A DNA stretch of 44,703 nt from Clostridiales bacterium (GTDB taxonomy: Bacteria > Bacillota > Clostridia > Oscillospirales > Oscillospiraceae), in assembly GCA_012520295.1 (NCBI GenBank), contig JAAYOP010000071.1:1-44703 (forward strand), written 5' to 3'. The stretch's first letter is position 1, and every line of letters starts with the position of its first letter. A program made the translations under genes and the position numbers. A model generated the notes under the pieces. That model saw only the letters and a list, made by a program, of their open reading frames with translations. It searched no databases and had not been told where the DNA came from. Shown one piece after another: positions 1-44,703 of this stretch.

Positions 1-40
1 CATCACCCCAGGGGCTCACCACCCCCGGCTACGGCCCCCC

Positions 41-54
41 GCCGCTCCCGCGGC
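41..54 (-). other. 5' hairpin of an outward transcript
   Basis: A GCCGC/GCGGC stem with a 4-nt loop lies where the transcript from the minus-strand promoter at 63-91 would begin. Such 5' hairpins often stabilise RNAs or belong to structured RNAs. The surrounding 1-60 is much richer in G and C than the rest of the window. The transcript leaves the window, so I cannot identify it. No RNA family consensus was recognised. Confidence 0.3.
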
Positions 55-74
55 AGGTGTTCAGATTAACACCT
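55..74. promoter_or_regulatory. Palindromic operator candidate over a -10 element
   Basis: AGGTGTT at 55-61 and AACACCT at 68-74 form a perfect 7-bp inverted repeat with a 6-nt spacer. It covers the -10 element (63-68) of the minus-strand promoter. That position suits a repressor site, but no regulator is identified. Confidence 0.3.
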
Positions 75-91
75 CAGGCCAACCATGTCAA
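63..91 (-). promoter_or_regulatory. Promoter reading out of the left edge
   Basis: On the minus strand TTGACA (91-86) is followed after 17 nt by TAATCT (68-63), with an extended TGn just before the -10. The -35 is perfect and the -10 matches 3 of 6. It would drive a gene or RNA to the left of the window, divergent from lexA. Confidence 0.5.
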
Positions 92-96
92 CCGCC

Positions 97-124
97 AGTT
101 TATCCCTTTTCAATTGCCGGTCAA
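97..124 (-). promoter_or_regulatory. Second upstream promoter, same direction
   Basis: On the minus strand TTGACC (124-119), a 16-nt spacer and TAAACT (102-97) form a second candidate about 30 bp upstream of the first. Tandem promoters are common before stable-RNA or highly expressed genes. This one is weaker. Confidence 0.3.
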
Positions 125-272
125 CACTTCGTTCTGTGCTCACCCTCAGGCTTCCCCTGAGCGCATACTCTCAAGATGCTCCTGAGAGCGATGACAATAT
201 ACCATCAACTTTCTATATAGTCAACGCTTTTTTAAATAAAATAATTGACAGCTGATAAAAAAACCATTAAGG

Positions 273-301
273 TTTACAGAATGTAGCGTAAAGTGTATAA
301 T
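273..301 (+). promoter_or_regulatory. lexA-cysS promoter
   Basis: TTTACA (273-278), a 17-nt spacer and a perfect TATAAT (296-301) form a strong SigA promoter 74 bp before the lexA start. A further TTGACA lies at 245-250. No canonical Firmicutes LexA box (GAAC-N4-GTTC) is visible around it. Confidence 0.75.
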
Positions 302-375
302 ATGAAACAATAAATGAGATTTATTTATAACGGTATATCTGCTTTAAATATAAAATAAGTATGGAGGCTGTAAAA

Positions 376-966
376 ATGAAGCCTTTGACCGCTATGCAGC
401 AGGCAGTTCTCGACTGTATTAAGCACAGTATTTCCGAATATGGATTTCCACCGTCAGTGAGGGAAATATGTGATTACGTTGGACTCAAGTCTCCCTCGAC
501 AGTACATAGCCATCTGAATTCACTGGAACGGATGGGCTATCTGCATCGCAGCTCTGGAAAGACCCGGGCCATAACCCTTACCCCATTGGCCACACAGCCT
601 GAAGGAATACCCATATTGGGAACTGTTGCGGCAGGTCAACCCATTCTTGCCGTTGAAGACGCTATTGGTTACCTTGATTATTACACAGGAAATTCCGGCA
701 ATTATTTTGCACTGCGAATACGAGGCTCTTCGATGATAAACGCCGGCATTTTGGATGGCGATATGGTAGTTGTTCGCAAGCAGGCCACTGCGGAACACGG
801 CGACATTGTTATTGCACTTATAGATGATGAGGCAACCTGTAAAAGATTGAGTAAAAACAACGGACAAATCTGGCTGCTTGCAGAAAATGACGATTATGAT
901 GATATTGACGGCAGTCAGGCCCAGATACTGGGGAAAGTAACAACTATAATAAGACAGTATAATTAA
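376..966 (+). CDS. lexA: LexA, SOS repressor with autoprotease domain
   Basis: LexA represses DNA-damage genes and cleaves itself when RecA filaments form. The 196-residue product has an N-terminal winged helix (about 1-65) and a C-terminal S24 peptidase fold. The Ala86-Gly87 cleavage bond, Ser119 in GSSM and Lys156 in ATCKRL form the expected autoproteolysis set. The start is the ATG at 376, because the GGAGG at 363-367 would lie inside an upstream in-frame ATG at 361. It is probably co-transcribed with cysS, which begins 20 bp downstream. I could not find a canonical LexA box near its promoter, so autoregulation is not shown by the sequence. Confidence 0.95.
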   Translation: MKPLTAMQQAVLDCIKHSISEYGFPPSVREICDYVGLKSPSTVHSHLNSLERMGYLHRSSGKTRAITLTPLATQPEGIPILGTVAAGQPILAVEDAIGYLDYYTGNSGNYFALRIRGSSMINAGILDGDMVVVRKQATAEHGDIVIALIDDEATCKRLSKNNGQIWLLAENDDYDDIDGSQAQILGKVTTIIRQYN

Positions 967-986
967 GATAAATTGGAGGCACTAAG

Positions 987-2387
<1,401 letters not shown>

Positions 2388-2402
2388 AAAGCAATTTAAC
2401 AG

Positions 2403-2430
2403 AGTCAGGCTGCCAGACGGCAGCCTGACT
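2403..2430 (+). terminator. Hairpin downstream of cysS
   Basis: A perfect 12-bp stem (2403-2414 with 2419-2430) encloses an AGAC tetraloop 15 bp after the cysS stop. It lacks a following T-run, so intrinsic termination is uncertain. A second GGGCTGG/CCAGCCC hairpin follows at about 2444-2474. Confidence 0.5.
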
Positions 2431-2561
2431 GGCTATCGAAGAGGGCTGGTACAAAGTGCTTTTTCCCAGCCCCTTGGCATAACATGACCTTGAAATGTCA
2501 TCTGGCTAACACTCTTCTTAAAACCGGTCAGATATAATTGTTTTGGGGAGGTGGGGTAAAT

Positions 2562-3911
2562 ATGCTCAATGATTTGACCCAGGGGAAACCCCTGAAGGTG
2601 ATATGGAGATTTTCGTTGCCGCTTTTACTCAGTATGGCGTTCCAGCAAATGTACAATGTTGCCGACAGCATGATAGTCGGCTGGCTCGTTGGCTCGAACG
2701 CACTGGCGGCAATAGGGGCAGCATATCCGATTACTCTTATATTTATAGCGATAGCCACCGGGCTGTCAATGGGGGCCTCGGTGGTAATAGGGCATCTTTA
2801 TGGCGCAAAACGCATGACCATGGTAAAAAGCGCAGTCAACACCGTCACATTGGCCCTGTGCGTGTTTGGAATATTTATAAGCGCTGTCGGTGTCGCTTTA
2901 TCCGGGCCGTTGATGAGAGTGCTGGGAGCACCGGCGACTATTTATAATGATGCCAGAAATTATCTGATAATCTATTCTGTGGGCATACTGCCCATGTTTA
3001 TATACAACACCACAAGCGCCGTTTTTACCGGACTTGGAGATTCAAAAAGACCGTTATATTTCCTGATATTATCATCACTGCTAAATATTCTGCTCGATAT
3101 CATAGCTGTGGGCCCCCTTAAAATGGGGGTAGCGGGTGCGGCCTGGGCAACGGTTCTCGCTCAGCTCATTGCTGCAGCACTGTCCGGCACCGTGCTTTTC
3201 AAAAGGGTCGGGGCTATTGAGACAGAGGAAAAACCAAAACTATTCGAAAAGCGTGTTCTCACTGAAATGCTCAGGCAATCATTACCGGCAGTCTTTCAAC
3301 AATCCTGTATCGCGATAGGCCATACCTTTATTCAGAGCCTGGTAAACAGTTACAGCGAATCATTTATAGCCGGATATGAGATCGCCTCAAAGATACACAA
3401 TTTTGCATATATGTGTTTTAACACGATTGGAACTGCACTCTCCAGCTTTGTCGCTCAAAATTTTGGGGCAGGTAAGATGAAGCGGATACAAAAGGGTTAT
3501 CAAATATCTTCAGCTATGTGCTTTGGCATCGCCGCATTTGTCGTCATAATCATGCAGGCATTTGCGCCGCAGCTCATCGGTTTATTTGTAGATGCATCTA
3601 AAAACCCCGAAGTTATTCTGGCGGGCAGCCGATATCTCAGAACCATATCTCCCGCTTACCTTGTCATCTGCTTTATCATTACCACCGGTGGCCTTTTACG
3701 CGGAGTAGGCCGTGTGCAGGTTTTCCTTATTATAACTATATTGGACTTGGGTATACGCGTGTCCATGTCATTTGTCCTGACAAATCTTCTGGGAAACTAC
3801 ACGGGCATTTTTTGGGCATGGTATTTCGGTTCCATTCCGGATTTCGCTATTTGTTTATGGCTCTACAGGCGCATGTGCCGGAAAGGCGGTCTTTTGGCTG
3901 GTGAGAGTTGA
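2562..3911 (+). CDS. MATE-family multidrug exporter
   Basis: MATE transporters use Na+ or H+ gradients to expel cationic drugs and metabolites across the membrane. The 449-residue protein has about 12 hydrophobic segments and an internal repeat. Its N-terminus resembles the MepA/DinF group (PLLLSMAFQQMYNVADSMIVG, then ALAAIGAAYP). The start is the ATG at 2562 after a GGGGAGGTGGGG site; an upstream in-frame TTG at 2538 lies before the ribosome site. The gene stands alone and converges on a MarR regulator, with which it shares a terminator. Regulation by that MarR protein is possible but not shown, and the substrate cannot be told. Confidence 0.9.
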   Translation: MLNDLTQGKPLKVIWRFSLPLLLSMAFQQMYNVADSMIVGWLVGSNALAAIGAAYPITLIFIAIATGLSMGASVVIGHLYGAKRMTMVKSAVNTVTLALCVFGIFISAVGVALSGPLMRVLGAPATIYNDARNYLIIYSVGILPMFIYNTTSAVFTGLGDSKRPLYFLILSSLLNILLDIIAVGPLKMGVAGAAWATVLAQLIAAALSGTVLFKRVGAIETEEKPKLFEKRVLTEMLRQSLPAVFQQSCIAIGHTFIQSLVNSYSESFIAGYEIASKIHNFAYMCFNTIGTALSSFVAQNFGAGKMKRIQKGYQISSAMCFGIAAFVVIIMQAFAPQLIGLFVDASKNPEVILAGSRYLRTISPAYLVICFIITTGGLLRGVGRVQVFLIITILDLGIRVSMSFVLTNLLGNYTGIFWAWYFGSIPDFAICLWLYRRMCRKGGLLAGES

Positions 3912-3948
3912 GGCCTACTTACACTATAATAATCAATTTATCCATTTA

Positions 3949-3990
3949 GATTAAAGAAGCTGTGCTCATCCGGGCACAGCTTCTTTAATC
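3949..3990. terminator. Bidirectional terminator between MATE and marR
   Basis: A perfect 17-bp stem (3949-3965 with 3974-3990, arms starting GATTAAAG and ending CTTTAATC) serves the two convergent genes. AT-rich outer arms supply a U-tract on either strand. Confidence 0.85.
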
Positions 3991-4000
3991 GGGGAAATAT

Positions 4001-4456
4001 TCAAAATGTTTCTACTGTCTTGAAGGCCTTTTTCAGGAGTCTTTCAAATTCATTGCGCTCTTCCTCAGTCATGTCGGACACAAACGCCTCTTCAGCCTCA
4101 TTGGAACACTTAACCAGAATATCCATCAGCTCCTCGCCTTTGGGCAGAGGTACCAGCTTTCTGTACCGGGCATCCTTTTCGCTCTTGGTCCTCTTGATGA
4201 ATTGCTTTTCTTCCAGTCTGTCGATTATTCCCGATACGGTGGGGTTTGTGAGCTTGAATACGGCCTGTATATCCAACTGGTTTATTTCACCCTTTTTTGA
4301 GTTGAAGAGAATGTAGGTAAGAACGTCTGCTTGAATAGAGGTCAGATTGTACTTGATCATTTGCTTGTTTTTTTGCTTGATTAGCGCATTGTTGAGCATG
4401 AAAATTAGTCCGATATTGTGCCTGTTCCTTTTCTCAGTCAAATTTTCGACTGCCAT
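4001..4456 (-). CDS. MarR-family transcriptional regulator
   Basis: MarR proteins are dimeric winged-helix regulators that often control drug efflux or stress genes and respond to small ligands. The 151-residue product has the usual all-helical ends and a central winged helix. LTSIQADVLTYI, the DIQAVFKLTNPTVSGIIDRLE recognition segment and the wing KRTKSEKDARYRKL are clear. The start at 4456 follows GGGGGAG; an in-frame ATG 15 nt upstream overlaps that site. It faces the MATE exporter tail to tail and also follows the SAH salvage pair on the same strand after 44 bp. Its target is unknown; the exporter is the natural candidate. Confidence 0.9.
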   Translation of the reverse strand: MAVENLTEKRNRHNIGLIFMLNNALIKQKNKQMIKYNLTSIQADVLTYILFNSKKGEINQLDIQAVFKLTNPTVSGIIDRLEEKQFIKRTKSEKDARYRKLVPLPKGEELMDILVKCSNEAEEAFVSDMTEEERNEFERLLKKAFKTVETF

Positions 4457-4500
4457 TTTATACTCCCCCATTTATTTTTTACGCTGATCGCGCATTCTTC

Positions 4501-5745
4501 TCATGTCAGCCAGCCATCAAGGTATCTCCTCTGATCACTCGTCAAAAAATCTATTGAAATGCCCATAGCGCTCAGCTTCCGCATGGCTATATCGTTATCA
4601 ATCTCCTCAGGAACCGGATATAAGTCCGGTTCAAGCCTGTCAGTTCTCTGAGCCAGATACGCCGCGCTGAGCGCCTGTATAGCAAAGCTCATATCCATTA
4701 TTTCAACAGGATGTCCATCTCCGGATGCCAGGTTGACCAGCCTGCCCTGGGCGAGCAAATACAGCCACTTGCCGCCTTCCAGCTTGTAGCCCATGATATT
4801 CGGCCTTTGCTCCTGCTTCTCTGTGGCCAGCTTTTCAAGGGTTTCCACATCAACCTCTACATTGAAATGGCCAGCGTTGCACATTATTGCTCCGTCTTTC
4901 ATCTTCTTAAAAGCAGGGCCGGTAATAACATCCTTACACCCGGTCGCTGTTATGAAAATATCACCAATCTCCGCCGCCTGCTCCATTGGCAGCACATGAA
5001 ACCCGTCCATTGCCGCTTCTATTGCCTTAACAGGGTCAACTTCCGTCACATATACAATTGCGCCCTGCCCCTTGGCTCTCATGGCAATGCCCTTTCCACA
5101 CCATCCGTAGCCTGCCACAACCACCTTTTTGCCCGCCACTACCAGATTGGTTGTCCTGTTTATCCCGTCCCAAACCGATTGTCCCGTCCCGTAGCGGTTG
5201 TCGAACAGGTATTTGCATTTTGCGTCATTAACTTTTATAACAGGATACCTCAATACCCCTTCTCTTTTCATGGAACGGAGCCTGTTTATCCCCGTTGTGG
5301 TTTCCTCGCAGCCCCCAAGTATACTCTCAATCAGCTCAGGCATTCTCCGATGTAATAATTCGGCAAGGTCACCGCCGTCATCTATTACAATATTGGGGCC
5401 TGGTTCAAGAACGGATATCAGGTCCCTTTCATACTCTTCCTCAGAAACTCCATGGCGAGCAAATATATTTATGCCTCCCGCTGCCAGAGCGGCGGCCACA
5501 TCATCCTGGGTAGACAACGGGTTGCAGCCTGTCGCGTAAAGCTCTGCTCCGGCAGCCTTAAGAAGCCTGCACAGGCATGCGGTCTTCGCCTCTATATGCA
5601 CTGACAGGGCAACCTTCAGATTTCTGAAAGGCTGGGTTTTTATAAACTCTTTTTCAATATCACTTAACAGGGGCATATTGAGCTTTGCCCACTTAATTTT
5701 TTTCTCACCTTGAGGAGCAAGGGATATGTCATTTATTCGATACAT
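4501..5745 (-). CDS. ahcY: S-adenosylhomocysteine (or S-inosylhomocysteine) hydrolase
   Basis: The family splits S-adenosylhomocysteine into homocysteine and adenosine, using bound NAD. The product has 414 residues and is the compact Thermotoga/archaeal type. VHIEAKTA lies near residue 50, EETTTG near 147, KVNDAKCKYLFDNRYGTGQS near 171-190, and the NAD motif GYGWCGKG near 212-219. The C-terminus ends RRYLDGW. An SD-like AAAAGGTG precedes the ATG. It lies 32 bp downstream of an MTA/SAH deaminase gene. That coupling raises the possibility that the true substrate is S-inosylhomocysteine, as reported for a Methanocaldococcus enzyme. Sequence alone does not decide between the two. Confidence 0.9.
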   Translation of the reverse strand: MYRINDISLAPQGEKKIKWAKLNMPLLSDIEKEFIKTQPFRNLKVALSVHIEAKTACLCRLLKAAGAELYATGCNPLSTQDDVAAALAAGGINIFARHGVSEEEYERDLISVLEPGPNIVIDDGGDLAELLHRRMPELIESILGGCEETTTGINRLRSMKREGVLRYPVIKVNDAKCKYLFDNRYGTGQSVWDGINRTTNLVVAGKKVVVAGYGWCGKGIAMRAKGQGAIVYVTEVDPVKAIEAAMDGFHVLPMEQAAEIGDIFITATGCKDVITGPAFKKMKDGAIMCNAGHFNVEVDVETLEKLATEKQEQRPNIMGYKLEGGKWLYLLAQGRLVNLASGDGHPVEIMDMSFAIQALSAAYLAQRTDRLEPDLYPVPEEIDNDIAMRKLSAMGISIDFLTSDQRRYLDGWLT

Positions 5746-5777
5746 TATTTAACACCTTTTCGTTTTTATTCATTGGT

Positions 5778-7076
5778 TTATTGTCTCATTCCCAAACGGC
5801 GGCATATTTTTTCCACCTCATAATATACCCTCTGGGAATCTATAGTCATATATTCACCGTTTTTATATAGTATTTTCCCGTCCACAAGTACCGTATCCAC
5901 CTCAGAACCGTTAGCCGAGTATGCCAGAGCGGAAATGAGATTGTTTTCAGGCTTCATCCAGGGCTTTTCAATGTCCAGGAGGATAAGGTCCGCCTTCATT
6001 CCCTTTCTTATTTCGCCGGTTACTCCCCCGAGTCCCAGAGCTTTGGCGCCGTTAGCCGTGGCAATTTTCAGCCCTTCATATGCGCTTAAAAATCCGGCAT
6101 CCCGGGTGGTCCCTTTATGCAAGAGGGTCAGATAGTTCAGGTCACGGAACATATTCAGCGCGTTATTGCTGGCCGCCCCATCCGTGCCCAGACAAACATT
6201 AATCCCCCGGGCAAGCAGCTTTTGCATGGGAGCAAAGCCATTGCCCAGCTTAAGGTTGCTCACCGGATTTGTGGCAACGCTTATGCCTCTTTGCGCCATT
6301 ATTTCAATATCCGAGTCAGAGAGATATACACAGTGAGCAGCCACGGTATTGCTTTTCAGAACGCCTGCTTCATCCAGCAATTCTACTGGACTGCAGCCAT
6401 ATTTTTCATTTATCTGATTTATTTCATCCTGGCTTTCCGAAACATGGATGTTAAGTCCAACATCAAGCTGGTCAGCTGTGGCGACAACCTCTCGAAGATA
6501 CCCGGGATCGCAGGTGTATGGCGCGTGTGGGGCAAGCATGAAAGAGAGGCCCTCGCTGCCTTTCCATTTTTCAATTTCTGCAACGGCTTCCCTCAGTCTC
6601 CGCTCACCGCCGCCCGGGTCTTCCGAGGAGCCGGTAAGCCCCCTGCTCATAACTGCCCTTATACCACACTCCTGCCGGGCTTTTGCAGCCTCGTCCGGGA
6701 ATATATACATATCAAGGGAGCATGTGGTGCCCGTCCTGAGCATTTCCATATAGCCCAGCATAGTCCCCCAATATGCGTCCTCCGGCAGCAGCCTGTCTTC
6801 CAAGGGTAATATGTTGCCGAAAAGCCAGTCGGTGAAAGCCAAATCATCGGCGTAGTTTCTAAAAACAGTCATATAAGCATGTGTATGCCCGTTTACAAGA
6901 CCGGGCATCAACAGCTTTCCGGTACCGTCCAGGACAGTTTCAGCTGAAAAGCCCTCTGGTTCGCTGTCTATTCCCGCTATGCACTTGTTTTGTATATAGA
7001 TATTGCTTTCTCTGACAGTGAATATTTTCTCATCGTCCGGCAGAACCGTTCTGACGTTTTTTATAAGGATATCCAT
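5778..7076 (-). CDS. mtaD: 5-methylthioadenosine / S-adenosylhomocysteine deaminase
   Basis: This amidohydrolase (TrzN/SsnA-related) deaminates methylthioadenosine, S-adenosylhomocysteine and related adenosines to the inosine forms. The 432-residue protein shows the metal site GLVNGHTHAY near residue 60. It also has HAPYTCD, HVSESQDEINQ, AAHCVYLSDSD and CLGTDGAASNN, which carry the remaining His, Glu and Asp ligands. The start is the ATG at 7076, nine bases after GGAG; the longer frame begins with a TTG that overlaps the site. The SAH hydrolase gene follows 32 bp downstream, so the two very probably form one salvage operon. Promoter elements upstream are not clear. Confidence 0.9.
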   Translation of the reverse strand: MDILIKNVRTVLPDDEKIFTVRESNIYIQNKCIAGIDSEPEGFSAETVLDGTGKLLMPGLVNGHTHAYMTVFRNYADDLAFTDWLFGNILPLEDRLLPEDAYWGTMLGYMEMLRTGTTCSLDMYIFPDEAAKARQECGIRAVMSRGLTGSSEDPGGGERRLREAVAEIEKWKGSEGLSFMLAPHAPYTCDPGYLREVVATADQLDVGLNIHVSESQDEINQINEKYGCSPVELLDEAGVLKSNTVAAHCVYLSDSDIEIMAQRGISVATNPVSNLKLGNGFAPMQKLLARGINVCLGTDGAASNNALNMFRDLNYLTLLHKGTTRDAGFLSAYEGLKIATANGAKALGLGGVTGEIRKGMKADLILLDIEKPWMKPENNLISALAYSANGSEVDTVLVDGKILYKNGEYMTIDSQRVYYEVEKICRRLGMRQ

Positions 7077-7189
7077 GAATTTTTTCTCCAATGAATTATA
7101 AATATTATGCTATTCATAATTCTATAACATTTTCCAAAAGAATACAATAGATATTGTTGTCTTTTTCTTTTAAAGCATTACAAAATACA

Positions 7190-7315
7190 TAATATCCACT
7201 GAATAAATGGGGTTTGTGAAAAGAGCAAATTTGCTCTTTTCCACATGCATTGATTGACTGCCTGAATAGATTTGAGGACATACGCCACAAATCCATCGCA
7301 CTGTAAGAGGCATTA
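7190..7315 (+). repeat. MITE-like repeat, copy A
   Basis: About 126 bp. The left end TAATATCCACTGAATAA matches the family end TAATGYCYRCTGAAYAA. The right end is degenerate and closes with AGGCATTA. Inside is a perfect 24-nt palindrome (7218-7241) and the family core ATTGATTGACTGCCTGAAT. An imperfect inverted repeat follows (AGATTTGAGG with CCACAAATCC). Open frames across it are artefacts of the repeat. It occupies most of the 347-bp gap between mtaD and the next gene. Confidence 0.75.
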
Positions 7316-7319
7316 TAAA

Positions 7320-7343
7320 AACGGGGCGGTTCTTCGCCCCGTT
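7320..7343 (-). terminator. Terminator of the spoIIE-side transcript
   Basis: A 9-bp AACGGGGCG/CGCCCCGTT stem with a 6-nt loop is followed on the minus strand by five T residues. It lies about 80 bp after the small hypothetical gene at 7424-7759. Confidence 0.8.
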
Positions 7344-7423
7344 GCCATTGTAATTTATTAAATTGGAAAACATGTGGAATTCCATCATCGATGATACTAA
7401 AACTGGGAATATTATGCCCACAA

Positions 7424-7759
7424 TCATAGCAGCTTTGCACACAGCCAGGCTATACCGGTAAATGCCGCTCCTGCCGCAGCGTATACCGGCGCAGGTAATC
7501 TGAATTTTCTTTTCAGTATATTGTTTTTTACATAGTTATTTGCTATTTTCTGCGCTTCCTTCAAAATATCATCCTGTGAAGTGTTATTTTTCAGAAACGC
7601 CCCATCCTTTATAATAAATATCGCTTTTTCGAAAAGCTGGGGATCGGGTGATTTAACGATAATTACTTGTTTTGATATACCTTTAATCATGTCCCACGCT
7701 CCAAAACCTTTTAATGGCATTTTAACCGTTTTGATTTTGGAATATTCAAACAAATGCAT
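7424..7759 (-). CDS. Small hypothetical protein with C-terminal membrane segment
   Basis: The 111-residue product has no recognised function. The core from about residue 14 (MPLKGFGAWDMIKGI) through QVIIVKSPDPQLFEKAIFIIKDG looks like a conserved soluble domain. DILKEAQKIANNYV is a probable helix, and the last 20 residues (PVYAAAGAAFTGIAWLCAKL) form one transmembrane segment. The true start may be the internal ATG of MPLKGF, because neither ATG has a good ribosome site. It follows spoIIE on the same strand after 51 bp and is followed by a clear terminator, so the two may be co-transcribed. A sporulation role would be inference from position only. Confidence 0.65.
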   Translation of the reverse strand: MHLFEYSKIKTVKMPLKGFGAWDMIKGISKQVIIVKSPDPQLFEKAIFIIKDGAFLKNNTSQDDILKEAQKIANNYVKNNILKRKFRLPAPVYAAAGAAFTGIAWLCAKLL

Positions 7760-7810
7760 CAGCTATCAACAGCAGACAGAGTTTTATCATTTTCAACAGT
7801 TTGTCCATGG

Positions 7811-10162
7811 TTATTTCCTGTTTTCAACTGCGATAGTGAGAACAGTCATATCGTCTTCACAGCCGTGTTTCTGGGCAGCCTTCTCCAAAATATCCCGTGC
7901 CAGCTCTTTGGCATCATCACCGGTGTAATCTTTTATAGTTTCGGCAATCCACACATCATCATTTCCTGAAACAACTCCATCACTTACTATAACGGCAAAA
8001 CTGTCCGCCTCAAGCTTCACCTTAATATGGTCCGGCGTACACAGCCCAGCGGCGTCGATACCGGCGGCTATGCTCTCACCGGATACTCTCCTTACTGTCT
8101 TTCCTTTTTTAACATACGAGGGCGCCGCACCATATTTAAACATCTGGGTTTCGCCGCTGAAAAGATTTATACACATGAGGTCCACAGTGGCCAAAGTAAT
8201 GCTCTCTTCTCCTCTTAAAAGCATTACAGAAGAGAGAATCCTCAGGGCCGTCGCCGCAGGCACTCCCGCTTTTAACAGCCTCTCTAGAATTTTAACTGCC
8301 GAAGCACTGTCTCTTTTTGCTTCAATTCCGCTTCCCATGCCGTCGGACAGCAATACGCATAATATACCTTCTTCAGTTTTGAAATATGTGCCGCTGTCTC
8401 CACTGACTCCGGCGTTCTTTTTTCTGATGGAAGCTATCCCTACAGATGCGGCAAGGGGCTCAGCCTCTAAAACCTGAAGTCTTCCCTTTCTGTTCCTCTC
8501 CGACTCGCACAGCCTTTTGCCCACAACCGCGGAAAGCTTGTCCAGATATGATTTGTCCTTTTTCAAATCGTGAATGCCGCTGCCTTCCAGCTCTATATGC
8601 AGGCGTTCGTTTTTATCTCTGAACACACCGGCGGTAATATCCGCCCCAATACCTCTCAGGTACAGCTTGAGCTTTTTCTCCAGCTCCCTTTCATATTCCG
8701 ATGTGGTATCCAGTTCTTCCGCCATGTTTTTCAATACCGAGGACATCTCCAAAAACTGTCTGTATAAAATATCCTGGTTTTCTTTAAGCCTGTTTCTGAA
8801 CTGTACCCTCAGTAACAGGTTTTTAAGCTCCATATTGGCTGCGGATGTAAAGGCTTTTATATCCAGACATTTATCTCTGAAATAGGAGGGGAAATCCTCT
8901 TCCAGCAGCATCCCCCTTTGCATCATGGGCTTTGACGCATCATTCATGGCGTTAAAGGTGTTTATATATTCTCTTTGCCAGCAGTAAACAGACATACGGC
9001 ATTTGCGACAGGTCATGTCCGCGGCCATATCAAATACGCTTGATATATCGTTATCGTTTTTACCGCCCTCGGCATAATGCCTCAGGAGTTCGTATATATC
9101 CCGAAATGCCCTGGCCGCCCGCTCCGCCTTTGCTCTTATATACTCCTTCGATTTTATTGCCCCGTCAAAACTCATTTCCTTTAGAAAGGCCTCTTTCCAG
9201 CTTATGAGCAGCGACGAAGGCAGCAGTATAAAAATCACGGATGCTATGAATGTCTCATATAGTATAGCCTCTCTGAATACGCTGTCCCAGCCCCAGAGGA
9301 CCGCAATTGCGTTGGAAAGAATATATGTTATGGTAAAAATCAGCCTTCCGCCATTTGAAAACACCCCTGATATAAGTCCCGCTATCGAATATGCAGCGGT
9401 AAAAAACGGCGGAGAGGCAGATGCCGCGTCCATGGATATACCAAAGGCAATTCCGGACACACTTCCCCATGTCATACCACCCCTGTAGCCTGCGGTCATG
9501 ACCGCTGTCACCGCCAGGATTCTGCCTGTTGAGATAAAACTGAATATCCTGAGTCCGGAAAGAGAAATGAACAGAGTAGACAGAAGAATCAGCAGGCTGA
9601 TTCTTTTACGATAGCCTTCCTCCTGGCTTTTCCCAGGGGATAGGACAAGCAGATAAAAATAAGCACTCCCGCCGGCCAGAACCGTCTCCATTATATAGAA
9701 AGCCGTTGCCGAAATACTCCAGCCCGCATCGGCTGCATACACAAAGCCTGTACAGGCGGTCATCAATCCTCCTATAAAGGGCATAAACCAGCGCTTTGAA
9801 TACAGCTTTGTGTCCTTGAAGACAAAGGCAGCCGAGAATATCAGCACACAGATGGAAACATATTTTGTGGCCCATACAAAGCCTCCGGAGCCAACAGCCC
9901 CCAAAACTGCGCCTATAATGGCAAACAGCCCGCCGAGCCCCGCTCCCGAAGCGGCAATAAAACCAATTCCAAAGGGCGCGTAATTACCAAATATTTTTGC
10001 AGATGATAATAAAAAGCCGAGTACAAGCCTGGCCGCATACTCGGCAGCACGTATCATTACTGGATTTTGAAATGCCGCATTTAAACCCCTAAACAGCTTT
10101 TTTGGCACCTTTCCGGTGAGCCTCTCCACATTCTCCCATACCTTGTCCACTATCAACGCCAT
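7811..10162 (-). CDS. spoIIE: Stage II sporulation protein E, membrane PP2C phosphatase
   Basis: SpoIIE dephosphorylates the anti-anti-sigma factor SpoIIAA in the forespore and so releases sigma F; it also acts at the polar septum. The 783-residue product begins with about 10 membrane segments (to roughly residue 320), then a central regulatory helical region. The C-terminal PP2C domain carries VLLSDGMGSGIEA and VIVSDGVV with the metal-binding Asp residues. AGGAGG lies only 2 nt before the ATG at 10162 but 8 nt before an in-frame TTG at 10156, which may be the real start. A promoter of the Spo0A-activated type lies just upstream, which fits its role. Confidence 0.95.
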   Translation of the reverse strand: MALIVDKVWENVERLTGKVPKKLFRGLNAAFQNPVMIRAAEYAARLVLGFLLSSAKIFGNYAPFGIGFIAASGAGLGGLFAIIGAVLGAVGSGGFVWATKYVSICVLIFSAAFVFKDTKLYSKRWFMPFIGGLMTACTGFVYAADAGWSISATAFYIMETVLAGGSAYFYLLVLSPGKSQEEGYRKRISLLILLSTLFISLSGLRIFSFISTGRILAVTAVMTAGYRGGMTWGSVSGIAFGISMDAASASPPFFTAAYSIAGLISGVFSNGGRLIFTITYILSNAIAVLWGWDSVFREAILYETFIASVIFILLPSSLLISWKEAFLKEMSFDGAIKSKEYIRAKAERAARAFRDIYELLRHYAEGGKNDNDISSVFDMAADMTCRKCRMSVYCWQREYINTFNAMNDASKPMMQRGMLLEEDFPSYFRDKCLDIKAFTSAANMELKNLLLRVQFRNRLKENQDILYRQFLEMSSVLKNMAEELDTTSEYERELEKKLKLYLRGIGADITAGVFRDKNERLHIELEGSGIHDLKKDKSYLDKLSAVVGKRLCESERNRKGRLQVLEAEPLAASVGIASIRKKNAGVSGDSGTYFKTEEGILCVLLSDGMGSGIEAKRDSASAVKILERLLKAGVPAATALRILSSVMLLRGEESITLATVDLMCINLFSGETQMFKYGAAPSYVKKGKTVRRVSGESIAAGIDAAGLCTPDHIKVKLEADSFAVIVSDGVVSGNDDVWIAETIKDYTGDDAKELARDILEKAAQKHGCEDDMTVLTIAVENRK

Positions 10163-10194
10163 CCCCTCCTATGTCTTTAATACCGGACGATAGG

Positions 10195-10227
10195 ATTATA
10201 TAATGGCCATTGGTAATATTTGGTCAA
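10195..10227 (-). promoter_or_regulatory. spoIIE promoter, Spo0A-type 21-nt spacing
   Basis: On the minus strand TTGACC (10227-10222) and a perfect TATAAT (10200-10195) are separated by 21 nt rather than 17. Spo0A-activated SigA promoters of Bacillus (spoIIE, spoIIG) have such over-long spacing. The -35 lies within TTTGACCAA, which matches 7 of 9 positions of the 0A-box consensus TTTGTCGAA. Confidence 0.55.
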
Positions 10228-10260
10228 ACCGTGGAGTATATTATTATTTTAATATAATAA

Positions 10261-10289
10261 TTGCCAGCAAGGCAAAGCTGGTATAAAAT
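10261..10289 (+). promoter_or_regulatory. Promoter of the CYTH-mocR-ECF cluster
   Basis: TTGCCA (10261-10266), a 17-nt spacer and TAAAAT (10284-10289) lie 37 bp before the CYTH start, divergent from spoIIE. The spacer contains a small CCAGC/GCTGG hairpin. Confidence 0.5.
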
Positions 10290-10325
10290 AATAATTATCC
10301 AATTCTTTTGGTTATGGAGGTCAGT

Positions 10326-10958
10326 ATGTCTGTTGAAATTGATATGAAACTGCTCGTTTCGGATAAATACACCCTTGAAAAAATAAAAAACAGCGAGATT
10401 CTCACCCGGTATTATAAGGATGATTTCGTCATCAGACAAACCTTTTCCGAATATCTGGATACTCCCGACTGGGATTTGGATCAAAATAACTACATCCTCC
10501 GGATAAGGAAATGGGAAAACTATCATGTGGCCGCCCTAAAGCACGGCACAATCGATCATTTGGAGCATCCCGGTCTTTTCAGGGGTCGTCAGTGGACATG
10601 CTATTATTCTACTCCTGAAACCGTTATATCCGATTTGCAGGCCAGGGCAGCTCCTGAGGAGTTATCCGAAATTGTCAAAGACAAAAAGCTGGAGGTATGC
10701 TTTTCCTCAGAGTATAAGCGCCTGTATACAACACTGTATATGCCCGACAGGGTTCGTATCGAGCTTACTCTTGATGAGGGCAGCATACATTGTGACGGCA
10801 AAAGTGAGTCTCTTTATCATATCGGTTTTGAGCTGCTCTTCGGCAACACCGAGGCGCTGGTAAATCTCTCTTCTCAAATCATGGAAGCCTTTGGTTTGAT
10901 GCCGGATCTTCTGACCAAGCAACAGAGGGCCCTGAGGCTTATTCGCAGCAGAATATAA
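10326..10958 (+). CDS. CYTH-domain (triphosphate tunnel) protein
   Basis: CYTH proteins hydrolyse or cyclise triphosphates (tripolyphosphate, thiamine triphosphate, ATP) inside a beta-barrel tunnel. The 210-residue product opens with VEIDMKLLV, a variant of the ExExK signature with Asp for the second Glu. YLDTPDWDLDQNNYILRIRKWEN follows near residue 43, and RIELTLDEGSIHCDG supplies later tunnel-lining acids and basic residues. The start is the ATG at 10326 after GGAGG; a TTG 18 nt upstream precedes that site. The MocR gene begins 19 bp after its stop, so co-transcription is likely. Its substrate is not predictable from this sequence. Confidence 0.75.
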   Translation: MSVEIDMKLLVSDKYTLEKIKNSEILTRYYKDDFVIRQTFSEYLDTPDWDLDQNNYILRIRKWENYHVAALKHGTIDHLEHPGLFRGRQWTCYYSTPETVISDLQARAAPEELSEIVKDKKLEVCFSSEYKRLYTTLYMPDRVRIELTLDEGSIHCDGKSESLYHIGFELLFGNTEALVNLSSQIMEAFGLMPDLLTKQQRALRLIRSRI

Positions 10959-10977
10959 GCATTTTCTAAGAGAGTAT

Positions 10978-12396
10978 ATGAATAACTTCACTATAAATCT
11001 GGAACGGGAAGACAGAAAAATCCCCCTCTACGAGCAAATATATCTTTTTATATGCAATGAAATAAAAAGCGGGCGGCTGAAGGCCGATGAAAAGCTGCCT
11101 TCAAAAAGATCCCTGGCAGCTCATTTAATGATAAGCTTAAATACTGTTGAAACAGCCTACTCAATGCTTTTGCAGGAAGGATATATATACTCCGCTCCGC
11201 GCAGCGGTTATTATGTATCAAGAGCCTTTGTAGAGTTTTCGCTGCCTGAAAAAGAACCCCCAATTGAACCACCGGCATCCGAAACCCGGACATCCGAAAC
11301 TCGTTTTAAATATGGCTTTCTGACCAATACCGTGGATACATCCTCCTTTCCCTTCAAAACCTGGGCAAAGCTCGGCAAGGAGGTTTTATATTCAGGACAG
11401 TCCCTCCTTTCAATAGGGGACCCTTCTGGAGATGTTACTCTCAGGGAAAGCCTTTGCAAGTATCTTCGCGAGTTTCGGGCCGTGGACTGCTCACCCTCTC
11501 AAATAGTCATAGGCGCGGGCATAGAGTATCTTCTCATGCTTTTAAACCGCATTATACCCCATGAACTTACCTTTGCCGTTGAAGACCCCGGATACGGGAA
11601 AACGAGAGCCGTTCTCCTGGGCGGCAGGCGAAAACTCTCTTACATCCCCCTTGACCATGAGGGCATGTCTCCCTCCTGCCTGTCGGCCAGTGGCGCTGAT
11701 ATTGCCTATATAACACCCTCATGCCAGTTCCCCACGGGTATTATCATGCCGGTGGCAAGGCGCCTGGAGCTCATAAGCTGGGCTAATGAATATGAGTACC
11801 GATATATTATTGAGGATGATTATAACAGTGAGTTCAATCTCATGGGAAAGCCCATCCCTTCCCTTCAGGGTATGGACAGCGACAAAGTCATTTATATGAG
11901 CACCTTTTCACGAAGTCTGGCCCCTTCCATCAGAATCGCATATATGGTTCTGCCGAAGGTCCTTCTGAAGGATACAAGAGATATGCTGTCCTCCTACTCC
12001 TCCACCGTCTCCAGATTTGAGCAGAATACTCTTGCCCGCTTTATAGACGGCGGATATCTAAACCGCCATATCAACAGAATGAAGACCCTCTACCGCCGGC
12101 GGAAGGAGTTTTTTCTGGAGTATTTGAAGCCTTACCTGGAAGCCCTTGATATAACCGTTTCCGGCGATACCGCGGGACTCCACCTCCTTCTTACCATGCC
12201 AAAGGCCCTGGCAGAGGAAGTTTACAGACGAGCGGAGGCCAATAAAATCAAACTCTACAGACTCTCCGAATTCTATGCGGAAGAATCGGACAGGGGAAGA
12301 AACACTCTGCTCCTTGGCTTTGCAGGCACAGAGAAGGAGGATTTAAAAAATGCCGTTGACCTTCTTTTTGGAAATTTGCAATCTGGTCCCATTTAA
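10978..12396 (+). CDS. MocR/GabR-type regulator, aminotransferase-like, lacks PLP lysine
   Basis: MocR proteins fuse a GntR winged helix to a fold-type I aminotransferase domain that usually binds PLP and senses amines or vitamin B6. The 472-residue product has the DNA-binding domain at about 1-80 (KLPSKRSLAAHLMISLNTVETAYSML) and a linker rich in Pro, Glu and Thr. The aminotransferase-like part includes VEDPGYGKTRAV and IEDDYNSEF. The segment that normally reads TFSK, with the Schiff-base lysine, reads TFSRSLAP here: codon CGA at 11911-11913, residue 312. A covalent PLP link is therefore unlikely. The gene lies between the CYTH gene and an ECF S-component, which it may control. Confidence 0.88.
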   Translation: MNNFTINLEREDRKIPLYEQIYLFICNEIKSGRLKADEKLPSKRSLAAHLMISLNTVETAYSMLLQEGYIYSAPRSGYYVSRAFVEFSLPEKEPPIEPPASETRTSETRFKYGFLTNTVDTSSFPFKTWAKLGKEVLYSGQSLLSIGDPSGDVTLRESLCKYLREFRAVDCSPSQIVIGAGIEYLLMLLNRIIPHELTFAVEDPGYGKTRAVLLGGRRKLSYIPLDHEGMSPSCLSASGADIAYITPSCQFPTGIIMPVARRLELISWANEYEYRYIIEDDYNSEFNLMGKPIPSLQGMDSDKVIYMSTFSRSLAPSIRIAYMVLPKVLLKDTRDMLSSYSSTVSRFEQNTLARFIDGGYLNRHINRMKTLYRRRKEFFLEYLKPYLEALDITVSGDTAGLHLLLTMPKALAEEVYRRAEANKIKLYRLSEFYAEESDRGRNTLLLGFAGTEKEDLKNAVDLLFGNLQSGPI

Positions 12397-12472
12397 TAAT
12401 TCAATACTGACTCTTTCATAAAGTCCAGATTTGCCTTATACTTTTTCAAAAGAAAGAAATGGAGGAATATCG

Positions 12473-13033
12473 TTGAAGGAGCGGCTATCTCTGAAGAGGA
12501 TTACCATTGCAGGTCTGCTGGCTGCAGCAGTGTGTGCAGCCTCCCTTGTATCGGTTCCCATACCAACACCAATAGATAATACAAGACTGCATTTGGGAAA
12601 CATAATGTGCATATTGTCAGGACTGCTTATGGGCGGTTTTTTAGGAGGCTGCTCTGCCGGAATAGGCTCTTTTTTCTTCGACCTGTTAAATCCGGAATAT
12701 ATCGCTTCCGCGCCCTTTACACTGGTGTTTAAATTTTTCATCGGCTTCATAGCCGGCAGCATTGCCTTTGCCGGGGGCAAAAACGGCCGGAATACGGCAT
12801 CAAACATACTGGGCGGCGCTCTAGGATCTGTTGCTTATGTTATTTTATATCTTGGGAAATCCTACATTGAAAACAGATTGGTATACAATCTGGATATAGA
12901 CACATCCCTCGCAGTTCTGGCGCCAAAGGCCATCGCTTCACTTGCCAACGGCGTGATAGCGGTCATCGTTGCCGTACCCCTTGCCGCCTTTATAAGGGCC
13001 GCCATGAAAAGGGCAAATCTAAGTCTTCAGTGA
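12473..13033 (+). CDS. ECF transporter substrate-binding S component
   Basis: S components of energy-coupling-factor transporters capture a vitamin or metal in the membrane and are driven by a shared EcfT/EcfA module encoded elsewhere. The 186-residue protein has about six hydrophobic segments. The sequence RLHLGNIMCILSGLLMGG followed by GIGSFFFDLLNPEYI is typical of the vitamin-uptake group. The start is a TTG at 12473, seven bases after GGAGG; an earlier in-frame ATG at 12431 lies before the ribosome site. It follows the MocR gene by 76 bp. The regulator suggests a B6-like or amine substrate, but this is inference only. No ATPase gene is nearby. Confidence 0.8.
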   Translation: MKERLSLKRITIAGLLAAAVCAASLVSVPIPTPIDNTRLHLGNIMCILSGLLMGGFLGGCSAGIGSFFFDLLNPEYIASAPFTLVFKFFIGFIAGSIAFAGGKNGRNTASNILGGALGSVAYVILYLGKSYIENRLVYNLDIDTSLAVLAPKAIASLANGVIAVIVAVPLAAFIRAAMKRANLSLQ

Positions 13034-13075
13034 TATCAATTCCCACCGGCTGGCATTTATTAAATCAGCATGTTA

Positions 13076-13108
13076 AAGGGGCATGGATTTTTGTAATCCA
13101 TGCCCCTT
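13076..13108. terminator. Convergent terminator, ECF gene and desulfurase
   Basis: A perfect 14-bp stem (13076-13089 with 13095-13108) with a 5-nt loop lies between the two convergent genes and can serve both. Confidence 0.8.
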
Positions 13109-13139
13109 GGGCTTTCTTCATTCTTGACCGCGCCTTGAA

Positions 13140-14309
13140 CTATACGGCACCCATGGACGCATTTTTCTTTGAACGCAGTGTCTCAAGGACCGTATGCAGC
13201 TTCTCTACTATGTAATCCACCTCTTCCTGAGTATTGCGCTCACTAAGGGAAAACCGCAGGGACGCTCCCGCCAGCTCATCGGGATATCCGGCGGCCTTCA
13301 GGACCCTGGAGGGCTCTCCTGAGCCGGCGCTGCAGGCACTGCCGGAGCTTACGCATATCCCTTCCTCATTGAGACTGCTGACTATGGGCATGCTCTCAAG
13401 GCCTTCAAATACAAAAGACGCTATCCCCGGCAGTCTGTTTACCGGATCCCCTGTCAGCCTGGCATAAGGGATTTTCAGCACCCCTTCAATGAGCCTGTCC
13501 CTCAGTGCCGCTGTCTTTTTCATATTTTGCTCCATTTTGTCAGCGGCTTCTCTCAGAGCGGCGGCCATGCCAACTATCCCTGGCACATTTGAGGTTCCGG
13601 AGCGTCTCCCCTTTTCCTGGCCACCGCCTGAAATCAGCGGCGGCAATATGTTTCCCACCTTTATATACAGGGCGCCTACGCCCTTAGGCCCTCCAAATTT
13701 ATGCGCCGAAAGAGAAAGCATATCGACTCCCAGCTCCGACACATTTACCGGAATATGTCCCACTGCCTGCACGGCATCCGTATGAAACAGGACTTTGTGC
13801 GCCTTTGCCCTCCCGCTGAGCCCCTCTATATTCAATATGGTGCCGATTTCATTATTGGCCATCATAATACTGACTAATATCGTGTCTTCCCTTATTGCCC
13901 TTTCAAGCTCCTCAGGGTCAACCAGTCCGTATTTATCCACCGGCAGATATGTAACCTCAAAGCCTTGTTTCTCCAGCTTCTGCGCCGGGTAATAAACGGC
14001 GCTGTGCTCAATGGATGTGGTGATAATATGCCTTCCTCTGGATTTTCTCGCCTCGGCAGTGGCATATAATGCCCAGTTGTCCGCCTCTGTACCACCGGAG
14101 GTGAAAAACACCTCATTGACTCTGGCACCGATAATACCGGCTATGGTACGCCTTGCTTCCTCAACCGCCTGCTTTGCCTCCAGTCCATAGCAGTATATTG
14201 CAGAGGGATTGCCGAAGCTTTGGAGAAAATATGGCAGCATAGCCGAAAATGCCTCTTCAGATACAGGTGTTGTGGCCGCATAGTCCGCATATATTGTTTT
14301 TCTGTGCAT
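13140..14309 (-). CDS. Cysteine desulfurase, NifS/IscS family
   Basis: The enzyme takes sulfur from cysteine as a persulfide for Fe-S clusters or thiolated tRNA, using PLP. The 389-residue product shows YADYAATTP at the start, TSGGTEADN near 70 and TTSIEHSAV near 97. The PLP lysine is in SLSAHKFGGPKG, and the active-site cysteine lies in SSGSACSAG near residue 327. The cysteine loop is long, as in class I (NifS/IscS) enzymes. The ATG follows GGGAGG. There is no IscU or thiI/mnmA gene next to it, so which pathway it feeds is open. It ends against the ECF gene's terminator. Confidence 0.93.
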   Translation of the reverse strand: MHRKTIYADYAATTPVSEEAFSAMLPYFLQSFGNPSAIYCYGLEAKQAVEEARRTIAGIIGARVNEVFFTSGGTEADNWALYATAEARKSRGRHIITTSIEHSAVYYPAQKLEKQGFEVTYLPVDKYGLVDPEELERAIREDTILVSIMMANNEIGTILNIEGLSGRAKAHKVLFHTDAVQAVGHIPVNVSELGVDMLSLSAHKFGGPKGVGALYIKVGNILPPLISGGGQEKGRRSGTSNVPGIVGMAAALREAADKMEQNMKKTAALRDRLIEGVLKIPYARLTGDPVNRLPGIASFVFEGLESMPIVSSLNEEGICVSSGSACSAGSGEPSRVLKAAGYPDELAGASLRFSLSERNTQEEVDYIVEKLHTVLETLRSKKNASMGAV

Positions 14310-14332
14310 TTGTACCTCCCGGTTGTGTCAAT

Positions 14333-14442
14333 TAATGTCCAGTGAACAAACCTGTTTTGCCCTTTCAGATACATTGATTGGCTGTCTGAATGGATTTGCA
14401 GTCACACACCACAATTCCATTGTGCTGTGCCTTTGTTTTAAA
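14333..14442 (+). repeat. MITE-like repeat, copy B (3' end lost)
   Basis: The left end TAATGTCCAGTGAACAA and the core ATTGATTGGCTGTCTGAAT are clear. So is the paired GGATTTGCAG / CCACAATTCC region, followed by CATTGTGCTG. The right terminal repeat is absent or very degenerate, so the end is approximate. It fills the gap between ribF's terminator and the desulfurase gene. Confidence 0.65.
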
Positions 14443-14492
14443 ATAAAATCTTTCTATATCAGCCACCTGAGGCCACTTTTTCATCTAAAGCC

Positions 14493-14521
14493 AATGAGCC
14501 GCCCAATACGGGTAGCTCATT
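14493..14521 (-). terminator. ribF terminator
   Basis: AATGAGC/GCTCATT, with an inner CCC/GGG pairing, forms a hairpin just after the ribF stop on the minus strand. It closes the long translation transcript. The following T-tract is poor. Confidence 0.55.
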
Positions 14522-14525
14522 AATT

Positions 14526-15425
14526 CTATAGCTTAAAGTATTTCCTTACTTCATGTGCGTCTTTTTTAATCTGTTCTTTCAGCTCCTCTACAGATTTAAA
14601 CTTTTTTTCCGGCCTGAGCATTTTGTGAAACTCCAGTCTGACCCGTTTCCCATATATGTTCTTGTTAAAATCCAAAATATAGCTCTCTACGCTCGCTTCG
14701 CTTTCATCCCTGACTGTGGGGCGCACCCCAATATTCGTCACGGCATAATGAATCTTTTCCTCATCCTCTATCTGTACAGTGGTAGCGTAAACTCCATGGG
14801 CGGGAACGAGTACATTTTCGGGAAATTTCATATTTATCGTAGGAGAACCCATCTTGCTGCCCAGCTTATAACCAAACCTGACGATATCTGTCAGGGAGTG
14901 GGGATGCCCGAGAAACTCTCTGGCTTTTTCCATATCTCCTTTTGACAGAAGCTCCCTGATATAAGTTGAGCTTACTCTGATACCGTCAATAGCCACCTGG
15001 GGCATAACATCACAGCCCAGCCCAAGCTCGGCGCATTTTTCCGCAAGTTTTTGAGAATTTCCTTCACCCTTATAGCCGAATCTGAAATCGTAACCTACGA
15101 CAAAATGGACCGCAGAAAAATCCCGGACCAGCCATGATATGAAATCCCGCCAACGCATATGCATAAGGTTATGGTCAAATTGCAGGACGATTATCTCCTC
15201 AATACCAAAATAACGTCTGATTATCTCTGCCCTCTCTTCAGGTGAGGTAATCAGCTCAACCTTTTCCCCCGAAACAAGACGACCGGGAGATACATCAAAG
15301 GTCAAAACCGCAGGGGTTGCCCTCAGGCCCTCCGAGATCTCTGCGGCTTTTTTCAGCAATGTGGCGTGTCCTCTGTGTACGCCGTCAAAAAATCCTAAAG
15401 CTATTACTTTTTTTTCTTCGTTCAT
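14526..15425 (-). CDS. ribF: Bifunctional riboflavin kinase / FAD synthetase
   Basis: RibF makes FMN from riboflavin and then FAD. The 299-residue product has an N-terminal nucleotidyltransferase domain with ALGFFDGVHRGH and the substrate-loop region VVGYDFRFGYKGEGN. VSSTYIRELLSKGD precedes the C-terminal kinase beta-barrel, which carries GSKMGSPTINM. The start is taken as the ATG at 15425 because the conserved domain begins a few residues later. A TTG-started longer frame would overlap truB by 14 bp. It is the last gene of the block that starts at rpsB, next to truB as in many Firmicutes. Confidence 0.95.
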   Translation of the reverse strand: MNEEKKVIALGFFDGVHRGHATLLKKAAEISEGLRATPAVLTFDVSPGRLVSGEKVELITSPEERAEIIRRYFGIEEIIVLQFDHNLMHMRWRDFISWLVRDFSAVHFVVGYDFRFGYKGEGNSQKLAEKCAELGLGCDVMPQVAIDGIRVSSTYIRELLSKGDMEKAREFLGHPHSLTDIVRFGYKLGSKMGSPTINMKFPENVLVPAHGVYATTVQIEDEEKIHYAVTNIGVRPTVRDESEASVESYILDFNKNIYGKRVRLEFHKMLRPEKKFKSVEELKEQIKKDAHEVRKYFKL

Positions 15426-15450
15426 ACCTGTGGTATCCCCTTCCGGTACC

Positions 15451-16329
15451 TCATTTAATCTCAAAAAAGTTTTTGATCGTCACCAGTTGCCCGTCAGGCC
15501 GCACCTCTCCCAGCATCAAAAACTCTCCATCTTCGGAATATACCCTGTACCTGCCCTGGACTACACCGGCTTTATTTATCCGAGCGCCGTTTCGGCATCT
15601 TTTTTCTTCTTTTTTATCCAATTTAAGAGACCCAAACTCCAAAAACAGTGTGTCCACAGGAAGCAAAAGGCTTGCAGCCTCACCGTTTTTTGCCGCCTGT
15701 TCTACTTCCTCAATTGTCAGGGCGCGGTTAATGTCAAAAACACCGGACCTCATCCTTATAAGCCCGGACATGCCCCCCCCGCATCCGAGAAGCCTGCCTA
15801 TATCGTGGCATATGGTTCTCACATAGGTTCCCTTTGAGCAAACGATGCGAAGGCTGACCTCCGTACCATCAAAGGAGAGCAGTTCTAACTCCTTTATGAG
15901 TATTTTCCGGGCAGGCCTTTTTATGCTTTTGCCCTCCCTGGCATATTCATATAGCTTTTTGCCACCTATCTTAACTGCCGAATACATGGGCGGCACCTGC
16001 AGGCGCTCCCCTTTAAAACCCTTAAGGACACGGATTAACGTTTCCTCAGATACATTGACGTCATATGTCTCAAGAACACTTCCGGTCGTATCCTGTGTAT
16101 CTGTTACAAGTCCAAGCCTCAGTCCGGCTATATATTCCTTTTCCACATTCTCCGCAAACTCCACGGCCCGGGTAGCCCGTCCCACAAACAGAGGCAGCAC
16201 CCCCGTTGCCATAGGGTCAAGGGTACCACCGTGGCCAATACGTTTTTCTCCCAGGAGCCGCCTCATTTTGGCTACCACATCGTGAGATGTCCAGTTTTGC
16301 GGTTTATTTATTATCAAAATACCAGTCAT
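15451..16329 (-). CDS. truB: tRNA pseudouridine-55 synthase
   Basis: TruB makes pseudouridine 55 in the T-arm of tRNAs. The 292-residue length is normal. INKPQNWTSHDVV opens the protein, and GHGGTLDPMATGVLP carries the catalytic Asp near residue 39. KEYIAGLRLGLVTDTQD and CSKGTYVRTICHDIG are conserved structural motifs, and a small PUA-like C-terminal region follows. It begins 14 bp after nrnA and runs into ribF, in the nrnA-truB-ribF order found downstream of rbfA in many Firmicutes. Confidence 0.96.
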   Translation of the reverse strand: MTGILIINKPQNWTSHDVVAKMRRLLGEKRIGHGGTLDPMATGVLPLFVGRATRAVEFAENVEKEYIAGLRLGLVTDTQDTTGSVLETYDVNVSEETLIRVLKGFKGERLQVPPMYSAVKIGGKKLYEYAREGKSIKRPARKILIKELELLSFDGTEVSLRIVCSKGTYVRTICHDIGRLLGCGGGMSGLIRMRSGVFDINRALTIEEVEQAAKNGEAASLLLPVDTLFLEFGSLKLDKKEEKRCRNGARINKAGVVQGRYRVYSEDGEFLMLGEVRPDGQLVTIKNFFEIK

Positions 16330-16343
16330 AATAATATCTCAGG

Positions 16344-17297
16344 CTATATTTTCTTCCAGACCTTTTCTGCGGCCGCCAGCATCAACCTCTTAGCCTCCTC
16401 AATTGAGCACTCCAGCGTGCATCCGGCCGCCATCCCATGGCCTCCCCCTCCATATTGGCTGCAGATATCGTCTGCGTTTGCGTAGTTAACCGTCCTTACC
16501 GACACCTTGCAAAGATTGTCTCTAAGCTCCGTTATGGTTATGCTTGTCTCAACTCCCTCTATCTGTCCGGCAACTACGGCAATGTCCTCCATGTCGTCTT
16601 CATCTGCCCCGGCTTTATCTATCATTTCCCTTGTTATGGCCGCTATTACAAGCTGGTTTTCCTTGAAAAACTCCAGGCTGTTTATTATATAGCCTTCCAG
16701 CTTCACTCTGCTCTTCGTTTTTGTCATAAAAATCTTTTTATTGATAATTCCGTTCTGCGCTCCGGCTTCCACAAGGGCCGCGGCGGTTTTCAAGGTGTTC
16801 GCCGTTGTGTTTTTATATCTGAAGCAACCTGTGTCGGTAGACACCGCAATATACAGCAGCTGTGCGGTTTCATAGCTTACAGACCCTGCAAGCTCCATTA
16901 AAACATGGTATATAATCTCTCCGCAGGAAGCATATTCACTCATGATAAAGCTTTCTTTGGCATACATTTTATTGGATTTGTGATGGTCTATTGACAGATC
17001 GATTTTCCCAATCAGTTTCTCTGCGTTAATTTGAATAATCTCTTCATCTGCCGTATCGACACTGATTATAAAATCCGGACTGTAATCCTCCGGAGCATGA
17101 TACTTTTCCACATAAGGCAGGTATCTGGAAGTTGTCTGAGGGTTTTCAAGTATATATGCGTTTTTTCCCAACTCTCTGAGGCCATTACAAAGGCCGGCTG
17201 CGCTGCCAAGGGCATCGCCGTCCGGTCTATGATGGGAGATTATCAGAAAATTGTTGTTTTTTCTCAACGCCTGAAGGGTTTGGCTTAAGCTGAACAT
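16344..17297 (-). CDS. nrnA: DHH/DHHA1 phosphoesterase, NrnA-type
   Basis: NrnA-type enzymes degrade nano-RNA and 3'-phosphoadenosine 5'-phosphate, and several also hydrolyse pApA from c-di-AMP breakdown. The 317-residue product has SHHRPDGDALGSA near residue 25 and VDTAD near 84. It also has the DHH motif in SIDHHKSNK near 108, STDTGCFRY near 150, and the DHHA1 signature QYGGGGHGMAAG near 290. The start is the ATG at 17297, six bases after GGAG; the longer frame begins at a TTG that overlaps it. It sits between rbfA and truB as usual. A BusR-like c-di-AMP-type regulator gene lies 5.7 kb away. Confidence 0.93.
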   Translation of the reverse strand: MFSLSQTLQALRKNNNFLIISHHRPDGDALGSAAGLCNGLRELGKNAYILENPQTTSRYLPYVEKYHAPEDYSPDFIISVDTADEEIIQINAEKLIGKIDLSIDHHKSNKMYAKESFIMSEYASCGEIIYHVLMELAGSVSYETAQLLYIAVSTDTGCFRYKNTTANTLKTAAALVEAGAQNGIINKKIFMTKTKSRVKLEGYIINSLEFFKENQLVIAAITREMIDKAGADEDDMEDIAVVAGQIEGVETSITITELRDNLCKVSVRTVNYANADDICSQYGGGGHGMAAGCTLECSIEEAKRLMLAAAEKVWKKI

Positions 17298-17348
17298 ACA
17301 CGTCTCCAATAACCGCTGAGGAAAATCTCCATGGATCTTTTACGAAAT

Positions 17349-17388
17349 CGCGGCTGCCGCTTTTACGGCAAGCGGCTTGCCGTATTAT
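17349..17388. repeat. REP-like GC-rich palindromic repeat, copy 1
   Basis: CGCGGCTGCCGCTTTT is followed by ACGGCAAG/CTTGCCGT and then ATTAT, in the gap between rbfA and nrnA. It aligns over about 40 bp with the copies at 19256 and 41172. It contains two short stems. Confidence 0.65.
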
Positions 17389-17412
17389 TTAAAATACTCC
17401 GGTTTATACAGG

Positions 17413-17769
17413 CTAGTTTCCCTCATCCCCTATGCCAAGCTCGTCTATAAGCTTATTTATATGCGCACCATGAGCTATAGATTTGTCTATTTCAAATATA
17501 AGCTCCGGAGTATATCTCAGGCTGAGATTGCGTCCAAGCTCTCGACGGAGGTAGCCTGCGGCGGATTTCAGTCCCTTAAGAAGCTCTTTTTCATCCACCT
17601 GACCATAATAACTGATAAACACTCTGGCATATCGCAGATCAGCCGTCGTGTCGACTCCCGTCACACTGAGCATCCCCTGACCTACTCTCGGATCCTTAAC
17701 ATTTTTCAACAGATCATAGAGTGTTCTTTTTATATCCTCGTTAATTCTCATAATCTTGTTGGAAGCCAT
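17413..17769 (-). CDS. rbfA: 30S ribosome-binding factor A
   Basis: RbfA binds the 30S subunit during late maturation of 16S rRNA. The 118-residue product is a KH-type fold with RINEDIKRTLYDLL at the start, VKDPRVGQGMLSVTGVD in the first third, and ARVFISYYG followed by LRRELGRNLSLRYTPEL in the second half. The start could be either of two adjacent ATG codons (17772 or 17769) behind GGATGG. It is separated from uppS by only 56 bp. In most Firmicutes rbfA follows infB, which is absent here. Confidence 0.93.
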   Translation of the reverse strand: MASNKIMRINEDIKRTLYDLLKNVKDPRVGQGMLSVTGVDTTADLRYARVFISYYGQVDEKELLKGLKSAAGYLRRELGRNLSLRYTPELIFEIDKSIAHGAHINKLIDELGIGDEGN

Positions 17770-17825
17770 CATGCACCATCCATTCCGCCGTATAGCGCCG
17801 GCCAAATATTATATTTAATCGCTGC

Positions 17826-18572
17826 CTACGCACCACCGTATCGCCTGTCTCTTTTGCTATAGGAGCTGATTGCTTTATCCAATTCACGCTCATTAAAATC
17901 AGGCCACAGGGTATCGGTAAAATATAGCTCTGCGTATGCCGACTGCCATATCAGGAAATTTGATATCCTGTACTCCCCACTTGGGCGAATTATCAAATCG
18001 GGATCGGGAATACCCGCAAAAAAGGTATACTTTGCAAAGGTCTCCTCGGTAAGCTCATTTGCCCTTCCGTCCCGATAGTCCTGGGCATACTTTTGCGCGG
18101 CTTTAATTATTTCATCTCTCCCACCGTAATTCAGGCACAGATTTACCTGAAACCCATTGAGTTTTTCCGCTATCTGACTTGTTTTATTCACCAGCTGACG
18201 AATTTTTGGCGAGAGCTCCTCAATATTTCCCATCACGGCCAGCCGAATACTCTCTTTTTCCATCTTTTCAATCGCTTCATGAAGATATTTTTCAAGGAGT
18301 GCCATTATACCTGATACCTCTTCATCAGGGCGCTTCCAGTTTTCCGTGGAAAAAGCAAATACGGTAAGATACTCTATACCAATATTCTTGCAATAGGTAG
18401 CTATCTTCCTAAAGACTTCGGCTCCGACGGAATGCCCCGCTGTTCGCGGCAATCCGCGTTTTTTCGCCCATCTTCCATTGCCGTCCATTATAATTGCAAT
18501 ATGGCGGGGGAGCTTAATGCTTTCAGCTTTCCCCGCCCTGCTCATCGGCTTTTTTAACTTAAATATGCTCAT
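17826..18572 (-). CDS. uppS: Undecaprenyl (isoprenyl) pyrophosphate synthase
   Basis: UppS condenses isopentenyl units onto farnesyl diphosphate to make the lipid carrier for peptidoglycan. The 248-residue product shows HIAIIMDGNGRWAKKRGLPRTAGH near residue 24, with the catalytic Asp. It also has FAFSTENWKRP, CLNYGGRDEI, and DPDLIIRPSGEYRISNFLIWQSAYAEL at the C-terminal side. The N-terminus has a short extra stretch before the core. It follows frr after 34 bp, the usual Firmicutes order. The expected next genes cdsA and dxr are missing. Confidence 0.95.
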   Translation of the reverse strand: MSIFKLKKPMSRAGKAESIKLPRHIAIIMDGNGRWAKKRGLPRTAGHSVGAEVFRKIATYCKNIGIEYLTVFAFSTENWKRPDEEVSGIMALLEKYLHEAIEKMEKESIRLAVMGNIEELSPKIRQLVNKTSQIAEKLNGFQVNLCLNYGGRDEIIKAAQKYAQDYRDGRANELTEETFAKYTFFAGIPDPDLIIRPSGEYRISNFLIWQSAYAELYFTDTLWPDFNERELDKAISSYSKRDRRYGGA

Positions 18573-18606
18573 GGCGTTATCTGCTCACCTTATTCATGCC
18601 CGGATA

Positions 18607-19164
18607 CTAGATTTCGCTGAGCTCTTTCTCCTTTGCTTCTACAATACTGTCGACTTTCTCAATGTGTTCATCGGTAATCTTTTGCAGATCCTTCTCCACA
18701 TTCTTCAGGTCATCCTCGGTTATCTCAGACTTCTTTTTCATCCCTCTGTATTTTTCCAAGGCTTCTCTTCGGATATTCCTGATTGCGACCTTACTATCCT
18801 CGCCATATTTACGAATCTGCTTAATCAGCTCCTTACGCCGCTCCTCTGTGAGCTGGGGAAACACCAGCCTGATAACCCGTCCGTCATTCTGGGGATTGAT
18901 ACCCAGGTCGCTGGCCTGGATGGCCCGCTCGATGGGCTTTATACTGGATGTATCCCAGGGCTGAACAACAAGAGTTCTGGGGTCCGGTGTGGAAATGGAG
19001 GCAATCTGCTGAACCGGTGTCGGCTCACCGTAATAATCTACCCTTATCTGGTCCAGCACGGCAGGATTTGCTCTACCGGCGCGTACCGTGGCAAATTCAT
19101 TTTTCATTACCTCCAGTGTTTTTTGCATTTTTTCTTTATATTCCTTATATTCACCCTTATTCAT
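18607..19164 (-). CDS. frr: Ribosome recycling factor
   Basis: RRF works with EF-G to split post-termination ribosomes. The 185-residue length is standard. TVRAGRANPAVLDQIRVDYYG, PLVQ-like strands, and KQIRKYGEDSKVAIRNIRREA are family signatures. The long C-terminal helix (KNVEKDLQKITDEHIEKVDSI) completes the three-helix bundle. The start is the ATG at 19164 behind AAGGAG; a 12-residue longer frame has no site. It lies between pyrH and uppS, with a REP-like repeat in the pyrH-frr gap. Confidence 0.96.
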   Translation of the reverse strand: MNKGEYKEYKEKMQKTLEVMKNEFATVRAGRANPAVLDQIRVDYYGEPTPVQQIASISTPDPRTLVVQPWDTSSIKPIERAIQASDLGINPQNDGRVIRLVFPQLTEERRKELIKQIRKYGEDSKVAIRNIRREALEKYRGMKKKSEITEDDLKNVEKDLQKITDEHIEKVDSIVEAKEKELSEI

Positions 19165-19255
19165 AATGAACTCCTTGCACCGCGAACAGATTGCAAACAA
19201 TCAGGTCTCCTGTCTGCCGGGTTATCGGCATCATGGAGCTCTCTGCAATTGATTT

Positions 19256-19297
19256 CGCGGTTGCCGCTTTGTATCGGCAGGCGGCACGCCGTTTTAG
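19256..19297. repeat. REP-like GC-rich palindromic repeat, copy 2
   Basis: CGCGGTTGCCGCTTT, a slightly longer spacer, then CGGCAGGCGGCACGCCG and TTTTAG, in the gap between pyrH and frr. Same order and orientation as copies 1 and 3. Confidence 0.65.
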
Positions 19298-19335
19298 TTA
19301 TCATGAAAACCGGCCTGTTCATCGCTGATATTATG

Positions 19336-20055
19336 TCAATACACCGTGGTGCCAACCTTATCGCCCTCAATAACCTTCAGGATGTTTTCAGGGTTTTCAA
19401 GGGCAAACAAAATAACCGGAATTTGGTTGTCCATTGAAAGAGAGGTAGCCGTTGAATCCATTACACCCAGCCGTTTTAAGAGAATTTCGTTATATGTTAT
19501 AGAATCAAATTTCTTGGCATCTGGGAATAAATGCGGATCTGCATCGTAGACCCCATCTACATTTTTCGCCAGTAATATAGCATCAGCATGTATTTCCGCG
19601 GCTCTGAGAACGGCTGCCGTATCTGTTGAGAAGAACGGATGGCCTGTTCCACATCCGAAAATTACTATCCTTCCCTTTTCAAGATGTCTTATGGCCCTTG
19701 ACCTTATAAAAGGCTCCGCAACGGCACGCATTTCTATGGCAGTTTGCACCCGTACCGGAACATCCATCTGTTCCAGAACATCGGCCAGCGCCAGGCAGTT
19801 GAGAACCGTTGCCATCATACCCATATGGTCTGCCCTCACCCGTTCGACAACTCCGCCTCCATCCTTTACACCCCGCCAGAAGTTCCCACCTCCGACGACA
19901 ACACCTATCTGGACACCCCGCTCCAAACACTTTTTAAGCGTTTTGCACACATTCTTGATAACATCGAAATCCAGACCTCTGCCATTTTCACCCCCCAAAG
20001 CTTCTCCGCTTACCTTTAAAAGCACTCTTTTGTATTTCAGCTTTTTCTTTTCCAT
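19336..20055 (-). CDS. pyrH: UMP kinase
   Basis: PyrH phosphorylates UMP to UDP and, in bacteria, is hexameric and allosterically regulated. The 239-residue product has [14 protein letters not shown] at the start, [11 protein letters not shown] near 52, [13 protein letters not shown] near 75 and [16 protein letters not shown] near 135. [12 protein letters not shown] near 160 completes the amino-acid-kinase fold. GGAGG lies about 15 nt before the ATG, which is far, so a nearer GGATGA may serve. It is separated from tsf by a strong hairpin and has a possible own promoter at 20128-20156. Confidence 0.96.
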
Positions 20056-20127
20056 ATTACTTCATCCATTCCTCCACTTTTCAGCAGCCAGCAATATATA
20101 GATTTATCAAGGGATATCCGATTATTT

Positions 20128-20156
20128 ATTTTCCGGGAAATACCGCCAAATGTCAA
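20128..20156 (-). promoter_or_regulatory. Possible pyrH promoter
   Basis: On the minus strand TTGACA (20156-20151), a 17-nt spacer and GAAAAT (20133-20128) lie 73 bp before pyrH. The -10 is poor, so this is tentative. Confidence 0.35.
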
Positions 20157-20252
20157 GATTGGAAATCTGCCAATATTGATATCTTACTCATTTTAATACA
20201 AAATTTGCAATTTTAAAAGGGGTTTGTCATAAAAACAGAAAACAGCTTAAAT

Positions 20253-20306
20253 AAATAAATCTCCGCCTGTGGTCGTAATCAATGCGGCCACGGCGGAGAT
20301 TTATTT
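20253..20306 (-). terminator. tsf terminator or attenuator
   Basis: A 15-bp outer stem (AAATAAATCTCCGCC at 20253-20267 with its complement at 20292-20306) encloses a second 7-bp stem. It lies 6 bp after the tsf stop. The AT-rich outer arm gives a U-rich end. It probably sets the drop from rpsB-tsf to pyrH expression. Confidence 0.8.
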
Positions 20307-20312
20307 GTTGAG

Positions 20313-21251
20313 CTATTTTACCATATTAGCGACTTCGTCGGCAAAGTTATCAGCTTTCTTTTCAATTCCCTCGCCGGTCTCGAACCGCACGAAAGAAACA
20401 ATCTTAATCGTCCCGCCTAAATCCTTGGCCACATTCGCTACATGCTTTTCTACGGTTATCTTGCTTTCCTTTACAAAAGCCTGCTGCGTAAGGCAAATAT
20501 CCTCAAAGAACTTTTTCATGCGTCCTTCAACCATTTTTTCCGCCACCATGCGGGCTTTGTCCTCAGGAAGATTTTTTTGCTTGTTTTCCTCAAGAGCTTT
20601 ATTCATCTGAATTTCTCTCTCCCTGGCAACCTCCTCTTCCGGAACGGATGATTGGTCAAGGTACTGAGGGCGCATAGCCGCAATCTGCATTGCAAGATCC
20701 TGTCCCAGCTCTTTAACGGTATCGCTGCCCTTTATATTGTCGGATACTTCCATATTAACCAGAACCCCGATTTTGCCTCCCATATGAATATATGGCGCGG
20801 TAATTCCTGTATCGTAGCGGACAAAGCGGCGGATTTTTATGTTTTCGCCTATTACCTGAATCCTGTCCTGAAGCATATCGGCCACACTTTTTGAAGTTCC
20901 GGGGTATTTCATTGTTAAAAGAGTGTCAATATCAGAGGGATTCTCCTTTGCCACTACCTCCGCCACATCGTCGGCAAACTTACGAAAATCATCATTTTTT
21001 GCGGCAAAGTCTGTTTCTATGTTTACCTCGACCATAGCGGCGGCCCCGTCTTCGGATATATAAGTGCGGCATACTCCTTCTGCTGCAATCCGGCCCGCCT
21101 TTTTCTGGGCTGTGGCAAGTCCCTTTTCACGGAGATATTCTATAGCCTTATCCATATCTCCGCCTGCTTCGGTAAGGGCCTTTTTACAATCCATCATTCC
21201 GACGCCTGTCATATCTCTGAGCTTCTTAACGTCACTTGCAGTAAATGCCAT
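20313..21251 (-). CDS. tsf: Elongation factor Ts
   Basis: EF-Ts is the GDP/GTP exchange factor of EF-Tu. The 312-residue product has the N-terminal UBA-like domain (VKKLRDMTGVGMMDCKKAL) and then EKGLATAQKKAGRIAAEG. NIETDFAAKNDDF near residue 77 is the EF-Tu-contact TDFxAxN motif. Two core subdomains and the C-terminal stretch FVRFETGEGIEKK follow. AAGGA precedes the ATG. It lies directly after rpsB, separated by a small hairpin, in the universal rpsB-tsf pair. Confidence 0.97.
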   Translation of the reverse strand: MAFTASDVKKLRDMTGVGMMDCKKALTEAGGDMDKAIEYLREKGLATAQKKAGRIAAEGVCRTYISEDGAAAMVEVNIETDFAAKNDDFRKFADDVAEVVAKENPSDIDTLLTMKYPGTSKSVADMLQDRIQVIGENIKIRRFVRYDTGITAPYIHMGGKIGVLVNMEVSDNIKGSDTVKELGQDLAMQIAAMRPQYLDQSSVPEEEVAREREIQMNKALEENKQKNLPEDKARMVAEKMVEGRMKKFFEDICLTQQAFVKESKITVEKHVANVAKDLGGTIKIVSFVRFETGEGIEKKADNFADEVANMVK

Positions 21252-21297
21252 ATATAGTCATTCCTTTCTTCACAATTGCTTTCGTTCAATCGCAAAA

Positions 21298-21317
21298 GTG
21301 CCGCAACTGTGCGGCAC
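21298..21317 (-). terminator. rpsB-tsf intergenic attenuator hairpin
   Basis: An 8-bp GTGCCGCA/TGCGGCAC stem with a 4-nt loop is followed on the minus strand by TTTT. It lies between rpsB and tsf and is likely to allow partial read-through. Confidence 0.65.
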
Positions 21318-21358
21318 GTTCGCAAATATTCAAAAACTTAACAGATTTTTCGTTCTTC

Positions 21359-22237
21359 CTACTGCTCCATAACCTCGCCGTCCGAGCCGACTTCTTCATT
21401 CTCTTCCGCGGTCTCAATGGCAGCCGCGTTTTTAACCTCAAAGTCCTCGGCTTCTGCCGCTGCGTCCTCTGATTCAGCCTCGGTTTTGGTCTCTGTTTCA
21501 GTTTCAGCTTCAACAACGCCTTCAGCTTCAGCACTGACTTCAGCCACCGCATCGCTGCCCTGGCGTCCTTCCAGGACTGCATTAGCAATTGTTGCGGTAA
21601 TCAGTCTGATAGCTCTAATGGCATCATCATTACCCGGTATCACATAATCTATCTCGTCAGGATCGCAGTTTGTATCAACGATAGCCACAATCGGTATACC
21701 CAGCTTTCTGGCCTCCGCTATGGCAATGCGTTCCTTTCTCGGGTCAATAATTAAAAGAGCGCCCGGCAGCTTCTTCATATCCTTTACGCCGCCCAGATAT
21801 TTTTCAAGCTTGTTTATTTCATTTGTGAGCTTGACGACTTCCTTCTTGGGAAGCATATCGAATGTGCCGTCCTCCTGCATATTCCGCAGTTGAGTCAGCC
21901 TGTCAATCCTTGTGCGCATCGTTTTAAAATTTGTGAGCATGCCGCCAAGCCACCTGGCATTTACATAAAAGGCTCCGACTCTTTCGGCTTCCTCCTTAAT
22001 GGAGTCCTGTGCCTGCTTCTTCGTTCCTACAAACAAAACGCTATCACCGTTTTCAGTGAGCTCACGAACGAAGTTATATGCTTCCTCCAGCTTCTTGACT
22101 GTTTTCTGCAGGTCAATAATGTAGATACCATTGCGCTCCATATAGATATATGGTGCCATTTTGGGGTTCCATCTTCTGGTCTGATGCCCGAAATGCACTC
22201 CGGCTTCCAGAAGCTGTTTCATAGTTACTACTGACAT
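21359..22237 (-). CDS. rpsB: Ribosomal protein S2 with acidic C-terminal tail
   Basis: S2 binds the 30S head-body junction. The first ~230 residues are a normal S2 ([74 protein letters not shown]). Beyond VLEGRQG, near residue 230, comes an unusual tail of about 60 residues. It is dominated by Glu, Ala, Thr and Ser, with repeated ETETETKTE-like units, and ends GEVMEQ. The total of 292 residues is longer than the usual 230-260. The stop is clean, with no sign of frameshift. AGGAGG precedes the ATG. A strong promoter and a structured leader lie upstream. Confidence 0.97.
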
Positions 22238-22239
22238 GA

Positions 22240-22345
22240 ATTTCCTCCTGTTTTTGTTATTACCTCCAGCCGCTTCGTATTTATGCGCCCACCCTTTTCA
22301 GTGCACCTGGGCATATAAATCCGCAGCTGTGCGTAATGCGGAAGT
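22240..22345 (-). promoter_or_regulatory. rpsB leader with two hairpins
   Basis: The ~100-nt leader between promoter and rpsB holds a CCGCA/TGCGG hairpin. A second imperfect stem pairs TATG-CCCA with TGGG-CATA. S2 autoregulatory leaders are known in bacteria; whether this is one is inference from position and structure. Confidence 0.35.
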
Positions 22346-22374
22346 ATTTTAGCACGAATACCGGTGATATGCAA
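22346..22374 (-). promoter_or_regulatory. rpsB-tsf promoter
   Basis: On the minus strand TTGCAT (22374-22369), a 17-nt spacer and TAAAAT (22351-22346) lie about 109 bp before rpsB. Confidence 0.6.
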
Positions 22375-22461
22375 GTTATTTTTCCCTGATTTGCGCTCAT
22401 TTATTAAAAAATGTACTGTTAATTCCCATTTTGTTTTTCCCGTATTCAAAGGCCTGTGCGA

Positions 22462-22737
22462 TTAGTACCATATTTTTTTGCTTCTCTTCTCCCTTTTATG
22501 CTCCTTTACATCCACCAGTATTATATCATCTCCTATCCTTATTATCTTGTCCCAAAATATCACATAATCATCTTCCCTTCCGAATAATCCCAAAATTCTG
22601 CAAGGTCCGGGCACTACAATTGCTATAAGCCGTCCATCCGTGACCTCGACGATAACATCGTCCACAAAGCCCAAGCGGCACCCGTCGCAAATGTTAATAA
22701 CCTCCTTGCACCTCAGATCAGCTATTCTGCACCGCAT
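22462..22737 (-). CDS. ymxH: YlmC/YmxH-family PRC-barrel sporulation-associated protein
   Basis: This 91-residue protein belongs to the small YlmC/YmxH PRC-barrel family of spore formers; its molecular role is not established. MRCRIADLRCKEVINICDGCRLGFVDD is the family signature, followed by IVVPGPCRILGLFGREDDYVIFWDKIIRIGDDIILVD. The C-terminus is basic (KEHKREKRSKKIWY). GGAGG precedes the ATG. In many Firmicutes a homologue follows sigG; here it stands alone between rpsB and the betaine regulator, on the same strand as rpsB. Confidence 0.88.
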   Translation of the reverse strand: MRCRIADLRCKEVINICDGCRLGFVDDVIVEVTDGRLIAIVVPGPCRILGLFGREDDYVIFWDKIIRIGDDIILVDVKEHKREKRSKKIWY

Positions 22738-22891
22738 GGCAAACCTCCGAATATGAGTATTTTAGCATTCGATTGATTTATATTCACCCACTGCATGTAC
22801 CTATGCTATGCGTATACTGACCCTTCTGCCCCGCGGACAGGCCAAAAAGTCCGGCTGCATAAATCCTGAATTTGTATATAACCCTTCCTCT

Positions 22892-22919
22892 TTGCTTAAT
22901 CTACACTTTTTGATATAAT
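22892..22919 (+). promoter_or_regulatory. busR-like gene promoter
   Basis: TTGCTT (22892-22897), a 16-nt spacer and a perfect TATAAT (22914-22919) lie 44 bp before the regulator's start. Confidence 0.5.
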
Positions 22920-22962
22920 GTTAATAAAATTATAAAACATGATATGTAAGAGGTATTGTAAA

Positions 22963-23583
22963 ATGAAACGCCGTACTGTTGCTCCCATATATTCTCAAAT
23001 TGCATTTGATATAGCCTCAAAAATTGCCCGGGGAGAGCTCAGGGAGGGAGAGCGAATTTCCGGCCGTTCCCTGACTGCCAGCCAGTATTCGGTTTCTCCG
23101 GAAACCGTTCGCCGCTCATTCAGGCTTCTTGCCGACATGGAAATATTGGATATTCAGAAAAACAGCGGGGCAATTGTTCTCTCAAAGAGTAATGCTGTCC
23201 AGTATATAGAAAAATTTGAAACAAAAAAGGACATCGGTTTGCTTAAAGAACAGCTTAAAGAACTGCTGAAGGAGCGGGAAAAAATAAATAACCGTATTGT
23301 TGAGGTAATTAATGAAATAATTGATATTAGCGAGCGTTTTCGGAACAGTGATCCTCTTCGCAGCTATGAGTTTCGCATTGCCCCCGATTCTCCCCTTATA
23401 GGAAAGACTATCGCCAACTCCAAGTTCTGGCAGAACACAGGAGGAACCATAGTCGCTATTCGCAGAGGTAGCAGAATAATCCTGTCTCCGGGCCCTTACG
23501 CGGAGTTTTTATGTGACGATACCATTATAGTATCAGGTGAAATCGACGTGTCTGAAAGAGTGGAAACCTTTATAAATCCATAG
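22963..23583 (+). CDS. busR: BusR-like GntR / RCK_C transcriptional regulator
   Basis: BusR of lactic acid bacteria represses the betaine transporter and binds c-di-AMP through a C-terminal RCK_C domain. This 206-residue protein has the same plan. A GntR winged helix at about 1-75 includes RISGRSLTASQYSVSPETVRRSF. A coiled coil at about 90-125 is rich in Lys, Glu and Leu. An RCK_C domain from about 135 shows SPLIGKTIANSKFWQNTGGTIVAIRRGS and LSPGPYAEF. The start is the ATG at 22963 behind AGAGGT. It lies directly upstream of opuAC-AB-AA, with an inverted repeat at their promoter. The symbol reflects domain order and context; ligand binding is inferred. Confidence 0.85.
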   Translation: MKRRTVAPIYSQIAFDIASKIARGELREGERISGRSLTASQYSVSPETVRRSFRLLADMEILDIQKNSGAIVLSKSNAVQYIEKFETKKDIGLLKEQLKELLKEREKINNRIVEVINEIIDISERFRNSDPLRSYEFRIAPDSPLIGKTIANSKFWQNTGGTIVAIRRGSRIILSPGPYAEFLCDDTIIVSGEIDVSERVETFINP

Positions 23584-23640
23584 ATATGTGCTCCTTTCCA
23601 TGTACTGTGATCAGCGTCATCCTAATAAGCTTTTCATTTT

Positions 23641-23680
23641 AAAACTGGCTGCCCTCACAATACAGGCAGCCAGTTTTTTC
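23641..23680 (+). terminator. Terminator after busR-like gene
   Basis: A 13-bp AAAACTGGCTGCC/GGCAGCCAGTTTT stem with an 11-nt loop and trailing T residues separates the regulator from the transporter promoter. Confidence 0.9.
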
Positions 23681-23691
23681 TCCAGGTTTTC

Positions 23692-23720
23692 TTGACAAAT
23701 CAATACCTCTTGTGTATCAT
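23692..23720 (+). promoter_or_regulatory. opuAC-AB-AA promoter
   Basis: TTGACA (23692-23697), a 17-nt spacer and TATCAT (23715-23720) form a strong SigA promoter 81 bp before opuAC. Confidence 0.8.
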
Positions 23721-23733
23721 ATAACAAATCATG

Positions 23734-23767
23734 TGTGACAACTTGTTTGTTTTTGCAGATTGTCACA
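23734..23767. promoter_or_regulatory. Inverted-repeat operator for the betaine transporter
   Basis: TGTGACAA (23734-23741) and TTGTCACA (23760-23767) form a perfect 8-bp inverted repeat around an 18-nt AT-rich spacer. It extends imperfectly outward. It begins about 7 nt downstream of the expected transcription start, a typical repressor position. The BusR-like protein encoded just upstream is the obvious candidate ligand. Confidence 0.7.
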
Positions 23768-23800
23768 TATGAAGTTTTTTTATTTTTAAGGAGGCTATCT

Positions 23801-24829
23801 ATGAGTAAAAAGATAATATTTATTTCTCTTCTGCTGGCGGCTGTTATGCTATTTGGAGCCTGCGCTTCAAATCAGAACACACAGCCTACGAACCCCGGGG
23901 ATTCTACGAATACCAAATCAAGGCCGGTGGTGTTTGCCGATATCGGCTGGGACAGCATAAGGTTCCACAATGCCGTTGTAAGATTTATAGCCGAAGAAGT
24001 CTATGGACTGGAAACTGAGGAAGTTTCAGGCACCACCCCCATCACATATACCGCTCTTTTAAAGGGAGATATCGATGTTTCCATGGAAATGTGGACAGAT
24101 AATCTTGCCACCTACAAAGAGGACCTTTCAGAGGGCAAGTTTAAAGAGCTGGGGATTAACTTCGGAGATAATACCCAAGGTCTCTATGTACCCAGATATG
24201 TTATTGAAGGTGATGCCGAGCGCGGTATCGAACCGATGGCACCTGATTTAAAAACCGTTGAGGACTTAAAAAATTATCCTCAGGTATTCCAGGACCCTGA
24301 TAATCCCTCAAAGGGACGTATTTACGGGGCAATATCTGGCTGGGATATAGACACCATAATGAGAAAAAAGTGTCAATACTACGGCTTGACCGAGTCTTAT
24401 AATTACTTTGATCCCGGTTCTGATGCCGCTCTTTCAGCCGCTTTTGCCTCTGCCTATGAAAAAGGCGAACCCATCGTAGGCTATTACTGGGAGCCCACAT
24501 GGCTGCTTGGTAAATATGATCTGGTGCTTCTGGATGATGCTCCCTATGACGCAGAGCTCTACCCTGAAGGCAAGACAGCCTGTCCTTCTGTGGAAGTCAC
24601 GGTTTGCGTAAGCAATGACTTCTATGCAGCCTTTCCTGAATTTTGTGAGTTTCTCAGTAACTATAAAACCTCCAGCGCCCTTACTTCAGAAGCTCTCTCC
24701 TATATACAGGATACAAAGGCCTCTTATGAGGAAACTGCCATTTGGTTTCTTAAGGAAAATGACCAGCTTATCAGCCAGTGGCTGCCGGAAACCAAAGCAG
24801 AGCTCCTGCGCAATGAGCTCAATGAATAA
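23801..24829 (+). CDS. opuAC: Glycine betaine ABC transporter, substrate-binding lipoprotein
   Basis: This is the extracytoplasmic receptor for glycine betaine or proline betaine uptake under osmotic stress. The 342-residue protein has a lipoprotein signal with lipobox LFGAC (Cys21). The OpuAC-type fold begins FADIGWDSIRFHNAV; its Trp and Tyr residues (GWD, EMWTDN, YYWEPTW) are candidates for the aromatic cage around the quaternary ammonium. The start is the ATG at 23801 behind AGGAGG. It is the first gene of the operon, opposite to the ATPase-permease-receptor order of Bacillus opuA. Exact substrate is inferred from family. Confidence 0.93.
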   Translation: MSKKIIFISLLLAAVMLFGACASNQNTQPTNPGDSTNTKSRPVVFADIGWDSIRFHNAVVRFIAEEVYGLETEEVSGTTPITYTALLKGDIDVSMEMWTDNLATYKEDLSEGKFKELGINFGDNTQGLYVPRYVIEGDAERGIEPMAPDLKTVEDLKNYPQVFQDPDNPSKGRIYGAISGWDIDTIMRKKCQYYGLTESYNYFDPGSDAALSAAFASAYEKGEPIVGYYWEPTWLLGKYDLVLLDDAPYDAELYPEGKTACPSVEVTVCVSNDFYAAFPEFCEFLSNYKTSSALTSEALSYIQDTKASYEETAIWFLKENDQLISQWLPETKAELLRNELNE

Positions 24830-24841
24830 GGGGGGAATTTT

Positions 24842-25744
24842 ATGCCGGATTGGTTATATAACTTTCCTGAAACAATAAAACTGAACATACGTGAACCGAT
24901 TGATGAGTTTATTTCATATATAAATGTCAATTGGGAAGGCTTTTTTGACGCTGTCACCAAGGGCCTTCGCGGCATGCTCAAAGGTGTCAACTGGTTTATA
25001 GGCATCATTCCCTGGTGGGTGCTGGTCCTGGCAGTATTCATACTGACGTGGATAACCACCAAAAAGCCCCTCAGAGCGGTGCTCTATTCTCTTTTGCTGA
25101 TTTTTATTGGCTCCATGGGTCTGTGGTCATATATGGAGCAGACTCTGGCAATAGTCATCACCTCGGTGATACTGTCACTTGTCATCGGCTTCCCTCTAGG
25201 CATTCTTGTTGCCTCGGGTAAAAAAGCCGACGCGATTATTCGACCAGTTTTGGACACAATGCAAACAATGCCGTCATTTGTTTATCTGATTCCCGCCGTC
25301 ATGCTGTTGGGGCTTGGAAACGTACCCGCGGTAATAGCTACGACCATATATGCCATACCTCCCATTATTCGCCTGACCAGCCACGGCATTAAGCAGGTGG
25401 ACGCGGAGGTGGTGGAAGCGGCTCACGCCTTTGGCTCAACCCGCTGGCAGACCCTGATAAAGGTTCAGATCCCACAGGCAATGCCTACCATTATGACCGG
25501 CGTAAATCAAACCATCATGATGGCTTTGGCAATGGTTGTCACCTGCTCCATGATAGGTGCAACAGGACTTGGCTCTGAGGTTATCATCGGTATCAACCGT
25601 CTGGAAATCGGCCGAGGCTTCGCTGCCGGTATATCTGTGGTAATTATGGCGGTTATCCTGGACAGACTGACCCAGGGCATCTACAAACCCAAAGGAGGTG
25701 ACCTGGTTGCCGAGCAAAGCAGAGGTTTTATTAAAGGTAAATAA
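24842..25744 (+). CDS. opuAB: Glycine betaine ABC transporter, permease
   Basis: This membrane subunit forms the betaine channel. The 300-residue protein has a soluble N-terminal part and about six to seven membrane spans. The binding-protein-dependent permease signature EVVEAAHAFGSTRWQTLIKVQIPQA lies near residue 182. TMQTMPSFVYLIPAVMLLGLGNVPA is typical of ProW/OpuAB proteins. GGGGGG precedes the ATG. It begins 12 bp after opuAC, and its last 38 bp overlap the ATPase gene, indicating translational coupling. Confidence 0.95.
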   Translation: MPDWLYNFPETIKLNIREPIDEFISYINVNWEGFFDAVTKGLRGMLKGVNWFIGIIPWWVLVLAVFILTWITTKKPLRAVLYSLLLIFIGSMGLWSYMEQTLAIVITSVILSLVIGFPLGILVASGKKADAIIRPVLDTMQTMPSFVYLIPAVMLLGLGNVPAVIATTIYAIPPIIRLTSHGIKQVDAEVVEAAHAFGSTRWQTLIKVQIPQAMPTIMTGVNQTIMMALAMVVTCSMIGATGLGSEVIIGINRLEIGRGFAAGISVVIMAVILDRLTQGIYKPKGGDLVAEQSRGFIKGK

Positions 25745-26891
25745 TCTTTACAAACTTTACGGGGTTAACCGCCAGGCTGCAAGAGACCTGATGAAAAAGG
25801 GCGCGGACAAAAGCGAAATACTCAAACAGACCGGAGTAACAGTGGCTGTCAACAATGTGTCCTTTGAAGTGGAGCGGGGCAAGATATTTGTTCTTATAGG
25901 TTTGTCCGGCTCAGGTAAATCCACCGTTATAAGATGTATAAACATGCTGCAGCAACCCTCCTCGGGAAGCGTCATATTTGAAAACCAGGATATCGGCAAG
26001 CTGTCTCGTAAGGAATTGCTGGAATTCCGGCGCACCAAGGCATCCATGGTTTTTCAAAACTTCGGCCTCATGTCACACAGGGACGTCCTGGGAAATGTGG
26101 CATACGGTCTTGAGATTCGCGGAGTAAAAAGAGAAGAGCGCGAGTATAAAGCCATGGAAATGATTAAAATGGTGGGTCTGGAGGGCTGGGAGCACCAAAA
26201 CCCTTCTTCCCTGAGCGGTGGTATGCGCCAGCGTGTGGGGATAGCAAGAGCACTTACCAATGACCCGGAAATGCTGCTCATGGACGAGCCTTTCTCGGCG
26301 TTGGATCCGCTGGTGCGGCGCGATATGCAGTTTGAACTTCTGTCAATTCAGAGGAAAATGAATAAGACAATCCTGTTCATCACCCATGATATAGACGAAG
26401 CCTTCATGCTGGGAGATATGATTGGTATCATGCGGGACGGAAAGCTCATTCAGGTCGGCACGGCCGAGGAAATGACCTCAAATCCCGCCGATGACTATGT
26501 ACGCGACTTTATTGTCAGCGCCGATAAATCCCGGGTTTTCTGCGCAAAACATGTTATGATAACTCCCTCTTCATTGATTCGCCTCAGTGACGGTTCTGGA
26601 AAAGCCTTATCAATAATGAAGCGCAACGGAGTATCCAGCTCATATGTGATTGACGATAAGATGACTTTCATAGGAGTACTGACTCTGGAAGACGCCATGA
26701 AGGCTCGTTCGGAGAATCTCTCTGTGGAGTCATTGGTTATAAGAGATGTGGAAACGGTTAAGGAGGATGACCTCATAGCCGACATCATGCCCCAGGCTGC
26801 TCGGACAAGATTCCCCCTGGCAGTCGTGGACGAGGAGGGCAGGCTGAAAGGCATAGTATCGAAAGCCGCCGTTTTGTCCTCCATAAGCTAA
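25707..26891 (+). CDS. opuAA: Glycine betaine ABC transporter, ATPase with CBS pair
   Basis: The ATPase powers betaine uptake. The 394-residue product has Walker A GLSGSGKST, the Q-loop in VFQNFGLM, signature LSGGMRQRVGIARAL, Walker B LLMDEPFSALD and an HDIDEA switch. Two C-terminal CBS domains (about residues 275-394) follow, as in OpuA proteins whose CBS module senses ionic strength or nucleotides. The start is a TTG at 25707, eight bases after GGAGG. An in-frame GTG at 25698 would overlap the site. It overlaps opuAB by 38 bp. A strong terminator follows. Confidence 0.95.
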   Translation: MPSKAEVLLKVNNLYKLYGVNRQAARDLMKKGADKSEILKQTGVTVAVNNVSFEVERGKIFVLIGLSGSGKSTVIRCINMLQQPSSGSVIFENQDIGKLSRKELLEFRRTKASMVFQNFGLMSHRDVLGNVAYGLEIRGVKREEREYKAMEMIKMVGLEGWEHQNPSSLSGGMRQRVGIARALTNDPEMLLMDEPFSALDPLVRRDMQFELLSIQRKMNKTILFITHDIDEAFMLGDMIGIMRDGKLIQVGTAEEMTSNPADDYVRDFIVSADKSRVFCAKHVMITPSSLIRLSDGSGKALSIMKRNGVSSSYVIDDKMTFIGVLTLEDAMKARSENLSVESLVIRDVETVKEDDLIADIMPQAARTRFPLAVVDEEGRLKGIVSKAAVLSSIS

Positions 26892-26917
26892 ATTAACAAT
26901 TAAGCTGTATTAACTGA

Positions 26918-26962
26918 GGGGTGCCGCAGCAGGCTTAAGCGCTGAGCGGCACCCCGTATTTT
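26918..26962 (+). terminator. opu operon terminator
   Basis: A 10-bp GGGGTGCCGC/GCGGCACCCC stem (26918-26927 with 26946-26955) is followed by GTATTTT, 27 bp after the opuAA stop. Confidence 0.8.
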
Positions 26963-27021
26963 CATATTTTTGATGGCTTTTTGGATCCAGTGCTCCAAAT
27001 ACGCGGAACAACTTTTATATT

Positions 27022-27227
27022 TAATGCCTGCTGAATAATTAAAAACGCAACAACTGCAATAATTTGACAGCGTTTTTGAATTGTTCAGGTGCGAGGTTTT
27101 TTGTTGTATTCAGCAAAAAACCTTGCACAATAGATTTGCGGCGTGTGTCCGTAAATCTATTTAGGTAGTCAATCAATGCCTACTGAACAAATGCGTTTCG
27201 CAAAACGCATTTGTTCAGTAGGCATTA
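27022..27227 (-). repeat. MITE-like repeat, copy C (full length)
   Basis: At 206 bp this is the longest copy. Its ends TAATGCCTGCTGAATAA and TTTGTTCAGTAGGCATTA form terminal inverted repeats. Read on the minus strand it has the family core ATTGATTGACTACCTAAAT and the paired AGATTTACGG / CCGCAAATCT. At one end a perfect 24-bp inverted repeat with a 4-nt loop (27175-27198 with 27203-27226) duplicates the terminal repeat. It fills most of the gap between the opu operon and sigG. Confidence 0.8.
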
Positions 27228-27261
27228 TTTAGTTTGTGGCCAGGGAGTGGGACAGCCTTTA

Positions 27262-27295
27262 AAAAATGCCCAGCTTTCAAATGCTGAGCATTTTT
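27262..27295 (-). terminator. sigG terminator
   Basis: AAAAATGC and CAGC pair with GCTG and GCATTTTT around one mismatch, directly after the sigG stop on the minus strand. The outer A/T arms give the U-tract. Confidence 0.75.
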
Positions 27296-27298
27296 GTT

Positions 27299-28069
27299 TC
27301 ACAAATTCTTTTTTATCTGGTTTATGGCGCTCTTCTCCAGCCTGGAAACCTGGGCCTGGGAGATTCCCACCTCGTTTGAGACCTCCATCTGGGTCTTACC
27401 CTCGTAAAACCTGAGGGCCAGTATATGCTTCTCTCTCTGCCCCAGTCTGGCTATGGCGTCCGATAGGGCTATCTGCTCCAGCCAGCTCTCATCATTATTT
27501 TTCGTGTCCCCCACCTGGTCCATCACGCATATTGCATCCCCGCCGTCGGTATAAACCGGCTCATAAAGGGATACGGGCTCCATGATGGCATCTATGGCAA
27601 AGACCACTTCCTCCCTTTTCAAATCAAGCTCCTTGGCTATCTCCTCCACTGTGGGGTCTCTCTGTTTTTCGTTTGTCAGCCGCTCTTTCACCTGCAAAAT
27701 CCTGTATGCGGTGTCACGCATTGATCTGGAAACCCGGATTGTGCTGTTGTCCCTCAGATACCGCCTTATCTCGCCTATTATCATAGGTACTCCGTATGTG
27801 GAAAACCTCACCCCCTGGGACAAATCGAAGTTATCTATCGCCTTGATAAGACCAATGCATCCCACCTGGAAAAGGTCGTCGGCATTTTCTCCCCTGCCTA
27901 AAAACTTCTGTATAACGGAAAGCACAAGTCTGAGATTTCCCGAAATCAGTTCTTCTCTTGCCTTCTTATCCCCTTCCTTGCACCTTTTTAAAAGCTCGTT
28001 TATTTCATCATTTTTCAAAACCTTCAGTTTTGATGTATTTACGCCGCTCAGCTCGACTTTACCCTGCAT
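27299..28069 (-). CDS. sigG: Late forespore sigma factor G
   Basis: Sigma G directs late forespore transcription. The 256-residue protein begins KVELSGVNTSKLKVL, the region found in sigma G orthologues. Region 2 follows (LVLSVIQKFLGRGENADDLFQVGCIGLIKAIDNFD, FSTYGVPMIIGEIRRYLRD). Region 3 (SRSMRDTAYRI) and region 4, with a helix-turn-helix (MEVSNEVGISQAQVSRLE), complete it. A GAGAG site precedes the ATG. A SigF-like promoter lies upstream. The sigE gene lies 4.2 kb away on the same strand, with four genes between, whereas in Bacillus the two are adjacent. Confidence 0.96.
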   Translation of the reverse strand: MQGKVELSGVNTSKLKVLKNDEINELLKRCKEGDKKAREELISGNLRLVLSVIQKFLGRGENADDLFQVGCIGLIKAIDNFDLSQGVRFSTYGVPMIIGEIRRYLRDNSTIRVSRSMRDTAYRILQVKERLTNEKQRDPTVEEIAKELDLKREEVVFAIDAIMEPVSLYEPVYTDGGDAICVMDQVGDTKNNDESWLEQIALSDAIARLGQREKHILALRFYEGKTQMEVSNEVGISQAQVSRLEKSAINQIKKNL

Positions 28070-28141
28070 AATTTTCTCTCGAACCTCCCAGGACGTTTTT
28101 ATCCTTCAACTACGATTAAACCGTAATTTATTTCATAAGGT

Positions 28142-28170
28142 CAGTATTCCCCGAGAGCTTTTTTTAATAC
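28142..28170 (-). promoter_or_regulatory. SigF-like promoter of sigG
   Basis: On the minus strand GTATT (28170-28166) is followed after 14 nt by GGGAATACTG (28151-28142). That fits the sigma F -10 consensus GGnnAnAMTR at every fixed position. It lies about 73 bp before sigG, which sigma F transcribes in Bacillus. Confidence 0.45.
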
Positions 28171-28202
28171 AGGTAAATCGCTCAGCCTTAATTTGGTAAT
28201 TT

Positions 28203-29033
28203 TTATATTGTAGCCGGGAATGTACCCCCGGACCGAGCCTGTGCCCCGGATGCCCGCTCCTGTATTTCTTCCTGTGTCCGGCTTTTATATATTTCCTCCA
28301 ACTTTTTGTAGTTTGGCCGTGATACGGAATCCAGCATGTAAGCCGAGCGCGTCGCGCCCCTGAATCTGTTTTGATTGAGAAACCTGATAATCCTTTCGGA
28401 TGTGGTTATGCCCACCCCGTGCCCGTAATACAGGTTGTCGGACAATACAATGACATTCTCCCCCTGCAGCTCCGGTGTTTTCGGGTCCACATCCGGGTTT
28501 TTTATATAAGCTCTGTCTCCGGGCAAAATATCCGTCACCGGTTTTGGAACACCGATTTCCCTGAGTAGGGGGTCAAGGGAATGCCAATTCATAAGATAAA
28601 TTGACCTGAAAAGCCTGTTAAAAAGAGATGTGCCAAAGACATTGAGCAGCGCCTTAAAATAAACAATCACCATTGCAGTGGCGCATTCGGTGGCATATTT
28701 GCGGCCGTTTGTGAAAATATCATTAATGGCTCCCGAGGCCAAAACTCCGGCTTTGAGCAGGAAGCCTCCGTTTGGAACCCTGTTCCAGTATTCTTCATTG
28801 CATTTTGACTTGTGAAATACCTCAAAGCCGAGTCCGCTCCTGTTGAGCATTTCCGCTACAGTTACCGTCTGTTTTCGAAGCAGCAGCTCAAACCTCAGCT
28901 GCTCGGCAGATGCATAGCTATATCTTGCCTCGCTTTGAGCCATTTTTCGCAGTACACGGGCTTCGGTACTGCCGGGCGGATAGCTCCTTTCCAGGGCAGT
29001 CATATCAGCTTCGCTGCCTGCTATTACTATCAC
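28203..29033 (-). CDS. tgl: Protein-glutamine gamma-glutamyltransferase, spore coat
   Basis: Tgl cross-links spore coat proteins through Gln-Lys isopeptide bonds late in sporulation. The 276-residue product has the family's catalytic segment KYATECATAMVIVYFKAL with Cys117, close to Cys116 of the Bacillus enzyme. It also has MNWHSLDPLL, LPGDRAYIKNPDVDPKTPELQGENVI and YYGHGVGI. The start is a GTG whose GTGA overlaps the stop of the upstream gene by 4 bp, with GGGGGAG eight bases before. That implies translational coupling to the unknown protein before it. A Thr/Glu/Gly-rich C-terminal tail follows the domain. Confidence 0.93.
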   Translation of the reverse strand: MIVIAGSEADMTALERSYPPGSTEARVLRKMAQSEARYSYASAEQLRFELLLRKQTVTVAEMLNRSGLGFEVFHKSKCNEEYWNRVPNGGFLLKAGVLASGAINDIFTNGRKYATECATAMVIVYFKALLNVFGTSLFNRLFRSIYLMNWHSLDPLLREIGVPKPVTDILPGDRAYIKNPDVDPKTPELQGENVIVLSDNLYYGHGVGITTSERIIRFLNQNRFRGATRSAYMLDSVSRPNYKKLEEIYKSRTQEEIQERASGAQARSGGTFPATI

Positions 29034-30031
29034 TGAAGCAACTCCCCCTCTCTTTTGGCGCGCCTTAGCTGTTCATCAACAGGGGAGCGTATCCAGTTTT
29101 CCCATTCCCTTTCGTTTTTTTCATGCATCCTTCTTGAATACCGGGCAAGAAGCTCCCTATCATTGTCACTTAGCGCTTTAAAGGCCTGTATGCAGCTGCT
29201 CTCATTTTCGTCCGCTGGGAATAAGGGCTGCTTTTTACGGTTTGCCATGTTTTTATTCAGATATTTTCTTTCCATGTCAACTGCGCAGAAAACAGGCTTG
29301 CTTTCAAACTGGTATCCCTCTTCTGTAAAGTATAAAAAGGGGTCATTTTCCTCCAGCCATTTTATGTAGGCAGCATACCGGGCTTCCCTTTCCCCGGCAT
29401 TCATTGAATCTATACCCTTATCCTCAATGTTGAGGAGCTCACAGGCAAGTTCCACTTCTTCTTTGTCCGGTGATTTTAAACGCTCCGCAATCAGCCTGAG
29501 TACCTGTGGATCCTCCGACCTGAAAAGAGCCCACACCAGATCATGTATATTGTGGCCTGCTTTCTTTCGTGAAAATATCATATTGACCGCCTGAGGTATT
29601 ACGCTCCTGTCCTTATATGTAAAAATAAGCACCGAAGCGGTCACGTCCATTATGTTTTTATAGTCGTCATCATACCCATCCATTGGGGCGCCTGTCTCCA
29701 GAATCCATTTGAGTACCGAATAAACCCTGTTTCTTTTGGCAGAAAGATAGTCTGCTCCGGCAAGCGCCTTTTTCCCGCTGATTATTTGATTAACAATCCT
29801 TAAGGCTACGGTATTTCGTGAATTTAATATACCGCTGATGCCCAGCTCTCTGATCCGGGGCAATAAAATATAGAAGCAAGAAAAGGTCAGTCGTCTGTCA
29901 TTAAGCAAAGCAATAGCCCCGGTTCCTTTTTTTCTATATACATCCGCGAAAGCCGAAATGCATTTGTCAATGCCTTCCCGCTGCATAACGCTGTCCAAAT
30001 AGCTTATTTGATCGGATATGCCGGTATCCAT
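29030..30031 (-). CDS. Hypothetical helical protein coupled to tgl
   Basis: I do not recognise this 333-residue protein. It is predicted mostly helical, with repeated short Leu/Ile-rich helices (LLPRIRELGISGIL, RIVNQIISGKKAL, LIAERLKSPDKEEVELACELL) that could be HEAT-like. The C-terminus is strongly charged and rich in Arg, Glu and Lys (ARYSRRMHEKNEREWENW). There is no signal peptide or membrane segment. The start is the ATG at 30031, five bases after GGGGTG. It overlaps tgl by 4 bp and has a SigK-like promoter. A role in spore coat assembly or in controlling Tgl is a reasonable inference, not shown. Confidence 0.8.
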   Translation of the reverse strand: MDTGISDQISYLDSVMQREGIDKCISAFADVYRKKGTGAIALLNDRRLTFSCFYILLPRIRELGISGILNSRNTVALRIVNQIISGKKALAGADYLSAKRNRVYSVLKWILETGAPMDGYDDDYKNIMDVTASVLIFTYKDRSVIPQAVNMIFSRKKAGHNIHDLVWALFRSEDPQVLRLIAERLKSPDKEEVELACELLNIEDKGIDSMNAGEREARYAAYIKWLEENDPFLYFTEEGYQFESKPVFCAVDMERKYLNKNMANRKKQPLFPADENESSCIQAFKALSDNDRELLARYSRRMHEKNEREWENWIRSPVDEQLRRAKREGELLQ

Positions 30032-30078
30032 GATTTCACCCCTTGTCATTCCGGCTGCCTTAACAAGGCTTTCATATA

Positions 30079-30108
30079 TACAATATGCCGTAAAAGGGCG
30101 ATGGGTTT
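30079..30108 (-). promoter_or_regulatory. SigK-like promoter of the orf-tgl pair
   Basis: On the minus strand CATATTGTA (30087-30079) fits the sigma K -10 CATAnnnTA exactly. An AAAC element (30108-30105) lies 17 nt upstream. Bacillus tgl is a sigma K gene. The pattern is short, so chance is possible. Confidence 0.4.
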
Positions 30109-30136
30109 GCGATAACACAAATTAACTGCCTTTATA

Positions 30137-30300
30137 TAATGTCCACTGAACATTCGTTTTGCCCAACACATTTGCAAAAAGAACAAATTTGCTCTTTCTG
30201 ACGGGCACAAAACAAACCTGTTTTACCCGTTTTATTGACTGACTGGCTCATTGGCTTTCGTAAGCACGCTCCAATTTCATTGTGCTGCAAACAGGCATTA
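30137..30300 (+). repeat. MITE-like repeat, copy D
   Basis: This 164-bp copy begins TAATGTCCACTGAACA and ends CAAACAGGCATTA. It contains the core ATTGACTGACTGGCTCATT and a near-palindrome around AACAAATTTGCTCTTT related to that of copy A. Open frames through it are artefacts. It lies between the orf-tgl promoter and the hslO terminator. Confidence 0.7.
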
Positions 30301-30322
30301 AATGTGAAAACGGGCAAAAACA

Positions 30323-30346
30323 AGATGCTCCGTATCAGGAGCATCT
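30323..30346 (-). terminator. hslO terminator
   Basis: A 9-bp AGATGCTCC/GGAGCATCT stem with a 6-nt loop is followed on the minus strand by a TTGTTTTT tract, 36 bp after hslO. Confidence 0.85.
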
Positions 30347-30381
30347 GCTTAGTAAAAGTCATTTTGTTATTACCGGGGAGC

Positions 30382-31263
30382 TTAATCGGCGATACCGTCC
30401 GCCATGTCTTTGAGCTGCCCACTGGTAAATGAATACCGCCTGTCACAGAATTGACAGGTCACCTCAAAGTGGTCCTGTTCATCTGCCAGCTTAATAAGCT
30501 CATCCTTACCAAGGGTGGTAAGCACTCTTTCAACGCGCTCTTCGGTGCAATAGCACCGGTATTCAACTGGCTGCTCATATATTATCTCTGGCTCAAATCC
30601 GTCAAGCACTTTAAAAAGGATATCGGCGGGAGACATGCCCTCATCCAGCAGCCTGGTAACCGGACCTGCGGCATGTACCGCCTTCTCCAGACGCATTGCA
30701 ACGCTCTCATTGGCTCCCGGCATAAGCTGGACGATGTATCCTCCGGCAGCGCGGACAGACAGATCGGTATCCACCAGTACGCCTAATGCGCAGGCTGAGT
30801 GGATTTGCTCACTCTCCAAGAAATACGCGGCCATGTCCTCTGCTATCTCACCGCTGACAAGCTCAACCATCCCGGTATAAGGCTCCCTGAGCCCCAGGTC
30901 ACGGGTTACTATCAGCTGCCCCCTTCCGACTCCACGTCCCACATCAAGTTTTTTATCGGCTCTGAGGGGAAGCTCCGCTTGGGGATTTTGTAAACAGCCC
31001 CGCACATTACCCTCTCCGTCGGAAACGGCAATAATGGTTCCGAGAGGTCCGTCTCCCCGTATCTGGATTGTGACCGAATCTCGGGGGTTTTTGCTTTGGG
31101 CGCCCATTATGGAGGCGGCGGCAATGGTTCTTCCCAATGCCGCTGTGGCCAGGGGCAGACAGGCATGAATTTTGCGCGCCCGCTCCGTCAAATCCCGGGA
31201 GATTATCGCATCGGCACGGATGAAACCATCGGTTGTAACAGCTCGCACAATATGGTCTGGCAT
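30382..31263 (-). CDS. hslO: Hsp33, redox-regulated holdase chaperone
   Basis: Hsp33 becomes an ATP-independent chaperone when oxidised and protects proteins during oxidative stress. The 293-residue length is typical. The N-terminal domain carries IQIRGDGPLGTIIAVSDGEGNVRG and GQLIVTRDLG. The zinc-binding C-terminus has CYC (EYRCYCTEE) and, 31 residues on, CQFC (VTCQFCDRRY), the complete redox switch. AAGGAG precedes the ATG. It has its own promoter 138 bp upstream and its own terminator, so it forms a separate unit inside the sporulation block. Confidence 0.96.
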   Translation of the reverse strand: MPDHIVRAVTTDGFIRADAIISRDLTERARKIHACLPLATAALGRTIAAASIMGAQSKNPRDSVTIQIRGDGPLGTIIAVSDGEGNVRGCLQNPQAELPLRADKKLDVGRGVGRGQLIVTRDLGLREPYTGMVELVSGEIAEDMAAYFLESEQIHSACALGVLVDTDLSVRAAGGYIVQLMPGANESVAMRLEKAVHAAGPVTRLLDEGMSPADILFKVLDGFEPEIIYEQPVEYRCYCTEERVERVLTTLGKDELIKLADEQDHFEVTCQFCDRRYSFTSGQLKDMADGIAD

Positions 31264-31400
31264 AGCATTATCTCCTTTATACCCGAATACATAAAAGCAT
31301 AGTTTGGTATATGACAGTAGTATTGAGCTTTTTTATCGGGTACAGTCATATTATCCTTTGTTTTCAGTTGAAAAGCATACTTCTGCTTCTCTTTGTCAAT

Positions 31401-31429
31401 AACTTAAACGAGCCAGGAAGCTTTGTCAA
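31401..31429 (-). promoter_or_regulatory. hslO promoter
   Basis: On the minus strand TTGACA (31429-31424), a 17-nt spacer and TAAGTT (31406-31401) lie 138 bp before hslO. A second TTGACA follows at 31399-31394. The rest of the 402-bp gap 31264-31665 shows only this promoter, a leader and the ferredoxin terminator. Confidence 0.5.
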
Positions 31430-31619
31430 CACAAAAACCCACCACCTGTCACCCCATGCCAAATATACTACAGTACATGATGCGGTTCTTTTGTCTATCC
31501 AAAATTATGGCGATGAGCTTAACTGTTTTTATAAGCCCGTGATTTTTATCATTTCTTTATGATATTTATTGCTATTGCACAATTGTGAGACATACTCAGC
31601 TCCCGGGCACTTCGCAATA

Positions 31620-31653
31620 AGAGGGATGTCCCGGCAGTCGAGACACCCCTCTT
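31620..31653 (-). terminator. Ferredoxin gene terminator
   Basis: AGAGGG/CCCTCT plus an inner TGTC/GACA pairing form a hairpin just after the ferredoxin stop. The T-run is better on the plus strand, so it could stop transcription from either side. Confidence 0.6.
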
Positions 31654-31665
31654 TTTATGTAGACA

Positions 31666-32055
31666 CTATTTTTCAACAATCTCAAGTATTCCCATGGGAC
31701 ATTTCTTTACGCATATTCCGCAGGCAATGCACTTGGTGGCCGTCGGCTTGTCTTCCACCTTGATGACAAGGCCCAGAGGACAGGCATCCACGCATTTTCC
31801 ACAACCTGTACAAAGCTTTTTGTCTATCATATAGACACCCTTGGCGTTTTGCTTTATTGCGCCGGCTTCACAGGCTTTGGCACAAAGTCCGCACTGGGTA
31901 CACACCTTTACCCACAGCTTCCCGTCCTTTTTATTGCCAATCCTGATGCAGGATTTATCCTCGTCAAATTCCTTGTAGAATGCTTCGGAGCACGCAACCA
32001 TGCACTGGAAGCAGGAATAGCACTGGGACTGATCCGTTACCTTGAGTCTTTTCAT
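31666..32055 (-). CDS. Polyferredoxin-like protein with four [4Fe-4S] motifs
   Basis: This is a low-potential electron carrier or electron-transfer subunit. In 129 residues there are four CxxCxxCxxxC motifs (CYSCFQCMVAC, CTQCGLCAKAC, CTGCGKCVDAC, CIACGICVKKC), enough ligands for four cubane clusters. The first motif lacks the usual following Pro. There is no signal peptide, so it is cytoplasmic. Proteins of this kind often accompany aldehyde ferredoxin oxidoreductases or hydrogenases, but no partner enzyme is next to it. It has its own strong promoter. The partner is unknown. Confidence 0.88.
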   Translation of the reverse strand: MKRLKVTDQSQCYSCFQCMVACSEAFYKEFDEDKSCIRIGNKKDGKLWVKVCTQCGLCAKACEAGAIKQNAKGVYMIDKKLCTGCGKCVDACPLGLVIKVEDKPTATKCIACGICVKKCPMGILEIVEK

Positions 32056-32172
32056 ATCACTATATCCCCCTAATCTCTTTAGCTTCGCCAGTCACTGCTT
32101 TGTATATAAAACACAACAGCAGATTGTCCGGTTTTTAACAAATATGCAAAGGTTATTTTCAAAATTAAAAGC

Positions 32173-32201
32173 ATTATATCACAATATTAAGGCATTGTAA
32201 A
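32173..32201 (-). promoter_or_regulatory. Ferredoxin gene promoter
   Basis: On the minus strand TTTACA (32201-32196), a 17-nt spacer and a perfect TATAAT (32178-32173) lie about 118 bp before the gene. Confidence 0.7.
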
Positions 32202-32250
32202 ATGTGAAAATGTTCAAAAAAAGAGTTGTTGAAGCCGGAAACTATAGCAA

Positions 32251-32970
32251 TCATATATGCTTGAGCATTTCTCTTTTCAGTCTTATAATAATCCTCTTTT
32301 CAAGGCGCGATATATATGATTGGGAAATACCCATGCAGTCGGCCACCTCCTTCTGGGTGCGTTCCTTGCTGTCTTCCAGGCCGAATCTCATTTTTATTAT
32401 CCTCTGCTCTCTCTCGGTAAGCTTTGACATGGCATCACTTAAAAGCTCCCTGTCCACATCATCCTCCAGAGGCCTCATCACCATATCCGAATCGGTGCCC
32501 ATTATTTCTGATAAAAGCAGTTCGTTGCCGTCCCAGTCGGTGTTGAGGGGTTCGTCAAAGGATATTTCATGCTTCTGATTATTTGTTTTCCTCAAGTGCA
32601 TTAAAATCTCGTTTTCTATGCATCTTGAGGCATAGGTGGCAAGCTTTATGTTTTTGCTTGAGTCATATGTATTTATAGCTTTAATAAGCCCTATTGTGCC
32701 AATGGATATCAGGTCTTCGATATTTATCCCGGTATTTTCAAATCGCCTGGCGATATATACCACAAGCCTTAGATTCCTCTCAATAAGGGTCTGCTTGGCC
32801 TCATGGTCACCGCAGGAAAGCCTGTAAATCATCTCTGCCTCTTCTTTCCTGTCCAGCGGCGGTGGCAGCGTCTCGCTTCCACCTATATACATTACCGTTG
32901 CCGGCGGCCTCAGGCCCAGCTTTTCAAGAAGGTTTTGCAAAAGCAAGTAAATTTTAAAGTTTTTATTCAT
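32251..32970 (-). CDS. sigE: Early mother-cell sigma factor E, pro-protein
   Basis: Sigma E runs early mother-cell transcription and is made as an inactive precursor cleaved by SpoIIGA. The 239-residue length equals that of Bacillus pro-sigma E. The N-terminal ~27 residues form the membrane-binding pro-sequence ([16 protein letters not shown]), ending just before [13 protein letters not shown]. Region 2 ([44 protein letters not shown]) and region 4 ([19 protein letters not shown]) follow. The start is the ATG at 32970 behind GGAGG. It follows spoIIGA by 92 bp. Confidence 0.97.
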
Positions 32971-33062
32971 TTTTACCTCCAATCATCCCTGGTCTTATAT
33001 GTCAGTCATGTTTTTTCCTTTTCTCCTTAACCTTTTCATACAGCATGCAGCTTATACGCCTT

Positions 33063-33926
33063 TTAAGCTATGTCGGCACAAACAAGGGCCGAATGCGTTC
33101 CGTTATTTGATACTCTGGTGGGCGAAAGAGCTATCCACATGCCTCTCATTTCCCTTCCCGCCAGCTTTACCCGGTCAGGCTTAAAGGCCAGAAGCATGTC
33201 GCTCTTCACACCCACAGCGCTGTAGGGTATGAGCCTGAAGCGCAGTCCGGGCTCCCGTTCCCATAAAAGCTCCATTCTTTCCGATGACGACTTGCTTTTG
33301 GAGCTCAGTAAAATGTCCGAAACTTCCTTTTCAAAGAGCCCTGCGGCAGCTTCATCCTCTATTATCGGCACCGGTATTCCCGTAAGAGGATCTCGCAGCA
33401 TATTCCCCGTATCCTTCAGGGCCGGCAGCCTAACCTTTTTGTCACCGCACCAGATTTCCAATGTCACATATCCTCCCCTGCCTCCTGCCGCTGCCATAAA
33501 TCTGAATACTGCGGTCAAAATACCATAAGCCAGGCCAAGGGTAAGCAGAAGACTTCTCAGATTTATCGGAAGAAAAATACCGCCTTCCATAATCTCCTCT
33601 CCACCCAACAGCGCCACTGCCATAACAATCCCGCCAAATGCTGCTGTGACTGCAGCAAAAATAAGTCCTGTTTTCAAAAGACCTTTCTTGCCGCCAAAGG
33701 CACACAGGAACATCAGGACCCCGGATCCTATCTTTATCACAGGATTTCTCAAAAATTCAAGGCCCGGCAGTATTGCCGCCACTGCGTATGCCGCGCCTGT
33801 GGCCGCTGACAGGGCAAGTCTCAGCCTCCCTACCCAGAAAGCGCGGATTTTGCACACTGCCGCAAGAAGAAGGTAGTTTACCATCAGGTTTATAACAAAC
33901 AGCACATCTGCGTAAACAACTCTCAC
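33063..33926 (-). CDS. spoIIGA: Sporulation sigma-E processing peptidase
   Basis: SpoIIGA is the membrane aspartic protease that cleaves pro-sigma E after receiving a forespore signal. The 287-residue product starts with five hydrophobic segments (residues 1-145), then a soluble protease domain. The catalytic motif KDTGNMLRDPLTG has Asp172, matching Asp183 in Bacillus. The C-terminus keeps RLIPYSAVG and LLAFKPDRV. The start is a GTG at 33926 (MRVVYADVLF) behind GGGGGGAGG. It is the first gene of the spoIIGA-sigE unit, with a Spo0A-type promoter. Confidence 0.95.
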   Translation of the reverse strand: MRVVYADVLFVINLMVNYLLLAAVCKIRAFWVGRLRLALSAATGAAYAVAAILPGLEFLRNPVIKIGSGVLMFLCAFGGKKGLLKTGLIFAAVTAAFGGIVMAVALLGGEEIMEGGIFLPINLRSLLLTLGLAYGILTAVFRFMAAAGGRGGYVTLEIWCGDKKVRLPALKDTGNMLRDPLTGIPVPIIEDEAAAGLFEKEVSDILLSSKSKSSSERMELLWEREPGLRFRLIPYSAVGVKSDMLLAFKPDRVKLAGREMRGMWIALSPTRVSNNGTHSALVCADIA

Positions 33927-33980
33927 AAGCCTCCCCCCTGCCCGGCGTGAAAAGTTTGTAACCAGCTCCCCTCGCCTTGC

Positions 33981-34013
33981 ATTATAAGTAAGCCTGTCAA
34001 AGAAAAAAGTCAT
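33981..34013 (-). promoter_or_regulatory. spoIIGA-sigE promoter, Spo0A-type spacing
   Basis: On the minus strand ATGACT (34013-34008) and a perfect TATAAT (33986-33981) are separated by 21 nt, the same unusual spacing as at spoIIE. A TTTGACA element, partly like a 0A box, lies in the spacer. The -35 matches 4 of 6. Confidence 0.45.
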
Positions 34014-34103
34014 AATAAACCCGGTGTTTTTGTATTTCTGTCCCCGGTTTTCTGCATAAAAAGCCAGTATTTCATTTACTTATATACATGGCGCAAATAA
34101 TAA

Positions 34104-34132
34104 TTGATATTAATTACTTCCTATGGTAAAAT
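34104..34132 (+). promoter_or_regulatory. Promoter of the flavoprotein-rubredoxin pair
   Basis: TTGATA (34104-34109), a 17-nt spacer and TAAAAT (34127-34132) lie 28 bp before the flavoprotein start, divergent from spoIIGA. Confidence 0.65.
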
Positions 34133-34160
34133 TATGGTATAAAAGTTTAAGGAGGTTTCT

Positions 34161-35303
34161 ATGAGCAGTCCGAAGAAAATAGTCATAGCGGGAGGCGGTA
34201 TCGCCGGGCTTTCCGCTGCGCAGGGTGCGCGTGAAATATCCCCGGATTCCGATATCAAGCTCATTTGTGCTGAAAAAAGACTGACCTATTACAGGCCGAG
34301 AATATGTGAAATCTTCTCCGGGCTGGATCCCGAAAAGCTGCTGGTTAAAAACGAGCAGTGGTACAAGGAGAACAAAATCGATACCATATGGGGTACTGTG
34401 GTACATGTCGATAAAGAGGATAAATCCGTCACCCTTGACGATGGCAGCAAACTGGAATATGACAAGCTGATAATCTCAACGGGTGCTGTCGGAAATCTGC
34501 CGAAGGTGCCTGGCAGTGAAAGAGACAATGTTCTGGCTATGCGGTTTATTTCTGATGTTGACCGGGTAAGAAAATATCCGGGAAAGGTCGCAATAATAGG
34601 AGGCGGACTGCTGGGGCTTGAAGCAGCCTGGCATCTGTCCCGGGAGGGTCGCGCCGTCACTGTTGTGGACAGGGGCAGCCATCTGCTCTCAAGGCAGCTT
34701 GACAGCCAGGCAGCCGAGTTTTTTAAGAATATATGCCTGAAAGCCGGGGTACAGGTAATATTAAACGGCAATCTCAGCCATATTGAAGACGGGAAGGCCG
34801 TCCTTGAAGACGGTACGGAGATTGAGGCCGCAGTTGTGTTGTTCGCGGCGGGCATAGTGCCGTCAGTGGAGCTGGGACAAAAGACAGGCCTTGAGGTAAA
34901 ACGTGCCATAGTCGTGGATGACAGGATGCAAACCTCCCTGCCTGACATCTATGCATGCGGAGACTGCGCCGAGATTGACGGGATTAACCGGGGACTCTGG
35001 ACGGTCTCAATGGCCCAGGGATTGGTAGCCGGTAAAAACGCAGGTGGTGGCGATGCCGTATATAAAGCGGAGGCTCCCTCCTATTCAATGAATGCCATGG
35101 GCACCAGGATATGGTCCCTGGGCGACATTTCCGCTACTGACGGTGTCGTTGAAACCGCGGGCGAGGACAGCTTCAAAAAGCTGTTTTTCAGTCCGGAGGG
35201 CAAGCTGGTGGGCGCCATACTCATAGGAGATATCGGAAAATCTTCAAAGCTGAGAAAAGCGATCAACGAAGGTATTGCCAAAAGCCAGGCTCTTTCGATA
35301 TAA
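34161..35303 (+). CDS. NAD(P)H-dependent FAD oxidoreductase, rubredoxin reductase-like
   Basis: Enzymes of this group pass electrons from NAD(P)H to rubredoxin, which feeds oxygen- or peroxide-reducing proteins in anaerobes. The 380-residue protein has the FAD-binding motif IVIAGGGIAGLSAAQGARE at the start and ISTGAVGNLPKVPG near 109. The NAD-binding motif is VAIIGGGLLGLEAAWHLSRE near 143, and the second FAD motif is IYACGDCAEI near 263. A small C-terminal domain follows. AAGGAGG precedes the ATG. The gene encoding its likely partner, a rubredoxin, follows 102 bp downstream, which supports this reading; a nitrite-reductase-type role is less likely. Confidence 0.85.
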   Translation: MSSPKKIVIAGGGIAGLSAAQGAREISPDSDIKLICAEKRLTYYRPRICEIFSGLDPEKLLVKNEQWYKENKIDTIWGTVVHVDKEDKSVTLDDGSKLEYDKLIISTGAVGNLPKVPGSERDNVLAMRFISDVDRVRKYPGKVAIIGGGLLGLEAAWHLSREGRAVTVVDRGSHLLSRQLDSQAAEFFKNICLKAGVQVILNGNLSHIEDGKAVLEDGTEIEAAVVLFAAGIVPSVELGQKTGLEVKRAIVVDDRMQTSLPDIYACGDCAEIDGINRGLWTVSMAQGLVAGKNAGGGDAVYKAEAPSYSMNAMGTRIWSLGDISATDGVVETAGEDSFKKLFFSPEGKLVGAILIGDIGKSSKLRKAINEGIAKSQALSI

Positions 35304-35343
35304 TATATCCATTCTGATAATACAGGAATCTCCTGACATCTCA

Positions 35344-35389
35344 CCGGCGAGAGACGGCAGGGAGATACAAAAATTTATCCTGTCGCCGG
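35344..35389 (+). promoter_or_regulatory. Stem-loop before the rubredoxin ribosome site
   Basis: CCGGCGA (35344-35350) pairs with TCGCCGG (35383-35389), and CAGG (35358-35361) with CCTG (35379-35382), leaving a one-sided 7-nt bulge. The 3' arm runs into GGAG (35388-35391), the only SD-like sequence before rubredoxin, so it could affect its translation. Confidence 0.4.
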
Positions 35390-35405
35390 AGAAACGGATA
35401 TTTGT

Positions 35406-35543
35406 ATGAAAAGCTATGTATGTATTGTCTGCGGGTATGTCTATGATCCCGAAGAAAACGGCGGAGTTCCCTTCGAGGAGCTTCCTGAGGACTGGGTATG
35501 CCCCATGTGTGGTGTAGGTAAGGACCAGTTTGAAGAGGAATAA
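35406..35543 (+). CDS. Rubredoxin, short form
   Basis: Rubredoxin carries single electrons on one iron bound by four cysteines. The 45-residue protein has both ligand pairs, CIVCGY near residue 6 and [12 protein letters not shown] near 32. It has the aromatic and acidic residues of the fold (YVYDPEE, ELPEDW). Compared with the usual 52-54 residues, about seven are missing after DPEE, where the standard loop lies. A 45-residue rubredoxin is also known from a Desulfovibrio. The SD is weak (GGAG 14 bases upstream) and partly within a stem-loop. It follows the flavoprotein gene, its probable electron donor. Confidence 0.92.
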
Positions 35544-35549
35544 GAATTC

Positions 35550-35594
35550 CAAAATAAAAGTCCGGAGTGCAATGCACTTCGGACTTTTATTTTG
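35550..35594. terminator. Bidirectional terminator, rubredoxin and hisC
   Basis: A 15-bp CAAAATAAAAGTCCG stem (35550-35564 with 35580-35594), plus an inner GTGC/GCAC pairing, serves the two convergent genes. Confidence 0.9.
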
Positions 35595-35601
35595 TCCCCT
35601 G

Positions 35602-36663
35602 TTAAACTGTTCGCAGAATTTCTTCCAGCTTTTTTACAACAGCTTTCATATCCTCTTCGGTTCCGATGGTAATCCTCAGCCAGTTGTCAATTCGCGGCTT
35701 TTTAAAGTATCTGACCAGAATCCCCTCTTCTCTGAGCCTTTTAAAAATATGCTCGGCGCCGGCTTTTTCATGGCTGACAAACAGGAAATTAGTGCACGAA
35801 GGCGTTATATTAAAGCCCAGCCCTTTCAGCGCTTTTGCAGTTTCCTGCCTTGTTTTTATCACCTTATCTATGCATGTTTTGAAGTATTGCCGATCCCTCA
35901 GAGCCGCCGCGCCCCCCGCAATGGCCGGCCGGCCCAGGGTATATGAATTGAAGGAGTTTTTCACTACATTGAGAGCGGCAATCAGATTTTCATTGCCCAT
36001 TGCCCAGCCCACTCTGAGACCTGCCAGCGAATAGGATTTGGAGGTGGTCCTGACCACCAGAAGATTTGGATACCTGTCAATCAGCGAAACCGCGGACCTG
36101 CCCCCGAAATCCACATAGGCCTCATCCACAATGACCACATTGTCCGGGTTGTTTTTTATTATACTCTCCACCATATCAGGCTCAAGGGCTATGCCCGTAG
36201 GGGCATTTGGATTTGCCAATACCACTCCCCCTGGGGAATTAAAGAGCTTTTTATATGGTATCGTAAAGTCAGCTTCAACGGGTACGGTCCTACAGTCCAG
36301 GCCATAAAAATCTGCGTATACCGGATAAAAGGTGTAAGTGATATCCGGAAACAGGATGGGCCTGCCCGGCTCAAAAAAAGCCGGAAATGCCATTGCTAGA
36401 ATCTCGTCGGAGCCGTTGCCGCAGAAGATGTTTTTTTCACCAATACCGAAAAGCTGACTTATGGCAGATACAAGCTCCGAACATGCGGGGTCCGGATAGA
36501 GCCGGAGCTCCTCCAGGGAGGCCTGTATTGCTTCAAAAACTCTCGGCGATGGAGGATATGGGTTTTCATTTGTGTTTAACTTTATATACTTCTTATCCTT
36601 AGGCTGCTCTCCAAAGACATAGGGCTGCTGATTTTTTATTCTGCTGCTCCAGTATTTCTTCAT
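35602..36663 (-). CDS. hisC: Histidinol-phosphate aminotransferase
   Basis: HisC transaminates imidazole-acetol phosphate in histidine synthesis; relatives act on aromatic amino acids or in cobalamin synthesis. The 353-residue protein has KLNTNENPYPPSP near residue 30 and FCGNGSDEIL near 80. ANPNAPTGIALE is near 150 and VDEAYVDFGG near 180. The PLP lysine lies in RTTSKSYSLAGLRVGW, and the C-terminus keeps LRITIGTEEDM. The start is the ATG at 36663 behind GAGAGG. No other his gene lies nearby, so its exact substrate is less certain than its fold. It follows the DUF951 gene after 15 bp. Confidence 0.88.
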   Translation of the reverse strand: MKKYWSSRIKNQQPYVFGEQPKDKKYIKLNTNENPYPPSPRVFEAIQASLEELRLYPDPACSELVSAISQLFGIGEKNIFCGNGSDEILAMAFPAFFEPGRPILFPDITYTFYPVYADFYGLDCRTVPVEADFTIPYKKLFNSPGGVVLANPNAPTGIALEPDMVESIIKNNPDNVVIVDEAYVDFGGRSAVSLIDRYPNLLVVRTTSKSYSLAGLRVGWAMGNENLIAALNVVKNSFNSYTLGRPAIAGGAAALRDRQYFKTCIDKVIKTRQETAKALKGLGFNITPSCTNFLFVSHEKAGAEHIFKRLREEGILVRYFKKPRIDNWLRITIGTEEDMKAVVKKLEEILRTV

Positions 36664-36678
36664 GTTGACCTCTCCCAT

Positions 36679-36861
36679 CTACAAGTCCTTTTCTATGCTT
36701 TTAACGCTTTTTTCCGCTTTTTTTCTGGGCAGCATCACCATATGCCCGCAGCCCAGGCATTTGAGCTTGAAATCCATCCCTATACGGAGTACCTTCCACC
36801 TGTCTGAACCGCAGGGATGAAGCTTTTTCAGTTTCAATATATCTCCTTGCTTAATATCCAT
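36679..36861 (-). CDS. DUF951-family small zinc-ribbon-like protein
   Basis: This 60-residue protein belongs to a conserved Firmicutes family of unknown function. It has GDILKLKKLHPCGSDRWKVLRIGMDF, then LKCLGCGHMVMLPRKKAEK. Cys17, Cys35 and Cys38, with His residues nearby, could bind a metal. The C-terminus is basic. GGAGG lies nine bases before the ATG. It is 15 bp upstream of hisC and co-directional. In many genomes the family is found near mechanosensitive-channel or ychF genes, which are not seen here. Confidence 0.85.
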   Translation of the reverse strand: MDIKQGDILKLKKLHPCGSDRWKVLRIGMDFKLKCLGCGHMVMLPRKKAEKSVKSIEKDL

Positions 36862-36984
36862 GACCCTGGACCTCCATGTATTGATAATCCAAATCAGAAG
36901 CCTGCGGCATAGTAATAATAATTAAATAAAGAGGGCATAATTTTAATATCTGTATTGCTCTAAAAAAACTGAAAGGAGAAGTGG

Positions 36985-37002
36985 CTTGCCGTACGGCAAT
37001 TC
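36985..37002. repeat. Palindrome between SD and start codon
   Basis: TTGCCGTACGGCAA (36987-37000) is a perfect 14-nt palindrome. It lies between the GGAG at 36975-36978 and the ATG at 37015. It resembles the half-site TTGCCGT of the REP-like family. Confidence 0.45.
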
Positions 37003-37014
37003 ACATCGCTTACA

Positions 37015-37401
37015 ATGGCTGTAATAGAAGCGCGATTTGAAAGCAGGGATATGGCGGATATCGCCATGTCAAGGCTAAGGAGAAAAGGAATTGCATATAA
37101 AATATCTGATACTAAAATCGAGGATTCGTATAATAAAACCCCTTTTGCCCCTCAATATATAGCCAATCTCATTTTCCCCTTTACTCCGCCCAACCTCACC
37201 AACAGCAACAGCGTAACAGACACAAATTTCACCCAACCTATTCCCGGCCTTGCTTCAAGGTCAGTACTGAGCGCCGAAACCATAGGGCTGCCCCTTTATG
37301 GCGAAGGCGGAGAGGTGCACATTCGATTTATTGTCAATGATGCCAACAGAGACACCGCTCGTGCCATACTGAGAAATTCAGGCGGCTATAACATAAAATA
37401 A
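37015..37401 (+). CDS. Hypothetical protein, 128 residues
   Basis: I do not recognise this protein. The N-terminus (VIEARFESRDMADIAMSRLRRKGIAYKISDTKI) and the C-terminus (VHIRFIVNDANRDTARAILRNSGGYNI) each look like a beta-alpha-beta unit. Together they could make a ferredoxin-like fold. Between them lies a polar segment rich in Asn, Pro, Thr and Ser (about residues 40-95). There is no signal peptide or membrane span. The only good SD (AGGAGA) lies more than 30 nt before the ATG, with a perfect palindrome between. No in-frame start closer to it exists. It ends at a small terminator. Confidence 0.65.
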   Translation: MAVIEARFESRDMADIAMSRLRRKGIAYKISDTKIEDSYNKTPFAPQYIANLIFPFTPPNLTNSNSVTDTNFTQPIPGLASRSVLSAETIGLPLYGEGGEVHIRFIVNDANRDTARAILRNSGGYNIK

Positions 37402-37406
37402 CCCTC

Positions 37407-37432
37407 GCCGGCCGGTCGCCGGCTTCTTGTTT
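37407..37432 (+). terminator. Terminator of the 37015 gene
   Basis: A GCCGGC/GCCGGC stem with a 5-nt loop (37407-37423) is followed by TTCTTGTTT, six bases after the stop. Confidence 0.7.
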
Positions 37433-37435
37433 AAA

Positions 37436-37521
37436 TAATGTCCATTGGCCTGATTTCACATTATGTATTGACCGACTGCCTGAATGATTTTGCGGATACA
37501 CCGCAAATCCATTCAGCATTA
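37436..37521 (+). repeat. MITE-like repeat, copy E (short)
   Basis: This 86-bp copy begins TAATGTCCATTGGCC, contains ATTGACCGACTGCCTGAAT and the pair GATTTTGCGG / CCGCAAATCC, and ends CATTCAGCATTA. The frame of the next gene extends into it, but the real start lies downstream. Confidence 0.7.
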
Positions 37522-37575
37522 AATAACGGACGAGAGTATGCGCATATAATGTGGCAGAAAGGGGGATGCGAGCCT

Positions 37576-38499
37576 ATGATAAGCAACCCGTATCTGCCAG
37601 AGGGATATTCCGGTAAGCGGATAAACCCTGTCCAAATAAACGACCTGAGGCAAGCAATGCACAACGGCCGGATTCTAGAAGGCCCGGTAATAAGGTGCGA
37701 TTCCTTTCGCAACCTTTTTATCTCAGTGGGTAACCATGTGGGTATGATTCCCTGGAGTGAAACCTCAATCGGCGCAAAAGAGGGCAAGATTAAGGATATT
37801 GCAGTAATATCCCTGGTTGGAAAGCCCGTCTGCTTTAAGGTTGTAGCGGTAAATGAGAAAGCTAATCCGCCCTTAATTCTGCTGTCCCGGAGGCTTGCGC
37901 AGGAGGAAGCGCTGGCTTATATCATGGAGAAAAAACGTCCCGGAGATGTTATAGAGGCAAAAATAACCCATTTGGCCCAGTTTGGCGCTTTTGTGGATAT
38001 TGGCTGCGGACTAACATCAATGATTGGTATCGAAAATATATCCGTTGCCCGAATATTTCATCCTTCTGAACGCTTTCAGGTTGGGCAGAAAATATATGCG
38101 GTAATCTCCCGTATTGACAGGATTGATAACCGAATATATCTGACTCACAAAGAACTGTTAGGCACCTGGCTGCAAAACGCGGAAAAATTTAAAAGCGGTG
38201 ATACCGTTACCGGTATAGTCAGAAGTATCAAGCCATATGGCCTGTTTATAGAGCTTTCACCAAACCTGTCAGGCCTGTCGGAGGCCAGCGAGGAATACAT
38301 AACCGGGGACATTGTCTGTGTATACATAAAATCCATCATACCCGAAAAGATGAAAATCAAGCTTTCTATAATTGGCCGAATTTCCGAAAAACCCTCCCTT
38401 GACACATTTGAGTATTATCTGCCCGGAGAGCACATCGACAGGTGGGTCTACTCCCCTCCCAGCTGTCAAAAAATCGTGGAAACAGTCTTTATTACTTAA
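37576..38499 (+). CDS. S1-domain RNA-binding protein
   Basis: This protein carries S1 OB-folds and probably binds RNA, but its role is not known; it is not full-length ribosomal S1. The 307-residue product has a degenerate N-terminal unit (about 30-105). A clear S1 domain follows at 121-195 (GDVIEAKITHLAQFGAFVDIGCGLTSMI), then a second at 205-268 (GDTVTGIVRSIKPYGLFIEL). The start is the ATG at 37576 after AAAGGGGG; a longer frame runs back into a repeat. Its 3' end overlaps the convergent rarA gene by 8 bp. Homologues are often annotated as 30S ribosomal protein S1. Confidence 0.8.
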   Translation: MISNPYLPEGYSGKRINPVQINDLRQAMHNGRILEGPVIRCDSFRNLFISVGNHVGMIPWSETSIGAKEGKIKDIAVISLVGKPVCFKVVAVNEKANPPLILLSRRLAQEEALAYIMEKKRPGDVIEAKITHLAQFGAFVDIGCGLTSMIGIENISVARIFHPSERFQVGQKIYAVISRIDRIDNRIYLTHKELLGTWLQNAEKFKSGDTVTGIVRSIKPYGLFIELSPNLSGLSEASEEYITGDIVCVYIKSIIPEKMKIKLSIIGRISEKPSLDTFEYYLPGEHIDRWVYSPPSCQKIVETVFIT

Positions 38500-39757
38500 G
38501 TCCCTTTATCAAATCCCAGTATTTCTTTGCCGCCTGCTCGGTTTTGTTTTCACCGTACTGATAATATTTTACGTCCTTGAGTTCATCGGGAAGATACTGC
38601 TGGACTACATAATGATTCTTATAGTCGTGGGCATATTTATACTCTTTCACCCGGGTAACCTCCGCGCCGTCGGCATGAAGGTTTTTCAGGTGCCTGGGTA
38701 TATCTCCGGTCCTGCCCTCCCTGATATCCCTCATAGCGCGCCCAATGGCGGAAACCGCGGAATTTGACTTGGGTGCAGTGGCGAGTAAAATCACAGCCTC
38801 GGCCAAAGGTATCATGGCCTCCGGAAGTCCCAGTTGAACGGCACTGTCCACACAGGCCTTTACTATCGAAATAGCCTGGGGATACGCAAGGCCGATATCC
38901 TCCGCGGCGATGACAAGGAGCCTTCTGCAGGGGGACAGTATATCGCCGGCCTCCAGGAGCCTGGCCAGGTAATGAAGAGCCGCATCAGGGTCTGAGCCTC
39001 TTATGGATTTTTGAAATGCGGACAGAATATCATAGTGCTGGTCACCCTCCCTGTCATAGCGCATGGCGCTTCTTTGGGAAACCGAGCGGGCATCCTCCAT
39101 GGTTATTGCAAGTTTGCCATTGTCTTCACCAGCGGCATGGAAAAGCAGCTCCACACTGTTTATTGCCTTTCTTACATCGCCGCCGCAGGCGTAGGAAATG
39201 TGGTTTATCACCTCATCTTCTATACTTGCTTTTAAACCGAGCTTTTCTTCCATGTAGCCTATTGCCCTTTTTACAGCCTTTTTCACCGAGGCGGCTTCCA
39301 CAGCCTTAAATTCAAAAACCGTTGAGCGGCTGAGAATGGCATTGTAGACATAAAAATATGGGTTTTCCGTTGTGGACGCAATCAGGCATATATGCCCGCT
39401 CTCAATATTTTCCAAAAGAGATTGCTGCTGCTTTTTATTGAAATATTGAATCTCGTCCAGATACAGCAGTACCCCGTTTGGCGTCATCATTGTATCCAGT
39501 TCTGAAATGATTGCCTTTATGTCCGATATGCCCGCTGTGGTGGCGTTGAGCTTCCTGAAGCTCCGCTTTGTCTTTTTGGCGATTATTTCGGCAACGGTCG
39601 TTTTTCCGGTGCCTGAAGGCCCGTAGAATATGAGGTTTGGGATATTGCCCTTTTCCACTATACGTCTTAGGATGCCCTTTTCTCCCAGAATATGCTCCTG
39701 CCCCACAACCTCCTCTAGACTTTGGGGGCGAATCTCGTCGGCCAGAGGTCTGTACAT
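38492..39757 (-). CDS. rarA: Replication-associated recombination protein A (MgsA/WHIP ATPase)
   Basis: RarA is a clamp-loader-like AAA+ ATPase acting at stalled replication forks. The 421-residue protein has PLADEIRPQSLEEVVGQEHI at the start and Walker A FYGPSGTGKTTVAE near 46. LYLDEIQYFNKKQQQSLL carries Walker B, and the sensor region TTENPYFYVYNAILSRS follows. The C-terminal tetramerisation domain includes DPDAALHYLARLLEAGD and RRLLVIAAEDIGLAYP. The start is the ATG at 39757 behind GGAGG. It converges on and overlaps the S1 gene by 8 bp. Confidence 0.96.
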   Translation of the reverse strand: MYRPLADEIRPQSLEEVVGQEHILGEKGILRRIVEKGNIPNLIFYGPSGTGKTTVAEIIAKKTKRSFRKLNATTAGISDIKAIISELDTMMTPNGVLLYLDEIQYFNKKQQQSLLENIESGHICLIASTTENPYFYVYNAILSRSTVFEFKAVEAASVKKAVKRAIGYMEEKLGLKASIEDEVINHISYACGGDVRKAINSVELLFHAAGEDNGKLAITMEDARSVSQRSAMRYDREGDQHYDILSAFQKSIRGSDPDAALHYLARLLEAGDILSPCRRLLVIAAEDIGLAYPQAISIVKACVDSAVQLGLPEAMIPLAEAVILLATAPKSNSAVSAIGRAMRDIREGRTGDIPRHLKNLHADGAEVTRVKEYKYAHDYKNHYVVQQYLPDELKDVKYYQYGENKTEQAAKKYWDLIKGLK

Positions 39758-39886
39758 AACCGTCACCTCCTGTCTCGTATGGCAGTCATTATATTTGTAT
39801 ATTATCGCGAAAGGCCGCAACGCCGGTGTCGATGCAGCCTTTTGAACAAATACGAATTCGGATTATTAAACTAAGGTATTCCCCCT

Positions 39887-41134
39887 TCAGTCGTAAAGGG
39901 GATAAGCCTCACAAATCTCATTGACAGACTGCCTTATATAATCCGCCTTTGCTTCAAAATCAGTCGCGGTTAGGTATATGAGCCGGGCTATCTGCCTCAT
40001 ATTGTCTTCCTTCAATCCCCTGTTGGTGATAGCCGGGGTTCCCAGCCTTATGCCGCTTGTGACGTTGGGCTTCTGCGGATCGTTGGGGATAGCGTTTTTG
40101 TTTGCGGTGATATATACCTCATCCATCCGCTTTTCCATCACCTTGCCGGTCATGTTGAATTTTCTCAGGTCCACAAGCATCAGGTGGTTATCCGTACCGC
40201 CGGAGACCAGGTCAAAGCCCTCCTCCATCAGTCCCTGTGCCAGGGCCTTGGCGTTTTTGACTACCTGTTTCTGGTACTCAGTAAATTCAGGCCTCAAAGC
40301 CTCACCGAAGGCAACGGCCTTTGCGGCTATGATATGCATGAGGGGACCGCCCTGAGAGCCAGGGAATATGGCCTTGTCTATTTTGGCGGCAATCGCCTCG
40401 TCATTACACATCACCATGCCACCCCTGGGCCCCCGAAGAGTCTTATGGGTGGTGGTGGTAACCACATGGGCATGGGGCAGCGGATTGGGATGGAGACCCG
40501 CCACCACAAGCCCTGCTATATGGGCAATATCCACAAGCAGGTATGCGCCTGCTTCCTTTGCTATCTGCCCGATTTTTTCAAAATCTATAATGCGGGGATA
40601 CGCAGATGCGCCGGCCACAATCATCTTAGGTTTGTGCTCAAGGGCTAGCTTTCTGATATTCTCATAGTCCAGCGTATGGGTCTCCGGATCCACTCCATAG
40701 GGAATTATATTATAGTATTTGCCGGAGAAATTGGCGGGACTGCCGTGAGAAAGATGCCCGCCGTGGGCAAGGTTCATTCCCATAACCGTGTCACCGGGTT
40801 GGCACAGGGCATAGTATACTGAATAGTTTGCCTGAACGCCGCTGTGGGGCTGGACATTGACAAACTTTGCGCCAAACATCTTCTTTGCCCTGTCCCGGGC
40901 AAGATTTTCAACTATATCAACGTATTCACAGCCGCCGTAATAGCGCTTACCCGGATAACCTTCCGCATATTTATTTGTCAGAACGGTTGCCATTGCCGCT
41001 ACTACCTGCGACGATACCGCGTTTTCAGAAGCTATAAGCTCCAGGTTGCGCCTTTGCCTGCCATACTCAAGCTCGATGGCTTTCCCGACCTCCGGATCAT
41101 AACGGCTGATATACGACATTATATTCTTTATCAT
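39887..41134 (-). CDS. glyA: Serine hydroxymethyltransferase
   Basis: GlyA interconverts serine and glycine and loads one-carbon units on tetrahydrofolate, using PLP. The 415-residue protein has [16 protein letters not shown] near 29, [20 protein letters not shown] near 49 and [12 protein letters not shown] near 90. [17 protein letters not shown] and the PLP lysine in [16 protein letters not shown] are also present. The C-terminal [14 protein letters not shown] is intact. The start is the ATG at 41134 behind GGAGC; the longer frame runs into a REP-like repeat. It has its own promoter and no riboswitch that I can recognise. Confidence 0.96.
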
Positions 41135-41171
41135 AAATGCTCCATATACCGCGTAAATAGCGTGAATAAAA

Positions 41172-41210
41172 CGCGGTGCCGCTTTTCCGGCCGGCGGCAC
41201 GCCGTATTAT
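41172..41210. repeat. REP-like GC-rich palindromic repeat, copy 3
   Basis: CGCGGTGCCGCTTTTCCGG then CCGGCGGCACGCCGTATTAT, upstream of glyA. The first arm is itself a palindrome (GCGGTGCCGC-like). It aligns with copies at 17349 and 19256. Confidence 0.65.
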
Positions 41211-41225
41211 ATCTTTTTCTATAAT

Positions 41226-41254
41226 AGTATAACTAAAATTTGCCGTCTTTACAA
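41226..41254 (-). promoter_or_regulatory. glyA promoter
   Basis: On the minus strand TTGTAA (41254-41249), a 17-nt spacer and TATACT (41231-41226) lie 92 bp before glyA. The REP-like repeat falls in the leader. Confidence 0.55.
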
Positions 41255-41360
41255 TCGACAAAAAAACAAAATATAATTATTTCATATCCGTATATATGTT
41301 ATAATCGATAAATAGGTGGTTTTCAACTGAAATTTCGAAGGAATAAAGGCGGATTTACAT

Positions 41361-41990
41361 ATGAAAAAAGATAGAATAAACCTGATAATAGAGACACTGG
41401 AAAAGGAGTACCCGGAGGCAGCCTGTTCCCTGGAGTATATCAAGGACTATGAGCTGCTTTTTGCTACGCGCCTGTCCGCCCAGTGCACGGATGAGCGCGT
41501 CAATAAAATTACACCTGTTCTTTTTGACAGATACAGATCCCTTTCCGATTTTGCCAACGCCGATGTTTCCGAGGTGGAGGAAATAATACGCTCCTGCGGT
41601 TTTTATAGAACAAAGGCCAGGGATATAGTAGCCTGTGCAAAGCTGCTGCTCCGGGAATTCGGGGGAAAAGTTCCCGACAATATGGAGGATCTTTTAAAGC
41701 TGCCGGGAGTGGGCCGTAAAACAGCCAATCTGATTTTGGGAGATATTTATAAAAAGCCTGCCATAGTTGCAGACACCCATTGCATAAGACTGGCAAACCG
41801 CCTTGGCCTGGCAGATTCCAGGGATCCCTTCAAGGTAGAAAAACAGCTTGCCGCCGTAATCCCCCCCGACAAGCAGTCGGACTTCTGCCATCACCTGGTT
41901 TTTCACGGACGCGCGGTCTGCAATGCCCGCAGGGCAAAATGCGATATCTGCGCTCTTGAAGGCTACTGCGAAAAAAGAGGCGTAGGCTGA
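41361..41990 (+). CDS. nth: Endonuclease III
   Basis: Endonuclease III removes oxidised pyrimidines and nicks abasic sites in base-excision repair. The 209-residue protein has LLSAQ-like ATRLSAQCTDERVN near residue 35 and the helix-hairpin-helix LPGVGRKTANLIL with the catalytic Lys. The catalytic Asp lies in VADTHCIRLANRLGL. The C-terminal iron-sulfur loop CNARRAKCDICALEGYC has the C-x6-C-x2-C-x5-C spacing. AAGGCGG precedes the ATG. A TATAAT lies at 41300-41305, with a poor -35. It is divergent from glyA. Confidence 0.96.
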   Translation: MKKDRINLIIETLEKEYPEAACSLEYIKDYELLFATRLSAQCTDERVNKITPVLFDRYRSLSDFANADVSEVEEIIRSCGFYRTKARDIVACAKLLLREFGGKVPDNMEDLLKLPGVGRKTANLILGDIYKKPAIVADTHCIRLANRLGLADSRDPFKVEKQLAAVIPPDKQSDFCHHLVFHGRAVCNARRAKCDICALEGYCEKRGVG

Positions 41991-42132
41991 TAAAGGTTTT
42001 GTTTCAGATTTCGCCGATCAGGAAATCACAAAAACCGCAGCTGATGTGTCAACTGCGGGAGATTTACCCTTCAAGGACATCACTGCCATTGCGGCGGCTC
42101 TGACTGTATAGGTAGCAAAGAGGGAGGACAGT

Positions 42133-42360
42133 ATGAAACGCTATGAGATGATTTGGGAGATATTTAATAATTGTAGCGGAAATCAGATGCGGGACGTGCA
42201 TATTGAAGAGATTGAAACAGATGACCCGGAGACATATGTGTTGTCAAAATTCAAAGATGCCCCGACCGCCTGTGAGTTTGAGACAGCTTCCGACGGCAGC
42301 CTGGTTTTCAATATAAGCTCCCATGGAATGCGGCAAAGGTTTTCATTTACGGAAATCTGA
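42133..42360 (+). CDS. Small conserved-looking hypothetical protein
   Basis: The 75-residue product has no recognised function. It is acidic in the middle (VHIEEIETDDPETYVLSKFKDAP) and ends in short strands (GSLVFNISSHGMRQRFSFTEI). The N-terminus MKRYEMIWEIFNNCSGNQMRDV is amphipathic. There is no membrane segment. GGGAGG lies five bases before the ATG, so translation is likely. It follows nth after 142 bp on the same strand and ends directly at a MITE-like repeat. Confidence 0.75.
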   Translation: MKRYEMIWEIFNNCSGNQMRDVHIEEIETDDPETYVLSKFKDAPTACEFETASDGSLVFNISSHGMRQRFSFTEI

Positions 42361-42361
42361 T

Positions 42362-42468
42362 TAATCATCGCTGGACAAACCCGTTTTATTTTGCCCATTT
42401 CGGATACATTTACCAACTGCACAATGGATTTGCCGATTACAACAAAAGACCTTATTCAGCAGGCATTA
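42362..42468 (+). repeat. MITE-like repeat, copy F
   Basis: This 107-bp copy has a degenerate left end (TAATCATCGCTGGACAA) and a clear right end (TTATTCAGCAGGCATTA). Between them are GATACATTTACCAACTG and an ACAATGGATTTGCC segment. It starts 2 bp after the stop of the small gene before it. Its last three bases form the stop codon of the nucleotidyltransferase gene on the minus strand. Confidence 0.65.
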
Positions 42469-43212
42469 ATTATCACCTGAGAGTAGCTTTTCCACCAGCT
42501 CCAGCTGCTCTTTTGTATTTACCCCCAGCATTTCATTGCCCAGCTGCCTGGTGCACACGCTCACCGGGTAGCCCCTTTTTTGCAGGATAACGGGAACATC
42601 AGTCAGATAGTATTCCCCCTGGACGTTGTCCGTGTCAAGGTGCTTTAACCCTTCTGAAAGGGCCTTACAGTCAAATATATAAATACCGCTGTTATACTCC
42701 CGTATCATTTGCTCCCGCTCGCTGCAGTCCCTCGCCTCTCTGATACCCAGAAAACTCCCGTTTTCGTCTCTGAGTATCCTGCCGAAGTCCATCTTTTCAT
42801 CGCTTATTCCCGAAAGAATCGTGCAGGCGCTTTTTTCCCTTCTGTGATAATCTATAAGCTGCTCATATGTCTTTGTCCTGACAAGGGGCATGTCGCCATA
42901 GCATATAAGGACATCCCCTTCAAATCCTTCAAGCTGCCCTCCGGCTGCCATAACGGCGTGTCCTGTTCCCAGCTGCTTTTCCTGCACGGCGTAATTGTAG
43001 CCGGGAAATGCGCTCTGTATGAACTCCCTTTTATAACCCACAACAATTATTATGTCCTTTTTGTCAATAAAGCCGAGAGCCTTAAGCACATAACCCAGCA
43101 GGGGCTTGCCCCCTGCCTGTCTCATTACTTTAGGTATTCCCGCTTCCTCAGAAGCCAGCCTTTTCCCCTTTCCCGCGCCGAGAACTACCGCTCTGAGCCG
43201 CTTTTTATCCAT
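42466..43212 (-). CDS. Stand-alone sugar-phosphate nucleotidyltransferase, GlmU N-domain type
   Basis: The fold joins a nucleotide to a sugar phosphate; in GlmU it makes UDP-GlcNAc. The 248-residue product matches only the uridyltransferase half. VVLGAGKGKRLASE near residue 9 is the pyrophosphorylase loop, followed by PKVMRQAGGKPLLGYVL and QEKQLGTGHAVMAA. YGDMPLV carries the metal-binding Asp, and EYNSGIYIFD lies near 175. The left-handed beta-helix acetyltransferase domain of GlmU is absent. Its stop lies in a repeat end, so a shortened C-terminus is possible. An AAGGA site precedes the ATG. A separate acetyltransferase or a different sugar is possible. Confidence 0.82.
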   Translation of the reverse strand: MDKKRLRAVVLGAGKGKRLASEEAGIPKVMRQAGGKPLLGYVLKALGFIDKKDIIIVVGYKREFIQSAFPGYNYAVQEKQLGTGHAVMAAGGQLEGFEGDVLICYGDMPLVRTKTYEQLIDYHRREKSACTILSGISDEKMDFGRILRDENGSFLGIREARDCSEREQMIREYNSGIYIFDCKALSEGLKHLDTDNVQGEYYLTDVPVILQKRGYPVSVCTRQLGNEMLGVNTKEQLELVEKLLSGDN

Positions 43213-43293
43213 ATATCATCAAATCCTTCCCATAGTATTAATGCCGGAATATGGACAACTGCTTGCCTGTTCCGGCATCTGTGTTTTCTTCTC

Positions 43294-44436
43294 TCAGGAG
43301 CTATAGTCGATACAGCTTGTTTCCGTTTCCCTTACTCTTCTGACCCTGAAGTTCCCCTCTGCCAGCTCATTTACAATATAATCGAGCCCTTTGGCAACCT
43401 CCTCGTCCGCTTTTAAAATCAGGTCGACGCGTTCTTCGGAAACCCTGAGAGTATTCAGTAAGCTTGATATCCTGAAACCGTCTTCAGCCGAATATTTTTT
43501 GCAGCTGTCATCAAACCAGAAGACTATGCCCATTTCCTCGGCCCTCTCTCTGAGTTCCTGCGACAAAATTCCATTATAGGCCGTTATAATCGTCCTTGTA
43601 TCGGCGGCTTTTCTAAGATATTCCGCCCCCTCAAGATACTCCTTTTCAATATCTTCAGCCAGATACAGTCCTATACGGTGGCCGGTTCCCAGGATTCTTT
43701 GAATTTGATTAGGATTCTGCTTTATGTCCTCAGGGGTGACGAAAAAGCATGCCTTATAATCTCTCAGATCCAGCTTCCAGAGCATTTCATCTACCCTGTC
43801 CCTGTCAAAGCCGTATATGGATATAAAAACCTCCACATTTCTTTTATCATACGGTGTTCCGCTTACCTGGGGAGGCTGGGACGGTTGACTTTCCTGCTGG
43901 ACGCTCAGATACCGGGTCAGCTCCTGCTGCATATAGCCCGATGCCGCGTTCATGTATATCTTGTCCTCAAGGACATATTCCTTCTTTATTCTGATTACAG
44001 TGCCAAAATCGGAGCTGATTTTTGAATAGGTTAAACCATAAAAATCGCATACCAGTTCAACAGGAACGAAAATCATGTCTTTTCTGGAAACCGCTTTATA
44101 TGGTTTTGCGTTTCCATCCTGATCGTATGTTGTATTGCTTTTCGTGTTGAACTCCAGGAACATCCTGTCTTTCCAGATAACGGCCGTTTCATTTGAAATA
44201 AAGGCATTTGTCCCCAGCACCGATCTCCCAAACTCGTCTTTTCTGCCAAAAATTACATATGGGACATATACGGTGCCGTTCAGCTCAAAGGGCATGGTGA
44301 GACTGCTCAGGGTCTCCGGCTCTTCATCATTTATAACGGTAAAATATATATCCGCGGCCTCGGCAGGCAGCACAAAGAAAGCAGACAGAGCCATTATCAT
44401 CACCAAAAGCAGTGCCGTGGCTTTTTTGTGTCTCAC
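43294..44436 (-). CDS. Secreted protein, deacetylase-like fold, likely non-catalytic
   Basis: The 380-residue protein starts with a signal peptide (about residues 1-28, cut after AEA). An N-terminal region of about 150 residues resembles the copper-amine-oxidase-type beta domain found in clostridial surface proteins (MIFVPVELVCDFYGLTY). A linker rich in Pro, Gln and Ser (about 180-195) follows. The C-terminal part (VEVFISIYGFDRDRVDEML, GTGHRIGLYL, TIITAYNG) looks like a NodB/polysaccharide-deacetylase barrel, but the metal-binding HxxxH and first Asp motifs are not evident. The start is a GTG with GAGG eight bases before. Function is unknown. Confidence 0.72.
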   Translation of the reverse strand: MRHKKATALLLVMIMALSAFFVLPAEAADIYFTVINDEEPETLSSLTMPFELNGTVYVPYVIFGRKDEFGRSVLGTNAFISNETAVIWKDRMFLEFNTKSNTTYDQDGNAKPYKAVSRKDMIFVPVELVCDFYGLTYSKISSDFGTVIRIKKEYVLEDKIYMNAASGYMQQELTRYLSVQQESQPSQPPQVSGTPYDKRNVEVFISIYGFDRDRVDEMLWKLDLRDYKACFFVTPEDIKQNPNQIQRILGTGHRIGLYLAEDIEKEYLEGAEYLRKAADTRTIITAYNGILSQELRERAEEMGIVFWFDDSCKKYSAEDGFRISSLLNTLRVSEERVDLILKADEEVAKGLDYIVNELAEGNFRVRRVRETETSCIDYSS

Positions 44437-44645
44437 CTTAATAACCTCATTCCCCTAAATTAATTATAAACAACTATATAATAGTGACGGTGTTTTTTTG
44501 TTCTTTGTTTCATCGTTTCTCTGTCTTTCTTTGAATTATATATTAATCAATACCCGCTTTCAAGAGCGGCAGCGGCAAATTCTGCGGTTGTCAAACATAT
44601 GGTCCATTTTTTTAGGAAGTCTGTCAATGGTAAGTAGTAGTAGCG

Positions 44646-44695
44646 CTGTGGGAAGCGTTGAAAAGTCTAACGCACCTTTTCAATGCTTTCCATAG
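44646..44695 (+). other. Long imperfect hairpin at the right edge
   Basis: CTGTGGGAAGCGTTGAAAAG (44646-44665) pairs with 44676-44695 over 20 bp, with three G-U pairs and a 10-nt loop. The G-U pairs hold only for a plus-strand RNA. No gene is visible in 44437-44703 otherwise. It may be a terminator, a structured RNA or a repeat cut by the window. Confidence 0.35.
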
Positions 44696-44703
44696 CTGTT
44701 GGA

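Follow-up and report, generated by a model that had tools for sequence, protein, structure and literature searches.

The window, by which we mean the whole stretch of 44,703 nucleotides analysed here, contains a gene for a BusR-type regulator directly adjacent to an operon for a ProV-type ABC importer, with a perfect inverted repeat at the start of the opu transcript (Table 1). The terminator of busR, with its 11-base loop, was missed by a consensus terminator scan of 22600-24000, which allowed only loops of 3-8 bases. Elsewhere in the window there are sporulation genes, namely spoIIE (7811-10162), sigG (27299-28069) and spoIIGA (33063-34013), and a gene for a spore-type protein-glutamine gamma-glutamyltransferase (28203-29033).

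Table 1 Features of the busR-opu locus and the nrnA-type gene (positions in the window)
Feature	Position	Strand	Basis or remark
nrnA-type gene, DHH + DHHA1	16344-17309	minus	adjoins truB and ribF
busR Shine-Dalgarno-like AAGAGG	22948-22953	+	direct reading of the sequence
busR, repressor with GntR wHTH, coiled coil and RCK_C, 206 aa (P0001)	22963-23583	+	Pfam, phmmer, Foldseek
busR intrinsic terminator, 13-bp stem, 11-base loop, T run	23641-23677	+	fold -21.1 kcal/mol, z -6.4
opu promoter, TTGACA, 17 nt, TATCAT (11 of 12)	23692-23720	+	promoter scan
BusR operator (predicted site), TGTGACAA-N18-TTGTCACA	23734-23767	+	perfect repeat
opuAC, glycine-betaine-type substrate-binding lipoprotein	23801-24829	+	PF04069, E 3.9e-53
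opuAB, permease	24842-25744	+	BPD_transp_1
opuAA, ATPase with two CBS stretches (ProV type)	25698-26891	+	TIGR01186, 402.5 bits against a cut-off of 326.6

The initial annotation had read the order GntR, coiled coil and RCK_C from the busR frame, and both the order and the coordinates proved right, with a BusR match over nearly the full length. Pfam places GntR at residues 10-72 (PF00392, 33.8 bits against a cut-off of 27) and TrkA_C/RCK_C at residues 135-203 (PF02080, 52.9 bits against 27), and in the predicted model residues 75-129 form one long helix between both domains. Searches with phmmer matched Streptococcus agalactiae BusR (7b5t) across residues 6-205 (E 4.2e-38) and 7wjg, labelled Streptococcus mutans BusR in the Foldseek result, across residues 10-193 (E 6e-33), both far ahead of ordinary GntR proteins. 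The S. mutans protein is thus alike in sequence over residues 10-193 and in fold, while being only 31% identical across the aligned part. When the predicted model was compared with the PDB by Foldseek, ranks 1-13 were BusR chains and ranks 14-15 the BusR RCK_C domain, and the single RCK_C domain superposed on 7b5u/7b5w with an rmsd of 1.1-1.3 Å. The mean pLDDT of the model is 86.9, and its domain arrangement is uncertain because the pTM is 0.43; whole-chain TM-scores against BusR structures are low (0.37-0.45), which, going by the model, may be put down to interdomain bending.

Relatives were collected by a scan of genomes that gave 432 stretches encoding proteins related to BusR, of which the best 80 were examined as loci. 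S. agalactiae BusR (7b5t, 7b5y, 7oz3; PMC8517857) shares with the window protein the domain order, the coiled-coil length and several key residues of the DNA side and the interface, although the two are 34% identical and differ in part of the ligand pocket. The stretch from wHTH to RCK_C aligns without gaps, with 61 residues in each protein between the counted reference positions. Arg38, Arg53 and Gly72, whose mutation weakened binding in S. agalactiae, are kept in the window protein and in 80/80 relatives; Lys54, also among the residues whose mutation had this effect, is Arg, and the DNA-side positions 36 and 70 differ as well (K36S, G70N). The interface residues Tyr13, Trp159, Pro179, Gly180 and Pro181 are kept in all 80 relatives, and Phe182 is changed to Tyr.

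In the ligand pocket, I153, W159, T165, I166, G180 and P181 are retained relative to S. agalactiae BusR and five positions are changed (G154A, N157K, V158F, H160Q and A164G). Among the 80 relatives, position 154 is G in 53, 157 is K in 53, 158 is F in all 80, 160 is Q in 70 and 164 is G in 42, so that K157, F158, Q160 and G164 are the commonest states. The genome encodes one diadenylate cyclase (DAC) domain gene (144.4 bits against a cut-off of 27). Control of the window protein by c-di-AMP is plausible and probable, although five pocket residues differ. A competing explanation keeps a BusR-type repressor of opu but has its RCK_C domain read another nucleotide or ionic strength, instead of or besides c-di-AMP. 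The replacements of Asn157 by Lys, His160 by Gln and Ala164 by Gly would fit this, as Ala164 bars c-di-GMP in S. agalactiae (PMC8517857), and L. lactis BusR also responds to ionic strength in vitro according to the available part of the literature. Nevertheless, the six retained pocket residues and the DAC domain speak against it, and both BusR proteins tested in the accessible portions of that literature (L. lactis and S. agalactiae) bind c-di-AMP; we regard a different ligand as improbable. It had also been suggested that nrnA in the window may act in c-di-AMP turnover. An nrnA-type gene with DHH and DHHA1 domains is indeed present, but it adds little, since it lies beside truB and ribF, the usual place for nrnA, and not with busR.

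The family matches of OpuAC, the permease and the ProV-type ATPase agree with the receptor-permease-ATPase order claimed at the outset. The closest NCBIfam models of OpuAB are choline and ProW permeases, both under their cut-offs, and betaine is the inferred substrate of OpuAC-AB-AA. A GTG start of opuAC at 23735, taken from the listing of open reading frames, lies inside the operator and is disfavoured; the likely start is the ATG at 23801 that follows AAGGAGG. The start of opuAA falls within the end of opuAB and its exact position is not fixed. The two CBS stretches of OpuAA would allow the transporter itself to be controlled directly as well, as is described for OpuCA (PMC5919688) and for BusAA.

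A perfect repeat at the start of the opuAC-AB-AA transcript, the second central claim of the initial annotation, is present as described. Its full letters are TGTGACAACTTGTTTGTTTTTGCAGATTGTCACA, with the core formed by GAC at 23737-23739, N22 and GTC at 23762-23764. The pattern TGTGACAA-N18-TTGTCACA has a single match in the window, with zero mismatches, and 0 in 100 shuffles; in the 2.57 Mb assembly it occurs in a single place, against 0 for the reversed control pattern. The site scores 30.8 with a half-site matrix, and 20 Mb of random sequence contained 0 sites scoring at least 22 at N22 or N23. The BusR motif is defined as GAC-N22-GTC, the spacing being 22 bp in all four experimentally determined sites, and changes of +5 or -10 bp abolish BusR binding (PMC8517857); the window repeat is an exact fit to this motif. 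In S. agalactiae the GAC-N22-GTC operator likewise lies near the start of the operon for a betaine ABC importer, with two operators there (pAB1 and pAB2; PMC8517857) against one in the window. A second operator on the -35/-10 region, as in S. agalactiae, was sought in the window and none was found, the TTGACAA box being a half-site only. As for further targets in the genome itself, the strict form of the pattern (below) has one site, and two other TGACAA-N17-20-TTGTCA sites (N21 in contig C6, N24 in C39) lie within or at the end of open frames and were not counted as targets.

With transcription of opu probably starting at about 23727, the operator, which begins 13 bases past the -10 element of this strong promoter, would span roughly positions +7 to +40 of the mRNA. 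We infer tetramer formation, DNA binding, repression and c-di-AMP as the ligand, in a mechanism of the following kind. BusR would be produced from its own short transcript, ended by its own terminator, and the tetramer would grip both GAC half-sites, separated by three helical turns, immediately past the transcription start of opuAC. Binding of c-di-AMP is expected to free the DNA-binding heads, as in the known family. Transcription of opuAC-AB-AA would then be shut off when c-di-AMP is high and there is no osmotic need, and salt stress would lift the repression. Repression could act through blocked initiation or early elongation.

At E 0.001, matches were found in 33/60 genomes (own included), most of them to the GntR domain alone, whereas near whole-protein matches (at least 119 bits) occurred in 10/59 other genomes; across the order, near whole-protein BusR is present in 20/394 genomes at E 1e-15, again with the own genome included. 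The best 80 of the 432 stretches are nearly all clostridial by title, mostly from Oscillospiraceae and other Clostridia, and include Papillibacter cinnamivorans, Anaerocolumna, Anaerotignum and Oscillibacter, with a few metagenome-assembled genomes titled otherwise (Bacillales, Anaerolineaceae, Spirochaetes). In 69 of these 80 loci, tblastn placed one or more matches to OpuAA, OpuAB or OpuAC within 6 kb; in three of the 69 (L054, L084, L100) the ATPase alone is matched. The arrangement busR-opuAC-AB-AA is seen in nine loci (L034, L039, L041, L060, L063, L077, L085, L099, L107), and in three others (L088, L108, L109) opuAC-AB-AA is on the other strand from busR. Most of the remaining loci look like OpuC-type sets, since their ATPase match is weaker and two permeases are matched. 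The window-type OpuAC receptor is itself rare in the order (3/394 genomes at E 1e-30).

A proposed check had been to look for the same repeat upstream of opu operons in relatives: 10 of 15 opuAC promoters in busR-bearing genomes carry a site scoring at least 20. The 15 comprise the window, the nine busR-opuAC-AB-AA loci, the three other-strand loci and the genomes G001 and G108; the ten with a site are the window, L034, L039, L041, L063, L107, L088, L108, L109 and G001. Weak or worn sites alone are found at L060, L077, L085, L099 and G108, and L060 and L085 retain GAC-N23-GTC with 7/8 palindromic arm bases. The strongest case of conservation is the congener G001, in which busR and opu are on different contigs. 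No opu match was found on the 9.9 kb contig that carries its busR (67% identity), and its opuAC-AB-AA, on another contig, has AGTGACAACTTTAAAATAAATAGGAGTTGTCACT (N22) before opuAC. The place before opuAC is the telling feature in this genome, since the short pattern has 6 matches there against 21 for the reversed control, and the strict pattern 1 against 1. In the sole control genome, G201 (n=1), with an opuAC 60% identical and busR not found, there is no operator at opuAC. No site of at least 15 lies near busR in 22 of the 80 loci, and in a second set of 25 busR loci, partly the same ones, such a site was found within about 1.5 kb in 8.

Binding of the repeat by another regulator, for instance another GntR protein, with the proximity of busR a coincidence, must also be considered. 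The half-site TGACAA is close to a -35 box in sequence, and chance alone produces short forms of the repeat: TGACAA-N17-20-TTGTCA is present somewhere in 215/394 genomes and was rejected as a genome-wide marker. A stricter form, TGACAAY-N16/17-RTTGTCA, is found in 7/26 busR-bearing against 2/30 busR-less genomes and in 11/38 further busR genomes (38 of the best 80); it was set aside as well, as it separates weakly, because several matches fall in open frames, and misses sites with one worn half. The longer form, however, is seldom met: the 1.38 Mb of loci contain 34 distinct sites of at least 22 at N22 or N23, whereas 20 Mb of random sequence contains 0, and 28/34 are in loci having busR, a share that is partly by design because loci were chosen for busR or for the pattern. 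The site is also absent at opuAC in G201 and at ablB in G274, two busR-less genomes, and taken together this makes another regulator a very improbable owner of the repeat. Hardly credible is an RNA hairpin or a chance palindrome, for although the repeat would belong to the 5' untranslated region of the opu mRNA, the window has no Rfam match at gathering scores, many relatives' sites could not be transcribed whole because they are located on the predicted -35 or -10 and not past the -10, and the repeat is conserved in relatives.

We thus put the probability that the window holds a BusR-family transcriptional repressor together with its operator at about 90%. Protein family, operator spacing, promoter layout and conservation with opu are direct observations, and this core is well supported because of the near full-length homology, the exact ruler spacing and the conservation in relatives, including the unlinked congener.

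The operators of the relatives were then compared by spacing, with the half-site matrix built from 8 arms typed after sites had been seen, so that its scores favour sites of that kind, though no spacing. A matrix-free count of palindromes around GAC...GTC in the 80 loci gave 17 at N23, 15 at N18, 4 at N22 and 1-10 at the rest; the N18 palindromes have varied arms and places and include near-identical copies among related loci. The matrix scan found a site of at least 15 near busR in 58 of the 80 loci, the best site per locus having N23 in 48, N22 in 4, N21 in 4, N19 in 1 and N24 in 1, and each of the five best sites at N19 or N21 has an N23 reading as second. The 80 loci are not independent: 32 of the 48 N23 sites precede busR, most of them in Oscillibacter-type relatives. 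Among the sites that follow busR, 16 are N23, 4 are N22 and 1 is N24. Across 215 loci (1.38 Mb), the distinct sites scoring at least 22 number 25 at N23, 9 at N22, 1 at N24 and 1 at N30, with none at other spacings from 10 to 40. At a threshold of 14, spacings 31 and 38 rise too (10 and 12), which we put down to -35 TTGACAA boxes; neither is present at 22.

Three placements are seen against the top-scoring predicted promoter: on the -35, for sites upstream of busR, on the -10, and immediately past the -10, as in the window. Two promoters combine both spacings: in L107 a worn N23-type site (by eye) coincides with the -10 and is followed by a perfect N22 site, and in L192, a second busR locus of G428, the -10 carries an N23 site scoring 24.2, again with an N22 site past it. 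The length of the coiled coil was considered as a cause of the N22/N23 difference and was not found to correlate with it among the relatives' proteins. A coiled-coil span of 62 residues is frequent among Oscillibacter-type proteins with N23, but 61 residues go with N23 in L035, L037, L039, L059 and L080 as well as with N22 in L034, L038, L040 and L107. As far as the sequences indicate, the published 22-bp rule as such does not seem to hold for clostridial BusR, and the prevalence of N23 represents a testable departure from a fixed 22-bp ruler.

Sites of this kind are not confined to uptake genes. In the busR-bearing genome G195, a perfect N23 operator spans the -10 of ablB-ablA, which encode N-acetyl-beta-lysine synthesis (L174:5318-5352; G195:C2, about 14317-14351). 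A second N23 operator there spans the -10 of a gene on contig C11 for an aminomutase of the KamA family (L210:1636-1670), for which family models leave the substrate unsettled and the start codon is not fixed. Anaerotignum neopropionicum DSM 3847 (G451, the genome of L087) has an N23 operator over the ablB-ablA -10 with one worn core and a score of 28.7 (L212:4735-4769); the -10 is inside the operator at all three of these promoters. There is no operator at ablB in G274, which has ablB and no busR. Four genomes have both genes with no operator found, namely G435 (contig edge), G456, G425 and G426. In the last two the ablB relatives show 33-35% identity, and the stretch gave no match to ablA. 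The operator is thus seen at ablB in 2/6 genomes having both. The gene is rare, occurring in 2/394 genomes of the order and in 5 of 79 busR genomes (the best-80 set minus that of L033, whose contig agrees with that of G001 in length and busR position). In G092, each of two tandem phnS2-like receptor genes has an N22 operator past its TATAAT (contig C34; L216 near 2027-2060 and 3232-3265). These genes score below the cut-off of the phnS2 model and are followed by an ABC ATPase and a permease (by eye).

N-acetyl-beta-lysine is an osmolyte, and a Na+/c-di-AMP riboswitch pair is described at ablA of Dehalobacter in the available part of PMC9337991, which assigns to such riboswitches a c-di-AMP-linked role at this gene. 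A c-di-AMP-linked shut-off of beta-lysine synthesis would be the common element; the sensor in Dehalobacter is RNA, as far as that excerpt goes (PMC9337991), whereas the two relatives have a BusR-type operator before ablB-ablA. We consider it somewhat better than an even bet that clostridial BusR has a broader role in the control of osmotic solutes, with a ruler that tolerates both spacings and a regulon that reaches solute synthesis and perhaps the phnS2-like importer in G092. Its operators have N23 more often than N22 despite a coiled coil of equal length in many of these proteins, and two promoters have an N23-type site (worn in one of them) as well as an N22 site. Such a regulon suggests that one c-di-AMP-type repressor can govern the import as well as the synthesis of compatible solutes.

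The proposal that a clostridial system would extend the range of BusR carries little weight. The presence of BusR-type regulators in clostridia is already on record in two 2018 papers, and the wider taxonomic range is therefore no novelty: excerpts of Pham 2018 (PMC6108528) report BusR homologues in Firmicutes including Clostridium, those of Devaux 2018 (PMC5919688) list RCK_C-GntR regulators in streptococci, lactococci and clostridia, and the best 80 of 432 are nearly all clostridial by title. Whether such regulators control osmoregulation only is left open in the available text of Devaux 2018 (PMC5919688). According to the same partial source (PMC5919688), busR is 655 kb from busAB in S. agalactiae, in contrast to its place beside opu in the window, and in Lactococcus lactis busR lies immediately upstream of the transporter operon, as here. 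In L. lactis, again from partial text, BusAB is a fusion of receptor and permease, and the ATPase gene comes first (busAA-busAB), whereas the window has a free OpuAC first. A paper by Oberkampf from 2022 on C. difficile, cited in others, may deal with BusR in that species. Its busAA mutant was used in one of the citing papers. In the open-licence literature we found no report of an N23 spacing or of ablB control by BusR, and none that treats BusR and the aminomutase together; the N23 preference and the BusR-type operators at ablB-ablA promoters look new. The interest is accordingly modest for the window system itself, a compact BusR system with a perfect operator in the bacterial family of Papillibacter, and higher for the operator survey.

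Two further loci place BusR relatives beside other transporter genes, both read by eye. In L008 the neighbour is a BCCT-like transporter, recognized from its translation, and in L012 it is a sodium:solute symporter-like gene, with an N22-type site (22.9) upstream of busR.
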